Below are positions 1 to 64,000 of a DNA stretch of 64,000 bases, piece by piece. How positions within the stretch are numbered: position 1 is the stretch's first letter; each line of letters starts with the position of its first letter. The notes under the pieces are model-generated. The model did no database searches and was not told the DNA's origin. It saw only the letters and a list, made by a program, of their open reading frames with translations. The position numbers and the translations under genes were made by a program. The stretch comes from Collinsella aerofaciens (lineage in GTDB: Bacteria > Actinomycetota > Coriobacteriia > Coriobacteriales > Coriobacteriaceae): the NCBI RefSeq assembly GCF_963360655.1, contig NZ_OY725712.1, positions 1,116,001 to 1,180,000 on the forward strand. Reading direction: 5' to 3'.

Positions 1-1065
1 ACCGTCGCCAAGTTCGCGCAGACCGTCGCCACCGGCGAGCTCGCCTGCACCGTCATGACCATGACCCCGCCCGACCCCTTCGGCTACGGCCGCATCAAGC
101 TGGGTGCCGACGGCCAGATCGAACGCATCATCGAGCAGAAGGACTGCACACCCGAGCAGGCCGCCACGCTGCTCGAGTGCAACGCCGGCTGCTACGCCTT
201 CGACGGCGCGCAGCTCGCCGCGCACATTGACGAGATCGGCAACGACAACGCGCAGTCCGAGTACTATCTGCCCGACATGCTCGAGATCCTCAAGGGCCAC
301 GGCCAGGCAGTCTCCATCTTCCACTGCGATGACTACCGCGACGGCCTGGGCGTCAACAGCCGCATCCAGCTCGCGCAGCTCACCGCCATCGCGCGCGACC
401 GCATCAACGAGCACTGGATGGCCGAGGGCGTTACCTTCATCGACCCCACGCAGGCCTGGATCGGCCCCGACGCCACCATCGGCCGCGACACCGTCGTGTG
501 GCCGCAGACGCACCTGATCGGCCACGTCACCGTGGGCGAGGAGTGCCAGCTCGGCCCCAACAGCCGTCTCACCGACACCACCGTCGGCAGCGGCTGCATC
601 ATCGATGAGACCATCGCCATCGAGGCCGTCATCGAGAACGGCGTCGACTGCGGCCCGCGCGCCTACCTGCGCCCGGGTACCCACATGCTCGACGGCTCCA
701 AGGCCGGCACGCACGTGGAGATCAAGAAGTCCACGATCGGCGAGGGCTCCAAGGTGCCGCACCTGTCCTACATCGGCGACACGACCATGGGCTCCGGCGT
801 CAACGTGGGCGCCGGCTCCATCACCTGCAACTACGACGGCGTACACAAGCACAAAACCGTCATCGGCAAGGATGCCTTCATCGGTTCCGATACCATGATG
901 GTCGCGCCCGCCCAGATTGGCGACGGCGCGCTCGTGGCCGCCGGCTCCGTCATCACTGAGCCGGTCCCGGCAGACGCACTCGGTCTGGGCCGCGCCCGTC
1001 AGGTAAATATTGAGGGCTGGGCCGCCGATTATCGCCGCCGCCTGCACGAGGACGACGAGGTATAA
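1..1065 (+). CDS. glmU: GlmU, bifunctional UDP-GlcNAc pyrophosphorylase/GlcN-1-P acetyltransferase (5' partial)
   Basis: The reading frame is open from base 1, so the 5' end lies outside the window. The visible 354 codons hold the end of the uridylyltransferase domain (motif DPFGYGRI near the start) and then the left-handed beta-helix acetyltransferase domain of hexapeptide repeats. The acetyltransferase signatures RPGTHM, HVEIKKS, HLSYIGD (catalytic His region), NVGAGSITCNYDG and IGSDTMMVAP are all present in order. The enzyme acetylates glucosamine-1-phosphate and converts it to UDP-GlcNAc for peptidoglycan. It is followed by a strong terminator and then prs, an arrangement (glmU-prs-pth) common in Gram-positive bacteria. 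Confidence 0.96.
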   Translation, partial: TVAKFAQTVATGELACTVMTMTPPDPFGYGRIKLGADGQIERIIEQKDCTPEQAATLLECNAGCYAFDGAQLAAHIDEIGNDNAQSEYYLPDMLEILKGHGQAVSIFHCDDYRDGLGVNSRIQLAQLTAIARDRINEHWMAEGVTFIDPTQAWIGPDATIGRDTVVWPQTHLIGHVTVGEECQLGPNSRLTDTTVGSGCIIDETIAIEAVIENGVDCGPRAYLRPGTHMLDGSKAGTHVEIKKSTIGEGSKVPHLSYIGDTTMGSGVNVGAGSITCNYDGVHKHKTVIGKDAFIGSDTMMVAPAQIGDGALVAAGSVITEPVPADALGLGRARQVNIEGWAADYRRRLHEDDEV

Positions 1066-1082
1066 CGTTTTACCAAGCATCT

Positions 1083-1115
1083 AAGGAGCCGCTTCCGTGG
1101 GGACGGCTCCTTTTT
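1083..1115 (+). terminator. Rho-independent terminator after glmU
   Basis: A 9-bp stem AAGGAGCCG (1083-1091) pairs with CGGCTCCTT (1104-1112) and runs into five T residues. It separates glmU from prs. Confidence 0.85.
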
Positions 1116-1256
1116 CTATGCTGACCTGCGCGGCCGGATGAGTGGTCGGTTCGTGTCCGTTGACGGTAAAGACGTTATCAAGACTCGATAAACCCCGCCG
1201 CGCGGTTACAATGCAACAAGGCATCTATATGGCATTCGATATAAAGGAGAAGGGTA

Positions 1257-2243
1257 ATGCCGATTAATGATCCCGAGAAGTCGGAGAATATGCGCAAGTC
1301 CATCCGCGTGTATTCCGGTTCCTCCAACCGTCCCCTCGCTCAGAAGATCGCTGAGTTCCTTGGGGTCGAGCTTTCGGGCCTTACGCTAAAGCAGTTCGCC
1401 AACGGTGAGATTTACGCCCGCTACGACGAGACCGTCCGCGGCGCCGACGTCTTCCTGATTCAGTCCGTGGCCGGCGGCAACGTCAACGACATGCTCATGG
1501 AGCTGCTCATCGCCACCGACGCTGCCAAGCGCGCATCCGCCCGCTCCATCACCGCCGTTATCACCCACTACGGCTATGCCCGCCAGGACCGCAAGGCCGG
1601 CCCGCGCGAGCCCATCACCGCCCGCCTCGTCGCCAACCTGCTCGAGCGCGCCGGCGTCAACCGCATCATCACCCTCGACCTGCACCAGGGCCAGATTCAG
1701 GGCTTCTTCGATATCCCGGTTAACCACCTGTCCGCGCTGCCGCTGTTTGGCCAGTACTACAACGACATGCACTTCGACACCGACAACCTGGTTGTCGTCT
1801 CCCCCGATGTGGGCCGCGCCAAGGCCGCCAAGAAGCTGTCCGACATGCTCGGCTGCGACCTGGCCATCGCCCACAAGGGCCGTCCGCGCCACAACGCCGC
1901 CGAGGTCATGGGCATCATCGGTGACATCAAGGGCAAGACCTGCATCATCAACGACGACATGATCGACACCGCTGGCACCCTGTGCGCCAACGTCAAGGAG
2001 CTCAAGGCTATGGGCGCTGGCGATATCTACGTCTGCGCCACCCACGGCATCTTCTCCGGTCCGGCCATCGAGCGTCTGAACGACGCCCCCATCGTCGAGT
2101 GCCTCGTCACCGACGCCATTCCCGTCGAGGTCGGTGGCAAGATCAAGACCATCTCGGTCGCCGAGGAGTTCGCTCAGGCCATCTCCGCCGTTTACCACGA
2201 GGAGCCCGTCTCCACGCTCGTCGGCGGCGACTTCGCGCTGTAG
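1257..2243 (+). CDS. prs: Ribose-phosphate pyrophosphokinase (PRPP synthetase)
   Basis: Class I PRPP synthetase of 328 residues, the usual length. It makes 5-phosphoribosyl-1-diphosphate from ribose-5-phosphate and ATP, the common precursor for the purine and pyrimidine genes that fill much of this window. Visible motifs: KQFANGEIY near the N-terminus, RQDRK, the DLHQGQIQGFFDIP segment that binds ATP/metal, and the PRPP loop DDMIDTAGT. The start at 1257 is supported by AAAGGAG about 7 bases upstream; an internal ATG at 1290 is less well placed. It has its own transcription unit between a terminator upstream and a long hairpin downstream. Confidence 0.97.
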   Translation: MPINDPEKSENMRKSIRVYSGSSNRPLAQKIAEFLGVELSGLTLKQFANGEIYARYDETVRGADVFLIQSVAGGNVNDMLMELLIATDAAKRASARSITAVITHYGYARQDRKAGPREPITARLVANLLERAGVNRIITLDLHQGQIQGFFDIPVNHLSALPLFGQYYNDMHFDTDNLVVVSPDVGRAKAAKKLSDMLGCDLAIAHKGRPRHNAAEVMGIIGDIKGKTCIINDDMIDTAGTLCANVKELKAMGAGDIYVCATHGIFSGPAIERLNDAPIVECLVTDAIPVEVGGKIKTISVAEEFAQAISAVYHEEPVSTLVGGDFAL

Positions 2244-2266
2244 TCGCTCGACCCTCGCATCCCTCC

Positions 2267-2371
2267 GGAAGCCCCGGACACGCCTGCGGGGTTATCACGC
2301 GAACGTCCTCGCCGCTTTGCGGCTGCGGGATGTTCGCTTTGATAACCCCTCCCGGCGTGTCCGGGGCTTCC
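2267..2371. repeat. Long intergenic hairpin between prs and pth
   Basis: A perfect 18-bp inverted repeat (2267-2284 with 2354-2371, GGAAGCCCCGG... with ...CCGGGGCTTCC) encloses a second perfect 10-bp stem (GGGGTTATCA 2288-2297 with TGATAACCCC 2340-2349), a third (GCGAAC 2299-2304 with GTTCGC 2332-2337) and an apical GCCGC/GCGGC hairpin. Nearly the whole 105 nt folds into one rod. No T-run follows directly, so it is not a textbook terminator, although it could end prs transcription. Confidence 0.85.
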
Positions 2372-2485
2372 TGCTGTCTCGGGGCAGCTGTTTTCTGAAA
2401 TGACTTTGCTGCAACCTTTCCTCGCCTTCGGCGGGCGTGGTAGCCTTTGTCGTTGATTGAACTTTTGTGTAACGAAAGGATGAAC

Positions 2486-3115
2486 ATGGCAGCTGCACAG
2501 CCGCTTAAGATTCGCATGGTTGCCGGACTTGGCAACCCTGGCGATGAGTATGCCGAGACCCGCCACAACGCCGGTTTTAAGGCGATCGACGAGCTGGCCC
2601 GTCAGGCCGGCGTCACGTACTGGAAAAACCAAGCAGGCGCCGAGGTCGCGCTCATCAATATCAACGATGCCGAGGAAGAGGGCGGCAAGCGCCAGATCGT
2701 GCTGGTCAAGCCGCAGTCGTACATGAATACCTCGGGTGGCCCCATCTCCAAGCTTTGCCGCGAATACAAAATCAAGGCCGAGGAGCTACTCGTAATCCAC
2801 GACGAGCTCGATATTCCCGCCGGCGACGTGCGTGTTAAGGTGGGCGGCGGCCATGCTGGCCATAACGGCCTGCGCTCCATCATCGACAAGATGGGCAGCC
2901 GCGACTTTAGCCGTATCCGCACCGGCATCGGCAACCCTCCCGGCAAGATGGCCGTGGCAGACTACGTGCTCAAGCAGCTGCGCGCCCGCGAAGCCGAGGA
3001 TTTCCAGGACACCTGCGCCCGCGCCGCAGATGCCGCCGGTCTGGCCATCGTCCACGGCGTAATCTACGCCCGCGATCACGTAAACGGCGCCGCTTCCGCC
3101 AACGGGAAGCACTAA
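2486..3115 (+). CDS. pth: Peptidyl-tRNA hydrolase
   Basis: 209 residues from ATG 2486. The enzyme cleaves peptidyl-tRNA released from stalled ribosomes. The family signatures are clear: VAGLGNPGDEYAETRHNAGF (conserved Asn and catalytic His), VKPQSYMNTSG, the DDLD-type segment VIHDELDIPAG, and GGHAGHNGLRSI. I chose ATG 2486 because AAGGA at 2476-2480 is spaced 5 bases from it; ATG 2480 overlaps the ribosome binding site. The gene follows the prs hairpin and is followed by a 360-base non-coding stretch. Confidence 0.95.
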   Translation: MAAAQPLKIRMVAGLGNPGDEYAETRHNAGFKAIDELARQAGVTYWKNQAGAEVALININDAEEEGGKRQIVLVKPQSYMNTSGGPISKLCREYKIKAEELLVIHDELDIPAGDVRVKVGGGHAGHNGLRSIIDKMGSRDFSRIRTGIGNPPGKMAVADYVLKQLRAREAEDFQDTCARAADAAGLAIVHGVIYARDHVNGAASANGKH

Positions 3116-3128
3116 AACCTACCATTTA

Positions 3129-3304
3129 GGGACAGGTTTATTTTGGCAGCTTTTATCTGCGGAAACGCCGCAGTCGATACATCGCAATAAACATGCTGCC
3201 ACCATACATGCATAACGCCCCAAAGGGGGCCGGCCTCAACGAAGCGCGAGGCCGGCCCCCTTTGCCGTTTTGCCTGATAAAACCGACCAAAATAAACCTG
3301 TCCC
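3129..3304. repeat. GGGACAG repeat pair in inverted orientation around a terminator
   Basis: GGGACAGGTTTATTTTGG (3129-3146) and its exact reverse complement (3287-3304) form an 18-bp inverted repeat separated by 140 bases. The inner DNA carries the pth terminator. The same 18-mer, in the orientation of the right copy, occurs again at 14220-14237. These are members of the dispersed GGGACAG family. Confidence 0.85.
3222..3263 (+). terminator. Terminator after pth
   Basis: A 13-bp GC-rich stem GGGGGCCGGCCTC (3225-3237) pairs with 3248-3260, with AAA before and TTT after, so it can work in both directions. It lies between the two inverted GGGACAG copies. Confidence 0.75.
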
Positions 3305-3365
3305 TTTTTGGCAGGTCACTTTTCCCGCCTGCCAAAGATACACGTAAGCGACATTGCCATGAGGG

Positions 3366-3476
3366 TATAATTTGCACCGTATGTCTGCACAACGCCTGTG
3401 CGCGTACGGTTTTACTCGGGCTACCGTCCATTTCCGTGGAGGCACGGTTCGGCAGCCCTAACAAGAGAGGGGTTCT
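3366..3476 (+). promoter_or_regulatory. -10 box and structured 5' leader of nfnAB
   Basis: A consensus TATAAT lies at 3366-3371; no good -35 is seen at 16-18 bases. The next hundred bases fold into two hairpins: ACCGTA (3376-3381) with TACGGT (3405-3410), enclosing GCACA/TGTGC; and GGGCT-ACCGT (3418-3427) with ACGGT (3444-3448) and AGCCC (3454-3458). Because ACCGT and ACGGT each occur in both hairpins, alternative pairings are possible. The ribosome binding site GAGAGGGG is at 3465-3472. It could be a cis-regulatory leader; I do not recognise a known riboswitch. Confidence 0.45.
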
Positions 3477-4316
3477 ATGTATAAGATCCTGGAGAAGACG
3501 CAGTTCTCGGAGAAGGTGTTCAAGTTCCGCATCGAGGCGCCCGCAATCGCCAAGCATGCGCACGCTGGACAGTTCCTCATGGTTCGCGCCAACGAGACGG
3601 GCGAGCGTGTCCCGTTTACCTTAGCTGGCTGGAACGGTGACGAGGGCTGGGTCGAGTTCATCTTCATGGTGATCGGCAAGACCACCGAGATGCTTTCCAC
3701 CTACGAGGCCGGCGAGTCGCTGCGCGACGTCGTGGGCCCGCTGGGCGTTCCCACCGAGATGGCCGAGGGCCCCTGCGCCGTCATTGGCGGCGGCGTCGGC
3801 CTGGCAATTGCCTTCCCGGTCGCCAAGCACCTGGTCGAGACCGGCCACGAGGTGCACGCCATCATGGGCGCCCGCACCAAGGACCTCCTGCTCATGGAGG
3901 ACCAGTTCCGCGAGCTCCTCGACGAGGACCACATCCACATCACCACTGACGACGGTTCCTACGGCGAGCAGGGCGTTGTCACCGCTCCGCTGGAGCGCCT
4001 GCTGCAGGACAAGGCCGTGAGCCAGGTCTTCTGCGTCGGCCCCGTTCCGATGATGAAGTTCTCGACCCTCACCGCCCAGAAGTACGACACCCCCATCACC
4101 GCGTCGCTCAACCCCATCATGGTTGACGGCACCGGCATGTGCGGCTGCTGCCGCGTCGAGGTGGGCGGCGTGACCAAGTTCGCTTGCGTCGACGGCCCCG
4201 ACTTCGATGCCACCCTGGTCGACTGGGATGACCTTCGTGCCCGCCAGGCCGCTTACCGTTCCGAAGAGGGCGAGTCCCTCAAGGCCTATGAGGAAAAGAG
4301 CTGCGCATGCCACTAG
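3477..4316 (+). CDS. nfnA: NfnA-type subunit, sulfide dehydrogenase/ferredoxin-NADP reductase family
   Basis: 279 residues, with an N-terminal FAD-binding barrel, an NAD(P)-binding fold with VIGGGVGLA at 102-110, and a C-terminal 2Fe-2S segment with C222, C224/C225 and C237 preceded by D217-G-T-G. The Asp/Cys spacing is like that described for the NfnA [2Fe-2S] cluster, where an Asp is a ligand. With the next gene it forms the NADH-dependent reduced ferredoxin:NADP oxidoreductase, which couples NADPH, NAD and ferredoxin by electron bifurcation in anaerobes. Start ATG 3477 follows GAGAGGGG. The stop overlaps the start of the next gene by 10 bases, implying translational coupling. A dihydroorotate dehydrogenase electron-transfer subunit (PyrK) is a related alternative, made unlikely by the partner gene. 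Confidence 0.88.
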   Translation: MYKILEKTQFSEKVFKFRIEAPAIAKHAHAGQFLMVRANETGERVPFTLAGWNGDEGWVEFIFMVIGKTTEMLSTYEAGESLRDVVGPLGVPTEMAEGPCAVIGGGVGLAIAFPVAKHLVETGHEVHAIMGARTKDLLLMEDQFRELLDEDHIHITTDDGSYGEQGVVTAPLERLLQDKAVSQVFCVGPVPMMKFSTLTAQKYDTPITASLNPIMVDGTGMCGCCRVEVGGVTKFACVDGPDFDATLVDWDDLRARQAAYRSEEGESLKAYEEKSCACH

Positions 4317-5716
4317 TTAACGGTCGTTTCGTTGCCGATATGAAGTCGCCCCGCACCCCCGATAACGAGGAGCCGGCTGCCGAGCGCGCCTGCGACTTCC
4401 GCCCCGTCGACAAGGGCTTCACCGAGGAGATGGCGCTGGCCGAGGCCGAGCGCTGCCTCAACTGCAAGAAGCCGTTCTGTGTTGAGGGCTGCCCCGTCAA
4501 CATCAACATTCCCCGCTTTATCGAGCAGATCCGCGCGAAGGACTTCGGCGGCGCTCTCGATACCATCCGCGAGGACTCCATGCTTCCCGCCATCTGCGGC
4601 CGCGTCTGCCCGCAGGAGAACCAGTGCGAGGGCAAGTGCATCCGTGGTAAGAAGTCCGAGCCCGTGGCCATCGGCCAGCTCGAGCGCTTCCTGGGTGATC
4701 GCCCCGAGCTCGCTTCCACGCCCAAGATGGCTCCCAAGAACGGCAAGAAGGTCGCCGTCGTCGGCTCCGGCCCGTCCGGCATCACCTGCGCCGGCGAGCT
4801 CGCCCGCAACGGCTTTGACGTTACCGTCTTTGAGGCCTTCTTTACCGGCGGCGGCGTGCTGGTCTACGGCATCCCCGAGTTCCGTCTGCCCAAGGCAGTC
4901 GTCAAGCGCGAGATTGACGGCCTGGAGGACATGGGTGTCAAGTTTGAGTACAACTCCGTCGTGGGCAACATGGCCACGGCCGAGGAGCTGTTCGAGCAGG
5001 GCTTCGACGCCATCTACGTGGCGACCGGCGCTGGCCTGCCCAAGTTCCTCAACGTCCCCGGCGAGAACCTGCCCAACGTCTTCTTCGCGAACGAGTACCT
5101 CACCCGCGTGAACCTGATGAAGGCCAACAAGTTCCCCGAGTACGACACCCCCACCAAGCACGGCAAGAACGTCGTTGTCTTTGGTGGCGGCAACGTGGCT
5201 ATGGACGCCGTCCGTACCGCCAAGCGTCTGGGCGCCGAGCACGCCATCATCGCCTACCGTCGTACCGAGGACGAGATGCCCTGCCGTCGTGCCGAGCTGC
5301 ACCACGCCAAGGCCGAGGGCGTCGAGGTTCTGCCGCTCGTTTCCCCGCTCGAGTTTGTCGCTGGCGAGGACGGCTCCGTGTGCGCCGTCAAGGTCCAGAA
5401 GATGGAGCTCGGCGAGCCTGACGAGTCCGGCCGTCGTCGCCCGGTGCCCATCGAGGGCGCCATCGAGGAGATCCCCTGCGACGTCGCGATCTCGGCTATC
5501 GGCACAAACGCCAACCCCTTCGCAAAGAAGATCGGCGGCAAGATGGAGCTCAACAAGTGGGGCTACATCGTCGCCGACGAGGAGACCGGCCAGACCACCG
5601 ATCCCCGCATCTGGGCCGGCGGCGACATCGTCACCGGTGCCGCTACGGTCATTCTGGCGATGGGCGCCGGCAAGAAGGCCGCCGCTTCGATCACCAAGAG
5701 CTTGCTGGGCGAGTAA
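4307..5716 (+). CDS. nfnB: NfnB-type subunit, glutamate synthase small-subunit-like flavoprotein
   Basis: 469 residues with two N-terminal 4Fe-4S cysteine clusters (CLNCKKPFCVEGCP near residue 50 and CGRVCPQENQCEGKC near 100), then a two-dinucleotide-binding flavoprotein fold: VAVVGSGPSGITCA for FAD and VVVFGGGNVAMDA for NAD(P)H, and the GD motif AGGDIVTGAATVILAMGAGKK at the end. The family is shared with the small subunit of NADPH glutamate synthase (GltD), but there is no large GOGAT subunit nearby and the overlap with an NfnA homologue points to the Nfn complex. The start overlaps the previous stop; AGGAAAAG lies upstream. Confidence 0.9.
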   Translation: MPLVNGRFVADMKSPRTPDNEEPAAERACDFRPVDKGFTEEMALAEAERCLNCKKPFCVEGCPVNINIPRFIEQIRAKDFGGALDTIREDSMLPAICGRVCPQENQCEGKCIRGKKSEPVAIGQLERFLGDRPELASTPKMAPKNGKKVAVVGSGPSGITCAGELARNGFDVTVFEAFFTGGGVLVYGIPEFRLPKAVVKREIDGLEDMGVKFEYNSVVGNMATAEELFEQGFDAIYVATGAGLPKFLNVPGENLPNVFFANEYLTRVNLMKANKFPEYDTPTKHGKNVVVFGGGNVAMDAVRTAKRLGAEHAIIAYRRTEDEMPCRRAELHHAKAEGVEVLPLVSPLEFVAGEDGSVCAVKVQKMELGEPDESGRRRPVPIEGAIEEIPCDVAISAIGTNANPFAKKIGGKMELNKWGYIVADEETGQTTDPRIWAGGDIVTGAATVILAMGAGKKAAASITKSLLGE

Positions 5717-5744
5717 TCACCTACAGCGCTAGCCATCAAACGGC

Positions 5745-5782
5745 AAAGTCCCCGTCGAGCACACGCCCGGCGGGGACTTTTT
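5745..5782 (+). terminator. Terminator after nfnB
   Basis: AAAGTCCCCG (5745-5754) pairs with CGGGGACTTT (5771-5780) and is followed by more T residues. Confidence 0.85.
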
Positions 5783-5800
5783 CTATGCCGGCCGCCCAAA

Positions 5801-5833
5801 CCACCACAAAGGGGACAGGCACCTTTGTGATGG
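5801..5833. repeat. GGGACAG-family palindrome
   Basis: CCACCACAAAGG and CCTTTGTGATGG enclose GGACAGGCA. It is 33 nt long and nearly identical to the copy at 38901-38933, including part of the flanks. It sits between the convergent nfnB and the kinase-like gene. Confidence 0.8.
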
Positions 5834-5843
5834 TTTTGGTCGG

Positions 5844-6467
5844 TTAGTCTTCGAGCTGCGCTACTTTGTAGCGGTAGGCTGCGGCAATAACGTCTTTGCA
5901 ACCCTCGCGGCCCAGCTTGGCGCGGTTGACGACGATGTCTTTACCGCTCGTCATCTTCCACTTTCCGGCACTGTAGCGCTTATAGAACGCCTCGCGCGCC
6001 TTCTGCTGCTGCTTGACCAGCTTGGCGCCCTTCTTTTTGTTGAGACCGCGCTTCTTGCGCACGATCTCGACGCGGTCCTCAAAGGGCGCAGTCACCAGCA
6101 CGGCGATGTGGTTGGGGTTGTTGCGCAGCAGATAATCGGACAGACGGCCTTCGATAATGCAGCTCTCGGTCTCACCCAGATCCAAAATCACCTGGCTCAT
6201 CTTTTGGAACAACTTGTCCGAGTACGAACGCGCATCGTAGCGGTCGGGCAGAAACGCCATGTTCTCCACGGCCAGGCGCTCGTCGTAGGCGGCCATCTTG
6301 TCGAGCGACTCGCCCGCGCGCAGCGAAGCACGCACCAGCAGCTCGTTATCGTACAGCGGAATCCCCAGCTCATCGGCGAGGATACGACCAATCTCGTGGC
6401 CCTCGGCGCCAAAGTCGCGCGCGATGGTAATGACCACAGGATTCTTCTTATTCTCCAGATCGCTCAT
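5844..6467 (-). CDS. Cytidylate kinase-like protein (AAA_26-type)
   Basis: 207 residues. The N-terminus VVITIARDFGAEGHEIGRIL is the phosphate-binding region of the cytidylate-kinase-like family, in which the P-loop is relaxed compared with true Cmk. The rest has a typical helical lid (repeated K/R between 140 and 180) and a C-terminal YRYK. The substrate is unknown; proteins of this family are widespread in gut anaerobes and often sit alone. I prefer ATG 6467 because GAAAGGA lies 6-12 bases upstream; an earlier start at 6512 would place 15 codons inside a GGGACAG palindrome. It lies just downstream of the amino-acid importer genes. Confidence 0.75.
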   Translation of the reverse strand: MSDLENKKNPVVITIARDFGAEGHEIGRILADELGIPLYDNELLVRASLRAGESLDKMAAYDERLAVENMAFLPDRYDARSYSDKLFQKMSQVILDLGETESCIIEGRLSDYLLRNNPNHIAVLVTAPFEDRVEIVRKKRGLNKKKGAKLVKQQQKAREAFYKRYSAGKWKMTSGKDIVVNRAKLGREGCKDVIAAAYRYKVAQLED

Positions 6468-6483
6468 CGCGATTCCTTTCTCT

Positions 6484-6514
6484 ATGTGACAAAGGGACAG
6501 TCCCTTTGTCACAT
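6484..6514. repeat. Perfect 31-nt GGGACAG palindrome
   Basis: ATGTGACAAAGGGAC and its exact complement flank a single A at 6499. It lies in the 48-base gap between the permease stop and the kinase-like start, upstream of the latter's ribosome binding site. Confidence 0.9.
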
Positions 6515-6515
6515 T

Positions 6516-7154
6516 CTACGCTGCCACAATACGACGTTGATACGCTCGGACCAGCAGCGAGATACCAAAGTTGAGCACAAAGTACATCGCAAACACCAGG
6601 CCGTAGAGCATAAGCACCTGCGACAGATCGATCGCGTGGGCCATCACGACGTTGGCCGTGTACATGAGCTCGGCCACGTTAATGCCCGAAAGATACGAGC
6701 TGTCCTTGATGACGGTCGTGCACTGGCTAAACAGCGCCGGAATGATCGTCTTAAACGTCTGGGGCAGAATGATGTAGCGCATGGTGGCAAAGAAGCCAAA
6801 ACCCTGGCTCTGCGCTGCCTCAAACTGGCCGCGCGGAATCGAGTTGAGGCCTCCGCGCACAATCTCGGCCATAACAGCGCTGGTAAACAGCGTAAAGGCG
6901 ATGGTCGAAATCACAATGTCCAAACCCTGCACCGTAAAGTAGATAAACAGGATCCACAGCAGGTTTGGCGTGCAACGGAACAGCTCGATATAGGCGCTCA
7001 CCAAAATACGGAATGGACGGGGCGCATAACTTTTAACGAGCGCCAGCACCGTGCCAAAGATGAGCGAGAAAAAGATCGACAGCGCCGAGATCTCGATCGT
7101 CTTAACAAAGCCGCCCCAAATGTAGAGCAGGTTGGTCGCGTTGAAGATTTCCAT
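6516..7154 (-). CDS. Amino-acid ABC transporter permease (second subunit)
   Basis: 212 residues, a polar amino-acid permease of the HisM/GlnP type. Membrane segments are visible from the N-terminus, and the cytoplasmic EAA-like coupling segment is RGGLNSIPRGQFEAAQSQGF around 100-120, followed by ILPQTFKTIIPAL. It partners the permease immediately upstream (start 4 bases after its stop), the receptor and the ATPase to form an importer. The start lies in GAGGCC-rich DNA at the end of the previous gene, so coupling is likely. The exact amino acid cannot be told from sequence. Confidence 0.9.
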   Translation of the reverse strand: MEIFNATNLLYIWGGFVKTIEISALSIFFSLIFGTVLALVKSYAPRPFRILVSAYIELFRCTPNLLWILFIYFTVQGLDIVISTIAFTLFTSAVMAEIVRGGLNSIPRGQFEAAQSQGFGFFATMRYIILPQTFKTIIPALFSQCTTVIKDSSYLSGINVAELMYTANVVMAHAIDLSQVLMLYGLVFAMYFVLNFGISLLVRAYQRRIVAA

Positions 7155-7157
7155 GCG

Positions 7158-7904
7158 CTAGGCCTCCTCTACGTTGTCGAGCCCCAGCTCGGCCAGGCTC
7201 ACACCGCGCGGACGCTCCTTGGAGCGGCGCTCGAGCCACTGCACCAGTATGGCGAGCGGAAAGCAGATGATGAAGTACATAAGGCAGCAGACGATGTATC
7301 CCTGCAGGTAACCGTACAGACTCACAAAGTTGTCGGAACGGTACATAAGGTCGCCGCCGGCCACAAGCGCCAGCACCGACGTATTCTTGACCAGGTTGAG
7401 CGCCTGGTTGCACAGCGGCGGCAGAATGATCTTGAATGTCTGGGGCAGTACGATGTACCAGTACGCCTGCGCACGGGTGAAGCCCTGGCTCTGGGCCGCC
7501 TCCATCTGACCGCGCGGAACCGCCTCGATACCAGTGCGGATGACCTCCGAAATGTAGGCCGCGTGATACAGACCCACGCCCAAGAAGCCCAGCACGAACG
7601 GCGCGATGCGCACCGGCTGGTCGGCACCGGTTATGGCCTGCAAAAACTGCGGACCGGCCATGTACATAAAGAGCACCTGCACGGGCAACGGGGTGTTCTG
7701 GTAAAACTCCACGTACACGCGGCTTATGGCGCGCAGCACGCGCGAGCGAGTGGTAGAGAACACGCCCAGCAGCGTGCCCAGCACCAGCGACAACAGCAGG
7801 CCGGCAACGACCACTTGCAGCGTCACGCCAAAGCCCTCCCAGAAGGGCCCCATATTTTGAAATGTCGTCGACCAACGGTCGGCGTCAAATAATCCTTCGA
7901 GCAT
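7158..7904 (-). CDS. Amino-acid ABC transporter permease (first subunit)
   Basis: 248 residues, HisM/GlnP family. The coupling segment RTGIEAVPRGQMEAAQSQGF and the following VLPQTFKIILPPL are clear; several hydrophobic membrane segments surround them. ATG 7904 was chosen because AAGGAAGG lies just upstream; an in-frame start at 7937 would run into the receptor gene's end. It is the third gene of an ATPase-receptor-permease-permease operon read leftwards. The two permeases are homologous and probably form a heterodimer. Confidence 0.9.
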   Translation of the reverse strand: MLEGLFDADRWSTTFQNMGPFWEGFGVTLQVVVAGLLLSLVLGTLLGVFSTTRSRVLRAISRVYVEFYQNTPLPVQVLFMYMAGPQFLQAITGADQPVRIAPFVLGFLGVGLYHAAYISEVIRTGIEAVPRGQMEAAQSQGFTRAQAYWYIVLPQTFKIILPPLCNQALNLVKNTSVLALVAGGDLMYRSDNFVSLYGYLQGYIVCCLMYFIICFPLAILVQWLERRSKERPRGVSLAELGLDNVEEA

Positions 7905-7929
7905 TTGATTCCTTCCTTGGACGATGCGC

Positions 7930-8808
7930 CTATACAAGACCCCAGGTCTTGACCTCTTGGTCGAGCCAGCCGTCGGCCAGGCGATCGCAAATCACCTGAT
8001 CGACCACGGCCGAAAGGTCACAGCCCTTCTTGGTCGCCACGCCGTAGCCCTGCTCGCCAAACTTGACCTCGGGCTGCAGCAGCTCAACGGTCTCGTTCAT
8101 GTAACCGGCCAGCGTGGAGCGGTCCATGGCAAAGACGTCGATATTGCCGGCGTCGAGCGAGCTCTTGATGATGGGATAGCCGCTAAAGGCCCTAAACTCT
8201 GGCTTGCAGCTAAAGCCGTTGTCCTTGATCATCTGCTCGATCAGGCCCTGCGTGGTAGCACCCTGGCTCACGCCGATGACCTTGCCGTCCAGATCCTCAA
8301 TCGAGGTAAAGCCCGAACGCTTCTTGACCATGAGCCCCACGTAGTCGGTGCGGTACGGCGTCGAGAAATCCCAGCTCTTCTTGCGCTCGTCGGTGATGGT
8401 GTAGGTCGCCGCGACCACGTCAAGCTGGCCGTTATCGATCAGCGGGCCGCGCGTCTTGGGTGTTACGTCGTTAAACTCGACAAGCTCCTGGGCACGGGCC
8501 TCCTTGTAGCTCACGCCAAAGACGGCAGCGGCGATCTGGTAGCACAAATCGACTTCCATGCCCTCAAAGCGACCCTTGGCGGTGTCGTAATAGCCGTAGC
8601 CGGGAACATCCTTCTTAACGCCGGCATTCAGATGTCCACGCGACTTGATGGCCGCAAGCTTAGAGCCCTTGTCGGAGCCCTCGCCGCTGGTGGAGTTGCC
8701 GCAACCGGTAAGCGCGGTCCCCGTCAGCGCAAGCATGCCGGCGCCCGCCAGCCGCAAAAAGTGACGGCGCGACACGGCCGCCCTCGTCATATCCGTCATG
8801 TCCATCAC
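7930..8808 (-). CDS. Amino-acid-binding lipoprotein of the ABC importer (Tat-type signal)
   Basis: 292 residues, a periplasmic-binding-protein fold of the glutamate/glutamine type (family 3): IKSRGHLNAGVKKDVPGYGY, the GRFEGMEVDL segment, and DLDGKVIGVSQGATTQ are typical. The N-terminus has a twin-arginine motif SRRHFLRLAG at 13-22 followed by a lipobox LTGC with C36, so it should be exported folded through Tat and lipid-anchored outside the membrane. The start is a GTG at 8808 or ATG at 8805; no strong ribosome binding site is seen and it follows the ATPase stop by five bases, so coupling is likely. Confidence 0.9.
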   Translation of the reverse strand: MMDMTDMTRAAVSRRHFLRLAGAGMLALTGTALTGCGNSTSGEGSDKGSKLAAIKSRGHLNAGVKKDVPGYGYYDTAKGRFEGMEVDLCYQIAAAVFGVSYKEARAQELVEFNDVTPKTRGPLIDNGQLDVVAATYTITDERKKSWDFSTPYRTDYVGLMVKKRSGFTSIEDLDGKVIGVSQGATTQGLIEQMIKDNGFSCKPEFRAFSGYPIIKSSLDAGNIDVFAMDRSTLAGYMNETVELLQPEVKFGEQGYGVATKKGCDLSAVVDQVICDRLADGWLDQEVKTWGLV

Positions 8809-8813
8809 CGCGC

Positions 8814-9545
8814 CTAGTGCAGAATCTTGGACAGGAACTCGCGGCAGCGCGGGTTCTCGGGGTTATCGAAGAAGTGCTCGGGCGTGCCCTCCTCCAGAAT
8901 GCGGCCGTCCTCCATAAAGATGACGCGGTCGGCCACCTGACGCGCAAAACCCATCTCGTGCGTCACGCAGATCATGGTGATGTCCTCCTGCGCGAGCTCA
9001 ATCATAACGTCCAGAACCTCCTGGACCATCTCGGGGTCGAGCGCCGAGGTCGGCTCGTCAAACAGGATGATGGGCTGCTTGGTGCACAGGGCACGGGCGA
9101 TGGCGATGCGCTGCTGCTGACCACCCGAGAGATTCTGCGGATACTCGCCGGCCTTATGTGCCATGCCGACGCGCTTGAGCGCAGCGATGGCGATCTCGGT
9201 CGCCTCCTCCTTGCTCTTCTTTTGCAGTTTGATGGGCGCGAGCGTCAGGTTGCCCAGCACCGTCATGTTGGGATACAGGTTGAACTGCTGAAACACCATG
9301 GAACTATACTTGCGAGCCATCTCCAGGTGATTCTTTTTGGTGAGCGGCGTACCGTCGATGACAACCTCGCCCGACGTGGGCTCCTCCAGATAATCGACGC
9401 AACGGATGAGCGTCGATTTACCCGAGCCGGAAGGCCCGATCATTACGAGCTTCTCGCCACGTTTGACGGTGAGGTTGATATCTTTGAGCACATGCAGGTC
9501 GCCAAAGTACTTGTTGAGATGCTTGATCTCGATCATGTCTGCCAT
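8814..9545 (-). CDS. Amino-acid ABC transporter ATP-binding protein
   Basis: 243 residues, GlnQ/HisP type. Walker [11 protein letters not shown]-loop [10 protein letters not shown], signature LSGGQQQR, Walker [14 protein letters not shown] and the H-loop CVTHEMGFA are all intact. First gene of the importer operon. GGGAAGGGA precedes ATG 9545. It energises the two permeases downstream. Confidence 0.95.
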
Positions 9546-9649
9546 GAATGTCCCTTCCCTGCGTTTACATGAGTTGAACTATTGTACGGAAAGAACCACG
9601 TTTCCGCAGCCCACACTACATTCCCGTAAAGAACCCGCAACCTTCCACC

Positions 9650-9720
9650 CACTCATTGGGGACAGACTTAAATGAGTACCTGCTCATTGGGCACTCATTT
9701 AAGCCTGTCCCCAATGAGTG
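9650..9720. repeat. Double-stem GGGACAG repeat
   Basis: CACTCATTGGGGACAG (9650-9665) is exactly complementary to 9705-9720, and inside it CTTAAATGAGT (9667-9677) is complementary to 9693-9703, with one A/C mismatch between the two stems and a 15-nt loop. CACTCATT/AATGAGT motifs repeat inside the element. It lies upstream of the ABC operon. Confidence 0.88.
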
Positions 9721-9731
9721 CCCAGCCCAGC

Positions 9732-9764
9732 AAAAAGGGGCGCGACCATGACGGCCACGCCCCC
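9732..9764 (-). terminator. Terminator after yqeY
   Basis: On the minus strand a GGGGCG...CGCCCC stem (plus 9737-9742 with 9758-9763) runs into five T residues. Confidence 0.75.
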
Positions 9765-9792
9765 TCAGCCTCAACTGTGTGCCACTCGGCCC

Positions 9793-10236
9793 CTACGCGA
9801 GGCGGGCTCCGACGATCTTTGCTGCGGCCGGCTTATCGAAGTTGCCGCCGGTGGCCTTGCCCAGGGCACCCATGACCTGGCCCATCTGCTTCTTGGACGT
9901 GGCGCCCAGCTCGGCGATAACCTGCTCGATCAGGGCCTCGAGCTCCTCGCCCGAAACCTGCGCGGGCAGCAGGCTCTCCAGGATCTTGACCTGCTCGGTC
10001 AGGTTGTCGGTACGCTCCTGGTCGGTGCCGGCCTTGATGGACATCTCCAGCGTCTCGCTCGTCTGCTTGATCAGGCGCTTGATCATGCTGTTGACGTCTT
10101 CCTCGGTCACATCGCGGCGCTCGTTAACCTCGATATTCTTCACCTCGGCCTTGACCTGGCGAATGATGGACAGGCGAACCTTGTCCTTGGCCTTCATGGC
10201 CGCGATCATTTCTTTCTGCAGCTCTTCGTTGGTCAT
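9793..10236 (-). CDS. YqeY/GatB-tail family protein
   Basis: 147 residues matching the stand-alone YqeY family, which resembles the C-terminal tRNA-handling domain of GatB. Visible features: EMIAAMKAKDKVRLSIIRQVKAEV-type N-terminal helix pair, then a helical domain with LLPAQVSGEELEALIEQVI, and the terminal GALGKATGGNFD...AAKIVGARL segment typical of the GatB tail. The cellular role is not established. ATG 10236 is spaced 7 bases from AGAGGA; an upstream TTG at 10242 is worse placed. Confidence 0.85.
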   Translation of the reverse strand: MTNEELQKEMIAAMKAKDKVRLSIIRQVKAEVKNIEVNERRDVTEEDVNSMIKRLIKQTSETLEMSIKAGTDQERTDNLTEQVKILESLLPAQVSGEELEALIEQVIAELGATSKKQMGQVMGALGKATGGNFDKPAAAKIVGARLA

Positions 10237-10290
10237 CTGCAAATCCTCTCTAATAGCGTGGGCGGCACTCGTGCGAGCACCGCCCCATGA

Positions 10291-11511
10291 TTACTCAGTC
10301 GTCGACGAATCGTCGGTCGAGCTCTTGGTGACGCCCTTCAGACTCACGTTATAGGGTACGTCCTTGGGCATGGGATTAACGGTGATGTCGGCATCCTTCT
10401 TGTACTGCTCTAGCCACTCGCTGTACGCGGTGCTGGCCGCCTGCGTCTTCACCACGTTGGAGACATACTTCTTGATGGCCTTGGGCACCTGGTTGATATC
10501 ATCAACCTGATTATCGACATGGAAGTAGTCGGTGCACTTGATGACATGGTAACCGTACGTCGACTCGACCACGTCGCTCACGTCGCCCTTGTTGAGCCCC
10601 TCGAGCGCCGTCTGGTAGCTGTCGACGAAGGTGGTAAGCTTATCCCAGCCCACATCGCCCTTCTTCTCCTTGGAACCGGTGTCCTCGGAGTACTGCTCAA
10701 CGGCGTCCTCAAAGCTCAGCTCACCGGAGTTGATCTTGTCCAGGCACTCCTGCGCCTTGGCCTTGGCGGCAGCCTTGTCCTCGTCGGAAGCGTCGGAATC
10801 AACCTTGATCAGGATGTTCGACGAGCGGCGGGCGTCGTTGTAGCTGGACAGGTTTTCGTTGATGTAATCGACAATCTCGCTGTCCTTGGGCTTGCTGGTG
10901 GGCGCCACGGCGTCCTTGAGCTTTTGCTGTGCCAGACTCTCCTTGAGCGAGTCCTTGTAGGTGTCCTCGGTATAGCCGTAGGTCTTGAGGGTCTTCTTAA
11001 AGGCCTTGGCACCGCCCGCGCTCTTGCACGCGTCCTTCCAAGCCTTCTCGACCTCCTCGTCCGACACCGTCACGCCGTTCTCCTTCTGTGCCTGTTGAAG
11101 CAGAATCTGCTGCGTGTAGGAGTCGATGAGTTGCTTGCGGTACTTCTTGGGCGTGAGGTCGTTGTCAACCAGATACTGCGCCCAATCCTCATCCTTGGTG
11201 TAGCCGTAGGACGTGCGCATGCTCATGATCTGCTTGGTCACGGTGTCCTCGGTAAGGTTGGTGCCGTTGATAGTGGCAGCAACACCGCCGGTCAGCTTGT
11301 AGCCCGAGGTGTCCTCAGCCTGCGACATAAGGCCGGAGCACGCCATCGCCGAGACGGAAAGCAGCATCGCCAGCACGCCGATGACCACCAGAACGATCTT
11401 GACGGTCTTAGACACGTACGTCTTGCGCTGCTTCTTGCGAGAGCTGGAGGCAGCGCGGGCCTGCTGCTCGGGCGTCGGCGCGGCCTCGGAGTTCTTTTTC
11501 TTATTTGCCAT
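10291..11511 (-). CDS. PrsA/SurA-like peptidyl-prolyl isomerase, membrane anchored
   Basis: 406 residues. A charged cytoplasmic head (1-36, Lys/Arg/Ser rich), one membrane segment (about 37-57) and a large extracellular part. The SurA_N-like region is followed by a parvulin-type rotamase domain (about 205-315; SSNILIKVDSD, SFEDAVEQYSEDTGS, GDVGW, YGYHVIKCTD). It should help fold secreted proteins. A Cys at 58 lies at the end of the membrane segment, but AMAC is a poor lipobox, so I favour a signal anchor over a lipoprotein. ATG 11511 follows AAAGG; earlier in-frame codons have no ribosome binding site. Confidence 0.88.
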   Translation of the reverse strand: MANKKKNSEAAPTPEQQARAASSSRKKQRKTYVSKTVKIVLVVIGVLAMLLSVSAMACSGLMSQAEDTSGYKLTGGVAATINGTNLTEDTVTKQIMSMRTSYGYTKDEDWAQYLVDNDLTPKKYRKQLIDSYTQQILLQQAQKENGVTVSDEEVEKAWKDACKSAGGAKAFKKTLKTYGYTEDTYKDSLKESLAQQKLKDAVAPTSKPKDSEIVDYINENLSSYNDARRSSNILIKVDSDASDEDKAAAKAKAQECLDKINSGELSFEDAVEQYSEDTGSKEKKGDVGWDKLTTFVDSYQTALEGLNKGDVSDVVESTYGYHVIKCTDYFHVDNQVDDINQVPKAIKKYVSNVVKTQAASTAYSEWLEQYKKDADITVNPMPKDVPYNVSLKGVTKSSTDDSSTTE

Positions 11512-11579
11512 AGTTGGCCTTTCGCATAACGAATCGAACAAACGCCATTGTGTCACAACGCAGCCCCCGCGGCACGCTT

Positions 11580-11608
11580 GGTGCATTGGGGACAGATTAA
11601 TCTGCACC
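11580..11608. repeat. GGGACAG-family repeat with GGTGCA stem
   Basis: GGTGCA (11580-11585) and TGCACC (11603-11608) flank TTGGGGACAGATTAATC. A further GGTGCAAAGGGGACAGC follows at 11614, so two copies seem to be nested here. Confidence 0.7.
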
Positions 11609-11639
11609 ATTTTGGTGCAAAGGGGACAGCTCTGGCAGC

Positions 11640-11668
11640 CGGCAGTTAGGGACAGTCCCCAAGTGCCG
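11640..11668. repeat. GGGACAG-family palindrome downstream of PTS IIA
   Basis: CGGCAGTTAGGGACAGTCCCCAAGTGCCG-type element (29 nt; outer CGGCA/TGCCG and inner GGGAC/GTCCC pair). It lies just past the stop of the PTS IIA gene and could stop its transcript. Confidence 0.75.
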
Positions 11669-11681
11669 ACTCAGCCCCACC

Positions 11682-12146
11682 TTAGAAGTGGCGGCGGATG
11701 GCGTCGACCATGCCCTGGGACGTGGTCTGGCCGAGCACGTCGGCTGCGGCATCGGCGTCCATAAAGATGTTCATGAGCGCCTGCAGGGCTTCGACCTGGC
11801 CTCCCGGCTCGGCGATGCCCAGATTAATGACGATCTGCGCCGACACCGGAGCGCCCATGCCAGCCATAGCGTTAAATGTCACGGGCGCGGCGGGCTTCAC
11901 CACCGCGATATAGGGCTTGGCCACAAACCCCGGATCGGTATGCGGAATGGCAATGTTTGCCGCCGGCATGGCAAGACCCGTGGGATAGGCATCCTCGCGC
12001 GTGCGAACGGCGTCGAGCCAACCGGATGCAATGTAGCCACGTGGTGCAAGCTCGCCCTCGAGCCGCGCGAACACCTCATCCGGCGTCGCACACTCCCAAT
12101 CAAAAAACACCAGCTCAGGCGTAAACAGCGCTTCGTTATCCGCCAT
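11682..12146 (-). CDS. Orphan PTS EIIA-2 domain protein
   Basis: 154 residues, a stand-alone EIIA of the fructose/mannitol/galactitol superfamily. The phospho-accepting His sits in the conserved segment NIAIPHTDPGF, following the usual YPTGL turn. No EIIB or EIIC gene is adjacent, so it either serves a permease encoded elsewhere or is regulatory. GAGAGGTGAG precedes ATG 12146. It lies alone between the foldase and purine genes. Confidence 0.82.
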   Translation of the reverse strand: MADNEALFTPELVFFDWECATPDEVFARLEGELAPRGYIASGWLDAVRTREDAYPTGLAMPAANIAIPHTDPGFVAKPYIAVVKPAAPVTFNAMAGMGAPVSAQIVINLGIAEPGGQVEALQALMNIFMDADAAADVLGQTTSQGMVDAIRRHF

Positions 12147-12226
12147 GCGCTCACCTCTCTCACCTAGTCACCTGCGACGTTCTTGAATGACCAGTCGTTA
12201 AAGCCCGTTCCCGATGACTACCCAAA

Positions 12227-12266
12227 ACAAAAGGTGGCCACGCGCGCCTTGGCGCCAATGACCACC
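12227..12266 (-). terminator. Terminator after purN
   Basis: On the minus strand GGTGGTCA...TGGCCACC closes a GC-rich hairpin that runs into TTTTGTTTT. Confidence 0.7.
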
Positions 12267-12298
12267 CTGACTACTCGGCTAAATTGTACTGTGCGCCG

Positions 12299-13000
12299 CT
12301 AGCCGCGAGGCGCGTCAATTGCGACCTTGCCGCTCTCCAGCACGTGGACGCGGCCGTCGGCGAGCATCTGAACAACCTCGGGATACAGCACGTGCTCAAT
12401 CGCGTGGATGTGCTCCTCGAGCGTGTCGACATCCCAACCTTCCTCGACAGCCAGCGCGCGCTGGGCGATGATGGGGCCGTTGTCGTAGATCTCGTTGGCA
12501 AAGTGCACGGTCACACCGGTTACCTTGACGCCGCGCGCAAAGGCATCGTCGATCGCATGCGCGCCGGTAAAGCTCGGCAGCAGTGCCGGATGCAAGTTGA
12601 CCACGCGGTTGGGAAACGCCGCCAGCAGCGGCGTGTGCACCATGCGCATGTAACCGGCCATGACCACATATTCGCAGCCGCGCTCGAGCAGCTCGTGCGC
12701 GATGATCTCGTCGGCGGCGATGGGGTCGGCATAGACATCCTTGGACAGCGTGAGCGTCTGGATGCCCGCGCGCTCAGCGCGCTGCAAACCCTTAGCCGAA
12801 GGACGGCTCGACACCACAAGCTCAATCGAAGCGTTGAGCTTGCCGGCGGCGATCAGATCGATCAGCGCCTGCAGGTTGGTACCCGAACCGCTGATGAGCA
12901 CACCGATCTTGAGCGGCTCGGCCGTATCGGTGCCGGTCGGACGGGTGTAGGGCACAAAGCCCAGGCCCTCGGCAGCAGCCATCTGCTCGTTAGCGCTCAT
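12299..13000 (-). CDS. purN: Phosphoribosylglycinamide formyltransferase
   Basis: 233 residues. It transfers formyl from 10-formyl-THF to GAR, the third step of purine synthesis. KIGVLISGSGTNLQALID is the GAR-binding start of the fold; the catalytic triad region is NLHPALLPSFTGAHAIDD and ...DNGPIIAQ. A roughly 34-residue N-terminal extension precedes the fold. ATG 13000 overlaps the purM stop (ATGAGCGCTAA), so the two genes are translationally coupled. Confidence 0.95.
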   Translation of the reverse strand: MSANEQMAAAEGLGFVPYTRPTGTDTAEPLKIGVLISGSGTNLQALIDLIAAGKLNASIELVVSSRPSAKGLQRAERAGIQTLTLSKDVYADPIAADEIIAHELLERGCEYVVMAGYMRMVHTPLLAAFPNRVVNLHPALLPSFTGAHAIDDAFARGVKVTGVTVHFANEIYDNGPIIAQRALAVEEGWDVDTLEEHIHAIEHVLYPEVVQMLADGRVHVLESGKVAIDAPRG

Positions 13001-14093
13001 CGGAGTACACGACCTTACCGGAGCCCTCGACGCACTCGCCAACGCGGAACGGCTTCTCGCCCAGCGCGACCAGAGCCTCGGTCACCGCGGTCTCATCCTC
13101 GGGAGCGACGATCAGGCACAGGCCAACGCCCATGTTGAAGGTCTTGCACGCCTCGTTGGGCGCAAGCTCGGCCTGGCGCGACACATAGGTGATGACGGGC
13201 GGAACGTCCCAGCCCATCTCGGCGCCGTTGCGGGTGACCACAGCGTCGACGTCGTCGGCAAGCGCGCGGTTGAGGTTCTCGGTAATACCGCCGCCGGTGA
13301 TATGGGCAATGGCATGAACGTTGGCGCCACCGTGGAGCAGCTCCAGAATCGGCTTGACGTAGATGCGCGTGGGGGCCAGCAGGGCGTCGGCCAGCGAAGC
13401 GCCACCGAGCTCCTCGAGCGGACGGCTCAGCTCCTCGGCCTTAGCGGCAGCCTCGGGCGTGCCCGGCTTGATGCCGTCGACACCGATGACCTTGCGCACG
13501 AGCGAGTAGCCGTTGGAGTGCACGCCGGTGGAAGGCAGGCCCAGAATCACGTCGCCGGGGCGGACGTTCGCGGGGTCGAGCATCTTGGGACGATCGACAA
13601 CACCCACGGTAAAGCCGGCAAGGTCGTAATCGGCGGGGGCCATGACACCCGGGTGCTCGGCCATCTCGCCGCCCACGAGCGCGCAGCCCGCGAGCTTGCA
13701 GCCGTCGGCCACGCCCTTGATGATCTTTGCCATGTGCTCGGCCTCAATGTGACCGATGGCAACGTAATCCAGGAAGAACAGCGGCTCCGCGCCCGAAGCC
13801 AAAATGTCATTGACGCACATGGCGACCAGGTCCTGGCCCACCGTCTCGTGACGGTCCATGATCTGGGCGAGCACGAGCTTGGTGCCCACGCCGTCGGTGC
13901 CGCTGATCAAGATCGGGTCTTCCATATCCTTAAGCGCGGCGGCCGAGAACAGGCCACCAAAGCCACCGATGCCGCCGATAACCTCGGGGCGGTTGGTGTC
14001 CTTGACCATCTGCTTAATAGCGTCGACGGCGCGGCCGCCCTCGGCGGTATCGACGCCGGCGTCCTCGTACGTCACATGCTTGCTGTCGCTCAT
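12990..14093 (-). CDS. purM: Phosphoribosylformylglycinamidine cyclo-ligase (AIR synthetase)
   Basis: 367 residues, PurM family. Conserved segments: IGGFGGLF, ISGTDGVGTKLVLA, the VNDILASGAEPLFFLDY motif, and VGGEMAEHPG. It makes AIR from FGAM with ATP. Start 14093 follows AGGAAGG. It overlaps purN and is likely co-transcribed with it; purF lies upstream on the same strand but 150 bases away with a hairpin and a repeat between. Confidence 0.96.
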   Translation of the reverse strand: MSDSKHVTYEDAGVDTAEGGRAVDAIKQMVKDTNRPEVIGGIGGFGGLFSAAALKDMEDPILISGTDGVGTKLVLAQIMDRHETVGQDLVAMCVNDILASGAEPLFFLDYVAIGHIEAEHMAKIIKGVADGCKLAGCALVGGEMAEHPGVMAPADYDLAGFTVGVVDRPKMLDPANVRPGDVILGLPSTGVHSNGYSLVRKVIGVDGIKPGTPEAAAKAEELSRPLEELGGASLADALLAPTRIYVKPILELLHGGANVHAIAHITGGGITENLNRALADDVDAVVTRNGAEMGWDVPPVITYVSRQAELAPNEACKTFNMGVGLCLIVAPEDETAVTEALVALGEKPFRVGECVEGSGKVVYSDER

Positions 14094-14162
14094 CTGAGCC
14101 TTCCTCTCCCACTACCGTGGCGCCGCGCGGGCGCCAAACGGTGCTCATAGTTGCGTTCATTT

Positions 14163-14189
14163 CGGCGCGTGCCATAACAGCACGCGCCG
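14163..14189. repeat. Short perfect hairpin between purF and purM
   Basis: CGGCGCGTGC (14163-14172) pairs with GCACGCGCCG (14180-14189) over a 7-base loop. No T-run, so it is an attenuator or processing hairpin at best. Confidence 0.5.
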
Positions 14190-14219
14190 TCATATCAACA
14201 AAACAGCAGGTAAAACCTA

Positions 14220-14237
14220 CCAAAATAAACCTGTCCC
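14220..14237. repeat. GGGACAG-family copy downstream of purF
   Basis: CCAAAATAAACCTGTCCC is identical to 3287-3304; the flank AAAACCTACCA is shared with the region just before 3129. It sits 14 bases past the purF stop. Confidence 0.8.
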
Positions 14238-14250
14238 CACATGGCAGATT

Positions 14251-15921
14251 TTAGGCCTCGCCGTGCTCCTCTTCCCAGCTGCGGTCGTCGTATTTCTCGA
14301 CCACGGCGTCGTCGTCAAAGTGCAGCGGCTTGTCCAGGTTGCGGGGCTTAAAGCCCTCCATAAACTTGTCGCGGCCAAAGCTCTCGGGAATCGCCACGGG
14401 GTAGCGTCCGGTAAAGCACGCATCGCAGTAACCGCCCTTGGGCATGACCTTCAGCAGGCCCTCGACCGAAAGGAAGGCCAGCGAATCGGCGCCAATGTAC
14501 TCGCAGATCTCATCGACCGTCTTGTTGGCGCTGATAAGCTGCGACTGCACGTCGGTATCGATACCGTAGAAGCACGGCCAGATGACCTCGGGCGAGTTGA
14601 TGCGGATATGAATCTCCTTGGCGCCGGCGTTGCGCAGCATCTTGACGAGCTGCACCATGGTGGTGCCGCGGACGATGGAGTCGTCGATGACGACCAGGCG
14701 CTTGCCCTCGATGTTGTCGCGCAGCGGGTTGAGTTTCATACGCACGCCCATGGCGCGCAACTCCTGCGTAGGCTCGATAAACGTGCGGCCCACGTAACGG
14801 TTCTTGATAAGGCCCTCGCCAAAGGGAATGCCGCTCTCGTGCGAATACCCCTCCGCGGGCGGCAGGCCGGAGTCAGGCACGCCGATGACCAGATCGGCCT
14901 CGACGGGCTCCTCATGTGCCAGCTGACGACCCATGTCGTAACGGCAGGCGTAGACGCTCTTGCCGTTCATGATGGAATCGGGGCGGGCGAAGTAGACCTG
15001 CTCAAAGATGCAGTTAGCAGGCTCTTCGGCAGCGGGCACACCCTGCTCGGACACAAGGCCCTCGGCGCTGATGCGCAAAATCTCACCGGGACGGACGTCG
15101 CGGACGTACTCGGCGCCCACAATGTCGAGCGCACAAGTCTCGGAGGCGACGACCCAGCCGCCGGCGCGGGTGACACGGGTGGTGGCGTCGACCGTCGCGG
15201 CGCCGTCCTGCGACGGCAGCTTCGAAACGGATGCGGCATCGGCCTGGTCCAGGCCCTCGTCCACCAGCTTGCCCAGCACGAGCGGGCGAATGCCGTGCGG
15301 ATCGCGGAATGCATAGAGCGCCTGCTCGTTGATGAGCGTCATGGCGTAGCCGCCACGCACGAGCTCCATGGTCTTGCGAATGCCCTCGCGCAGATGGCCT
15401 GTACGCTGAGTAAAGTAGCCGATGAGTTTGGTCGCGACCTCGGAATCCGAGTTGGAGAGGAACGGCACGCCCAGCTCGATCAGCTGGCGGCGCAGCTCGT
15501 CGGTGTTGACGAGGGTGCCGTTGTGCGCGAGCGCGATAATGACACTATTGATGGTAGAGAGGTGCGGCTGAGAGGCTTCCCAGCTCTTGGCGCCGGCGGT
15601 GCCATAGCGCACATGACCCACGGCCAGCTGACCGGAGAGCGTCGATAAGTCGGCATTGGAGAACACGCGGTCGAGCAGGCCCAGGTCCTTGCGGACCATA
15701 ACCGTACCGCCGTCACCAACAGCGATTCCCGCCGATTCTTGGCCACGGTGCTGCAGTGCACGCAGGCCAAAGTACGTCAGTCGAGCCACGTCACGATCGG
15801 GCGCCCACACACCAAAAACGCCGCATTCCTCATGCAGCTGGTCGGAGTCCGGATCATACGTCGACATGGCGTTCACCTGTCCCGCGGCGCGCTCGGCCGC
15901 GCGGATGGTTTCTTGAGACAT
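14251..15921 (-). CDS. purF: Amidophosphoribosyltransferase
   Basis: 556 residues. It commits PRPP to purine synthesis by transferring amide nitrogen from glutamine. The Ntn glutaminase nucleophile is C33 in HEECGVFG, so a short propeptide is probably cleaved. The PRPP loop VVIDDSIVRGTT is intact. Cysteines at CIFEQVYFARP, WPCFYG and YCDACFTG match the four ligands of the 4Fe-4S cluster in Bacillus-type PurF, suggesting an oxygen-sensitive enzyme. AGGGGA precedes ATG 15921; ATG 15867 is a second possible start. Confidence 0.96.
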   Translation of the reverse strand: MSQETIRAAERAAGQVNAMSTYDPDSDQLHEECGVFGVWAPDRDVARLTYFGLRALQHRGQESAGIAVGDGGTVMVRKDLGLLDRVFSNADLSTLSGQLAVGHVRYGTAGAKSWEASQPHLSTINSVIIALAHNGTLVNTDELRRQLIELGVPFLSNSDSEVATKLIGYFTQRTGHLREGIRKTMELVRGGYAMTLINEQALYAFRDPHGIRPLVLGKLVDEGLDQADAASVSKLPSQDGAATVDATTRVTRAGGWVVASETCALDIVGAEYVRDVRPGEILRISAEGLVSEQGVPAAEEPANCIFEQVYFARPDSIMNGKSVYACRYDMGRQLAHEEPVEADLVIGVPDSGLPPAEGYSHESGIPFGEGLIKNRYVGRTFIEPTQELRAMGVRMKLNPLRDNIEGKRLVVIDDSIVRGTTMVQLVKMLRNAGAKEIHIRINSPEVIWPCFYGIDTDVQSQLISANKTVDEICEYIGADSLAFLSVEGLLKVMPKGGYCDACFTGRYPVAIPESFGRDKFMEGFKPRNLDKPLHFDDDAVVEKYDDRSWEEEHGEA

Positions 15922-15962
15922 GGCATCCCCTCAGAGCCTCGTATTTTGGCGTTACCCGCCTT

Positions 15963-15991
15963 ATTATACGCACGGCGCGACGCGCTCCCCA
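15963..15991 (-). promoter_or_regulatory. Probable purF promoter
   Basis: The minus strand reads TATAAT (plus 15963-15968) with TGGGGA 17 bases upstream (15986-15991). The -10 is perfect, the -35 poor. It lies in the divergent gap between purF and the next gene. Confidence 0.4.
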
Positions 15992-16206
15992 GCGCATGAG
16001 CAGCGCTTTTTAAAAGCCCACCGAGCTAATAATCCGTTTTGCAGCCAAACATTTTATTGGTCTGCCCAGTGCAAGCGCCCGCGCCCCCATATGGCCGCCG
16101 CGTCCACCGTTGGGGATTGCAAAGTTGCAATTGGGACGTTCGTCCTGTCTTTTAGCAGGTCGGCGGCGTATCCTAGTAACCTAGGACAAAGCGAGAAAGG
16201 TTCTGT

Positions 16207-17436
16207 ATGGATCGAAACGAACTCGACCCCAGCGTCCCCAGCGCCACGGAGGTCAAGAAGATTCCCCTCATCATTAAAGTGTACGCCGTCCTGTGCATCC
16301 TGTCCGGCGTGGGCACACTCCCGTCGGTCGCCGTCTTTATGTGGCAGGTCATCACCGCACTCATTAACGGCAACGCCGCCGCTAAGCTCGGTGATAACAC
16401 CCTGGTCGCGGTTGGCCTTATCGTCGCCGGCATTATGCTCTCGGCGGCAAGCGCGATCATCTTGATCGTCTTTGGCCTGGACCTCATCAAGGACCAGCGG
16501 CGCAATGCCGCCCGCCTGTCTTACGTCCTCATCGCATTTACCGTCGTGGAGCTTTTAGTTGACGTGATGCTCCAGGGTATCGGACCCTTCCTGCTGCGCC
16601 CCGCCATTCAGCTCGGTATCCTCATTGCGCTGTCGGCCACCGTCGACCCCACGCTACGCCAGGAGCGCGAACTGCAGCGCCGTCTGCAAGAGATGCTCGA
16701 CCGCGATGCCGCCGCCGAGGGGATGCTCGGCCGCGACGAAACCGGCGAGGGCTACATCAAGCTCAACTACTTCAACCTGTTCTGGGTATTCTTCGTCTGC
16801 AGCGTGTTAGGTCTCATTCTCGAGGAAGTCTGGCATATGGTCGTCGTCGATCCCGGCGTCTATCAGGACCGGGCCGGTATGCTATTTGGCCCCTTTAGCC
16901 CCATCTACGGATTTGGCGCGGTGCTCATGACCATGGCGCTCAACCGCTTCTATAAACAGAATCCTCTGATCATTTTCCTGGTAAGTGCCCTGATCGGCGG
17001 CGCTTTCGAGGTGTTTGTAGGCTGGTTTATGCAGACCTCATTTGGCGTGGTGTCGTGGAGCTACTCGCACATGAAACTGTTCGGCATGCCCGACCCACTC
17101 GCCGTCCTTACGGGCGGACGCACCTGCACGGGCTTTGCCTGCCTGTGGGGCCTGGGTGGCCTTATCTGGATCAAGCTGCTGCTGCCGAGGCTGCTCAAGC
17201 TCATCAACATGATTCCGTGGAAGAGTCGCTACTCGGCCACCGTCATCTTTACCGTCATTATGCTGGTCGACGGCGTCATGACGCTGCAGTCGCTCGACTA
17301 CTGGTACCAGCGCGTCAACGGCACGGAGCCGGATATTCCCGTCGCGCAGTTCTACGGCAAGTATTTCGATAACGACTACATGGAGAACCGCTTCCAGAGC
17401 ATGACCATGAGCCCCAAGGATGCGACGCGCGTGTAG
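16207..17436 (+). CDS. CmpB-like multi-pass membrane protein (putative ABC-transporter type IV family)
   Basis: 409 residues. The N-terminal third has three or four membrane segments; the C-terminal half matches the family once named ABC_trans_CmpB: FFVCSVLGLILEEVWH, GMLFGPFSPIYGFGAV, and the RTCTGFACLWGLGGL segment. The biochemical role is unknown; in other gut bacteria such genes stand alone. RBS GAGAAAGG precedes ATG 16207. It is transcribed divergently from purF and converges on the MoaE-like gene. Confidence 0.75.
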   Translation: MDRNELDPSVPSATEVKKIPLIIKVYAVLCILSGVGTLPSVAVFMWQVITALINGNAAAKLGDNTLVAVGLIVAGIMLSAASAIILIVFGLDLIKDQRRNAARLSYVLIAFTVVELLVDVMLQGIGPFLLRPAIQLGILIALSATVDPTLRQERELQRRLQEMLDRDAAAEGMLGRDETGEGYIKLNYFNLFWVFFVCSVLGLILEEVWHMVVVDPGVYQDRAGMLFGPFSPIYGFGAVLMTMALNRFYKQNPLIIFLVSALIGGAFEVFVGWFMQTSFGVVSWSYSHMKLFGMPDPLAVLTGGRTCTGFACLWGLGGLIWIKLLLPRLLKLINMIPWKSRYSATVIFTVIMLVDGVMTLQSLDYWYQRVNGTEPDIPVAQFYGKYFDNDYMENRFQSMTMSPKDATRV

Positions 17437-17469
17437 CGCCACGCAATGCCGAGATTTTCCAACGCATAG

Positions 17470-17511
17470 AAAAGCCCGCTGGCAGACTGATTGAACTGCC
17501 AGTGGGCTTTT
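17470..17511. terminator. Bidirectional terminator between convergent genes
   Basis: AAAAGCCCGCTGGCAG (17470-17485) pairs with CTGCCAGTGGGCTTTT (17496-17511) with one mismatch. A- and T-runs flank it, so it can serve both converging genes. Confidence 0.88.
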
Positions 17512-17543
17512 GCTGTAGATGGACTCGAATTGATCGCAAGGTC

Positions 17544-17960
17544 CTATGCCTCGCGCTCGACCTCGCTCACACACTCATTTTTGATGGTGCCGACAAGCTT
17601 CTGAAGTGCGTCGACCACATGCGGGCGAATGTCTCCGCCAATGAGTACGAGCATGATGTCGTCGCCCGCGGTAAGCTCGCCGCTCGCCAGCCACACGCGC
17701 ACATAGCCGATACCCGGCATCGCGCGCGTTGCCTCGATAGCAGCCTGCACCTTTTCGGCATCGAAGCCAAACACCATGCCGCCCACCTTATGTCCAGGCG
17801 CCACACCATCTGTCTCGACCCCACGCACCTCGGACTTAGGCGTCGCACGCACCACGCCATTGTGTGTCAGGTACATCCCACAATCAGCCGCCGAAACATC
17901 GGCCTTGGCTTCGCGCAGCCAGGCATCAACCGAAGGCATCGATTTGCCACTTTCAAGCAT
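17544..17960 (-). CDS. MoaE-like domain protein, function uncertain
   Basis: 138 residues. The middle and end resemble molybdopterin synthase large subunit MoaE: AAIEATRAMPGIGYVRVWLASGEL followed by GDDIMLVLIGGDIRPHVVDALQKLV and KNECVSEVE, the positions where MoaE has its hydrophobic strand, HR-x-A helix and KKE motif. The canonical catalytic residues are only partly kept, and no other cofactor gene is nearby, so true molybdopterin synthase activity is doubtful. AAGGAG lies 5 bases before ATG 17960; ATG 17963 is also possible. Confidence 0.5.
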   Translation of the reverse strand: MLESGKSMPSVDAWLREAKADVSAADCGMYLTHNGVVRATPKSEVRGVETDGVAPGHKVGGMVFGFDAEKVQAAIEATRAMPGIGYVRVWLASGELTAGDDIMLVLIGGDIRPHVVDALQKLVGTIKNECVSEVEREA

Positions 17961-17983
17961 CATTTCTCCTTTTTACTGTCGTC

Positions 17984-18020
17984 GAGTAGCTCATTTGGGA
18001 CGGGGCTCTTTTAGCTACTC
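17984..18020. repeat. GGGACAG-family repeat with GAGTAGCT stem
   Basis: GAGTAGCT (17984-17991) and AGCTACTC (18013-18020) flank CATTTGGGACGGGGCTCTTTT. It is closest to the copy at 42442-42474. Confidence 0.75.
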
Positions 18021-18029
18021 TCGAACCAC

Positions 18030-19028
18030 TTATTCCTCGACCGGCGTGAGCACCATGACTGCGCGCGTATTGCTAAATGACAGCGAGCGGCAGGTCACAA
18101 GCGTTACGACCTTGGTTGTCGAAGCGGCACGATCGGCGGCATCACTCGCCACGGCAGAGGCACCGTCGAGCATCTCGGACAGGTAATTCTTCAGTCCGTC
18201 ATCGCCCTCAAAGTTGGGCGTGCGCGCCTTGGCATACGTGTCCTCGACCACCTTGGTCGCCAGCGGGCGCAACTTATACGTCGCATCGCGCGTGATATAG
18301 TACACGTATTCCATGCTGTCGAACGTCGCTTGATCGGTCGTATCCGAAATCACGTTGAACATCGAACCGTCGTTCATATGATGACCGTAAATCGTGGTCT
18401 GCTGATCCACCATGCCCGGCGCGGTGTCGTCGCTATCCAAGAAGATGGCTCCCGAGGCATTGGCGGTGCCGTCAAACAGCGTGTTGAGGTACTTGGAGTT
18501 GTTGTTGGTTTGCACCACGGGGTAGTTGATGTTAGTGCCGGGCGCGTAAATCCAACCAACAACCTCGGGATTTGTCTGGGCAAGCGCGTTGAAGTCGATA
18601 ATCGGCACGCCGCTGGCGTCCTTGTCGCTCACATATTGCTTTTCGATCTTTTGATACGACTCGCTCGCCTGCTTGTAGCCAATCTGCGCGTTGATAAAGA
18701 TGGCGGCAGCGGCAACGATCAGGCCAATGCCGATGATGATGAGCAGAATGGGAATGACGGAGCGGCGCTTTTTGCGCGGCGGCTCGGTATAGCTCGATGG
18801 CGCGGTATGCGCCGAAGAGCGAGGTGACTTCTTGGCCGTACTGTATGACGAAGGGCGATATGCAGCAGGTGTATCCTGACGGCGATGCTTCGCCGGCGTC
18901 ACAGGGCGCGGCGCGCGCGGTTGCTGAGGAGAGGATGTCCGACCCCGCTGCGGCGCGCGGGCCGCTCCCGACTTGGCTGGATCGGGAATCCGAGAAGCCG
19001 AAAAACGCTTTCCCTGATAGTCGGACAT
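18030..19028 (-). CDS. Class B-type sortase
   Basis: 332 residues. A long basic, Pro/Ser-rich cytoplasmic head (1-90), a membrane anchor (about 91-112), then the sortase barrel. Catalytic residues are visible: His in IYGHHMNDGSMF (215-224), Cys313 in TLVTCRS and Arg322 in NTRAVMVL. The GWIYAPGTNINYPVVQ start and the inserted segment before the Cys fit class B. It should attach a surface protein to peptidoglycan or pili; no substrate with a sorting signal is in the window. AAGGAG precedes ATG 19028. Confidence 0.85.
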   Translation of the reverse strand: MSDYQGKRFSASRIPDPAKSGAARAPQRGRTSSPQQPRAPRPVTPAKHRRQDTPAAYRPSSYSTAKKSPRSSAHTAPSSYTEPPRKKRRSVIPILLIIIGIGLIVAAAAIFINAQIGYKQASESYQKIEKQYVSDKDASGVPIIDFNALAQTNPEVVGWIYAPGTNINYPVVQTNNNSKYLNTLFDGTANASGAIFLDSDDTAPGMVDQQTTIYGHHMNDGSMFNVISDTTDQATFDSMEYVYYITRDATYKLRPLATKVVEDTYAKARTPNFEGDDGLKNYLSEMLDGASAVASDAADRAASTTKVVTLVTCRSLSFSNTRAVMVLTPVEE

Positions 19029-19064
19029 GGCTCTCCTTATGCTGCAAATGGACTGGCAGAGCGC

Positions 19065-19529
19065 TTAAGCGTCAGCCATCTCCTGCTTCATCTTCTCGAT
19101 AACCTTGCGGTACTCGGGGTCGCAGGCGCCCAGAATCTGCGTGGCGTAAATGGCAGCGTTCTTGGCACCGTTGATAGCCACACAGGCAACGGGCACGCCC
19201 GAAGGCATCTGCACCATCGACAGCAGCGAATCCATACCGCCCAGGTCACTCGTCTTCATAGGCACACCGATAACCGGCAGCGGCGTGAAAGCAGCCACGA
19301 CACCACCCAGGTGAGCGGCCTTGCCGGCGGCGGCGATAATCACTTTGATACCGCGATCGGCAGCAGTCGAAGCCCACTCATGGACCTTCGCCGGCGTGCG
19401 GTGTGCGCTCGCAATGACGAGCTCATAGGGCACACCAAGCGCCTCGAGCTCGGCGGTGCAGCCTTCCATAACGCCCAGATCGGACTTGGAACCCATGATG
19501 ATCCCGACAACCGGCTTTTGATCTGCCAT
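19065..19529 (-). CDS. purE: N5-carboxyaminoimidazole ribonucleotide mutase
   Basis: 154 residues, class I PurE: VVGIIMGSKSDLGVM, ASAHRTPAKVHEWA, AAAGKAAHLGGVVA and TPLPVIGVPM are the conserved active-site segments. It moves the carboxyl group to form CAIR. AGGAGGT lies 8 bases before ATG 19529; the in-frame TTG at 19535 is less likely. No purK is adjacent. Confidence 0.96.
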   Translation of the reverse strand: MADQKPVVGIIMGSKSDLGVMEGCTAELEALGVPYELVIASAHRTPAKVHEWASTAADRGIKVIIAAAGKAAHLGGVVAAFTPLPVIGVPMKTSDLGGMDSLLSMVQMPSGVPVACVAINGAKNAAIYATQILGACDPEYRKVIEKMKQEMADA

Positions 19530-19623
19530 AAACAAAGACCTCCTGTTGAGAACGGCGACGCGGCGGATCCGCGACCCTTAACTACTGAGAGTAGTATAGC
19601 TGCTCCCGTCCCTGCGGTCTGTG

Positions 19624-19713
19624 GGTGCTCTGCGGCGGCCCGGTGTTTTCATCTTCACTCCGGTTGCTGCGCAAAGTCGTTCAGATGAAAACACCGGGCC
19701 GCCGCAGAGCACC
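19624..19713. repeat. Long hairpin element 1 (31-bp perfect stem)
   Basis: 19624-19654 and 19683-19713 are exact reverse complements over 31 bases (GGTGCTCTGCGG... with ...CCGCAGAGCACC). The 28-base loop, read on the minus strand, is GAACGACTTTGCGCAGCAAC followed by CGGAGTGA, which resembles the loop of the element at 19873-19957. It lies upstream of purE. Confidence 0.92.
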
Positions 19714-19761
19714 TTCGACCTACCGGGGATTGCCATGACGTACGTTGGCTGAAATATTAAC

Positions 19762-19797
19762 GTGGGATCCGCCGTTCGAACGAACGGCGGATCCCAC
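19762..19797. repeat. 17-bp perfect palindrome downstream of carB
   Basis: GTGGGATCCGCCGTTCG (19762-19778), AA, then its exact complement (19781-19797). Its core TCCGCCGTTC/GAACGGCGGA recurs in the 3' end of carA at 23451-23474. Confidence 0.9.
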
Positions 19798-19872
19798 ACT
19801 CACTTTTTATTCAGCCCTAGTCATCGCGCAAAGCCCCTTCGGCAGCACACGGTGCAGCCAAGTCACCGCAGT

Positions 19873-19957
19873 CCGGGGCGGAGGGGGCCGAATTTGCCAC
19901 TGAGCGACTCTGCTTGCAGCCGGAGCGAAGGGGGAAACTCGGCCCCCTCCGCCCCGG
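19873..19957. repeat. Long hairpin element 2 (19-bp perfect GC stem)
   Basis: CCGGGGCGGAGGGGGCCGA (19873-19891) pairs exactly with 19939-19957. The 47-base loop contains GAGCGACTCTGCTTGCAGCC then GGAGCGAAG, similar to the minus-strand loop of element 1. It sits 15 bases beyond the carB stop and is a possible terminator without a T-run. Confidence 0.92.
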
Positions 19958-19971
19958 CCGGACAGGTCACA

Positions 19972-23286
<3,315 letters not shown>

Positions 23287-23384
23287 GTTTAAAACCTCCT
23301 AGAGAGGCTGACTCAATGTTTTGGAAAAGTCAGCGAGGGTGCAACTGGTGCATCAGGTTGCCGTGATGCGAGGGCGCGCTGGGC

Positions 23385-24890
23385 TTATGCCCGCGCGTCC
23401 GAAGCAGAACGGCAAGATGATGTGCCAGATGCAGCCGCAGCGTCGACCGGTCCGCCGTTCGGTAGAACGGCGGAACCATCGTCAGCAAAGTTCCAGCCGG
23501 CAAGGCGGTCCTTCGCGGTGTCGATGTCCAGGTAGTTCTCCTCGCCGTCCATGAGTCGCGTAAAGGCGGTGAAGAGATAGTGGGCATCGGTGGGGCCGGG
23601 CGAGGCCTCGGGATGGTACTGAACCGAGAAGCACGGGGCGTCGAGCAGCTGGATGCCCTCGGCGGTGCCGTCGTTGAGGTTCACGTGCGTCAGGCGAATA
23701 CGGCCGAAGCGCTCGTTCATCACGACCGGCGCGATGCCGCGACGCACCCAGGCGCGCAGGTCGCCATCGGCCGCATGCTCGGCCTCGCCGCCGGAAAGCT
23801 CCGGGATCAGTTTGCCCAGACTGGGGAACAACAGGCCAAAGCCGTGGTTTTGCGCGGTGATCTCCACGCGACGGCTCACCAGGTTCATAACCGGCTGGTT
23901 ACCGCCACGGTGACCGAATTTAAGCTTTTCCATTTGGGCACCGCACGCCAAGCTGATCATCTGGTGACCAAGGCAAATGCCAAAGATCGGCACCTTGCCG
24001 ATCAGCCGCTGCACCTGCTCGTAGGTCTCCACCACGGCATCGGGGTCGCCGGGGCCGTTGGATAAAAAGACGCCGTCGGGATTCATGTCGAGCACCTCAC
24101 CCGCGGGCGTATCCCACGGCACGACAGTAAGGTCGCAGCCGGCACGGACCAGACCCTCCAGGATGCCGCGCTTGACGCCGCAGTCGTAGGCGACCACGTT
24201 GTGGCGGGAAGGAGCGGCAGGGGCAAGCGCAAAGTCATGCGTAGCAGGCAGATCGCTCGCGGCAAAAGTGTGGGGCTCAGAGCAGCTCACGGTCTTGACC
24301 AGGTTCTCGCCCACCAGCGTCGGCGCGGTGGCCAGACGCTCGGCAAGCTCGTCGACGTCAAAGATTTCCGTCGAGATAATGCCCATCTTGGAGCCGTTGT
24401 CGCGCAGGTGGCGCACAAGAGCGCGGGTGTCGACGCCCTCGATAGCGACGATGCCGTGGGCACGCAGGTACTCCGGCACGCTGACGGCCGAGCGCCAGTT
24501 GGAAGGCGTGGCGCACATGTCGCGGACGATCATGCCACGCATGGCGGGAGCGCTCGCGGGGCGGGCGGTATCACCGGGGAAGGCCGACTGGACGTCGGTC
24601 TCGTCGATACCGTAGTTACCGATCTGCGGATAGGTCATGGTTACGATTTGGCCGGCATAGCTCGGGTCGGTCATGACCTCAAAGTAGCCCTCAAGCGAGG
24701 TGTTGAAGCAGACCTCGCCGGTCGCGGTACCCTCGGCACCGCATGCACGGCCATAAAAAATGGTCCCATCCTCAAGGTACAGGATGCAGGGACCGCAGGT
24801 GCCCTTGCTGGTTTTGGCCAGCATGCGCTGGCAAAGCTCGCTGGGCGCGAAGGTGCGGGCAGCAGTGCCCGCAGTATGGTTGTTCGCCAT
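23385..24890 (-). CDS. carA: Carbamoyl-phosphate synthase small subunit, with insertion and C-terminal tail
   Basis: 501 residues, about 120 longer than usual. The N-terminal domain (LEDGTIFYGRACGAEG, GVDTRALVRHLR) and class I glutaminase (Cys306 in FGICLGHQ, His426 and Glu428 in YHPEASPGP) are intact. Between QNHGF (347-351) and RLTHVNL (398-404) there are about 35 residues more than in E. coli, and after residue 450 a tail of about 50 residues follows. The tail region includes a DNA palindrome (23451-23474) like one downstream of carB. GAAGGAG precedes ATG 24890. It supplies ammonia to CarB. Confidence 0.95.
   Translation of the reverse strand: MANNHTAGTAARTFAPSELCQRMLAKTSKGTCGPCILYLEDGTIFYGRACGAEGTATGEVCFNTSLEGYFEVMTDPSYAGQIVTMTYPQIGNYGIDETDVQSAFPGDTARPASAPAMRGMIVRDMCATPSNWRSAVSVPEYLRAHGIVAIEGVDTRALVRHLRDNGSKMGIISTEIFDVDELAERLATAPTLVGENLVKTVSCSEPHTFAASDLPATHDFALAPAAPSRHNVVAYDCGVKRGILEGLVRAGCDLTVVPWDTPAGEVLDMNPDGVFLSNGPGDPDAVVETYEQVQRLIGKVPIFGICLGHQMISLACGAQMEKLKFGHRGGNQPVMNLVSRRVEITAQNHGFGLLFPSLGKLIPELSGGEAEHAADGDLRAWVRRGIAPVVMNERFGRIRLTHVNLNDGTAEGIQLLDAPCFSVQYHPEASPGPTDAHYLFTAFTRLMDGEENYLDIDTAKDRLAGWNFADDGSAVLPNGGPVDAAAASGTSSCRSASDARA
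23451..23474. repeat. Palindrome in the 3' coding end of carA
   Basis: TCCGCCGTTC (23451-23460), GGTA, GAACGGCGGA (23465-23474). The same arms form the core of 19762-19797 on the other side of carB. Confidence 0.75.
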
Positions 24891-24901
24891 AATTCTCCTT
24901 C

Positions 24902-24962
24902 CCGGTCTCTCCGGACCGGCTTAAAGGTTGGTAGTTAGGCCTTGCGGTATTTTAACCGCAAG
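24902..24962 (-). promoter_or_regulatory. Two dyads in the carA leader
   Basis: CCGGTC/GACCGG (24902-24907 with 24914-24919) lies just upstream of the carA ribosome binding site, and CTTGCGGT/ACCGCAAG (24941-24948 with 24955-24962) encloses a TAAAAT-like -10 on the minus strand. The second could be an operator or an attenuator stem for carAB. I do not recognise a PyrR or ArgR site. Confidence 0.35.
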
Positions 24963-25047
24963 TATGCGCCATGGCGTTAATTTCATCGAAATGTTTACGA
25001 AATGATAATTATGACTTTCTATGCATAATGTTTTTTAATCCCGTCCC

Positions 25048-25088
25048 AAAAAATCATCCCGCGGGGCTTGTGGCTCACGCGGGATGAT
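25048..25088 (-). terminator. Terminator before carA
   Basis: ATCATCCCGCG (25053-25063) pairs with 25078-25088; on the minus strand six T residues follow. It ends the 25095-26060 transcript. Confidence 0.88.
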
Positions 25089-25094
25089 GGCGTC

Positions 25095-26060
25095 TTATTT
25101 TTTCTTGTCCTGCTCCAGCAGTTCGGACGGTGTGCGATCGGGCTTGCCGCCGCGGAAAATCTCGCGGCCATGCAGACGATGCTCCAGATCGCGCTCGGCC
25201 TTTTCCTCGTCAATCTTGGTCTGGCTCACCACCGGGTCCTCAATCAACGACGACACCGAGTTCACCTGCTTCTGAATGCGCTCGGCGATGGTGTCGTCCA
25301 TACTCACGATGCGCATCTTCCAGTCGATACTCGTGGCGTTGGATGAGCTCTTGGTCCACACGAACGTCAAAATGGCGCTCTGGTGGCCGCGCGCGGGGAA
25401 CATGCCAAAGAAGGAATCGTGCTGAATGTTGCTATCCTCGTCGATATAGGCGTGAACGTTATACACCACGCGGTCGATCTTATCGTTGAGCAACGCGTTG
25501 GTCGCAAGCGCCGCGGCCTGGATCTGCCCGTTGGACAGCAGCTCGAGCTCGTTGGCAGACGATGTGTCCAACACCGTCACCTCGACCGTGCCCGTGCGTT
25601 CATCGGCTTCATCGACGGTAAAATCGAGCGGGAACTGCGTAAAGCCGTTACCCCACTCAAGGCCACCCTTGAGCGCGGTCGAAACGGTATCGACCGAAAC
25701 GCTCTCGGACAGGTTGGCGGTGTTCAGACGACGCATCACGCCGTAGCCAATCTGCATGCCCACGATCAGCACCAAAATACCGATGACCACGGCCATCGCG
25801 GTCTTCGTAATGGTATGGCTCACCTGCGAGCCCGAAGGATCGTCCTCGGACAGCGGGTCGATATGTTTTGCCTGGCTCGCGCGGTCCTCGCTGCGCAGCT
25901 GCGCTAGCGCCGCTTTATCACCGCGCTTGGCCGCAGCCTCCTTCTCACGCATGCGCTCGGTACGCTTTTTGGCGAGCGTGGGATCCAAGACACCGGATGC
26001 ATCGATTTCGGAGAATAACTCCGTCACTTCTTCCGGAGTCAAAGGGTTCTTGTCAGCCAT
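25095..26060 (-). CDS. Unknown single-pass membrane protein
   Basis: 321 residues. A charged N-terminal region (1-85, Lys/Glu/Ala rich, probably coiled), a membrane segment AMAVVIGILVLIVGMQIGYG (about 88-108), then an extracytoplasmic domain of about 190 residues with alternating beta-like segments (TGTVEVTVLDTSS, RVVYNVHAYID, SAILTFVWTKS) and a charged tail. I do not recognise a family. RBS AGGAAG precedes ATG 26060. It lies 19 bases downstream of the ABC exporter gene on the same strand and is probably co-transcribed with it. Confidence 0.8.
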   Translation of the reverse strand: MADKNPLTPEEVTELFSEIDASGVLDPTLAKKRTERMREKEAAAKRGDKAALAQLRSEDRASQAKHIDPLSEDDPSGSQVSHTITKTAMAVVIGILVLIVGMQIGYGVMRRLNTANLSESVSVDTVSTALKGGLEWGNGFTQFPLDFTVDEADERTGTVEVTVLDTSSANELELLSNGQIQAAALATNALLNDKIDRVVYNVHAYIDEDSNIQHDSFFGMFPARGHQSAILTFVWTKSSSNATSIDWKMRIVSMDDTIAERIQKQVNSVSSLIEDPVVSQTKIDEEKAERDLEHRLHGREIFRGGKPDRTPSELLEQDKKK

Positions 26061-26079
26061 AAACTTCCTGTCATATCAA

Positions 26080-27852
26080 TCAGTCGAGCTCGTGCGCACG
26101 CGCACCTTCGAACTGCATTCGATAGTAACGGGCATAGGTGCCGCCACGGGCGAGAAGCTCCTCGTGCGTGCCACGCTCCACAACGCGACCATGCTCAACG
26201 GTCGCAATCTCATCGGCGTGCTTAATGGTCGAGAGACGATGGGCGATGATGATCGTGGTGCGGCCGCGTGCCAGCTCTTCGAGCGACTCCTGCACCGCCT
26301 CCTCGCTCTCGTTATCCAAAGCACTCGTCGCCTCATCCAAAATAAGGATCTTGGGGTTCTTGAGAAACACGCGCGCGATGGCAACGCGCTGCTTCTGTCC
26401 GCCCGAAAGACGGCTGCCGCGCTCGCCCACCACGGTGTCGTAGCCCTGCGGAAGCGACTCGATAAAGGCATCGATGTTGGCGCGACGGGCGGCCTCGGCG
26501 ATCTCTTCCGCCGTAGCGCCCGGCTTGCCGTAGGCGATGTTCTCGCCAATCGTACCGTCAAACAGATAGACATCCTGCTGCACCAGGCCGATGGCGCGGC
26601 GCAGGCTCTGCTGCGTCACATCGCGCACGTCCTGACCGTCGATGCTAATGGATCCGGTAGCCACGTCATAAAAGCGCGGCAGCAGCGAACAGGTCGTGGA
26701 CTTGCCGCCGCCCGAAGGGCCAACCAAAGCGATGGTCTGCCCGGGCTTGATGGACAGGTCCATATGGTCGATAACGGGACGCTCGTCGGCATAGCCCTCG
26801 CCCAGCTCAACGTCCTCGTAGTTAAAGCACACGTCGTGATACTCCACGGCGCCGGCAGTCACCTGCAGATCAGTGGCGCCCGGCTTGTCCTGGATATCCG
26901 GCGCGGTCGAGAGCACCTCGTCCATACGCTTAAAGCCGGCGATAGCCTTCTGATACGTTTCGGCCGAATTGACGAGCGTCTCAAGCGGCGTGCAGAACAG
27001 CGAAATATAGAGTGCAAAGGTCGCCATATCGACCGCCTGTAGCTGTCCCTGGGCGACCAGCCAGCCGCCCAGCAGCACCACGATCACATAGAGCACACCC
27101 GAGAGCAGGCCATACGTCGCGGTATAGACGCCCATGGCGTGATACATGTTCTCCTTGGACGAAAGATAGCGATTGTTGGAGGCGCGGAACTTGAAGCGTT
27201 CGGTCTCCTCGTTGGCAAAGCTCTTGACCACGCGCATGCCCGCCAGCGAATCCTGCAGCTGCGCATTGATGCCGCTGATCTTTTTGCGGTTGTCGCTAAA
27301 GACCTCGCGCATACGCATGTTTTGCCAAAACATGATGACCGCAAACGCCGCCGTCACCACGGCCATGGCGAGCGCCAGCACCGGGGCGATGGTAAAGAGG
27401 ATCACAAACGAGCCGATAATCTCGATGCCGCAGATGATGATCCACTCGGGCACGTGGTGCGCCGCCTCGCAGATATCGAACAGGTCGTTGACCACGCGGC
27501 TCATCATGTCGCCGGAGCTGTTGCGGTCGAAGTACGCAAAGCTAAAGCGCTCATACTGGTCGAACAGGTCCTCGCGCATTTTGGACTCCATGCGCGCACC
27601 CATCACGTGACCCCAATAGCTCACAAAGTAGCGGCAGGCGCAGCGGACGGCATACATCAGCACCAAGCCCACCGCGATCATGCCGAGCGCCTGCATAATG
27701 GCAGCCTGACCCTGAGTAAATAGCCCACCGGTCAAATTGCGCAGGATAATGGGGAACGCCAGGTCAATGGCGGCAAGCACCAGAGCACAAACAGTATCAG
27801 CAACAAAAAGCCCCATCTGGGGCTTGTAGTACGAAAGAAACCTCTTCAGCAT
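26080..27852 (-). CDS. ABC exporter, fused membrane and ATPase domains
   Basis: 590 residues, a half-size exporter of the MsbA/LmrA type. Six membrane segments (1-310) precede the nucleotide-binding domain: Walker A VGPSGGGKST, signature RLSGGQKQR, Walker B ILILDEATSALD, and the H-loop IIAHRLSTI. It should function as a homodimer moving drugs, lipids or peptides outwards; substrate unknown. GAGGA precedes ATG 27852. The unknown membrane protein downstream may be a partner. Confidence 0.92.
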   Translation of the reverse strand: MLKRFLSYYKPQMGLFVADTVCALVLAAIDLAFPIILRNLTGGLFTQGQAAIMQALGMIAVGLVLMYAVRCACRYFVSYWGHVMGARMESKMREDLFDQYERFSFAYFDRNSSGDMMSRVVNDLFDICEAAHHVPEWIIICGIEIIGSFVILFTIAPVLALAMAVVTAAFAVIMFWQNMRMREVFSDNRKKISGINAQLQDSLAGMRVVKSFANEETERFKFRASNNRYLSSKENMYHAMGVYTATYGLLSGVLYVIVVLLGGWLVAQGQLQAVDMATFALYISLFCTPLETLVNSAETYQKAIAGFKRMDEVLSTAPDIQDKPGATDLQVTAGAVEYHDVCFNYEDVELGEGYADERPVIDHMDLSIKPGQTIALVGPSGGGKSTTCSLLPRFYDVATGSISIDGQDVRDVTQQSLRRAIGLVQQDVYLFDGTIGENIAYGKPGATAEEIAEAARRANIDAFIESLPQGYDTVVGERGSRLSGGQKQRVAIARVFLKNPKILILDEATSALDNESEEAVQESLEELARGRTTIIIAHRLSTIKHADEIATVEHGRVVERGTHEELLARGGTYARYYRMQFEGARAHELD

Positions 27853-27883
27853 GTGATCCTCAAAGAAATATCAGCAACGTAAG

Positions 27884-27922
27884 GCCCTGGGACAAAGCAA
27901 TCAGTAGTACTTGTCCCAGGGC
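27884..27922. repeat. GGGACA hairpin downstream of the Nudix gene
   Basis: GCCCTGGGACAA (27884-27895) and its exact complement (27911-27922) with a 15-base loop. It lies 12 bases after the Nudix stop and could act as a weak terminator. Confidence 0.75.
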
Positions 27923-27934
27923 TATCCCCACTCG

Positions 27935-28630
27935 TTAAAGCTCCGTGCCCCCAAGGCGGTGCGCGATGCTGTCGCAGGCAAGCGCGCCTACGACGGTCTT
28001 GGCGTCTTCGATCTTGCCGTCGAGCACGGCGTCGATCAGCTCGTGCAGCGGCACGAGGTCCACGTTGACAAACTCGTCATCATCGGGGTTGGGTGCATCG
28101 AACTCGAGCTTGGTGGCCAGGTAGATGTGAATGATCTCGTCACAGAAGCCGCAGGACGTGACAATCGACGTCAAAAAGCGAATGCGACCGGCCCTAAAGC
28201 CCGTCTCCTCATGCAGCTCGCGCTTGGCGCAATCGAGCGGGTCCTCGCCTGGATCGAGCTTGCCGGCGGGAATCTCGACCGTCACGCGGTCGATGGCGGT
28301 GCGGTACTGGCGCACCAGTACGATCTTGCCGCTCTCGGTCAGTGCCACAACAGCCGCCGCACCCGGATGGCGAACGATATCGCGGGCGCTACGGCGACCG
28401 TTGGGCAGCTCAACCTCAAGACGGTGGACGTCGAGGATCTTGCCCTTCCAGGCGCACTCCTCCGAAAGAATCTTCTCGTGCAGCTCGGCATCGTGCGGGT
28501 CGTCATCGCCCAGCACCAGCGCCGGCTCGTCAGCGACCTCGCCACCAGGCTCGCCCTCGGCGTGCCCATACACGCGGCTGTCCTCTTCGACGATCTGCGC
28601 GTCCACGAGCTCTTCGTTCTTCTCGTCCAT
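27935..28630 (-). CDS. Nudix hydrolase, ADP-ribose pyrophosphatase-like
   Basis: 231 residues. The Nudix box G-KLDPG-E-DPLDCAK-RELHEETGF is complete (GX5EX7REUXEEXGU). The upstream LPNGRRSARDIVRHPGAAAV and VRQYRTAIDRVTVEIPAG are typical of the ADP-sugar pyrophosphatase branch. An acidic N-terminal extension of about 60 residues precedes the fold. ATG 28630 is preferred because AGAGGA lies 9 bases upstream; ATG 28639 overlaps the ribosome binding site. Next to purD in the same direction. Confidence 0.9.
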   Translation of the reverse strand: MDEKNEELVDAQIVEEDSRVYGHAEGEPGGEVADEPALVLGDDDPHDAELHEKILSEECAWKGKILDVHRLEVELPNGRRSARDIVRHPGAAAVVALTESGKIVLVRQYRTAIDRVTVEIPAGKLDPGEDPLDCAKRELHEETGFRAGRIRFLTSIVTSCGFCDEIIHIYLATKLEFDAPNPDDDEFVNVDLVPLHELIDAVLDGKIEDAKTVVGALACDSIAHRLGGTEL

Positions 28631-28651
28631 CCGTCTCATTCCTCTCGGATT

Positions 28652-29956
28652 TTAGGCATCCCAGGCGTCGCGGCCGCGCAGCGCGCGCAGGCCGATGTCG
28701 TGACGCAGGGTCTTGCCCTCAAAATCAATCTTCTCGCAGGCCTCGTAGGCAAGGTTGCGAGCGTTCTCGAACGTGTCGCCCAGAGCGGTCACGGCAAGCA
28801 CGCGGCCGCCATTGGTCACGAGCTGACCGTCCACCACGGCAGTTCCCGCATGGTACACGGTCACGTTCTCCATGGCCTCGGCATCCTCAATACCGGTGAT
28901 GACCTTTCCTTTCTCGTAGCTGCCGGGGTAGCCCGCGCTCGTCAGGACAACGGCCACGGCCCACTCGTCACGCCAGTCGAGCTCAATCTGATCGAGCTCG
29001 CAGTTGGCACAAGCCAGCATGACCTCGACCAGGTCGTTCTTAAGGCGCGGCAGCACGACCTGCGTCTCGGGGTCGCCAAAGCGGGCATTGAACTCCAGCA
29101 CCTTGGGACCGGCGGGGGTGAGCATAAAGCCGCCGTACAGGCAGCCGCGGTAGTCGATACCCTCGGCAGCGAGCTCGGCCACGGTCTGCTCCATGACCGC
29201 CACCATGGTGGCGTGCTCCTCGTCAGTCACGATGGGCACCGGGCTGTAGACGCCCATGCCGCCGGTGTTGGGACCAAGGTCGCCCTCAAGCGCGCGCTTG
29301 TGGTCCTGCGAGGTAGCCATGGGGCGCACGGTCTTGCCGTCGGTAAAGGCCAGCAGCGAGCACTCGGGGCCGGTCAGCATCTCCTCGATGACCACGGTGT
29401 TGCCGGCATCGCCAAAGGTGCCGCCAAAGCACTCGCGCACGGCTTCCTCGGCCTGCTCAAGTTCGGTCGCCACGATAACGCCCTTGCCGGCGGCAAGGCC
29501 GTCAGCCTTCACGACCAGCGGGGCGCCCTGCTCGCGTACGTAGGCGAGAGCCGAAGCCTCGTCGGTAAACGAACCATAGGCTGCCGTCGGAATACCGGCG
29601 CGCTCCATGAGCTGCTTGGAGAACAGCTTGGAGCCCTCCATCTGGGCACCCTCGGCACCCGGGCCAAAGCAGGGAATACCCGCCGCCCGCACGGCGTCGG
29701 CCACGCCCGCCACAAGCGGAGCCTCGGGGCCAATTACCACGAGTCCGCATCCGTGGCTCTGCGCAAACGCCGCCACGGCCGCAGGATCGCAGTCGTCGAG
29801 AACAACGTTCTCGCCGCAGCTCGCGGTGCCGCCGTTGCCCGGCGCGATGTAGAGCTTGCCGGCGCGCGGTGATGCTGCGAGCTTAGCTGCCAAAGCATGC
29901 TCACGGCCGCCGCTGCCCAACAACAGGATGTCGATGGTTTGAGTGTCCGCCTTCAA
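28652..29956 (-). CDS. purD: Phosphoribosylamine-glycine ligase (GAR synthetase), TTG start
   Basis: 434 residues, the usual length. The N-terminal [17 protein letters not shown], the ATP-grasp segments [31 protein letters not shown] and the metal-binding [12 protein letters not shown] are clear. The start is TTG at 29956: GAGGAGG lies 5 bases upstream and the residues after it match the family's beginning, while longer in-frame extensions do not. It makes GAR, the PurN substrate. Confidence 0.95.
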
Positions 29957-30010
29957 GGGTGCCTCCTCTATGGATGAATGGCCCGCTCCGCGCGAGCCCT
30001 TTGCAAGCAA

Positions 30011-30052
30011 ATATACCCCTCGGCCGCCCGTCCGGGCTGCAAAGGGGTATAT
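30011..30052 (-). terminator. Terminator after purA
   Basis: ATATACCCCT (30011-30020) pairs exactly with AGGGGTATAT (30043-30052), with an inner GCCCG/CGGGC. On the minus strand it ends in TATATTTG. Confidence 0.7.
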
Positions 30053-30074
30053 CGCAATAACCAAATAGTCCCGA

Positions 30075-31370
<1,296 letters not shown>

Positions 31371-31454
31371 TTACATTCATGGACTGTCTACGCGCCACGC
31401 CGGCACGCAGAAGCACAAAACATTCCCAGTATACCCGTGCAACGGGCGCCTGTC

Positions 31455-32846
31455 CTACTCCTCGGCATGTGCCCCATCAAGCTCATAGAACTTGGTGGAT
31501 GCCGGCAGGAACATCAGGTCGACGTCGCCGATCGGGCCCGAACGGTTCTTGGCCACGACGATACGCGTAACGCCCTCGTCGGGTCGATCGTCACGCGAGG
31601 CTTCGGCCTCGTCGGCGGAGCGGTCCAAGAACATAACGATATCGGCGTCCTGCTCGATGGAGCCCGATTCACGAAGGTCGGAAAGCTGCGGGCGCTTGCC
31701 GGTACGGGATTCGACCTGACGCGAGAGCTGCGACAGCGCGATGAGCGGGATCTTGAGCTCCTTGGCCATGATCTTCAGACCACGCGACATCTCCGAAACC
31801 TCGACGGTACGGCTCTCGGAACGACGGCCCGGCGGAGGACTCACCAGCTGCAGGTAGTCCAGGATGATAATTGCCTTCTCCTTGTTATGGAGCATACGGC
31901 GGCTCTTGGCGCGAATCTCGGTCACTGTGGTGCCGGGCGTATCGTCAATCAGAATATCGAGCTTAGACAAGGTCTGCGTGGCCTCGTTGATATTGGCCCA
32001 CTGCTCGGGGCTAATGCGGCCCATGCGGAAGTCACTGATCGAGATCATGGCGTAGGCGCAAATCAGACGCTGGGCAATTTCCTTGCCCGACATCTCCAGC
32101 GAGAAGAAGCCGACGGTATAACCAGCAGCGGCAGCGTTGAGCGCCAGGTTCAGAGCGAACGACGTCTTACCTACAGCAGGACGGGCGCCGATGATGATGA
32201 GCTGGCCCTCGCGAAAACCCATGAGCATGCGGTCGAGTGACGGAAAGCCCGTGGGCACGCCCGCAGCCTGGCCACCGGCCTGGCACACTTCCTCGGCCTC
32301 GTTATAGGCCTCGACCATAAACTCGGTCAACGTCTTGTAGCTCGACTTGACCTCGCGCGCCGTAACCTTGAGCAGCTTGCTCTCGGCCAGCTCGACAACC
32401 TCTTTGGTGTCGGTGGGGGCGTTATATGCCAGCGCGTTGATCTCGTTAGTGGCGCCGATCAGCTCGCGCAGCATCGAGTCGCGGCGAACGATGGCGGCAT
32501 GGTGCTGCCAGTTGACGAGCGACAGGGTCTGACCCATCAACTCCAAAATGTACGCCTCGCCGCCCACGGCATCGAGCTTGTTGATGCTGCGCAGGTAATC
32601 GATCAGCGAGATGGAGTCGATGGGAATGCGGCTGTTGTACATATCGACCATCGCAGTATAGATGGTCTTATGAATGGGCCGGTAGAAGTCATCGGGCTGC
32701 AGCTCGACCTGGGCCTCTTCGACCACCTCGGGCGATAGCAGCATAGCGGCCAGTACATTGGCCTCTGCATCTTGGTTTTGGGGAAGACCCAACTTTGAGC
32801 CGCGGTCCTCGACCGTCAGCCCGATCTCCCTATCGTCATATGCCAT
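31455..32846 (-). CDS. dnaB: Replicative DNA helicase DnaB
   Basis: 463 residues. N-terminal primase-interacting domain (LPQNQDAEANVLAAMLL), linker helix, and RecA-like helicase domain with Walker A GARPAVGKTSFALN, Walker B IIILDYLQL and the QLSRQVESR arginine-finger region. The third in-frame ATG (32846) is spaced 5 bases from GAGGA and is preferred to 32858. Position next to the rpsF-ssb-rpsR-rplI operon is a common bacterial order. Confidence 0.96.
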   Translation of the reverse strand: MAYDDREIGLTVEDRGSKLGLPQNQDAEANVLAAMLLSPEVVEEAQVELQPDDFYRPIHKTIYTAMVDMYNSRIPIDSISLIDYLRSINKLDAVGGEAYILELMGQTLSLVNWQHHAAIVRRDSMLRELIGATNEINALAYNAPTDTKEVVELAESKLLKVTAREVKSSYKTLTEFMVEAYNEAEEVCQAGGQAAGVPTGFPSLDRMLMGFREGQLIIIGARPAVGKTSFALNLALNAAAAGYTVGFFSLEMSGKEIAQRLICAYAMISISDFRMGRISPEQWANINEATQTLSKLDILIDDTPGTTVTEIRAKSRRMLHNKEKAIIILDYLQLVSPPPGRRSESRTVEVSEMSRGLKIMAKELKIPLIALSQLSRQVESRTGKRPQLSDLRESGSIEQDADIVMFLDRSADEAEASRDDRPDEGVTRIVVAKNRSGPIGDVDLMFLPASTKFYELDGAHAEE

Positions 32847-33009
32847 GAGCATCCTCATTCATATCGCTTGCGAGCATCCATAGTATCAGCCACGGTCCCA
32901 AAACGCGCCGCGCGCGGCCAATCATCACCGAACCAAACGGATGAACGGTCCCACGAATAGACCTCACCGCAACGCCCTCTATGGCGCTCGCATCGCGCTA
33001 AAAAGCAAA

Positions 33010-33039
33010 AAGGGCGCCCTGGTTTCCCAGAGCGCCCTT
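33010..33039 (-). terminator. Terminator after rplI
   Basis: On the minus strand AAGGGCGC...GCGCCCTT followed by TTTTTGCTTTTT (plus 33010-33017 with 33032-33039). Confidence 0.85.
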
Positions 33040-33071
33040 CTTAGAACAAGATTGTTGCGTTGCAGCAAATG

Positions 33072-33611
33072 CTACTCGGCAGCAGCCTCAGTCTCGACCT
33101 CGGCGGTCTCGGCCTCGGCGACCTCAGCGGCCTCCTCGACCTCAGCCTCGGCAGCGAGCTCCTCGGCGGTAACGCCGACGAGAACGACAACCTCGGCCTT
33201 GATCTCGCGGTACAGCGAGATGGCAACGGTGTGGGCACCGGCAACCTTGATGGGCTTACCGAGCTCGACGCGCTTGCGGTCGATGTCCATACCGAGCTGA
33301 GCCTTGATGGCATCAGCGATCATAGCGGCGGTAACGGAGCCAAAGAGGATGCCCTCGTCGCCGACCTTGACGTCAACGGTGACCGTCTTGCCCTCGAAGG
33401 CAGCCTTGGTCTCGTTGGCGGTAGCCAGACGGACGGCCTCGCGCTTGGCGATGTTGTTGCGACGCTCGTCAAGCTGCTTGAGGTTGCCCTTGGTGGCGGC
33501 AACAGCGAGCTTCTTGGGGAACAGGAAGTTCTCAGCGTAACCCTGAGCGACCTCTACGACGTCACCCTCGCCGCCCTTGCCCTTGATCTCATCGAGAAGA
33601 ATAACCTTCAT
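33072..33611 (-). CDS. rplI: 50S ribosomal protein bL9 with acidic tail
   Basis: 179 residues against about 150 for the family. MKVILLDEIKGKGGEGDVVEV is the classic L9 N-terminus, and the C-terminal domain follows the long helix. Residues from about 150 are almost all Glu/Ala/Val, an acidic tail not found in E. coli L9. GGGAG precedes ATG 33611. Last gene of the rpsF operon. Confidence 0.96.
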   Translation of the reverse strand: MKVILLDEIKGKGGEGDVVEVAQGYAENFLFPKKLAVAATKGNLKQLDERRNNIAKREAVRLATANETKAAFEGKTVTVDVKVGDEGILFGSVTAAMIADAIKAQLGMDIDRKRVELGKPIKVAGAHTVAISLYREIKAEVVVLVGVTAEELAAEAEVEEAAEVAEAETAEVETEAAAE

Positions 33612-33626
33612 GATGCGTCTCCCTTC

Positions 33627-33893
33627 TTAGCCGCGGTCGCGGTTGCCACGAGAGGAAACCACGGGGACGGTGTACGGCAGGAGAGCCATCTCGCGGGCGC
33701 GCTTGATGGCGTTGGCGATGTCATGCTGATGCTGCGTGCAAGCGCCAGTGACGCGACGGGGCTTGATCTTGCCACGGTCGGTCATGTACTTACGGAGAAG
33801 CTGAGTGTCCTTATAGTCAATGAACTCAGTGTTCTCCTTGCAGAACTGGCAGTACTTACGACGCGGCTGACGTGCAGAAAAATCATTAGCCAT
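33627..33893 (-). CDS. rpsR: 30S ribosomal protein bS18 (cysteine-containing form)
   Basis: 88 residues from ATG 33893, preceded by AAAGG. KYCQFC near the N-terminus and [10 protein letters not shown] later supply Cys/His residues of the zinc-type S18, while [13 protein letters not shown] is the family core. It binds S6 on the 30S platform. It follows ssb in the conserved operon. Confidence 0.95.
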
Positions 33894-33965
33894 GTCAAAA
33901 TACCTTTCATTTGGCAACTTCGGCGAACCGAAGCCGCCTCTCACTCAAAAATAGGTGAACAACCC

Positions 33966-34418
33966 TTAGAACGGGATGTCCTCATCGTAGACGTCGACCG
34001 CGGGCGGCGTGGCCACCGGTGCGGCAGGACGTGCTGCGGGCGCGGGAGCTGCGGGGGCGTAACCGCCCTGATCGTAGCCACCCTGGCCACCACGGGAGCT
34101 CATAAACTCGATCTCATCGACGATGACCTCAAGTTTGCTCCGGCGCTGGCCGTCGCGCTCCCAAGAGCTGTAGCGCAGCTTGCCCTCGATCGCGACCTTG
34201 TTTCCCTTTGCCAGGAAACGGCTCACGGCCTCGGCGCGGGTGCCGAACATGGTGCAGTCGACAAAGTTGGGATAGTCCTCCCACTCGCCAGTCTGCGCGT
34301 TGCGGCGACGATCGTTCACGGCGACGCCAAAGGACAGAACCTGGGTTCCGCCGGCGGTGGCGCGCAGCTCGGGATCGCGGGTGAGGTTACCGGTGATGTT
34401 CACTCGATTGATGCTCAT
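33966..34418 (-). CDS. ssb: Single-stranded DNA-binding protein
   Basis: 150 residues. OB-fold start INRVNITGNLTRDPELR, then a Gly/Ala/Pro-rich linker (about 110-140), and the acidic tip DEDIPF that recruits partner enzymes. Ribosome binding site AGGAAG is about 10 bases from ATG 34418. Sits between rpsF and rpsR. Confidence 0.96.
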   Translation of the reverse strand: MSINRVNITGNLTRDPELRATAGGTQVLSFGVAVNDRRRNAQTGEWEDYPNFVDCTMFGTRAEAVSRFLAKGNKVAIEGKLRYSSWERDGQRRSKLEVIVDEIEFMSSRGGQGGYDQGGYAPAAPAPAARPAAPVATPPAVDVYDEDIPF

Positions 34419-34466
34419 AACTCACTACTTCCTCTTGGGGCACAAGCCCAGTCCAAAACGACAGTC

Positions 34467-34760
34467 TTACTCCTGGTCGTCGCGACGGACGATCATGTGG
34501 CGGACCACAGCGTCGGTGATGCGCAGGACGCGATCAAGCTCGGCGATCTGGGTAGGATCTGCGTGGAAGTTGATGAGGGTGTAGTCACCATCGGTGAGGT
34601 CGTTGATCTCGTAGGCGAGCTTGCGCTTGCCCCACTCGTCAACGGAGTCGACCTTGCCAGCGCCCTCAGCGATCGTGGTATCGATACGCTTCATAACAGC
34701 GAGACGAGTCTCGGGGTCGAGCGACGGGTCAACAAAGAACAGCAGTTCATAAGCCTTCAT
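34467..34760 (-). CDS. rpsF: 30S ribosomal protein bS6
   Basis: 97 residues from ATG 34760, 4-5 bases after AGGAGGTGA. MKAYELLFFVDPSLDPETR and the end VVRHMIVRRDDQE are typical. First gene of the rpsF-ssb-rpsR-rplI operon. Confidence 0.95.
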   Translation of the reverse strand: MKAYELLFFVDPSLDPETRLAVMKRIDTTIAEGAGKVDSVDEWGKRKLAYEINDLTDGDYTLINFHADPTQIAELDRVLRITDAVVRHMIVRRDDQE

Positions 34761-34786
34761 ATTGTCACCTCCTCTGGGCAAATGTG

Positions 34787-34860
34787 GCTTCAGGTCGTGA
34801 AGGTGCGCCTGAAGCAGGAAAAGACTTGGTAATAATATCTTTCAACCTCCTAGGCTGCAA
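34787..34860 (-). promoter_or_regulatory. rpsF operon promoter and leader hairpin
   Basis: The minus strand reads TTGCAG (plus 34855-34860), exactly 17 bases, then TATTAT (plus 34832-34837). Downstream, GCTTCAGG and CCTGAAGC (34787-34794 with 34808-34815) form a perfect 8-bp hairpin in the leader between the promoter and the ribosome binding site. An S6:S18 autoregulatory leader is known in many bacteria; whether this hairpin is that element is not certain. Confidence 0.65.
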
Positions 34861-35221
34861 GAATTTGCAGCTACAACCTCATGACCTCCACATATGCCCA
34901 TACTCGCACGACGTTTCATGCGCATTCCAACCAAATGCTTACCAAAAGCTTGACGAATCTGTGGACACGATACGGTGCCGTGGGGACGAGCTGAGCCAAG
35001 CCGCAGGTCAACGGGCACAAGGCTGTGGTCGCAAAATGCATACCAGCGGTCCACAGCACCACCCAAAGATTTTTAAATTCATTGCCAAGTCGCTTATGAA
35101 TACCCCTTTTGAACAATTGAGTTGATCAACCACGCTGGTCGGAAGCCGTTTTTTTGGCACCTCAAACCCCACTGCAACGCCAAGCGCGGCCGAGCGTTTT
35201 AAAAAATGCCAACTTTTCTGT
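34861..35221. other. Non-coding stretch between rpsF promoter and tRNA-Ser
   Basis: No convincing gene. Short open frames on both strands have no ribosome binding site and no recognisable product. A 10-base palindrome GTTGATCAAC lies near 35120. Nothing else stands out. Confidence 0.6.
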
Positions 35222-35249
35222 TTGCACTTTGCGATTCCTCGTGTATACT
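35222..35249 (+). promoter_or_regulatory. Promoter of the tRNA-Ser genes
   Basis: TTGCAC (35222-35227), 16 bases, TATACT (35244-35249). The tRNA begins 17 bases after the -10. Confidence 0.75.
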
Positions 35250-35265
35250 GACTTTCGCATTTAAC

Positions 35266-35356
35266 GGAGAGTTGTCCGAGTGGCCGAAGGAGCACGATTG
35301 GAAATCGTGTAGGCGTCAAAAGCGTCTCCAGGGTTCAAATCCCTGACTCTCCGCCA
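35266..35356 (+). tRNA. tRNA-Ser(GGA)
   Basis: Acceptor stem GGAGAGT/ACTCTCC, anticodon stem CACGA/TCGTG with loop TTGGAAA (anticodon GGA), a long variable arm as in serine tRNAs, T-loop GGTTCAAATCC and encoded CCA. Confidence 0.95.
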
Positions 35357-35365
35357 GTTAATTCC

Positions 35366-35394
35366 AAAGCAGGCCTTCGAGCCTGCTTTGTTTT
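35366..35394 (+). terminator. Terminator between the two tRNA-Ser genes
   Basis: AAAGCAGGC (35366-35374) and GCCTGCTTT (35381-35389) with a 6-base loop and a T-run. It should limit read-through to the second tRNA. Confidence 0.85.
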
Positions 35395-35404
35395 TACCCC
35401 ACGC

Positions 35405-35495
35405 GGAGGGGTGGCAGAGTGGTTGAATGCGGCGGTCTCGAAAACCGTTTGGCCTGTATAAGGTCACGAGGGTTCGAATCCCTCCTCCTCCGCCA
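35405..35495 (+). tRNA. tRNA-Ser(CGA)
   Basis: Acceptor GGAGGGG/CTCCTCC, anticodon loop CTCGAAA (anticodon CGA), long variable arm, T-arm GAGGGTTCGAATCCCTC and encoded CCA. Only ten bases separate it from the upstream terminator's T-run, so it has no clear promoter of its own. Confidence 0.95.
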
Positions 35496-35506
35496 TTTAG
35501 ATTGAG

Positions 35507-35534
35507 AAAGCTCCCGGTATTGGGGGCTTTTTTG
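35507..35534 (+). terminator. Terminator after tRNA-Ser(CGA)
   Basis: AAAGCTCCC (35507-35515) and GGGGGCTTT (35522-35530) with one G-T pair, followed by more T residues. Confidence 0.85.
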
Positions 35535-35561
35535 TTATCGAATCCTCTCTTGGCCGCACGT

Positions 35562-35634
35562 CCCAACCAACCATGTACATCACCCTCCAAAAACGACATT
35601 TTTCGACATCTTTGGAGGCTGATGTACACCTTTG
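35562..35634 (+). repeat. Flanking repeat A of the nuclease cassette
   Basis: 73 nt, about 90% identical to repeat B (36764-36837) and in the same direction. Inside it TGTACATCA-C-CCTCCAAA (35574-35591) and TTTGGAGG-C-TGATGTACA (35611-35628) form an 18-bp dyad with one mismatched position and a 19-base loop GACATTTTTCGACATC-like. It lies about 65 bases after the tRNA-Ser and about 105 before the gene start. Confidence 0.9.
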
Positions 35635-35655
35635 CATATCGCGCTCGGCGCACGA

Positions 35656-35684
35656 TTGGCCATTTTGCCAGCATTCGGTATATT
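35656..35684 (+). promoter_or_regulatory. Probable promoter of the nuclease-like gene
   Basis: TTGGCC (35656-35661), 17 bases, TATATT (35679-35684), just downstream of repeat A. Confidence 0.5.
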
Positions 35685-35739
35685 TCCTCACTTCAACGGA
35701 CATAAGGACTGCATATCGGCATAAAGCGAGAGGTCCCTA

Positions 35740-36747
35740 ATGGATACTCCTGTTCTCATTTCGCATAAAACGGCATGGCTCGTCCATCATGCACCGCGGA
35801 ACCTGGTTCAAGCCGTCGCACAACGCGACTACCAGATAGGCGTGCGGGGCCTCTCTACCCAGCAACGCATCGCGCGCATTCGGCAGGCACTTACCGACTG
35901 CGGCATTCCGTCCACCATGCTCAAGACTATCGACATCTCCGTAGTATTTGCTTTCGAGCGAATTCGCACCAACGGTGTCACTTGCCACGTTCTCGGCCAA
36001 AACCTACCCTACGACCATATTGACGAGCTTACGCCCGGCATCTTTATCACCGACGAAGCCTTCACCTTCGTGCTCGCTGCCGAGTGGATGGATAGGATCG
36101 AATACCTCGAGTATGGTTACGAAGTTTGCGGCGACTATCGCATGGGGCTCAATCCCTCTGACCCTTACACCGAGCAACCAGCCACCACCTCCAAGGACGA
36201 AATTGTCGAGCTACTCGATCGGCACCCTGGCAAACCCGGCGCCACACGCGCCAGACTCGCGCTCAGACACATCTACGACCACTCAGCCTCGCCCATGGAG
36301 ACCGCATCGTCCATCGCCCTCTCGCTCCCAACAAGCGAAGGCGGCGTTGGCATCCGAGGTATCGAACTCAACAAACCGCTCGAAATCCCTCAACGTCTCT
36401 GGCATTGCACAAAAGCCCGATCGCTCAAAATCGACGCTCTTGTTACTTATCAGCGCAGAGAACTCGGCATCGAATATAAGGGCGGTTTTCACGACGAGAC
36501 CGAGCGCAAGGGCGCAGATGCGGAACGAGAGGCCGTACTCGTCCAAATGGGATATCGAATCGTTACGCTCACCTCGGCACAGTTCGCAAGTCAACTTGCC
36601 TTTCATCGCGCCATGAACAGCATTCGCGAAGCACTCGGTATGCCCCGCTGCACGGACGCCGAGTACCAGCGAAAGCAAAACGAACTGCGCAAGGCACTTA
36701 TCCGCAACTGGAAGAGCGCGCAGGGCGAAGACACACCTTCCGAGTAG
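35740..36747 (+). CDS. Predicted PD-(D/E)XK nuclease protein between two direct repeats
   Basis: 335 residues. The N-terminal 220 residues (start VLISHKTAWLVHHAPR, then RQALTDCGIP, VTCHVLGQNLP) do not match a family I know, though the arrangement resembles AbiEi/DUF559-type proteins. The C-terminal part has a nuclease-like core: E188 in SPMETASSIAL, D232 in SLKIDALVTY, E245-Y-K247 in GIEYKGGFH, and a helix-strand MGYRIVTLTSAQF. This is the D...ExK pattern of Vsr/DUF559-type endonucleases. GAGAGGT precedes ATG 35740. It is flanked by repeats A and B and lies after tRNA genes. A mobile or defence-related cassette is likely; activity is inferred. Confidence 0.6.
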   Translation: MDTPVLISHKTAWLVHHAPRNLVQAVAQRDYQIGVRGLSTQQRIARIRQALTDCGIPSTMLKTIDISVVFAFERIRTNGVTCHVLGQNLPYDHIDELTPGIFITDEAFTFVLAAEWMDRIEYLEYGYEVCGDYRMGLNPSDPYTEQPATTSKDEIVELLDRHPGKPGATRARLALRHIYDHSASPMETASSIALSLPTSEGGVGIRGIELNKPLEIPQRLWHCTKARSLKIDALVTYQRRELGIEYKGGFHDETERKGADAEREAVLVQMGYRIVTLTSAQFASQLAFHRAMNSIREALGMPRCTDAEYQRKQNELRKALIRNWKSAQGEDTPSE

Positions 36748-36763
36748 CGTCTTCCCAGCACAC

Positions 36764-36837
36764 CCCAACCAAAACATGTACACCACCCTCCAAAACCGAC
36801 ATTATTTGACATCTTTGGAGGCTGATGTACACGTTTG
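36764..36837 (+). repeat. Flanking repeat B of the nuclease cassette
   Basis: 74 nt, same orientation as repeat A, starting 16 bases after the gene's stop. The dyad TGTACACCACCCTCCAAA with TTTGGAGGCTGATGTACA is kept; differences from A are scattered substitutions and one extra base. Confidence 0.9.
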
Positions 36838-36951
36838 GTGCCTACGCCCGCATCCAGTCCCGACCGTTTGCCGAGCAATAGGGTCGCAATCGGCGCCGAA
36901 CATGTACTATGTACGGGCATTGTCTAAACCCGTAACTCAAAGGACCCCATC

Positions 36952-37641
36952 TTGCCCGTTGCCGCCGCTATGATCGTTACCGCACACGCCTCGGATGCCA
37001 TGGTTGCCATCCCGTTTTGGCTCGAGATGTTCGCCGTCGTCGCGGCATCGATCTCGGGCGTGTTGGTCGCACGCGAGCACAAACTCGACCTGGTGGGCGC
37101 CGTCGCGCTCGCCGTGGTCTGTGGACTGGGCGGCGGTCTTTTGCGCGATATGACGCTGCAGGTGGGCAACGTCTACATCCTCAACCAACCGATGGCGCTC
37201 CCGCTCTCCATCGCCACCGCGGCCATCATCTACATCTTCCCGGCAATCGTCGACAAGCCCGAAAAGCTCATTCCCCTGCTCGATATCATCTCGGTGGGTA
37301 TTTATGCGGCAACCGGCGCAGACAAGGCGCTGGTCTACGGCTTTGCGCCGGCGGTGTGCATCATGATGGGCTTTTTTACCGCGGTGGGCGGCGGCATGCT
37401 GCGAGATGGTTTTATGGGTGTGGTGCCGGGTATCTTCCAGCGCACCAACTTCTATGCCATCGCGGCCATCGCCGGATCGGCAAGCTATGTTTGCCTTGTC
37501 ATGAGCGGCTTGGTCAGCAATGTCGTCGCACTGGTCGTTTGCGTCGTGGTGACCATGGGACTACGCTGGCTGTCGCTGCGCTTTGATATCAAAAGCCCCA
37601 CCGAGGATGACATCGCACGCTTTTTGCATCGCAAAAAGTAG
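36952..37641 (+). CDS. TRIC/UPF0126-family membrane protein
   Basis: 229 residues with about seven membrane segments. Two repeats carry the family motif: GLGGGLLRDMTL and VGGGMLRDGFMG, the kinked helices of bacterial trimeric intracellular cation channels. The start is TTG 36952, 7 bases from AGGA; ATG 36970 is an alternative with no ribosome binding site. It could also be one of the YicG-like transporters of the same family whose substrate is disputed. Confidence 0.85.
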   Translation: MPVAAAMIVTAHASDAMVAIPFWLEMFAVVAASISGVLVAREHKLDLVGAVALAVVCGLGGGLLRDMTLQVGNVYILNQPMALPLSIATAAIIYIFPAIVDKPEKLIPLLDIISVGIYAATGADKALVYGFAPAVCIMMGFFTAVGGGMLRDGFMGVVPGIFQRTNFYAIAAIAGSASYVCLVMSGLVSNVVALVVCVVVTMGLRWLSLRFDIKSPTEDDIARFLHRKK

Positions 37642-37747
37642 GTAGCGCGGGCTCATCCTTCGAAATGCAACCGAGAAGTTCTTTTAGAGCGCCCACGCGT
37701 TGGGTACCCTGTTAGGTATATGCCGAGTATCTAACGAAGGATTCACT

Positions 37748-38893
37748 ATGCCCTGCAATCAACTCCCGTTGACCCAGCGCCGTAAAGCATGGGGCCGCAT
37801 CACCATCCTATTCGCGCTCATCGCGCTGGCGATCACCGTGCTTCCCACGGCGTCGTTCGCCGGCACGGACACCGCAGGAAACGTACTTGCGACCGACAAT
37901 GACGCCAATCCGTCCGGCGTCGAAGGTGACCTGTACTGGGCAGGTCAGGCCCTCAACTTGGATGATGTGTCCATCGGCCGCGATATCATCGCCGCGGGCG
38001 ATACCCTCTCGATCCGTGACTGCACAGTGGGCGGCGCCGTCCGTCTGGCGGCACGCACCATCGACATTGCCAAGACCACGGTTGATGGCAGCGTGACCGT
38101 CGCTGGCCAGCATGTCGTGCTCAATTCCGACAGCACCGCCAACTGTTTCTACGCGATAGGCGAGACGGTTGCCCTGCGAGGCTCCACCAAGTCGGCAGCG
38201 CTTGCGGGCGACACGGTGACCATCGATGGCACCGTCAAGGGCGATGTCGAGGTTTGGGCCGACAAGCTCATCCTGGGCAAGAACGCCCACATCACCGGCA
38301 CCGTGAACGCGCACGTCTCCGAGGACCCCGAGCGCGCCGCGGGAGCCGAGGTCGGTGCGCTCAAGATCGACCGCACCGAGAACGAGGATACTTCCACCGT
38401 TAACGATGTCATCGGCGGTATCGTCGCCGCGGCACTCTCGACCTGCTTTGTCGCTCTGCTGCTCGAGCTCATCTTTCCGCGCGCGACCGCCAGCGCCGCC
38501 GGCATGCTCCACCAGCGCTCCATGCCCCTGTGGGTGAGCGGTCTTCTGGGCACGATTGCTATCGTCCCCGCCGTCCTACTGCTGATTATCTCTATCGCTG
38601 GTCTGTCGCTTGCCGGAACCCTCTTGTGCGGCGTTATCGGCATCGCGTTGATGTCGAGTGCCTTTGCGGGGTGCGCGATCGCCCGCATGGTTGGACACAA
38701 CCAAAACCGCTACGCCATGGCAGCCGTGGGCGGCGTAATCGCAGGCGCCCTCACGGGACTTCCCCTCGTAGGTGACTTCATCAGCGGCGTGGCCTTTGTC
38801 TTTATGCTCGGTTACATCATCCAAATCATCTGGCGCAACGCCCGCGTCAAGCCGCAGCAGCCGGCTAACACGCCAGGACTCCCCACCGCTTAG
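37748..38893 (+). CDS. Secreted beta-helix (polymer-forming-like) domain fused to a membrane domain
   Basis: 381 residues. A signal peptide (about 10-38, cleavage near TASFA-G), then about 150 residues of short repeats such as VSIGRDIIAAGDTLSI, GGAVRLAARTIDI, GSVTVAGQHVVL and GDVEVWADKLILGKNA, typical of a right-handed beta helix as in bactofilins. From about 230 there are four membrane segments. This order (helix outside, membrane bundle at the C-terminus) is found in the polymer-forming family of Gram-positives. GAAGGA precedes ATG 37748; earlier in-frame starts lack a ribosome binding site. Role unknown. Confidence 0.75.
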   Translation: MPCNQLPLTQRRKAWGRITILFALIALAITVLPTASFAGTDTAGNVLATDNDANPSGVEGDLYWAGQALNLDDVSIGRDIIAAGDTLSIRDCTVGGAVRLAARTIDIAKTTVDGSVTVAGQHVVLNSDSTANCFYAIGETVALRGSTKSAALAGDTVTIDGTVKGDVEVWADKLILGKNAHITGTVNAHVSEDPERAAGAEVGALKIDRTENEDTSTVNDVIGGIVAAALSTCFVALLLELIFPRATASAAGMLHQRSMPLWVSGLLGTIAIVPAVLLLIISIAGLSLAGTLLCGVIGIALMSSAFAGCAIARMVGHNQNRYAMAAVGGVIAGALTGLPLVGDFISGVAFVFMLGYIIQIIWRNARVKPQQPANTPGLPTA

Positions 38894-38900
38894 CCGCCAA

Positions 38901-38933
38901 CCACCACAAAGGGACCAGGCACCTTTGTGGTGG
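38901..38933. repeat. GGGACAG-family palindrome (second copy of the 5801 type)
   Basis: CCACCACAAAGG (38901-38912) and its exact complement (38922-38933) enclose GACCAGGCA. It follows the stop of the previous gene by 8 bases. Confidence 0.8.
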
Positions 38934-38960
38934 TGCAGACCAGCTCAGTCCCTATGCACA

Positions 38961-38994
38961 AAAAGGGCGCCGACCATTACGGTCGACGCCCTTT
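38961..38994 (-). terminator. Terminator after typA (works both ways)
   Basis: AAAGGGCG-c-CGACC (38962-38975) pairs with GGTCG-a-CGCCCTTT (38981-38994). The minus strand ends in TTTTTGTG. Confidence 0.85.
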
Positions 38995-39021
38995 CTTGTT
39001 AGACGCTATAAAGTCCAGCGC

Positions 39022-40860
<1,839 letters not shown>

Positions 40861-40977
40861 GTAGTTCCCCTATCTTCTATCCATATACAAACGGCACGCG
40901 TATGCGGCCCGCCCAGCGATACAACGCTCAGCGGGAATATTGAGCCTTTTACCGAAAACTCGTTTATTTTAGCGATT

Positions 40978-41427
40978 TTAGATGAGAGGGGTTTCCTCAC
41001 CTGCAGGTTCAGGGTCGCTCCACATAAAACCATCGCCGGCGCCCATGCCCTCATACAGCACATATGCCGAAAAACCGCTCTCGAGCGTCGTCTCGAAAAA
41101 GCTCACGAGCAGGGCGTCATGGTAGCCGCCATCGATCTCGACGCAGCCGGTGTAGCCGATGGCATAGCGGACGATACGGCCCAGGCCCTCGTCCTTAAGA
41201 CCCATCTTGTGCTCGGAGATAAAGTTGGTGGCCGCCTCCAGGCACGCCTCTTCGCCGTCCTCGTCGAGCGCCGCCAGATAACGGTTGGAAGCAGCATCCT
41301 CAATTGCCACGACCACGCCAGGGTTTTCACCGGCGGCAAGGTCGTCCAAGAACGCGCCGATCAGATCGCACACCATGGCGTCGAGCTCGGCGGAGACGTT
41401 ACCGGCATCCTGCATATCCTGTGCCAT
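40978..41427 (-). CDS. Conserved small acidic protein, function unknown
   Basis: 149 residues, strongly acidic, with no signal peptide or membrane segment. Segments such as NPGVVVAIEDAASNRYLAAL and GLGRIVRYAIGYTGCVEIDG look folded, alternating strands and helices. GGAAGG precedes ATG 41427. It lies downstream of two other small genes on the same strand and may be co-transcribed with them. I do not recognise a family. Confidence 0.75.
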   Translation of the reverse strand: MAQDMQDAGNVSAELDAMVCDLIGAFLDDLAAGENPGVVVAIEDAASNRYLAALDEDGEEACLEAATNFISEHKMGLKDEGLGRIVRYAIGYTGCVEIDGGYHDALLVSFFETTLESGFSAYVLYEGMGAGDGFMWSDPEPAGEETPLI

Positions 41428-41457
41428 CTTTAGACCTTCCCATCGAGTCTGACGTCG

Positions 41458-41847
41458 TTACAGTTCTTGTGCCTCGGCGGCGATCTTGGCGGCAGCGTCG
41501 CGGGTGCGCATCATGTCCGCCGCGCGCTTGTCGAGCACCTTGATCTGACTGGTCAGCATGACTGCATCGACCACGCCCCAGATCACCAGGCCCGTAGAGA
41601 TCGAAAACCCAAGCGCACCAACTGTACCACGAAGGCGTGAGCAGATTGCCGCGACAAGGGCGGAGACGACAACCATCTTGATAAACGAGCCGCGGCGCTC
41701 GCGGAGCGTGCGGGCCTGCGTCACATAGGCAATGCGAGCCGCCTCAGAAGCCTCCGAGCGCATCTGGGCCTCGCGGGCGATCGCAGCCGCCTCAGCCGAC
41801 ATACCGCCGGCCATCAGCGAACGCTCCGCATCCTGGCCGCCCCGCAT
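41458..41847 (-). CDS. Small membrane protein, function unknown
   Basis: 129 residues. An Ala-rich amphipathic N-terminus (1-55), two membrane segments (about 57-75 and 80-98) and a short helical tail rich in Ala, Lys and Met. The start ATG 41847 abuts the TAA of the BFN-domain gene, so the two are translationally coupled. No family recognised. Confidence 0.7.
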   Translation of the reverse strand: MRGGQDAERSLMAGGMSAEAAAIAREAQMRSEASEAARIAYVTQARTLRERRGSFIKMVVVSALVAAICSRLRGTVGALGFSISTGLVIWGVVDAVMLTSQIKVLDKRAADMMRTRDAAAKIAAEAQEL

Positions 41848-42348
41848 TTAGAAGTCATCGGGCGAGAGCGTATGGACGAACTCGTCGAACTTCTCGAACT
41901 CCTGCTCGTCGTCAACTTCCTCGGTATGGGCAGAAACAGTGCCCAGGCGATTCATGATGTCGTCCTCCACAAACATGGGGGCATTGCTGCGCACGGCAAG
42001 GGCAATGGCATCACTGGGACGGGCATCGATCTTGCGCTCGTCACCATCGGCCAGTACGACAATCGTCGCGTAGAACACCGGCGGCTCGGCGCGAACGATC
42101 TCGATGCGCTCGAGCTTGGCGCCCAGGGCGCCAACAATATCGAGCAACAGGTCATGGGTAATCGGGCGATCGGCGCGTCCGCTGTCGATGCCGCGGCTGA
42201 TTGCCGCAGCCTCAAACGAGCCAGTCTGGATGGAGAGGGAGCGCAGCGGCGCGGGGGAATCCGACTTGCTGCAGCGTTCGCGAAGCACGATAAGCGATGG
42301 CACGGGACCGGCGGCCATGACGATGGTCTCTATGTCGACACGAACCAT
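41848..42348 (-). CDS. Bifunctional-nuclease (BFN, DUF151) domain protein
   Basis: 166 residues. The BFN core is clear: RPITHDLLLDIVGALGAKL then a strand pair and the signature DARPSDAIALAVRSNAPMFV. Family members have been reported to cleave both RNA and DNA in plants and to bind in bacteria, but activity here is untested. GGAGGT precedes ATG 42348 by 5 bases, better than an upstream in-frame start at 42378. Confidence 0.88.
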   Translation of the reverse strand: MVRVDIETIVMAAGPVPSLIVLRERCSKSDSPAPLRSLSIQTGSFEAAAISRGIDSGRADRPITHDLLLDIVGALGAKLERIEIVRAEPPVFYATIVVLADGDERKIDARPSDAIALAVRSNAPMFVEDDIMNRLGTVSAHTEEVDDEQEFEKFDEFVHTLSPDDF

Positions 42349-42441
42349 GGAACACCTCCGGTACGTAGCGGTTAACACGCGGCGGCCCGCCGCGTTGAAT
42401 AGCTATACTACCCAAACTTTCGCGTAGCACACAAAATCAAA

Positions 42442-42474
42442 GTAGTTAATTTGGGACAGAGCTTTTTTGACTAC
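42442..42474. repeat. GGGACAG-family repeat with GTAGTTAA stem
   Basis: GTAGTTAA and TTGACTAC (one G-T pair) flank TTTGGGACAGAGCTTTT. Closest relative in the window is at 17984-18020. Confidence 0.7.
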
Positions 42475-42490
42475 CTTCTGTGGCTAAGAA

Positions 42491-42522
42491 AAAAGCCTCG
42501 AGGCAATTGCCCCGAGGCTTTT
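42491..42522 (-). terminator. Terminator after tRNA-Ile (first)
   Basis: AAAAGCCTCG (42491-42500) and CGAGGCTTTT (42513-42522) enclose GGCAATTGCC. The minus strand ends in six T residues. Confidence 0.9.
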
Positions 42523-42533
42523 AACAGTTTTGA

Positions 42534-42610
42534 TGGTGGACCTGACAAGATTCGAACTTGTGACCTCCCGGTTATCAGCCGGACGCTCTAACCAACTGAG
42601 CTACAGGTCC
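42534..42610 (-). tRNA. tRNA-Ile(GAT), copy 1
   Basis: 77 nt with encoded CCA. Acceptor GGACCTG, anticodon loop CTGATAA (anticodon GAT), T-loop GTTCGAAT. Identical to copy 2 at 42758-42834. Confidence 0.95.
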
Positions 42611-42614
42611 ATCA

Positions 42615-42690
42615 TGGTGGAGGTTAGGGGGATCGAACCCCTGACCTCAGGCTTGCAAAGCCCGCGCTCTCCCAGCTGAGCTAAACCCCC
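42615..42690 (-). tRNA. tRNA-Ala(TGC)
   Basis: 76 nt with encoded CCA. Acceptor GGGGGTT, anticodon loop TTTGCAA (anticodon TGC), T-loop GTTCGATC. Four bases separate it from tRNA-Ile copy 1, with which it is co-transcribed. Confidence 0.95.
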
Positions 42691-42701
42691 ACGGAGACAG
42701 T

Positions 42702-42746
42702 AATAAACACCCCAGCGGCGACTCGGCTCTCGCTGGGGTGTTTATT
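42702..42746 (-). terminator. Terminator after tRNA-Ile copy 2
   Basis: AATAAACACCCCAGCG (42702-42717) pairs exactly with 42731-42746 (16 bp). It separates the upstream Ile gene from Ala-Ile. Confidence 0.85.
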
Positions 42747-42757
42747 GCGAAAGAAAG

Positions 42758-42834
42758 TGGTGGACCTGACAAGATTCGAACTTGTGACCTCCCGGTTATC
42801 AGCCGGACGCTCTAACCAACTGAGCTACAGGTCC
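42758..42834 (-). tRNA. tRNA-Ile(GAT), copy 2
   Basis: Identical in all 77 bases to copy 1. First of the three tRNAs in reading direction. Confidence 0.95.
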
Positions 42835-42881
42835 ATCGCGCAAGGGATATATTAGACGAGTCGTTACGCGCGCGTCAACAA

Positions 42882-43062
42882 CTTTTTTGAAAATCTTTGG
42901 GAGGGATGGTCGCTGGGCTGGCGAGATGGTTTTGGTTTGCTGCTCGGACAGTCCTGCGCAAGACGAAGGCCACATTAAGTGGCCTTCTTTGCGTGCGGAA
43001 CTCGCGACAAACCAAAACCATCTCGCCAGCCCAGCGACCATGGGGTCCCAAGGTTTTCAAAA
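42882..43062. repeat. Very long inverted repeat (34 bp perfect core) between tRNA-Ile and gyrA
   Basis: 42906-42939 (starting ATGGTCGCTGGGCTGG) and 43008-43041 are exact reverse complements over 34 bases. Outside, TTTTTTGAAAA-CTT-GGGA extends the pairing imperfectly on both sides. Inside, GAAGGCCAC/GTGGCCTTC (about 42965-42986) makes an apical hairpin flanked by near-complementary TGCGCAA/TTTGCGTGC. The whole 180 nt can fold into one rod. No open frame of interest. Confidence 0.92.
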
Positions 43063-43091
43063 AAGCGGTCGGCGCGCAGTGCGCCGACCGC
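43058..43091 (-). terminator. Terminator after gyrA
   Basis: GCGGTCGGCGC (43065-43075) pairs exactly with GCGCCGACCGC (43081-43091). On the minus strand six T residues follow, shared with the end of the long inverted repeat. Confidence 0.9.
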
Positions 43092-43131
43092 CGATATATG
43101 GGGTCTGATGATTTTTTCCAGCTAGGGCCTC

Positions 43132-45873
43132 TTACTCGTCTAGGAGATCCTCTGGCATATCATTGCCGTCGCCCAGGTCGACTGGGGCCTCTTCGGTGTC
43201 GACTGCGGCCTCGGCGCCCTCGCCTTCGGGTTTTTCCTTGGCTGCCGTCATGCGGGCTACGGCGCAGATGCGGTCGTTGTCGTCGACGGTCATCATCTTG
43301 ACGCCCTGGGTGGCGCGGCCAGTCTGGCTGATCTCGTCGGTCTTAACGCGAATGACCGTCGCGCCCTCCGTCACGATGAACAGCTCGTGCTGCGGGCCCA
43401 CCGTCTTCATTGCCGCGAGGTTGCCCTTGCGCTCGGTCATTTGAATGGTGTAGACGCCCTGGCCGCCGCGATTCTGCTCCGGGTAGTCCGCGACCGGCGT
43501 GCGCTTGCCGTAGCCGCGCTCGGTGATGACGAACAGATCACCGTTGCCGTTAGTGACTTCCATGCCCAGAACGCTCACGCCGTCCTTCATACCGATACCG
43601 CGAACGCCGCTGGTATCGCGGCCGGTGGCGCGCACCTGCTCCTCGGAGAACATGATCGCCTTGCCTGCGGTGGTGGCCAGGATAATCTTGTCGCCCTCGC
43701 GCACGCGGCGCACATTCAGCAGCGCGTCGTCGTCACGCAGGTTGATAGCGATCAGGCCGTCGCGACGGCTGCGGTCATATGCGCTCATCACGGTCTTCTT
43801 GACCATGCCGCTCTTTGTGGCAAACATCAGGTACTCGTCGGCCGGGAACTCGCGGCAGCTGATGACGCTCGCGATCTTCTCGCCCTCCTCGAAGGGCAGC
43901 AGGTTGACGATCGCGGTACCGCGCGCCTGGCGCGTACCCACCGGCAGCTCGTGCACCTTCAGACGATAGACCTTGCCCTTGCTCGAGAAGAACAGCACGT
44001 ACTCGTGCGTGGACGCGATGAACATCTCATCGATAACGTCATCCTCTTTGAGGTTGACGCCCGACACGCCCTTGCCACCGCGCTTCTGGGCACGGTAGGC
44101 AGCCACCGGGATACGCTTAACGTAGCCGGTGTGGGTGATGGTCACGACCATATCCTCGTCGGCGATGAGGTCCTCGACATCCAGGTCCTTCTCAACCTGG
44201 CTGATCTCGGTGCGGCGCTTGTCGCCAAACTTCTTGGAGATCTCGCGCATCTCTTCCTTGATGACGCCCAGGATCTTCTCCTCGTGCGCCAGCAGGTCCT
44301 CGTAGTAGGCGATGGCGCGGCGCAGGCCGTCCAACTCTTCTTGGATCTTGTCGCGCTCCAGGCCGGTCAGGCGGCGCAGCTTCATCTCGAGGATGGCCGT
44401 GGTCTGCTCGGGCGTAAAGCCAAAGCGCTCGATCAGGCGGCTGCTGGCCTCGGAGTCGGTCTGCGAGGAGCGGATGATGCTAATGACCTCGTCGATATGG
44501 TCAAGGGCCATCAGGTAACCCTCGAGGATATGAGCGCGGGCCTGGGCTTTCTTAAGGTCGAAGCGGGTGCGGCGGGTGACGACGTCGACCTGGTGGTCGA
44601 TGTAGTGCTGCAGCATCTCGCGCAGGCTCAGGCATTTGGGAACGCCGTTGACGAGTGCCAGGTTGTTGGCGCCAAAGGTCGTCTGCAGCGAGGTGTACTT
44701 ATACAGGTTGTTGAGCACGACCTGCGGAATGACGCCCTTCTTGAGCTCGATGACCAGACGGATGCCCTTCTGGTTGGACTCATCGCGCATATCCGAGATG
44801 CCCTCGATGCGTTTGTCGTTGACGAGCTGGGCGATCTTCTCCTGCAGGGTGCCCTTGTTGACCATGTAGGGAATCTCGGTAAAGACCAGGCGGTTGCGGC
44901 CGGTCTTGGTGGACTCCACATGTGCCTTAGCACGCACGGTAATGGAGCCGCGGCCGGTCTCGTAGCTCTGCTTAATGCCGGCGCTGCCCATGATGATGGC
45001 GCCGGTGGGGAAGTCCGGACCTGGCATGATCTGCATGAGCTCGTCAACGGTGGCGTCGGGGTTGTCGATCAGGTAGCAGGTGGCCTCGATCGCCTCGGTG
45101 AGGTTATGCGGGGCGATGTTGGTGGCCATGCCGACGGCGATGCCCTGGCTGCCGTTGACCAGCAGGTTGGGGAAGCGCGCAGGCAGCGCCACGGGCTCGG
45201 CAAGCGATTCGTCGTAGTTGGGCTGCCAGTCGACGGTATCCTTCTGCAGGTCGCGCAGCAGTTCCATGGCGGGCTTTGCCAGGCGGCTCTCGGTGTAACG
45301 CATGGCCGCCGCGCCGTCGCCGTCGATGTTGCCGAAGTTGCCGTGACCGTCGATGAGCGGCGTGCGCATGGAGAACCACTGCGCCAGGCGGACCATGGCC
45401 TCATAGACCGCGAAATCGCCGTGCGGGTGGTACTTACCGATAACTTCGCCGACCGTCCAGGCCGACTTCTTGTGCGGTCGGTTGGGGTAGATGCCGCTCT
45501 CGTTCATCGCGTACAGGATGCGGCGGTGCACCGGCTTTAAGCCGTCGCGCACGTCCGGCAGGGCGCGCGCCGTGATAACCGACATCGAATACTCGATGAA
45601 CGACTGCTTCATCTCGCGACCGAACTCCGAAATCTGGAGCTGGCCGCCGTTGATATCCTCGCCGGCCGAGGCGCCGCGATCGACTTCGCCAAAGCTCTCC
45701 TCGAGCTCGGCGTCGTCGTCTTCTTCCTCATCATCATCGGCATCGGGGTTATAGGCGTCCGGATCGCCGTCCTCGCCCTGCTCAGCACGGGCAAGCAGGC
45801 GCTTCAGATCATCGGGCATACCGGCATCGCCGGCCTCGTCCATACCCTCGTTATTGTTGATATCGTCTGCCAC
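43132..45873 (-). CDS. gyrA: DNA gyrase subunit A, with acidic N-terminal extension and Phe at the quinolone position
   Basis: 913 residues. The core starts near residue 85 ([21 protein letters not shown]) after an extension of about 75 mostly Asp/Glu residues. The catalytic Tyr lies in [10 protein letters not shown]; the C-terminal beta-propeller contains the GyrA box region QRGGKGVSG. In the quinolone-resistance region the sequence is [14 protein letters not shown]: Phe154 stands where most bacteria have Ser/Thr (E. coli Ser83). The Glu at the second hotspot is normal for Gram-positives. It partners GyrB, 11 bases upstream, to supercoil DNA. Confidence 0.98.
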
Positions 45874-45884
45874 GTTACCTCCTC

Positions 45885-47957
<2,073 letters not shown>

Positions 47958-47964
47958 TTATCGT

Positions 47965-47994
47965 AAAAAAATACCCTCGGGAACGAGGGTATTT
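47965..47994 (-). terminator. Terminator between dciA and gyrB
   Basis: AAATACCCTCG (47969-47979) and CGAGGGTATTT (47984-47994) with a GGAA loop. The minus strand ends in seven T residues, so gyrB needs its own promoter after it. Confidence 0.92.
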
Positions 47995-48020
47995 GGCTCT
48001 ACAAGGCCACCAGATGCGAT

Positions 48021-48584
48021 TTAAGGCTCTTTTTTGCTTTCTACGCCCTTGGCCCACTCGGCACTGGCTCTCATGGCATTCTCGAGGGCCTCGCGCAGTT
48101 TTTGGTCTTCGATGGGCGCCACTTGGCGCTCAATCTCGGTGCGCTCGGCCTCACTTAGGTCGGCGTGCGGGGCCGGCGGGCGCTCGGTCGTCGCCGGGCG
48201 CAGGCGCTGCTTGGCGGCGGGCGGCGTGTGACCCGGCGCGGTGGTTTTGAACACCAGGCCGTCCACATGCGCACCGGCGCGCTCCATGCGCGCGCGGATG
48301 ATCTCGCGCAACAGCGTCATTTCCTGCGTCCACGAGGGCGAATCGAGATATACCAGCAGCTCATTGGACTCGGGCAGGTAGCGCAAGCCCGTCACATGCC
48401 GCCCCTCGCGCGTGCCCGAGCACACCGCGTTCCACGCGCGATAGACCGCGCGCGACTCCTCGGCAGCCTCCATCTGCGCGCGGCGCTCAGGTGTCGCGGC
48501 CGCCAGGATGCGCTGACGCTCTGCGTTCAAAAATCCACTGAAGGCAACCGTTTCGCTCTCGCGCTCGTAATTAGCACGTCTCAC
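48021..48584 (-). CDS. dciA: DciA-like (DUF721) protein
   Basis: 187 residues. The DUF721 core lies in the first two thirds: AWNAVCSGTREGRHVTGLRYL, then ELLVYLDSPSWTQEMTLLRE, the typical strand-helix pattern of helicase-loader-like DciA. It is followed by a Pro/Ala-rich linker and a charged tail. DciA helps load DnaB in bacteria lacking DnaC; dnaB is also in this window. The GTG at 48584 overlaps the end of recF by 14 bases, so expression is coupled. Confidence 0.8.
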   Translation of the reverse strand: MRRANYERESETVAFSGFLNAERQRILAAATPERRAQMEAAEESRAVYRAWNAVCSGTREGRHVTGLRYLPESNELLVYLDSPSWTQEMTLLREIIRARMERAGAHVDGLVFKTTAPGHTPPAAKQRLRPATTERPPAPHADLSEAERTEIERQVAPIEDQKLREALENAMRASAEWAKGVESKKEP

Positions 48585-49677
48585 CCATGCTCACCACCTT
48601 GGCTCGATCAAGCAGGTCATCGGTAAAATACCCCAGGTTGGTCGTGGTTATGACCGTCTGGATATCATCGCCGATCAGCCGCAGAAAAGCACCGCGGCGT
48701 TCGCCGTCGAGTTCGCTCATCACGTCGTCCAAAAGCAGCAACGGGGCGGTGCCCAGGACATCGCGAGCCACGGCCACCTCCGCCACCTTCCAGGCCAGAA
48801 CCAACGTTCGCTGCTGACCTTGGCTGGCAAATGAACGGGCGGAGCGACCCGCCACGGTAAACTCAATCTCATCGCGATGCGGTCCCACCAACGTCACGCC
48901 GCGGCGAATTTCCTCGTCGGCGTGCTCATCAAGGGCAGCCAGCATGCGCTCGTACGCCCAGCCCTTCAGCTCTTCGCGATCATCGACCTGGGGCAAATCC
49001 CCCAGCGTGGACGTATAGGTCACGTTGGCAGCCTCACCGGATGCCACTTGCCCGTAGGCAGTGTGCACATGGCCCGCCAGCCGGTCGAGCAGGGCCAACC
49101 GGTGCACAAGCAGGGCCGAGCCCGCGCGGGCAATCGAATCGTTCCACGCGCCGAGCATCTCGCGACAGCACCAGGTCTCCTTGAGCAGGGCGTTACGCTG
49201 GGTCACGCAGCGTCCATAGGTGCTCGCAAGATCGGCATAACGTGCGCTCAGCTGCATGCCAAAGTCATCGAGGGCGGCGCGGCGCACACTGGCGCCTCGC
49301 TTAACCATGTCCAGATGGTCGGGGCAAAACAGCACGCTCGGCAGAGCCCCGCGCACACCGGCGGCAGAGCACCTCTTGCCGTTGCGGCTAAACGAGCGCT
49401 TACCGTCCTCCACGCTCAATCCCATATCAAGCACGCGGCCGTCGCCCTCGAGCCTCAGCTCGACCTTGCACGAGCCCACGCCATCATGGACGAGCTCGGC
49501 TGCGGTCGGATGCCTAAACGAGGCGCCGCTCGTCAGCAGCTGCAGCGCCTCTATGAGATTGGTCTTTCCCGCCGCGTTGGGTCCCGCAAGTATCGTCACG
49601 CCCTCGTCCAGGGCAAGGCGATAACTATCGAAGCTGCGGTAGTGCGCGACGGAAAGATCGCGGGCGAACATGGTCAT
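48571..49677 (-). CDS. recF: DNA replication/repair protein RecF
   Basis: 368 residues. SMC-like ATPase: Walker A AGPNAAGKTNLIEA, signature region FASQGQQRTLVLAWK, Walker B PLLLLDDVMSELD. It helps load RecA at gaps. ATG 49677 (MTMFARD) or 49671; no strong ribosome binding site is visible, and the 11-base gap to the dnaN stop suggests coupling. Confidence 0.95.
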   Translation of the reverse strand: MTMFARDLSVAHYRSFDSYRLALDEGVTILAGPNAAGKTNLIEALQLLTSGASFRHPTAAELVHDGVGSCKVELRLEGDGRVLDMGLSVEDGKRSFSRNGKRCSAAGVRGALPSVLFCPDHLDMVKRGASVRRAALDDFGMQLSARYADLASTYGRCVTQRNALLKETWCCREMLGAWNDSIARAGSALLVHRLALLDRLAGHVHTAYGQVASGEAANVTYTSTLGDLPQVDDREELKGWAYERMLAALDEHADEEIRRGVTLVGPHRDEIEFTVAGRSARSFASQGQQRTLVLAWKVAEVAVARDVLGTAPLLLLDDVMSELDGERRGAFLRLIGDDIQTVITTTNLGYFTDDLLDRAKVVSMGETC

Positions 49678-49687
49678 AGGGCGGTTG

Positions 49688-50791
49688 CTAGATGCGGACC
49701 GGCATAACCAGGTACAGGTAGTTGATCTTGTCGTAGGACTTGAAGATGCCCGCCTGCGAGTAGCTCTTGAGCTCCAGCGTGATCTCCTTCTCCTTGGACA
49801 GGGCATTGAGGCAGCCGAAGATGTAGTGGTAGTTGAAGGCGATGGTGCCCGACTCGCCCTCGGCCTCGACATCGATCGTCTCCTGCGCAAGGTCCTGGTC
49901 ATTGGAAATGGAGGACAGGCCCATCTGCCCGTTCTCGACATCGATCTCGAACTTGACGGCGGGGTTGGCGCTCGCGATAACGGCCACGCGCTTGAGGGCG
50001 GCGTTAAAGGCGGCGACGTCAATCTTGACGCTCGTCACGCACGAATCGGGGATGAGCTGCTTGTAGTTGGGGTACACGCCCTCGATACGACGCGACACGT
50101 AGGTGGTGTTGCCGGCCTCAAAGACGACCTGGGTGTCGGTAGCCCCGATCATGATGGTCGCCTGGCTGGCCATGATGTTCAGTGCGTCGTTAAAGGCGTC
50201 AGCCGGAACGTTGAGCTCAAAGGAGCCCTCGAGGGTCGAGGTCTCGACCTGCGTATCGCACACGGCCAAGCGGAAGGAATCGGTCGCCACCAGGCGCACG
50301 GTGTTGTTCTCGACCTTCATGTGCACGCCGCCCAGGATGGGGCGAGCCTTGTCGGTCGAGGTGACGCGCCACACGCGGCCGACCATCTCGGACAAGATAT
50401 CGGTCGGCAGCTCCACGGCACTCTCGATGGCATAGGCCGGAAACTCAGGGAAGTCATTGGCATCGAGCGTGTTCAGGCGGAACGAGCTCTTCTCGCAACT
50501 GATCAGCACCTGGCGCTCGGACAGCTCAAAGGTGACCGGGGCATCGGGGAGAGTCTTGGTGATATTGGAGAGCATCTTACAGGGGATAACCATCTCGCCC
50601 TCTTCTTCGACATGCGCCGCGATGCGATGACGGATCGAGATGGTGTAGTTAGAGGTCTGGAATTCCAAGATGCCGTCTTGCGCCTTGACGAGCACGCCCG
50701 ACAGGATGGGAAGGGTGGATGCCGAAGCGACACCCTTCATAACGACGCCGATGGCTTGTGTAAGCGAGCTCTGGCTGACGGTGAACTTCAT
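49688..50791 (-). CDS. dnaN: DNA polymerase III beta clamp
   Basis: 367 residues, three clamp domains. MKFTVSQSSLTQAIGVVMKG at the N-terminus, AVCDTQVETS, and the terminal MPVRI that closes the protein-binding pocket. AAAGG precedes ATG 50791. It is followed by recF and dciA and preceded by the dnaA-dnaN gap with the probable unwinding site. Confidence 0.98.
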   Translation of the reverse strand: MKFTVSQSSLTQAIGVVMKGVASASTLPILSGVLVKAQDGILEFQTSNYTISIRHRIAAHVEEEGEMVIPCKMLSNITKTLPDAPVTFELSERQVLISCEKSSFRLNTLDANDFPEFPAYAIESAVELPTDILSEMVGRVWRVTSTDKARPILGGVHMKVENNTVRLVATDSFRLAVCDTQVETSTLEGSFELNVPADAFNDALNIMASQATIMIGATDTQVVFEAGNTTYVSRRIEGVYPNYKQLIPDSCVTSVKIDVAAFNAALKRVAVIASANPAVKFEIDVENGQMGLSSISNDQDLAQETIDVEAEGESGTIAFNYHYIFGCLNALSKEKEITLELKSYSQAGIFKSYDKINYLYLVMPVRI

Positions 50792-50800
50792 CTTTTAATA

Positions 50801-50865
50801 CCTTTCTATAGATATAAATATCTTAATAATAGTAATAGCACTGACGAAACTGTTGATTACTCACA
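50801..50865. other. oriC: Probable origin unwinding element: AT-rich stretch, DnaA-trios and box
   Basis: An AT-only-like run (50803-50823, TATAGATATAAATATC) adjoins five tandem triplets TAA TAA TAG TAA TAG (50824-50838), then a 12-base spacer and DnaA-box-like sites (TGTTGATTA 50851-50859, i.e. TAATCAACA on the minus strand, overlapped by TTACTCACA 50857-50865). Read on the minus strand the order is box, spacer, CTATTACTATTATTA, AT-rich, as described for the B. subtilis basal unwinding system. Confidence 0.65.
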
Positions 50866-50923
50866 AAGACGCAGGTCAGACCCAGAAAGAGAATCGACAG
50901 CAACCTGTGTGCAACAGGGGTGG

Positions 50924-51016
50924 TTTTCCACGTTCAAAACCTGCGCAAAACTTTTCATCACCGCGGATTGGGTTTTAGACACCTTATGCCCGTGGTTTCG
51001 ACAAGTTTTCAACAGG
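50924..51016. other. DnaA-box-like sites downstream of dnaA
   Basis: TTTTCCACG (50924-50932) and the 21-mer TTTCGACAAGTTTTCAACAGG (as two parts, TTTCGACAAG 50996-51005 and TTTTCAACAGG 51006-51016). The latter resembles 54186-54205 on the far side of dnaA. TTTTCAACA differs from the E. coli box TTATCCACA at two positions. Confidence 0.55.
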
Positions 51017-51029
51017 TGTCTCTATTTCC

Positions 51030-52754
51030 CTACGAGCGTAGTGTAATTTTATCGCGCAGCGACTTGAGGTCTTCGGTGACGGTGCGGTCTTCCTGGATCA
51101 TCTTCTGGACCTTTTTGTAACTCGTGCTGACGGTCGAGTGGTTGCGGTTGCCAAATTCGGCGCCTACCGCCGTGGTCGTCATCTCGCACATTTCGATGGC
51201 CAGGTAGATAGCGATATGGCGTGCTTTGGCGATATTGGCGTTGCGACGCGGGCCGATGAGCTCCTCGTGCGTCACGCCGTACTGCTCTTCGATGACGGAC
51301 TGAACCGTTTGCACGTTGATCTTTTTGGCCGATGTGTCGAAGTACTGGCTGGCGATGGCGTCGATATCGTCAAAGGTGAGCTCCCCGCCCTCGCGCTCGC
51401 GGTCGCCCGCCTCGCCGGCGCAGCGCTCGCAGAAGCTCTCGAGTTCGCGGATGTTGGTGCCCGACACCTCTGCCATGTGCTTAAAGTGCTCATCGGTCAG
51501 GTGCCCGCCGTCGCCCCCGTAGGCCGCCAACAGTGAGTCGTCGCCTGCCTCGGGAGCGGCGACGATGGTGTTCTCGTAATAGCGCTGCAAGATCTTGTAT
51601 TTCATCTCGTAGCTGGGCTCTGCGACCAGGCAGAGCATGCCGGCGTTGAAGCGGCTGGTCAGGCGCTCGTCCATGCTCAGGTCCTTGGGGGCGCGGTCTG
51701 CCGCGATGACGACCTTCTTGTTGTTGCGGATGAACTCGTCCATGAGCTGGAAAAAGTAGTCCACGCTCGCGCGCTTGCCGATGATGTTTTGGATGTCATC
51801 GATGATGAGCACGTCCACGCCGTGGTACGCCTGCATGATGGGGGCGTTGCTCTTCTTTTGGCGGTCGAACTCGGTCATCAGGTCGTCCAGATATGCCTGG
51901 GAGTTGGCATACTTGACCTTGATCTCGGGCGACTTCTCGGCGAGCTCGTTTTTGATGGCAAGCAGCAGGTGCGTCTTGCCCAGGCCCGATTTGCCGTAGA
52001 TAAACAGTGATGTGCATGTGCCGCGCTCGTCCGCGAGGGCGGCAAACTTGAGTGCCGAGCGATAGGCATGGCTGTTCTCGGGGCCGTAGACAAAGTTCTC
52101 AAAGGTAAATTTTGAGTTCGCGGCGAGCGGGGCTCCATCCGTATTCTGCTCGGCCGGCACGGTCGGTGCTGGCATGGGCGAAGCGGGGGTCGCAGCTTGC
52201 GTGGATTTAGTCGGCGCTCCGCCCTTCATCTGGTTCATCATGCGACGAAAATCGTCGGCCGAGAGCGTGTTCTTGATTGCAATGCCCGAATCCGCGCCCG
52301 CCGCTGCGTCGTGAGCGATGGGCATGTGCGTGACGGGTGCGTTCGTTGACGTCGCTACCGCGGTCGGCAACGGCGCCATGGTTTCACGGGAAACATCGCT
52401 GTGCTGGTGCTCGATTGTCGGCACGTCGCCTGCGGAGGCCGGCACCGCCGGGGAAGCAGCGGGAGCCGTGGCGGGCGCCGTCGCGGCAGCGGATTCCGTC
52501 GCGGCGCCTTGCGGTGCCACGATGTCGAGCGCAATCGGCGCAAAGGCGATTTCTTCTAGATAGGCCTCAATAGTCGGCTGATGCTTTTTGAGCTGCGCGA
52601 TGGCAAAGCGCGAGGGGGCCTCGATCGTGAGCGTATCTTCGGTCAGGCTTATGGCGCGCGATTGCCCCAGCATGTTGATGAGGCGTGCATCTTGGCCGTC
52701 GCGCTGACAAAAGGCGATGGCATCCCCCAGGATGATGCTTGCTTCCTCGTCCAC
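51030..52754 (-). CDS. dnaA: Chromosomal replication initiator DnaA, GTG start
   Basis: 574 residues, longer than most because of domain II. Domain I (1-75), an Ala/Pro/Thr-rich domain II (about 80-210), AAA+ domain III from NSKFTFENFVYGPENSHAY with Walker A FIYGKSGLGKTH (K260) and Walker B VLIIDDIQNI, and domain IV ending with FGNRNHSTVSTSYKKVQ, the box-binding signature. The start is GTG 52754 after GGGAGAG. The upstream gene ends 15 bases away on the same strand. A parS-like sequence lies in the part coding for VSRET of domain II. Confidence 0.97.
   Translation of the reverse strand: MDEEASIILGDAIAFCQRDGQDARLINMLGQSRAISLTEDTLTIEAPSRFAIAQLKKHQPTIEAYLEEIAFAPIALDIVAPQGAATESAAATAPATAPAASPAVPASAGDVPTIEHQHSDVSRETMAPLPTAVATSTNAPVTHMPIAHDAAAGADSGIAIKNTLSADDFRRMMNQMKGGAPTKSTQAATPASPMPAPTVPAEQNTDGAPLAANSKFTFENFVYGPENSHAYRSALKFAALADERGTCTSLFIYGKSGLGKTHLLLAIKNELAEKSPEIKVKYANSQAYLDDLMTEFDRQKKSNAPIMQAYHGVDVLIIDDIQNIIGKRASVDYFFQLMDEFIRNNKKVVIAADRAPKDLSMDERLTSRFNAGMLCLVAEPSYEMKYKILQRYYENTIVAAPEAGDDSLLAAYGGDGGHLTDEHFKHMAEVSGTNIRELESFCERCAGEAGDREREGGELTFDDIDAIASQYFDTSAKKINVQTVQSVIEEQYGVTHEELIGPRRNANIAKARHIAIYLAIEMCEMTTTAVGAEFGNRNHSTVSTSYKKVQKMIQEDRTVTEDLKSLRDKITLRS
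52380..52395 (+). other. parS-like sequence inside dnaA
   Basis: GGTTTCACGGGAAACA differs from the parS consensus TGTTTCACGTGAAACA at two positions. It falls in the variable domain II coding region. Confidence 0.4.
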
Positions 52755-52769
52755 TGTCTCTCCCGTTCT

Positions 52770-54122
52770 TTAGCTCTGAGCTCGCACGCGAGCGGCGCCG
52801 AGTTCGGTCAGATGGTATTTCTGGCCATGCTTGATGACCAAGCCGGCCTGCGCCAAGTCATTGAGCGTGCGTGACCAAGTGGGGGCCGAGTTTCCAAACG
52901 CCCTCGCCAGATCGGTTGCACCGCACGCTTGATTTTGCGCCAGATAGCCCAGCGCGGCGTTGCCGCGGTCGCTTACGAACACGTCCGGTTGTGGCTGCGC
53001 ATACTGATTTGCTGCATTAGGATACATCATTTGAGCTGCTGGTTGTTGAGAACTCTGCATCGGTGGCATTTGCTGTTGAAAACTTTGAGGCCACTGTTGG
53101 TAAGGCTGCGGAGGCATCTGCTGGGCCCAAGGGCTGTACTGCTGCTGCGGCATCTGCTGGTACGGCTGCTGATATCCCTGCTGGTACTGCTGCGGGAACT
53201 GCTGGCCATACCCCAGTGGCGGCATCTGCTGATATGGATATCCCTGTTGGTACGGCTGATAGCCCATTTGCTGGCCACCCGGTGCCCCCGTCGCCTGCTG
53301 CATTGCTGCTGCATCCTGATCCGCCAGCGGCACGGTCTCTGGCATGTTTGGCGGCATCGACATCGATGTCGCCTGGGGCTCTTGTGTAGGAAGCATTCCG
53401 GGATGCTGCATCTGCCCCACGGGGGGCTGCATCTGCTGCGTTGCCATGGGCTGCTGCGCAAAAGCTCCCGGCAGGGGATATGTGGGCTGCTCCGTCTCGG
53501 GCCGCACGGAAGCACCGCGTCCGCCGGCGCGCTCGATTTCCTGCACGCGTTTAGGGTCCAGGCTTACCGTAACCACGGTGCCGTTGCCCATGTTGTCCTC
53601 GATGGATACGGCACCGCCGGCGTTTTCCAAATACTCCTGCACCATGGGAAACCCTGCTCCGGTTCCACGGATATAGCGCTTCATCTTGCTGTTTGCGCTG
53701 GTAACGCCAAAGTCGAAAGCACGTTCCTTGTCGTCGATGCCGGGTCCTTGGTCAGCAAAGCGGATGGTGTCTCCGCCGTCCAGAATCGAGATGATGGGCT
53801 CGGCAAAGTGTGCGTGGATAAAGTTTTCGACAATCTCGCGGATGACCATGAGCGAGATATGGCCACCTTGTTCTTTCATGCACTGGTAGACGGTGTTGGT
53901 CGTCTCTTCCAAATACGTGCGGACATCTTGCGGATCAATGACGATCACCCGCGGTGTCGACAGCATGTCGTCATAGACGGCGATGCGCGCGGCGTACATG
54001 GCTTTTGGCGCCTGCGTGGTCGTCTGCTCGCCTTCCGCACGCTCTTCGCGCACGCCGGTGATGTGCTCGTTGTCGGGTGCCGGGTCTCCGGAATCGACCA
54101 TGGTGTAAAAGTCGTCAGACAT
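52770..54122 (-). CDS. GHKL ATPase with Gln/Pro-rich linker and winged helix, upstream of dnaA
   Basis: 450 residues. An ATP-binding domain (about 85-190) has the GHKL boxes: N-box IREIVENFIHA (N100), G1 DQGPGID (124-130), G2 RGTGAGF (152-158) and GNGTVVTVSL. No phospho-accepting His helix is seen. Residues about 205-380 are Gln, Pro, Met, Tyr and Gly rich, with repeated PYQQ/GYQQ units, probably disordered. A winged-helix-like domain follows (387-445: LARAFGNSAPTWSRTLNDL). It lies directly before dnaA (15 bases) and after an origin-like gap. A role in controlling initiation is inferred; no family name comes to mind. The ribosome binding site is weak. Confidence 0.75.
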   Translation of the reverse strand: MSDDFYTMVDSGDPAPDNEHITGVREERAEGEQTTTQAPKAMYAARIAVYDDMLSTPRVIVIDPQDVRTYLEETTNTVYQCMKEQGGHISLMVIREIVENFIHAHFAEPIISILDGGDTIRFADQGPGIDDKERAFDFGVTSANSKMKRYIRGTGAGFPMVQEYLENAGGAVSIEDNMGNGTVVTVSLDPKRVQEIERAGGRGASVRPETEQPTYPLPGAFAQQPMATQQMQPPVGQMQHPGMLPTQEPQATSMSMPPNMPETVPLADQDAAAMQQATGAPGGQQMGYQPYQQGYPYQQMPPLGYGQQFPQQYQQGYQQPYQQMPQQQYSPWAQQMPPQPYQQWPQSFQQQMPPMQSSQQPAAQMMYPNAANQYAQPQPDVFVSDRGNAALGYLAQNQACGATDLARAFGNSAPTWSRTLNDLAQAGLVIKHGQKYHLTELGAARVRAQS

Positions 54123-54185
54123 GCCGCTCGCAATCTTTCAAAAGGTTTCGAACAAATAGTAGCTCACCGTGCAACGTTTCTCATC

Positions 54186-54268
54186 TTTCGACAACTTTTC
54201 AAAACTTGTTGAAAACTTTGGAAAACGGGCGAAAAGTTCTCAACATTGCCAACATGACCTGTTGAAAA
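54186..54268. other. Second DnaA-box-like cluster, between the GHKL gene and rpmH
   Basis: Box-like words are packed here: TTTCGACAAC (54186-54195), TGTTGAAAA (54207-54215), TTCTCAACA (54237-54245), TGTTGAAAA (54260-54268). The first 20 bases match the site at 50996 in 17 positions. The strand switch of gene direction is here, as expected for the left part of a bipartite origin. Confidence 0.55.
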
Positions 54269-54365
54269 CTCGATGAAATATCGTGAAAGGTTGCCATGAG
54301 GCGCAAATTTCGGTTGTGCTTATGGGGGAACCGTGTGAACTGCGCAACCTTTTACCTTTGATTTC

Positions 54366-54395
54366 TTGACATTTGAACATTGATTTCCCTACAAT
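54366..54395 (+). promoter_or_regulatory. rpmH promoter
   Basis: TTGACA (54366-54371), 18 bases, TACAAT (54390-54395). One of the best promoters in the window. Confidence 0.85.
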
Positions 54396-54467
54396 CTTCA
54401 AGCTCACGTGTCTATATCTGCGTCCGCGTCCCCGCGGACACTCGAAATGCAGCAGGAGGAACTTAAG

Positions 54468-54602
54468 ATGAAGCGTACGTATCAGCCTAATAAGCGTAAG
54501 CGTGCCAAGACCCATGGCTTCCGTGCCCGTATGGCCACTAAGGGTGGTCGTGCCGTGCTCGCCCGTCGTCGCGCCAAGGGCCGCAAGCGTCTCACTGTCT
54601 AG
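54468..54602 (+). CDS. rpmH: 50S ribosomal protein bL34
   Basis: 44 residues, [20 protein letters not shown] to KRLTV, the complete L34. AGGAGGAA precedes ATG 54468. The first gene rightwards from the origin, followed by rnpA 20 bases on. Confidence 0.97.
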
Positions 54603-54622
54603 CAGCGATACACACATCTCGC

Positions 54623-54961
54623 ATGAAGACTATTAAGTCTCGGCAAGATTTCGAGCATGTGTTCAGTCAGGGGCGTCGTTTCAATCACCCTCTGATTCGA
54701 ATGACCATATGTGAATCGGTTGGCGAAGGCGACTCCGGAAGGGTCGCCTTCGTTGGTGCTAAGCGACTCGGTTGTGCCGTCGTGCGCAACCGATCTAAGC
54801 GTGTGATGCGCGAGGCCGCCCGCAGCTGCGGATTTCCCGTTGCGGGTTATGACATCATCTTGTTTGCAACTCCCAAGACGAGGGTTTCCTCGCCGCAGGA
54901 GATGGACAAGGCGTTGCGTTCGCTTATGAAGCGCGCCGGCGTTGCCGGGGAGGAGCGATGA
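54623..54961 (+). CDS. rnpA: Ribonuclease P protein component
   Basis: 112 residues. The RNase P protein core: basic N-terminus, [25 protein letters not shown] (the conserved RNR helix). It helps RNase P RNA mature tRNA 5' ends. The stop overlaps the start of yidD by 4 bases. Confidence 0.94.
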
Positions 54962-55182
54962 GCAATCACGTTTTGCGACGTGTTGCCATCGCTCCTATTC
55001 GCATATATCAACAGGTTATTTCGCCCTTATTGCCTGACGCCTGCATTTATTACCCAACGTGCTCGCAATACGCCATCCAGGCGATTGAGAAGCACGGTGT
55101 TTTGAGAGGCTGCTGGCTTGCCGTGAGGCGCATCGCTCGTTGCAATCCCCTGCACGTCGGCGGTTATGACCCTGTGCCCTAG
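54958..55182 (+). CDS. yidD: Membrane protein insertion efficiency factor YidD
   Basis: 74 residues. [18 protein letters not shown], the conserved [10 protein letters not shown]-like segment [11 protein letters not shown] and [14 protein letters not shown] at the end. It assists YidC. Start overlaps the rnpA stop. Confidence 0.95.
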
Positions 55183-55211
55183 CGGGCACTCGCTATCGGA
55201 GGAAAACTTAC

Positions 55212-55982
55212 ATGTGGGATTGGATCGTTAACATCCTTTTCGAGCTGCTCAAGCTCATCCAGACCTTTGCGGTCGACTGGGGCCTGTCCATCATCATCCT
55301 GGTGGTCATCATCCGTCTGCTGCTGACGCCGCTCATGCTCAAGTCGACCAAGTCGACGGCTCGCATGCAGGTGCTGCAGCCCAAGATGCTCGAGATCCAG
55401 GAGCGCTATGCCGACGATCCCCAGCGTCAGGCCGAGGAGATGCAGAAGTTCTACAGCGAGAACAAGTTCAACCCCATGGCTGGCTGTCTGCCGCTGCTGA
55501 TTCAGATGCCTATCCTGTTCGCCCTGTTTACATTGCTGCGCAACCTGCCGCAGTACTTTAACGACGGCACGTTCTCGTTCTTCAACATCCTGCCCGACCT
55601 GACCACCACGCCGAGTGCTTCCTTTGCCGATGGCTTTATGGTTGCACTGCCTGCGCTGGTTTGCCTGATCCTGTTCGCCGTTCTGACCCTGATTCCGCAG
55701 CTCTATATGTCGCGCAACCAGACCGGCCAGCAGGCTCAGAGCATGCGTATGATGGCCGTTGTCATGACGGTCATGATGCTTTGGATGGGCTGGAGCCTTC
55801 CCGTTGGTGTTCTGCTGTACTACGACGTCTCGTCTGCTTGGCAGGTTATCCAGCAGATTTTTGTGACGCAGAAGGTCATCGACAAGGCGAAGGCCGATGA
55901 GGAGGAGCGTCTTAAGAACGCTCCGCTGCAGGTTGAGGTCACTCGTCGAGAGAAGAAGCCGCGCCCGCACAAGAAGAAGTAG
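55212..55982 (+). CDS. yidC: Membrane insertase YidC (short Gram-positive form)
   Basis: 256 residues with five membrane segments and the conserved Arg-containing groove (IIRLLLTPLMLKSTKS). No long periplasmic domain, so it is the SpoIIIJ/Oxa1 type. The second conserved region is NPMAGCLPLLIQMPILFALF. The C-terminus is basic. RBS GGAGG precedes ATG 55212. It inserts membrane proteins alone or with Sec. Confidence 0.95.
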   Translation: MWDWIVNILFELLKLIQTFAVDWGLSIIILVVIIRLLLTPLMLKSTKSTARMQVLQPKMLEIQERYADDPQRQAEEMQKFYSENKFNPMAGCLPLLIQMPILFALFTLLRNLPQYFNDGTFSFFNILPDLTTTPSASFADGFMVALPALVCLILFAVLTLIPQLYMSRNQTGQQAQSMRMMAVVMTVMMLWMGWSLPVGVLLYYDVSSAWQVIQQIFVTQKVIDKAKADEEERLKNAPLQVEVTRREKKPRPHKKK

Positions 55983-56026
55983 TGGGATATCAATCTTATT
56001 TAGGTACCTAACTTTTGGAGTACGTT

Positions 56027-56596
56027 ATGTCTGAAGAGATCATCGAGGATATGCTTGAGGAGGTTGCCCCGCAGGTCGCGGGCGATTATCCCGAGATTGC
56101 ACAGCGCTACAAGGCTGGTGAAGAGCTGACCGATGAGGAGCTCGACACCATTGCCGATGTTGCTATTTCCATCCTGCGTTCCATCCTTTCGCACTTCGAT
56201 GCCGCCAACTCTCCTATCGATGAGTATGAGGGCGACGAAGGTGAGCTGATTTTGGATGTAACGGCTCCCGACCTTGCTGTTCTCATTGGCCGTCATGGTC
56301 GCACCCTTGATGCCCTTCAGGTTATGTTCTCTTTGCTGGTGAGCCGCAAACTTGGCTTTAGGTATCCGGTTGTAGTGGACGTCGAGGGATACAAGAGCCG
56401 CCGTCAGGACAAGGTTGCCTCCATGGCTCAGTCTGCTGCCGAGCGTGCCATTCGCACTCATAAGAGTGTTTCGCTTCCGCCCATGAATGCCTACGAGCGT
56501 CGACTGGTTCACATTGCACTTCGTGGCAATGATGCCGTCGATACTCATTCTGAGGGTTCTGACCCTGATCGCCATGTGGTGATTGTTGCTCGATAA
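56027..56596 (+). CDS. jag: Jag/KhpB-type KH-R3H RNA-binding protein
   Basis: 189 residues from ATG 56027 (GGAG 7-10 bases upstream). An acidic helical N-terminus replaces a typical Jag-N domain; the KH domain shows the GxxG loop in IGRHGRTLDALQ, and the R3H motif is in NAYERRLVHIAL. It follows yidC as in many Gram-positives, where it affects cell-wall synthesis and division through RNA binding. Confidence 0.9.
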   Translation: MSEEIIEDMLEEVAPQVAGDYPEIAQRYKAGEELTDEELDTIADVAISILRSILSHFDAANSPIDEYEGDEGELILDVTAPDLAVLIGRHGRTLDALQVMFSLLVSRKLGFRYPVVVDVEGYKSRRQDKVASMAQSAAERAIRTHKSVSLPPMNAYERRLVHIALRGNDAVDTHSEGSDPDRHVVIVAR

Positions 56597-56614
56597 TCTA
56601 CTCGAGTTTATGCT

Positions 56615-56646
56615 AAGGGGACGTGGTTTCCACGTCCCCTTTTTTT
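56615..56646 (+). terminator. Terminator after jag
   Basis: AAGGGGACGTGG (56615-56626) pairs exactly with CCACGTCCCCTT (56630-56641) with a 3-base loop and a T-run. Confidence 0.92.
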
Positions 56647-56692
56647 GTCAAAAGTTCTCGATACGCTGATTTTTGTCAGAAAGGAGCTTTCG

Positions 56693-57430
56693 TTGTTAGT
56701 ACTTACTGATCAGCAAGCTGACGAGATGTTGAGTCGTCTAGCTTTCTATTGCAAAGAGTATTCCTTGAGCGTAACTGATGTTGAGCTGAGGAAATGTATT
56801 CAGCATTTGGATTTGGTTCTAGAAACAAATAAGACAACCAATCTCACCCGTATTCTTAACGTAGAAGATGCTGCAGTACTTCATATCCTCGACTCACTTG
56901 TTTTGCTCCCCTATATCAACAAGGCTCCTGAGGGAGCTTTGCTCGATATGGGAACAGGTGCGGGCTTCCCTGGTATTCCATTAACCATAACCACGCATCG
57001 TAAAGCTACTTATATTGACTCTGTTGGCAAGAAGGTTGATGCGGTAAATTCCTTTGTCCATGCTCTTGGATTGAAACATGCCCATGCGGTTCATGATCGT
57101 CTTGAAGAATATGCTCGGAGCCATAAGAAGCAGTTCTCTGTTGTAACCGCCCGCGCACTGGCCCCTCTACCGATTCTTGTTGAGTATGCGGCTCCGTATC
57201 TGAAGGATGGAGGTCTATTTGTTATAACCAAGGGCAATCCTTCGGATGAGGAGCTTGCTTCCGGCATGTCAGCAGCTAAGATTTGCGGCTTCACTTTGCT
57301 TCTGAATGACGCAATTGATTTGCCTGAAGGCTTGGGTCACAGGGAGTTCATTGTTCTTAAGAAGAGTCATCCAGCATCTGTCTCATTGCCTCGTGCAAAT
57401 GGCGTGGCAAAGAAGAATCCGCTTGCCTAG
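56693..57430 (+). CDS. rsmG: 16S rRNA m7G527 methyltransferase, TTG start
   Basis: 245 residues. LTDQQADEMLSRLAFYCKEY, then the SAM fold LLDMGTGAGFPGIPL and VTARALAPLP are typical of RsmG/GidB. The start is TTG 56693, 6 bases after AAAGGAG. Its codon use is clearly AT-richer than the genes on either side of this block. Directly upstream of parS and parA. Confidence 0.94.
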   Translation: MLVLTDQQADEMLSRLAFYCKEYSLSVTDVELRKCIQHLDLVLETNKTTNLTRILNVEDAAVLHILDSLVLLPYINKAPEGALLDMGTGAGFPGIPLTITTHRKATYIDSVGKKVDAVNSFVHALGLKHAHAVHDRLEEYARSHKKQFSVVTARALAPLPILVEYAAPYLKDGGLFVITKGNPSDEELASGMSAAKICGFTLLLNDAIDLPEGLGHREFIVLKKSHPASVSLPRANGVAKKNPLA

Positions 57431-57431
57431 A

Positions 57432-57447
57432 TGTTTCACGTGAAACA
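57432..57447 (+). other. parS site 1
   Basis: Perfect TGTTTCACGTGAAACA, two bases after the rsmG stop. Confidence 0.97.
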
Positions 57448-57470
57448 TAATGGATACTAACAACTTGCAG

Positions 57471-57486
57471 TGTTTCACGTGAAACA
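57471..57486 (+). other. parS site 2
   Basis: Perfect TGTTTCACGTGAAACA, 39 bases from site 1. Confidence 0.97.
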
Positions 57487-57509
57487 TGGCGGTTGATATC
57501 GATTCGGAA

Positions 57510-57525
57510 TGTTTCACGTGAAACA
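57510..57525 (+). other. parS site 3
   Basis: Perfect TGTTTCACGTGAAACA, again 39 bases from site 2. The equal spacing may matter for ParB loading. Confidence 0.97.
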
Positions 57526-57564
57526 TCCTCCGTTTGACAGCTTTAATACACACCAGGAGGGACC

Positions 57565-58365
57565 GTGGGATTTCGCGACGTTAAGCGTTCTAAGAGCGCA
57601 AAAGACACGCGTATCATTGCAATCATCAATCAAAAAGGCGGCGTCGGTAAGTCAACGACGGCCGTAAACCTTGCAGCAGCACTGGGTGAGCAGGGTCGTA
57701 AGACACTGATTGTCGATTTTGATCCGCAGGGAAACAGCACCAGTGGATTCGGAATTGAAAAAGAAGACCTTGATCACTGCATCTATGATGCATTGTTGAA
57801 TGATGTGCCGGCAGAATCGCTTGTTCTTGATACAAATTGTAAAAAGGTATTCGTTATTCCGGCTACAATTCAACTTGCAGGCGCGGAAATTGAGCTCGTA
57901 AGCGCAATTGCTCGTGAAACCCGCCTCAAAGATTTGCTTGAGCCGATTCAGGACGAGTTTGACTTTATTTTCATTGACTGTCCTCCTTCGCTCGGCCTGC
58001 TTACTATCAACGCTTTGACCGCAGCAGACAGCGTTTTGATTCCGATCCAGTGCGAATATTACGCACTCGAGGGCGTTACGAAGCTGCTTGAGTCAATGAA
58101 GATGGTCAAATCACGGCTGAACAAGGGCTTAGACACCTATGGTGTGCTTATGACCATGTATGACTCGCGTACTTCACTATCGAATCAGGTTGTTGAGGAG
58201 GTTCAATCGTACTTTGGTGATAAGGCGTTTAAGACGCTAATCCCCCGTACGGTTAAAATCTCCGAAGCTCCGTCTTTTGGAGAACCGGTAATTACCTATG
58301 CACCTCAAAATAAGGGTGCAAAAGCATATATGAACCTTGCAAAAGAGGTGATCAAGCGTGCCTAG
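57565..58365 (+). CDS. parA: ParA/Soj chromosome partitioning ATPase, GTG start
   Basis: 266 residues. Deviant Walker A INQKGGVGKSTTAVNL, Walker B-like FDFIFIDCPPSLG, and the A' motif with DFDPQGN. AGGAGG lies 4-9 bases before GTG 57565. It moves ParB-bound origins. Overlaps parB by 8 bases. Confidence 0.97.
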   Translation: MGFRDVKRSKSAKDTRIIAIINQKGGVGKSTTAVNLAAALGEQGRKTLIVDFDPQGNSTSGFGIEKEDLDHCIYDALLNDVPAESLVLDTNCKKVFVIPATIQLAGAEIELVSAIARETRLKDLLEPIQDEFDFIFIDCPPSLGLLTINALTAADSVLIPIQCEYYALEGVTKLLESMKMVKSRLNKGLDTYGVLMTMYDSRTSLSNQVVEEVQSYFGDKAFKTLIPRTVKISEAPSFGEPVITYAPQNKGAKAYMNLAKEVIKRA

Positions 58366-59263
58366 TGTAAAGAAACGTGGCGGATTGGGACGTGGACTCA
58401 ATGCTTTGGTCTCAGAGGCCGAGTATGAGACCGGCGGTTCGGCTGCATCGGCTTCAAATGCCGCATCTGAAACAAAACTACCTATTGAGGATATCGTTCC
58501 CAACCCTAATCAGCCGCGAATTCACTTTAACGAAACTGAACTTCGCGAGTTGAGCGAGTCAATCCAAGAACATGGCGTTTTGCAGCCGCTTTTGGTTCGC
58601 AAACATGGAAACGGCTATGAGATCATCGCTGGTGAGCGTCGTTACCAGGCGTCAAAGCTTGCTGGCCTTGAAGAATTGCCAGTCATCATTAAAGAGGTAA
58701 ATGATGAAGAGATGCTGGCTCTTGCTCTTATCGAAAACCTTCAGCGTTCTGATCTGAATCCCGTCGAAGAGGCTAAGGGCTATCGCCAACTCATTGATGC
58801 CAGCGGGATGACCCAGGAGGCATTGTCCAAGGCAGTAAGCAAGTCACGCTCTGCAATTACAAACTCGCTGCGTCTTCTCGATCTCCCCGAAGTAGTTCAG
58901 CAGATGATTTTTGAGGGTAAACTTACTGCTGGTCATGCACGTGCGATTCTTGCAGTTCCCTATGAGGACGCGCGTATTCGACTTGCAGAGAAAGTTGTTA
59001 CAGAGGGCCTTTCCGTAAGAGCGACAGAAAATCTTGCTCCGTTGTTTTCTGCCGGAGAGACACCTAAGACGCCGAGGCCTGCAACGCCTCAGTCTTTTAA
59101 AAAGGCTGCCCGCGCGCTTCGTCAGGTTTTTAATACCAACGTGCGTGTGAAGAGCTCGCGTGGAAAGAATAAGATTGAGATTGAGTTTAAAGACGAGGAA
59201 GAGCTCTCTCGTATTCTTGGCGAAATGATTCAGTTTGATCAAGGAGGCCAAGATGAGGAATAA
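58358..59263 (+). CDS. parB: ParB/Spo0J centromere-binding protein, GTG start
   Basis: 301 residues. The GLGRGLNALVSE start that docks ParA, the CTP-binding domain with IVPNPNQPRIHF, GERRYQASKLAGL and ENLQRSDLNPVEEA, the helix-turn-helix (TQEALSKAVSKSRSAITNSLRLL) and a C-terminal dimer domain. GAGGTGA precedes GTG 58358. It binds the three parS sites just upstream of parA. Confidence 0.97.
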   Translation: MPSVKKRGGLGRGLNALVSEAEYETGGSAASASNAASETKLPIEDIVPNPNQPRIHFNETELRELSESIQEHGVLQPLLVRKHGNGYEIIAGERRYQASKLAGLEELPVIIKEVNDEEMLALALIENLQRSDLNPVEEAKGYRQLIDASGMTQEALSKAVSKSRSAITNSLRLLDLPEVVQQMIFEGKLTAGHARAILAVPYEDARIRLAEKVVTEGLSVRATENLAPLFSAGETPKTPRPATPQSFKKAARALRQVFNTNVRVKSSRGKNKIEIEFKDEEELSRILGEMIQFDQGGQDEE

Positions 59264-59507
59264 GATTTTAACAGCGATTGCATTGGTGACGACTGTCGCG
59301 GCTGGTGCCTTTGCTGGCTATAGGATCGCTACAGACGATGAACTTCGAGGTCGTTTGCTTCGTAGCGCGCAAGATATCGTCGATACTTCCAAAAAGAAAA
59401 TGGATGTTATGACAGAAGATGTTGCCATGCGTACTGCTCAGGTAACGAAGAATCCCAAGATTAATCAAGGTTGGGTCAGCAACCAATGGGAAAATGTAGG
59501 CTATTAG
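59253..59507 (+). CDS. Small single-pass membrane protein downstream of parB
   Basis: 84 residues. An N-terminal membrane segment (ILTAIALVTTVAAGAFAGY), then a soluble part with many charged residues. AGGAGG precedes ATG 59253, and it overlaps the parB stop by 11 bases, so it belongs to the parAB operon. YtxH-like in shape, but I do not recognise a family. Confidence 0.8.
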   Translation: MRNKILTAIALVTTVAAGAFAGYRIATDDELRGRLLRSAQDIVDTSKKKMDVMTEDVAMRTAQVTKNPKINQGWVSNQWENVGY

Positions 59508-59535
59508 GTACCTAACAATTACTCAGCATATTTTG

Positions 59536-59577
59536 AGGGGTCCTTGTCTGATTCATGAGACAAGGACCCCTTATTTT
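59536..59577 (+). terminator. Terminator of the parAB operon
   Basis: AGGGGTCCTTGTCT (59536-59549) pairs exactly with AGACAAGGACCCCT (59558-59571), followed by TATTTT. Confidence 0.92.
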
Positions 59578-59587
59578 GGCCGTAAAA

Positions 59588-59597
59588 ATGGGACAGG
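59588..59597. repeat. Isolated GGGACAG core
   Basis: AAATGGGACAGGTAGCAG with no clear flanking stem. Possibly a decayed copy of the family. Confidence 0.4.
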
Positions 59598-59631
59598 TAG
59601 CAGCTGATTCAAAATTAAGGTCAATAAATGA

Positions 59632-59668
59632 AACGACCCCGGTTGCATATTCTGTAACCGGGGTCGTT
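59632..59668 (-). terminator. Terminator after rlmN
   Basis: AACGACCCCGGTT (59632-59644) pairs exactly with 59656-59668 over an 11-base loop. The minus strand continues TTTCATTTATT. Confidence 0.85.
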
Positions 59669-59671
59669 CGA

Positions 59672-59687
59672 TGTTTCACATGAAACG
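59672..59687 (+). other. Degenerate parS-like site
   Basis: TGTTTCACATGAAACG, two mismatches to parS. It lies between the rlmN terminator and the rlmN coding end, outside the parAB operon. Confidence 0.5.
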
Positions 59688-59705
59688 TTTTGGGATGCGA
59701 CTCCC

Positions 59706-60758
59706 CTATGCGTTCTTCTGAACTTTGAAGCGCTGCTTCAGCTGTCCGCAAGCGGCGTCAATATCGTTACCACGGGAGTTACGAATCGTGGTCTCGATGC
59801 CACGGGACTCAAGACGACGCTGAAGATCCTCAACCTTATGAAACGGCGACGGCTTGAGCGGGCTACCCTCGATGTCGTTAAGCTGAATGAGGTTAACGTG
59901 GCACAGCGTTCCCTCGCAGAAGTCGCAGAGCGCCTGCATTTCGGGATTCGTATCGTTGACGCCTTCGATCATGGCATACTCATAGGTCGGGCGGCGGCCG
60001 GTCTTCTCGGTGTAGAGCTGAAGCGCTTCGTGAAGGCGAAGCAGCGTGTACTTCTTAACACCGGGCATGAGCTTATTGCGCGTCGACTGGATGGCGGAAT
60101 GCAGGGAAACGGCAAGCGTGAACTGCTCGGGGATGTCGGCAAATTTGCGAATACCGGGAATAACGCCGCTGGTAGAGACGGTGAGGTGACGAGCGCCGAT
60201 ACCGATGCCATCGGGGTCGTTGAGGATTCGCAGCGCCTTGAGAACCTCGTCGTAGTTGGCAAACGGCTCGCCCTGGCCCATGAAGACAACGCTCGTGGCG
60301 CGCTCGCCAAAGTCGTTGGATACATGAAGTACCTGGTCGACGATCTCTTGAGCGGTCAGAGAGCGCTTGAGGCCGTTGAGACCGGTAGCGCAAAAGGCAC
60401 AGCCCATGCCACAGCCTGCCTGGGTGGAAACGCAGACGGAAAGCTTGTTACGACGGGGCATGCCGACGGTCTCGACGGAAACGCCGTCGTGGTACTCGAG
60501 CAGATACTTGCGAGAGCCATCTTTGGAAACCTGCTTGGTGAGTTCAGTCGGCGTGTCAAAGGCGAAAGCCTCTTTAAGCTGCTCGCGGAAAGCCTTGGGA
60601 AGGTTGGTCATATCGTCAAACGAACAAACGTTCTTCTCAAAGACCCATTCGATGAGCTGCTTCGCGCGGAAGGCGGGCTGGCCAAGCTCGGCCACGAGCT
60701 CGCGAATATCGTTTTGGCTCAAGTCGCGAATGTCCTGAGATTTAGTCCTGGGATTCAT
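59706..60758 (-). CDS. rlmN: Dual-specificity 23S rRNA/tRNA adenine C2-methyltransferase RlmN
   Basis: 350 residues. Radical SAM CGMGCAFC cluster motif, then GLKRSLTAQEIVDQ. It methylates A2503 of 23S rRNA and tRNA A37, using a catalytic Cys near the C-terminus (DIDAACGQL). GAAAGG precedes ATG 60758. Converges on the parAB operon. Confidence 0.96.
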   Translation of the reverse strand: MNPRTKSQDIRDLSQNDIRELVAELGQPAFRAKQLIEWVFEKNVCSFDDMTNLPKAFREQLKEAFAFDTPTELTKQVSKDGSRKYLLEYHDGVSVETVGMPRRNKLSVCVSTQAGCGMGCAFCATGLNGLKRSLTAQEIVDQVLHVSNDFGERATSVVFMGQGEPFANYDEVLKALRILNDPDGIGIGARHLTVSTSGVIPGIRKFADIPEQFTLAVSLHSAIQSTRNKLMPGVKKYTLLRLHEALQLYTEKTGRRPTYEYAMIEGVNDTNPEMQALCDFCEGTLCHVNLIQLNDIEGSPLKPSPFHKVEDLQRRLESRGIETTIRNSRGNDIDAACGQLKQRFKVQKNA

Positions 60759-60773
60759 GGAAGCCTTTCGATT

Positions 60774-60803
60774 TTGGGGAAACGTAGAGGGTATCGCTAC
60801 AAT
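60774..60803 (+). promoter_or_regulatory. ddl promoter
   Basis: TTGGGG (60774-60779), 18 bases, TACAAT (60798-60803), upstream of ddl and divergent from rlmN. Confidence 0.55.
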
Positions 60804-60843
60804 ATGGTATCAGCTGCAGAAATTATAGAGGAGGAGTCTGCCC

Positions 60844-61809
60844 ATGCCGGGTAAAAGCCTAGAGAACATGCACGTAGCGGTCTTGGCGGGCGGTCATTCC
60901 GCTGAGCGCGAGATCTCGCTCAATTCGGGAAAGAACGTCGTGGTTGCCTTGAAGGAGGCCGGCTACACTTCGGTGGAGCTGCTCGACACGGCTGCCGATG
61001 ATTTTATGGTAACCATGGCGACCGGCGGCTTTGACGTGGCGTTTATCGCCATGCACGGTGCCGGCGGCGAGGATGGCGCCATGCAGGGCGCCATGGAGAC
61101 CCTGGGTATCCCCTACACGGCCTCGGGCGTGCTTGCCAGCGCCTGCGGTGCCGACAAGGAGGTCTCTAAGCTCCTGTACGCCAAGGCGGGCATTCCCATT
61201 GCCCCCGGCCTCGCGCTCGAGGTGGGCGATGAAGTCGATATCGATCATATCGTCGAGGTTTGTGGCGAGCGCTGCTTTGTGAAGCCGGCCGTCAACGGTT
61301 CCAGCTATGGCATTTCCCTGGTCCATGAGCCCTCCGAGCTGCCCGCGGCAATCGCCAAGGCGTTTGCGTACGGCGACAAAGTGCTGGTCGAGAAGTGCAT
61401 CGAGGGTACCGAGATCACCGTCGGTGTGTACGGCGAGGACGACGTGCGCGCTCTGCCGATTGTCGAGATTCGCAAACCCGAGGACTGCGAGTTCTACGAT
61501 CTGGACGTGAAATATGTCGACCCTACGGACATCCATCGCATTCCGGCGCAGATTTCACCCGAGAATTACGCTCGCGCTCAGGAGCTTGCCTGTGCTGCTC
61601 ACAAGGCCCTCGGTTGCCTGGGTATCTCGCGCAGCGACTTTATCGTGAGTGAGGACGGCCCCGTTATCCTCGAGACCAATACCATTCCCGGCATGACCGA
61701 TACGTCGCTGTATCCGGACGAGATCCGCCACACCGACGACATGACGTTCCCGCAGGTCTGTGACAGCCTGATTCGTATGGGCCTTCGTCGAGCGGGCATT
61801 GCATGCTAA
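60844..61809 (+). CDS. ddl: D-alanine-D-alanine ligase
   Basis: 321 residues, ATP-grasp. HVAVLAGGHSAEREISLNSG start, MHGAGGEDGAMQGAMETLGI, KPAVNGSSYGISLV, and ILETNTIPGMTDTSLYP. The peptide-specificity region with Ser/Tyr fits D-Ala-D-Ala rather than D-lactate. GAGGAGG precedes ATG 60844. Its last 7 bases overlap the next gene's start. Confidence 0.96.
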   Translation: MPGKSLENMHVAVLAGGHSAEREISLNSGKNVVVALKEAGYTSVELLDTAADDFMVTMATGGFDVAFIAMHGAGGEDGAMQGAMETLGIPYTASGVLASACGADKEVSKLLYAKAGIPIAPGLALEVGDEVDIDHIVEVCGERCFVKPAVNGSSYGISLVHEPSELPAAIAKAFAYGDKVLVEKCIEGTEITVGVYGEDDVRALPIVEIRKPEDCEFYDLDVKYVDPTDIHRIPAQISPENYARAQELACAAHKALGCLGISRSDFIVSEDGPVILETNTIPGMTDTSLYPDEIRHTDDMTFPQVCDSLIRMGLRRAGIAC

Positions 61810-64000
61810 TCGAGGACGCGGTTTCGTCAGGAACGCCGCAGTTTGTCATCGACTCCTATGCCACGCTTGCCGAACGCGCCAAAACGCAGTCCTTCGGCCT
61901 TATCGAGGAAGATGTGATTGTCCTCGATACCGAGACCACAGGTCTTTCGGTGCAGGACAATGAGCTGATCGAGATCTCGGCGGCCCGTCTTTCGGGCCGC
62001 GAGGTCGTCGACCGCTTCGATACCTTCGTGCATCCCAAGCAGCTGATTCCCGCCGAGATCACCGAGCTCACGAGCATTACAAATGCCGATGTGGCAGATG
62101 CCCCGTCGGCCGTTGAGGCCGTAGCCGCTCTCGCCGATTTTGTCGGTGGTTGCCCGGTAATCGCACATAACGCCACGTTCGACCGCTCGTTTATCGAGTC
62201 GGTCAAAGGCGGCGTCAACGTGAGCGATATCTGGATCGATTCGCTGGCGCTGTCGCGCATCGCGCTTCCGCGCCTGGCATCGCACAAGTTGTCTTTTATG
62301 GCCGATCTGTTTGGCTGTGACTCGGTATCACACCGTGCCAATGCCGACGTCGACGCCCTGTGTGGCGTATGGCGCGTGTTGCTCGTGGCGCTCACCGACT
62401 TGCCTCAGGGCCTCATGGCGCGCCTAGCCGACATGCATCCGGATGTGCCTTGGTCCTATCGTCCTATCTTCTCATTCTTGGCAGGGCAGAACCCTGGTTC
62501 TATCTTCTCTCTCAGCGCCGCTCGTGCTGACGTTCTCAAGGCCGATCGCGCCGACGATCGGGTGGACGCCGACGAACTGCCGGTCCTCAAGATGCCGAGT
62601 CGTGAGGAGATTGAGGCAGACTATGCGCCAGGTGGCCTGGTCAATCGCATGTATCCCACCTACGAGCCGCGTGATGAGCAGATCGCGATGGCGCTCGAGG
62701 TCCGCGATGCGCTGGTCACGGGCACTCATCGTGTAATTGAGGCGGGCACGGGCGTCGGCAAATCGATGGCCTATCTGGTGCCTTTTGCCGAGGCAGCGCG
62801 CCGTAACAACATCACGGTTGGTATTGCGACCAAATCGAATAATCTTGCCGACCAGCTCATGTACCATGAGCTGCCAAAACTTGCCGAGCAACTGGACGGT
62901 GGTCTGTCATTTTGCGCTCTCAAGGGGTATGACCACTATCCATGCCTGCGCAAGCTTGAGCGCATGAGCCGCGGCCAGGTCGAGATTACCACCAAGCGCG
63001 ATCCGGCGGACACGCTCACGGCGGTCGCGGTCATTATGGCGTACGTCTGCCAATCAGCCGATGGCGACCTCGACTCGCTCGGCATTCGGTGGCGCAGCGT
63101 CAACCGCCCCGACTTTACGACGGCCTCGCGCGAGTGTGCTCGTCGCCTCTGCCCGTTTTTCCCTGATAAATGTTTGGTCCACGGCGCTCGCCGTCGTGCA
63201 GCGCATGCCGACGTGGTGGTCACCAACCATTCCCTGCTGTTCCGCAATGTCGCGGCCGAGGGCAGGATTTTACCTCCGATTCGTCATTGGGTAATCGACG
63301 AGGCCCATTCCATCGAGCGCGAGGCGCGCCGTCAGTGGGCGCGCGTGGTGTCGGCGGACGAATCACGCGTTCTGTTTGAGCGCCTGGGTGGCTCGAGCAC
63401 CGGTGCGCTAAGCCAGGTCTCCCGTGATTTGGCAACCTCCGAGGGCTCTACGCTCTATCTGGGCCTTACTGCCAAGGCGACGTCGACGGTTGCGCGCGCG
63501 AGCATGGCAATCGCCGACGTGTTCGATGGCGTTCGCGAGCTCGGCCGCCGTGCCCGTGGGGGTTATGACAATGCCAATCTATGGATTGGCCCCGAGCTGC
63601 GCGAATCTGACGACTGGCATGATTTCTTACAGTCGGCCTACGCTGCCATCGACGTATTGGAACAGACTGACAAGAGCGTCGACGCGCTGGTGCAAGCCGT
63701 CGCCGCCGACAAGCCCGAGGTTGTTGTCGACCTGGGTGATATCTCGCGCCGCCTGCACGAGCTGGCCGAGAACCTCAAACTCATCATTGATGGCACCGAT
63801 GAACACTACGTGTATTCGCTGCAGGTCAATCGCAGGCTGCGTGCCGGCGGAGAGTCAATGACCGCAGAGCGCATCGACATTGGCGAGGCCTTGGCAACCG
63901 AGTGGCTGCCCGAGGTTCACACGGCTATCTTTGCCTCGGCGACCATGACGGTGTCCAAAAGCTTCGAACACTTTAACCACGCGGTCGGCCTCGATCGCAT
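61803..64000 (+). CDS. DinG-like helicase with N-terminal exonuclease domain (3' partial)
   Basis: About 732 codons are visible and the end lies beyond the window. The N-terminal 210 residues are a DnaQ-type exonuclease: IVLDTETTGL, AHNATFDRSF and SHRANADVDAL. An XPD/DinG-type helicase follows, with Walker A EAGTGVGKSMAY, DEAH box WVIDEAHSIE, and VVVTNHSLLF. Four Cys (PCLRK, then about 63 residues, then SREC-x4-C-x6-C) match the 4Fe-4S ligands of E. coli DinG. ATG 61803 overlaps the ddl stop. Gram-positive DinG often carries the exonuclease but lacks the cluster, so having both is notable. Role: probably DNA repair or R-loop removal. Confidence 0.9.
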   Translation, partial: MLIEDAVSSGTPQFVIDSYATLAERAKTQSFGLIEEDVIVLDTETTGLSVQDNELIEISAARLSGREVVDRFDTFVHPKQLIPAEITELTSITNADVADAPSAVEAVAALADFVGGCPVIAHNATFDRSFIESVKGGVNVSDIWIDSLALSRIALPRLASHKLSFMADLFGCDSVSHRANADVDALCGVWRVLLVALTDLPQGLMARLADMHPDVPWSYRPIFSFLAGQNPGSIFSLSAARADVLKADRADDRVDADELPVLKMPSREEIEADYAPGGLVNRMYPTYEPRDEQIAMALEVRDALVTGTHRVIEAGTGVGKSMAYLVPFAEAARRNNITVGIATKSNNLADQLMYHELPKLAEQLDGGLSFCALKGYDHYPCLRKLERMSRGQVEITTKRDPADTLTAVAVIMAYVCQSADGDLDSLGIRWRSVNRPDFTTASRECARRLCPFFPDKCLVHGARRRAAHADVVVTNHSLLFRNVAAEGRILPPIRHWVIDEAHSIEREARRQWARVVSADESRVLFERLGGSSTGALSQVSRDLATSEGSTLYLGLTAKATSTVARASMAIADVFDGVRELGRRARGGYDNANLWIGPELRESDDWHDFLQSAYAAIDVLEQTDKSVDALVQAVAADKPEVVVDLGDISRRLHELAENLKLIIDGTDEHYVYSLQVNRRLRAGGESMTAERIDIGEALATEWLPEVHTAIFASATMTVSKSFEHFNHAVGLDR

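Follow-up and report, generated by a model that had tools for sequence, protein, structure and literature searches.

A nuclease-like gene bracketed by palindromic repeats in Collinsella aerofaciens and its relatives, with REPIN/RAYT systems as the closest analogue

Described systems that resemble the locus

RAYT genes are usually present as single copies, and no evidence points to their being mobile (PMC8266576, PMC8049555). The REPIN/RAYT systems ("REPtrons") offer the closest working analogue for a locus of Collinsella aerofaciens that lies in a stretch of 64,000 nucleotides, here called the window. Like them, the locus combines a chromosomal, usually single-copy gene with palindromic repeats, copies of which are scattered as well; repeat and enzyme appear as cognate pairs, some repeat types form doublets, and there is no sign of gene mobility. 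The arrangement by which such systems are recognized, in which a gene has its palindromes on both sides and other copies lie scattered, is found here. The RAYT enzyme, however, is an HUH/Y1 transposase, whereas the protein of this locus is predicted to join a Vsr/EDxHD-type nuclease to an AbiEi-like part (in Pfam, PF18741/DUF559 only). Furthermore, the GTAG foot is not present in the two repeats of the locus, and the copy number is low. Because the enzyme class differs, membership in the RAYT systems is ruled out.

Three other systems share single features with the locus. The EDxHD homing endonuclease I-Bth0305I resembles it in its catalytic fold (3r3p, Z 9.6) and in having full and empty alleles at one site, but here the gene stands free between tRNA and membrane-protein genes, outside of an intron or intein, and is bracketed by palindromes that are also found alone. 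AbiEi, the antitoxin of the AbiE type IV toxin-antitoxin system, autoregulates via inverted repeats in its promoter (PMC7319586). Codons 1-179 of the window gene match the C-terminal part of AbiEi (Z 8.5), but the match starts at AbiEi residue 64 with no winged-helix domain matched, a nuclease domain is added, and the unit consists of a single gene with no adjacent AbiEii nucleotidyltransferase toxin gene. The DUF559/MTES_1575 families (PF04480, PF18741) resemble the nuclease domain by profile, with the window protein falling under both curated cut-offs, and in the open-licence part of PMC no paper was found that ties DUF559 or MTES_1575 to flanking palindromes.

A gene between two palindromes

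The window harbors two direct repeats of 73 nt, A and B, which are 88% identical and lie 1203 nt apart with one gene only between them. The features of this unit are as follows.

35562..35634, no strand assigned: repeat A, the upstream palindrome, with arms at 35574-35591 and 35611-35628 and a 19-nt spacer
35656..35684, forward strand: promoter-like site TTGGCC-17-TATATT, a consensus match only
35740..36747, forward strand: putative nuclease gene of 335 aa, with an AbiEi-like part and a Vsr/DUF559-type domain (from the ORF, Pfam, invariant residues and model)
35740..36276, forward strand: codons 1-179, the AbiEi-like part, which appears to lack the AbiEi winged-helix N-terminal domain (model compared with 6y8q)
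36289..36642, forward strand: codons 184-301, the predicted Vsr/EDxHD-type nuclease domain with D232, E245, H251, D260 and R263 (match to 3r3p, invariant columns)
36765..36837, no strand assigned: repeat B, the downstream palindrome, with arms at 36777-36794 and 36814-36831

Each repeat contains a 55-bp dyad laid out as 18-19-18, with 17 of 18 arm positions paired in repeat A (35574-35628) and 16 of 18 in repeat B (36777-36831). With up to three mismatches allowed, the window contains the half-site four times, against 0.02 expected. As single-stranded DNA, the repeats fold with z-scores of −5.1 (A) and −3.2 (B). Their ends read AACCATGTACA...TGTACACCTTTG and AAACATGTACA...TGTACACGTTTG, respectively, with a GTAG-type foot absent. 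Two tRNA-Ser genes (GGA and CGA) lie upstream of the unit, repeat B begins 17 bases after the stop codon, and the downstream neighbor encodes a glycine-transporter-type protein. A scan of 35480-36960 revealed no intrinsic terminator, and the two tRNAs alone reach the gathering score in a search for known structured RNAs. The initial annotation, which had described direct repeats of about 90% identity, an 18-bp dyad within each and a gene between them beside tRNA-Ser, is borne out on all of these points. It further stated that the gene has its own promoter; a promoter-like site is present between repeat A and the gene, as a consensus match of a kind found twice where 0.9 are expected.

The predicted protein

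In Pfam searches the window protein matches PF18741 and DUF559, both under the curated cut-offs, and its AlphaFold2 model has a mean pLDDT of 89. The best structural match of codons 184-301 is I-Bth0305I (Z 9.6, rmsd 2.9, 96 aligned residues), followed by a Vsr-like protein (Z 9.0) and TnsA (Z 7.1). Codons 1-184, modeled alone, match residues 64-195 of AbiEi 6y8q (Z 8.5, rmsd 3.6, 122 aligned), in a comparison that covered the candidates returned by Foldseek. Across 17 relatives, D232, E245, Y246, G248, H251, D260 and R263 are invariant, a set of residues that fits a Vsr/DUF559-like active site. Of the proposed D232...E245-Y-K247 signature, D232 and E245 thus hold, and K247 varies. The families initially suggested for the protein (DUF559, AbiEi and Vsr) are all represented, either by profile (DUF559/PF18741, at scores below the cut-offs) or by fold (Vsr and AbiEi types). 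From these models, the protein is predicted to carry a nuclease domain of Vsr/DUF559 type behind an N-terminal part that resembles AbiEi.

Palindromes with and without the gene

The genome that contains the window (2.3 Mb) has six dyads by pattern and model searches, two flanking the nuclease gene and four without it. The initial annotation, based on the window, had proposed a search for such additional copies. Two of these gene-free dyads (C6:22702 and C6:845729) lie between divergent genes, and the remaining pair (C1:642879 and C1:647943) adjoins a dus-like gene. At this pair (L014 4880-11223; G000 C1:642879-649222), two genes that by eye appear to encode IS110-like transposases each end about 120 bp or less from a dyad, and a ribbon-helix-helix gene directly precedes the second dyad; in other genomes, what lies within the dyad pair is this ribbon-helix-helix gene together with decayed sequence of about 1 kb.

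Within the genus, a covariance model finds dyads in 22 of 43 genomes. The C6:22702 and C6:845729 dyads are common to most of these genomes, indicating that they are old. A precise empty site at C6:845729 was sought and rejected, as dyad-less genomes show larger deletions or other flanks there. The 19-nt spacer occurs in both orientations. In an alignment of the model matches, which is fitted to the structure and contains both strands, 95.6% of the pair cells are paired, and changes on both sides affect 109 cells, compared with 43 in shuffles. Among the matches listed, gene-carrying genomes are not clearly richer in dyads than those that lack the gene, and lone dyads persist in genomes without it.

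The tRNA-Ser site could be scored in 21 of the 22 dyad-carrying genomes, with one left out, and exists in three states: the gene with two dyads (9), a lone dyad (4) and cleanly empty (8). Both the single-repeat and the empty sites that the initial annotation had called for are therefore present. Rather than standing without repeats in relatives, the gene has both dyads in nine of nine orthologues, which are 88-100% identical in protein sequence; in six of the nine the gene is inverted. The empty site reads CCCCAAACATG-GAACC, compared with CCCCAAACATGTACA...CATGTTTGGAACC when occupied. The one clean empty site shows no target duplication and retains eight bases matching the end of the element; these could be a target preference or the footprint of a loss. 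Genomes G000 and G006 share an identical unit; the identity continues leftward from repeat A for 1.3 kb or more, and the tract ends just right of repeat B. A transfer limited to the unit was rejected because the identical tract runs far beyond it; its extent past repeat A indicates an ordinary recombination tract.

The initial annotation had likened the unit to a mobile or selfish cassette, or to a defence element kept in one place. Movement of the unit itself is not supported: it was found at one locus only, no relative turned up in phage records or viral contigs, and plasmid records yielded a single relative, at 24% identity. As copies of the repeat are found apart from the gene too, a REP-like family with one associated gene fits better than a simple cassette.

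Gene-distant copies are not peculiar to the dyad of the window, and three types have been counted. A type 2 palindrome in the same genome forms a bracket and has three more copies. In the genome of L246, all 32 hairpins are arranged as 16 REPIN-like doublets with a spacing of 62-63 nt; ordinary-looking genes lie between the doublets. None of these hairpins occurs in two genomes in which the relatives carry other palindromes. An integron-like cassette array was considered and rejected, as the segments between palindromes look, by eye, like ordinary chromosomal genes.

Brackets across the protein family

The same genome also encodes a paralogue (36% identity) whose bracketing dyads are of another kind, and relatives at 23-42% identity are also bracketed, with each orthologue group having its own palindrome. 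A scan of GTDB genomes yielded 79 loci from Coriobacteriia, in which matched flanking repeats were found for 47 of 76 family genes but for 0 of 194 other ORFs of the same loci, at a score of at least 40 that lets in some low-complexity matches. For the remaining 29 of 76 this test detects no bracket, and among the brackets with low scores some consist of GC-rich or tandem sequence. On a quick tree, brackets are present for 28 of 28 genes in the nearest clade; in a distant clade made up mainly of Atopobiaceae, they are present for 11 of 13. Among 19 representatives, the repeat score averages 104 for a repeat and its own partner and 22 against other groups; in one pair of sister groups, the repeats resemble each other in part. 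The early suggestion that palindromes and nuclease belong together is thus supported by the nine orthologues and by related genes bracketed with palindromes of their own.

A phylum-wide draw gave five bracketed genes among about 20 that were testable, and bracketed relatives are present beyond the Coriobacteriia. AbiEi-like/DUF559 genes from other actinobacterial families (L330, L336, L337, L339 and L343) have matched palindromes at both ends, which at L339 are in doublets. This recurring arrangement suggests that palindromic repeats of an unrecognized class exist, in which every repeat has a nuclease of its own.

Several brackets have features in common. At L259, the upstream and downstream repeats have the same outer arm and different inner stems, and both fold well, as if structure were kept; L262 and L263 are similar, with the outer arm kept, the inner stem different and both repeats still pairing. 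The bracket of L209, a Coriobacteriaceae relative with 33% identity, reads AAAACATGTACACCAGC..., a near-match to the outer arm of the dyad in the window. By eye, unrelated palindrome types at L196, L199, L246, L257 and L258 have similar outer ends (AAACC or AAACT, then CNCA), and the spacers of Atopobiaceae types have a common CTGNGG-TTTT-like stretch.

Alternative explanations

The resemblance of the N-terminal part to AbiEi, a known autoregulator at inverted repeats (PMC7319586), raises the possibility that the palindromes are operators by which this part binds and controls its own gene, with other copies being regulated or chance sites, and repeat A does lie just upstream of the promoter-like site. 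Nevertheless, the winged-helix domain appears to be lacking, since the match begins at AbiEi residue 64, and there is always a second palindrome copy beyond the stop codon. The dyad comes and goes as a unit at one site, lone dyads persist in gene-less genomes, and the conserved nuclease residues are left unexplained by an operator role, making this explanation unlikely. Somewhat less likely again is homing, in which a selfish EDxHD-type nuclease would cut the empty site and host repair would copy in the gene and its flanks, the palindromes being by-products or protective ends. The top structural match to a homing endonuclease domain, the full and precisely empty alleles at one site and the patchy presence of the gene (9/22) are all consistent with this notion, but it explains neither the group-specific palindromes nor the copies at sites that never carry the gene, and the identity of G000 and G006 at least 1.3 kb past repeat A is as in ordinary recombination.

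The least probable of these explanations is that an unrelated transposase spread MITE-like palindromes, two of which landed around the gene by chance. Another dyad pair encloses other material, including a ribbon-helix-helix gene, and Y1 transposase genes, some of them RAYT-like, are found in most of the genomes surveyed here. The brackets, however, track the nuclease family and no control gene (0/194) and vary by orthologue group. A RAYT as mobilizer was rejected, as none of the 10 Y1 loci read has a type 1 dyad in the roughly 1.5 kb to each side, and the weak matches to type 2 near L308 and L314-L316 are at the three-mismatch limit. A Y1 enzyme could act on the palindromes in trans. A RAYT-like Y1 gene at L311 (G006 C8:33456) is flanked on either side by a repeat of GTAG type, GTAGCTAATTTGGGACGGGGC...GCTAC, which represents a separate REP family in the same clade.

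A proposed relationship between palindrome and nuclease

The preferred reading, held at about even odds (a probability of roughly 0.5), is that the repeats belong to a REP/REPIN-like palindrome family and that this family's dedicated enzyme is encoded by the gene between them. Each orthologue group of AbiEi-like/Vsr-type nucleases would have its own palindrome, two copies of which would bracket the gene. The protein may recognize its cognate palindrome, either as a duplex or as an extruded hairpin, the Vsr-type domain would cut or nick it, and host repair or recombination might then copy, flip or lose the palindrome. Such activity must be rare, given the low copy number and the age of most copies. 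More tentatively, the repeats may form an Actinomycetota-wide class in which each palindrome family is recognized and propagated by its own AbiEi-like/Vsr-type nuclease, a parallel to REPIN/RAYT with an unrelated enzyme. If so, a large group of actinobacterial DUF559-type genes that have so far had no function would gain a concrete candidate substrate, many natural protein-palindrome pairs would be on offer for recognition studies, and enzymes of different kinds would be seen to act for REP-like repeats.
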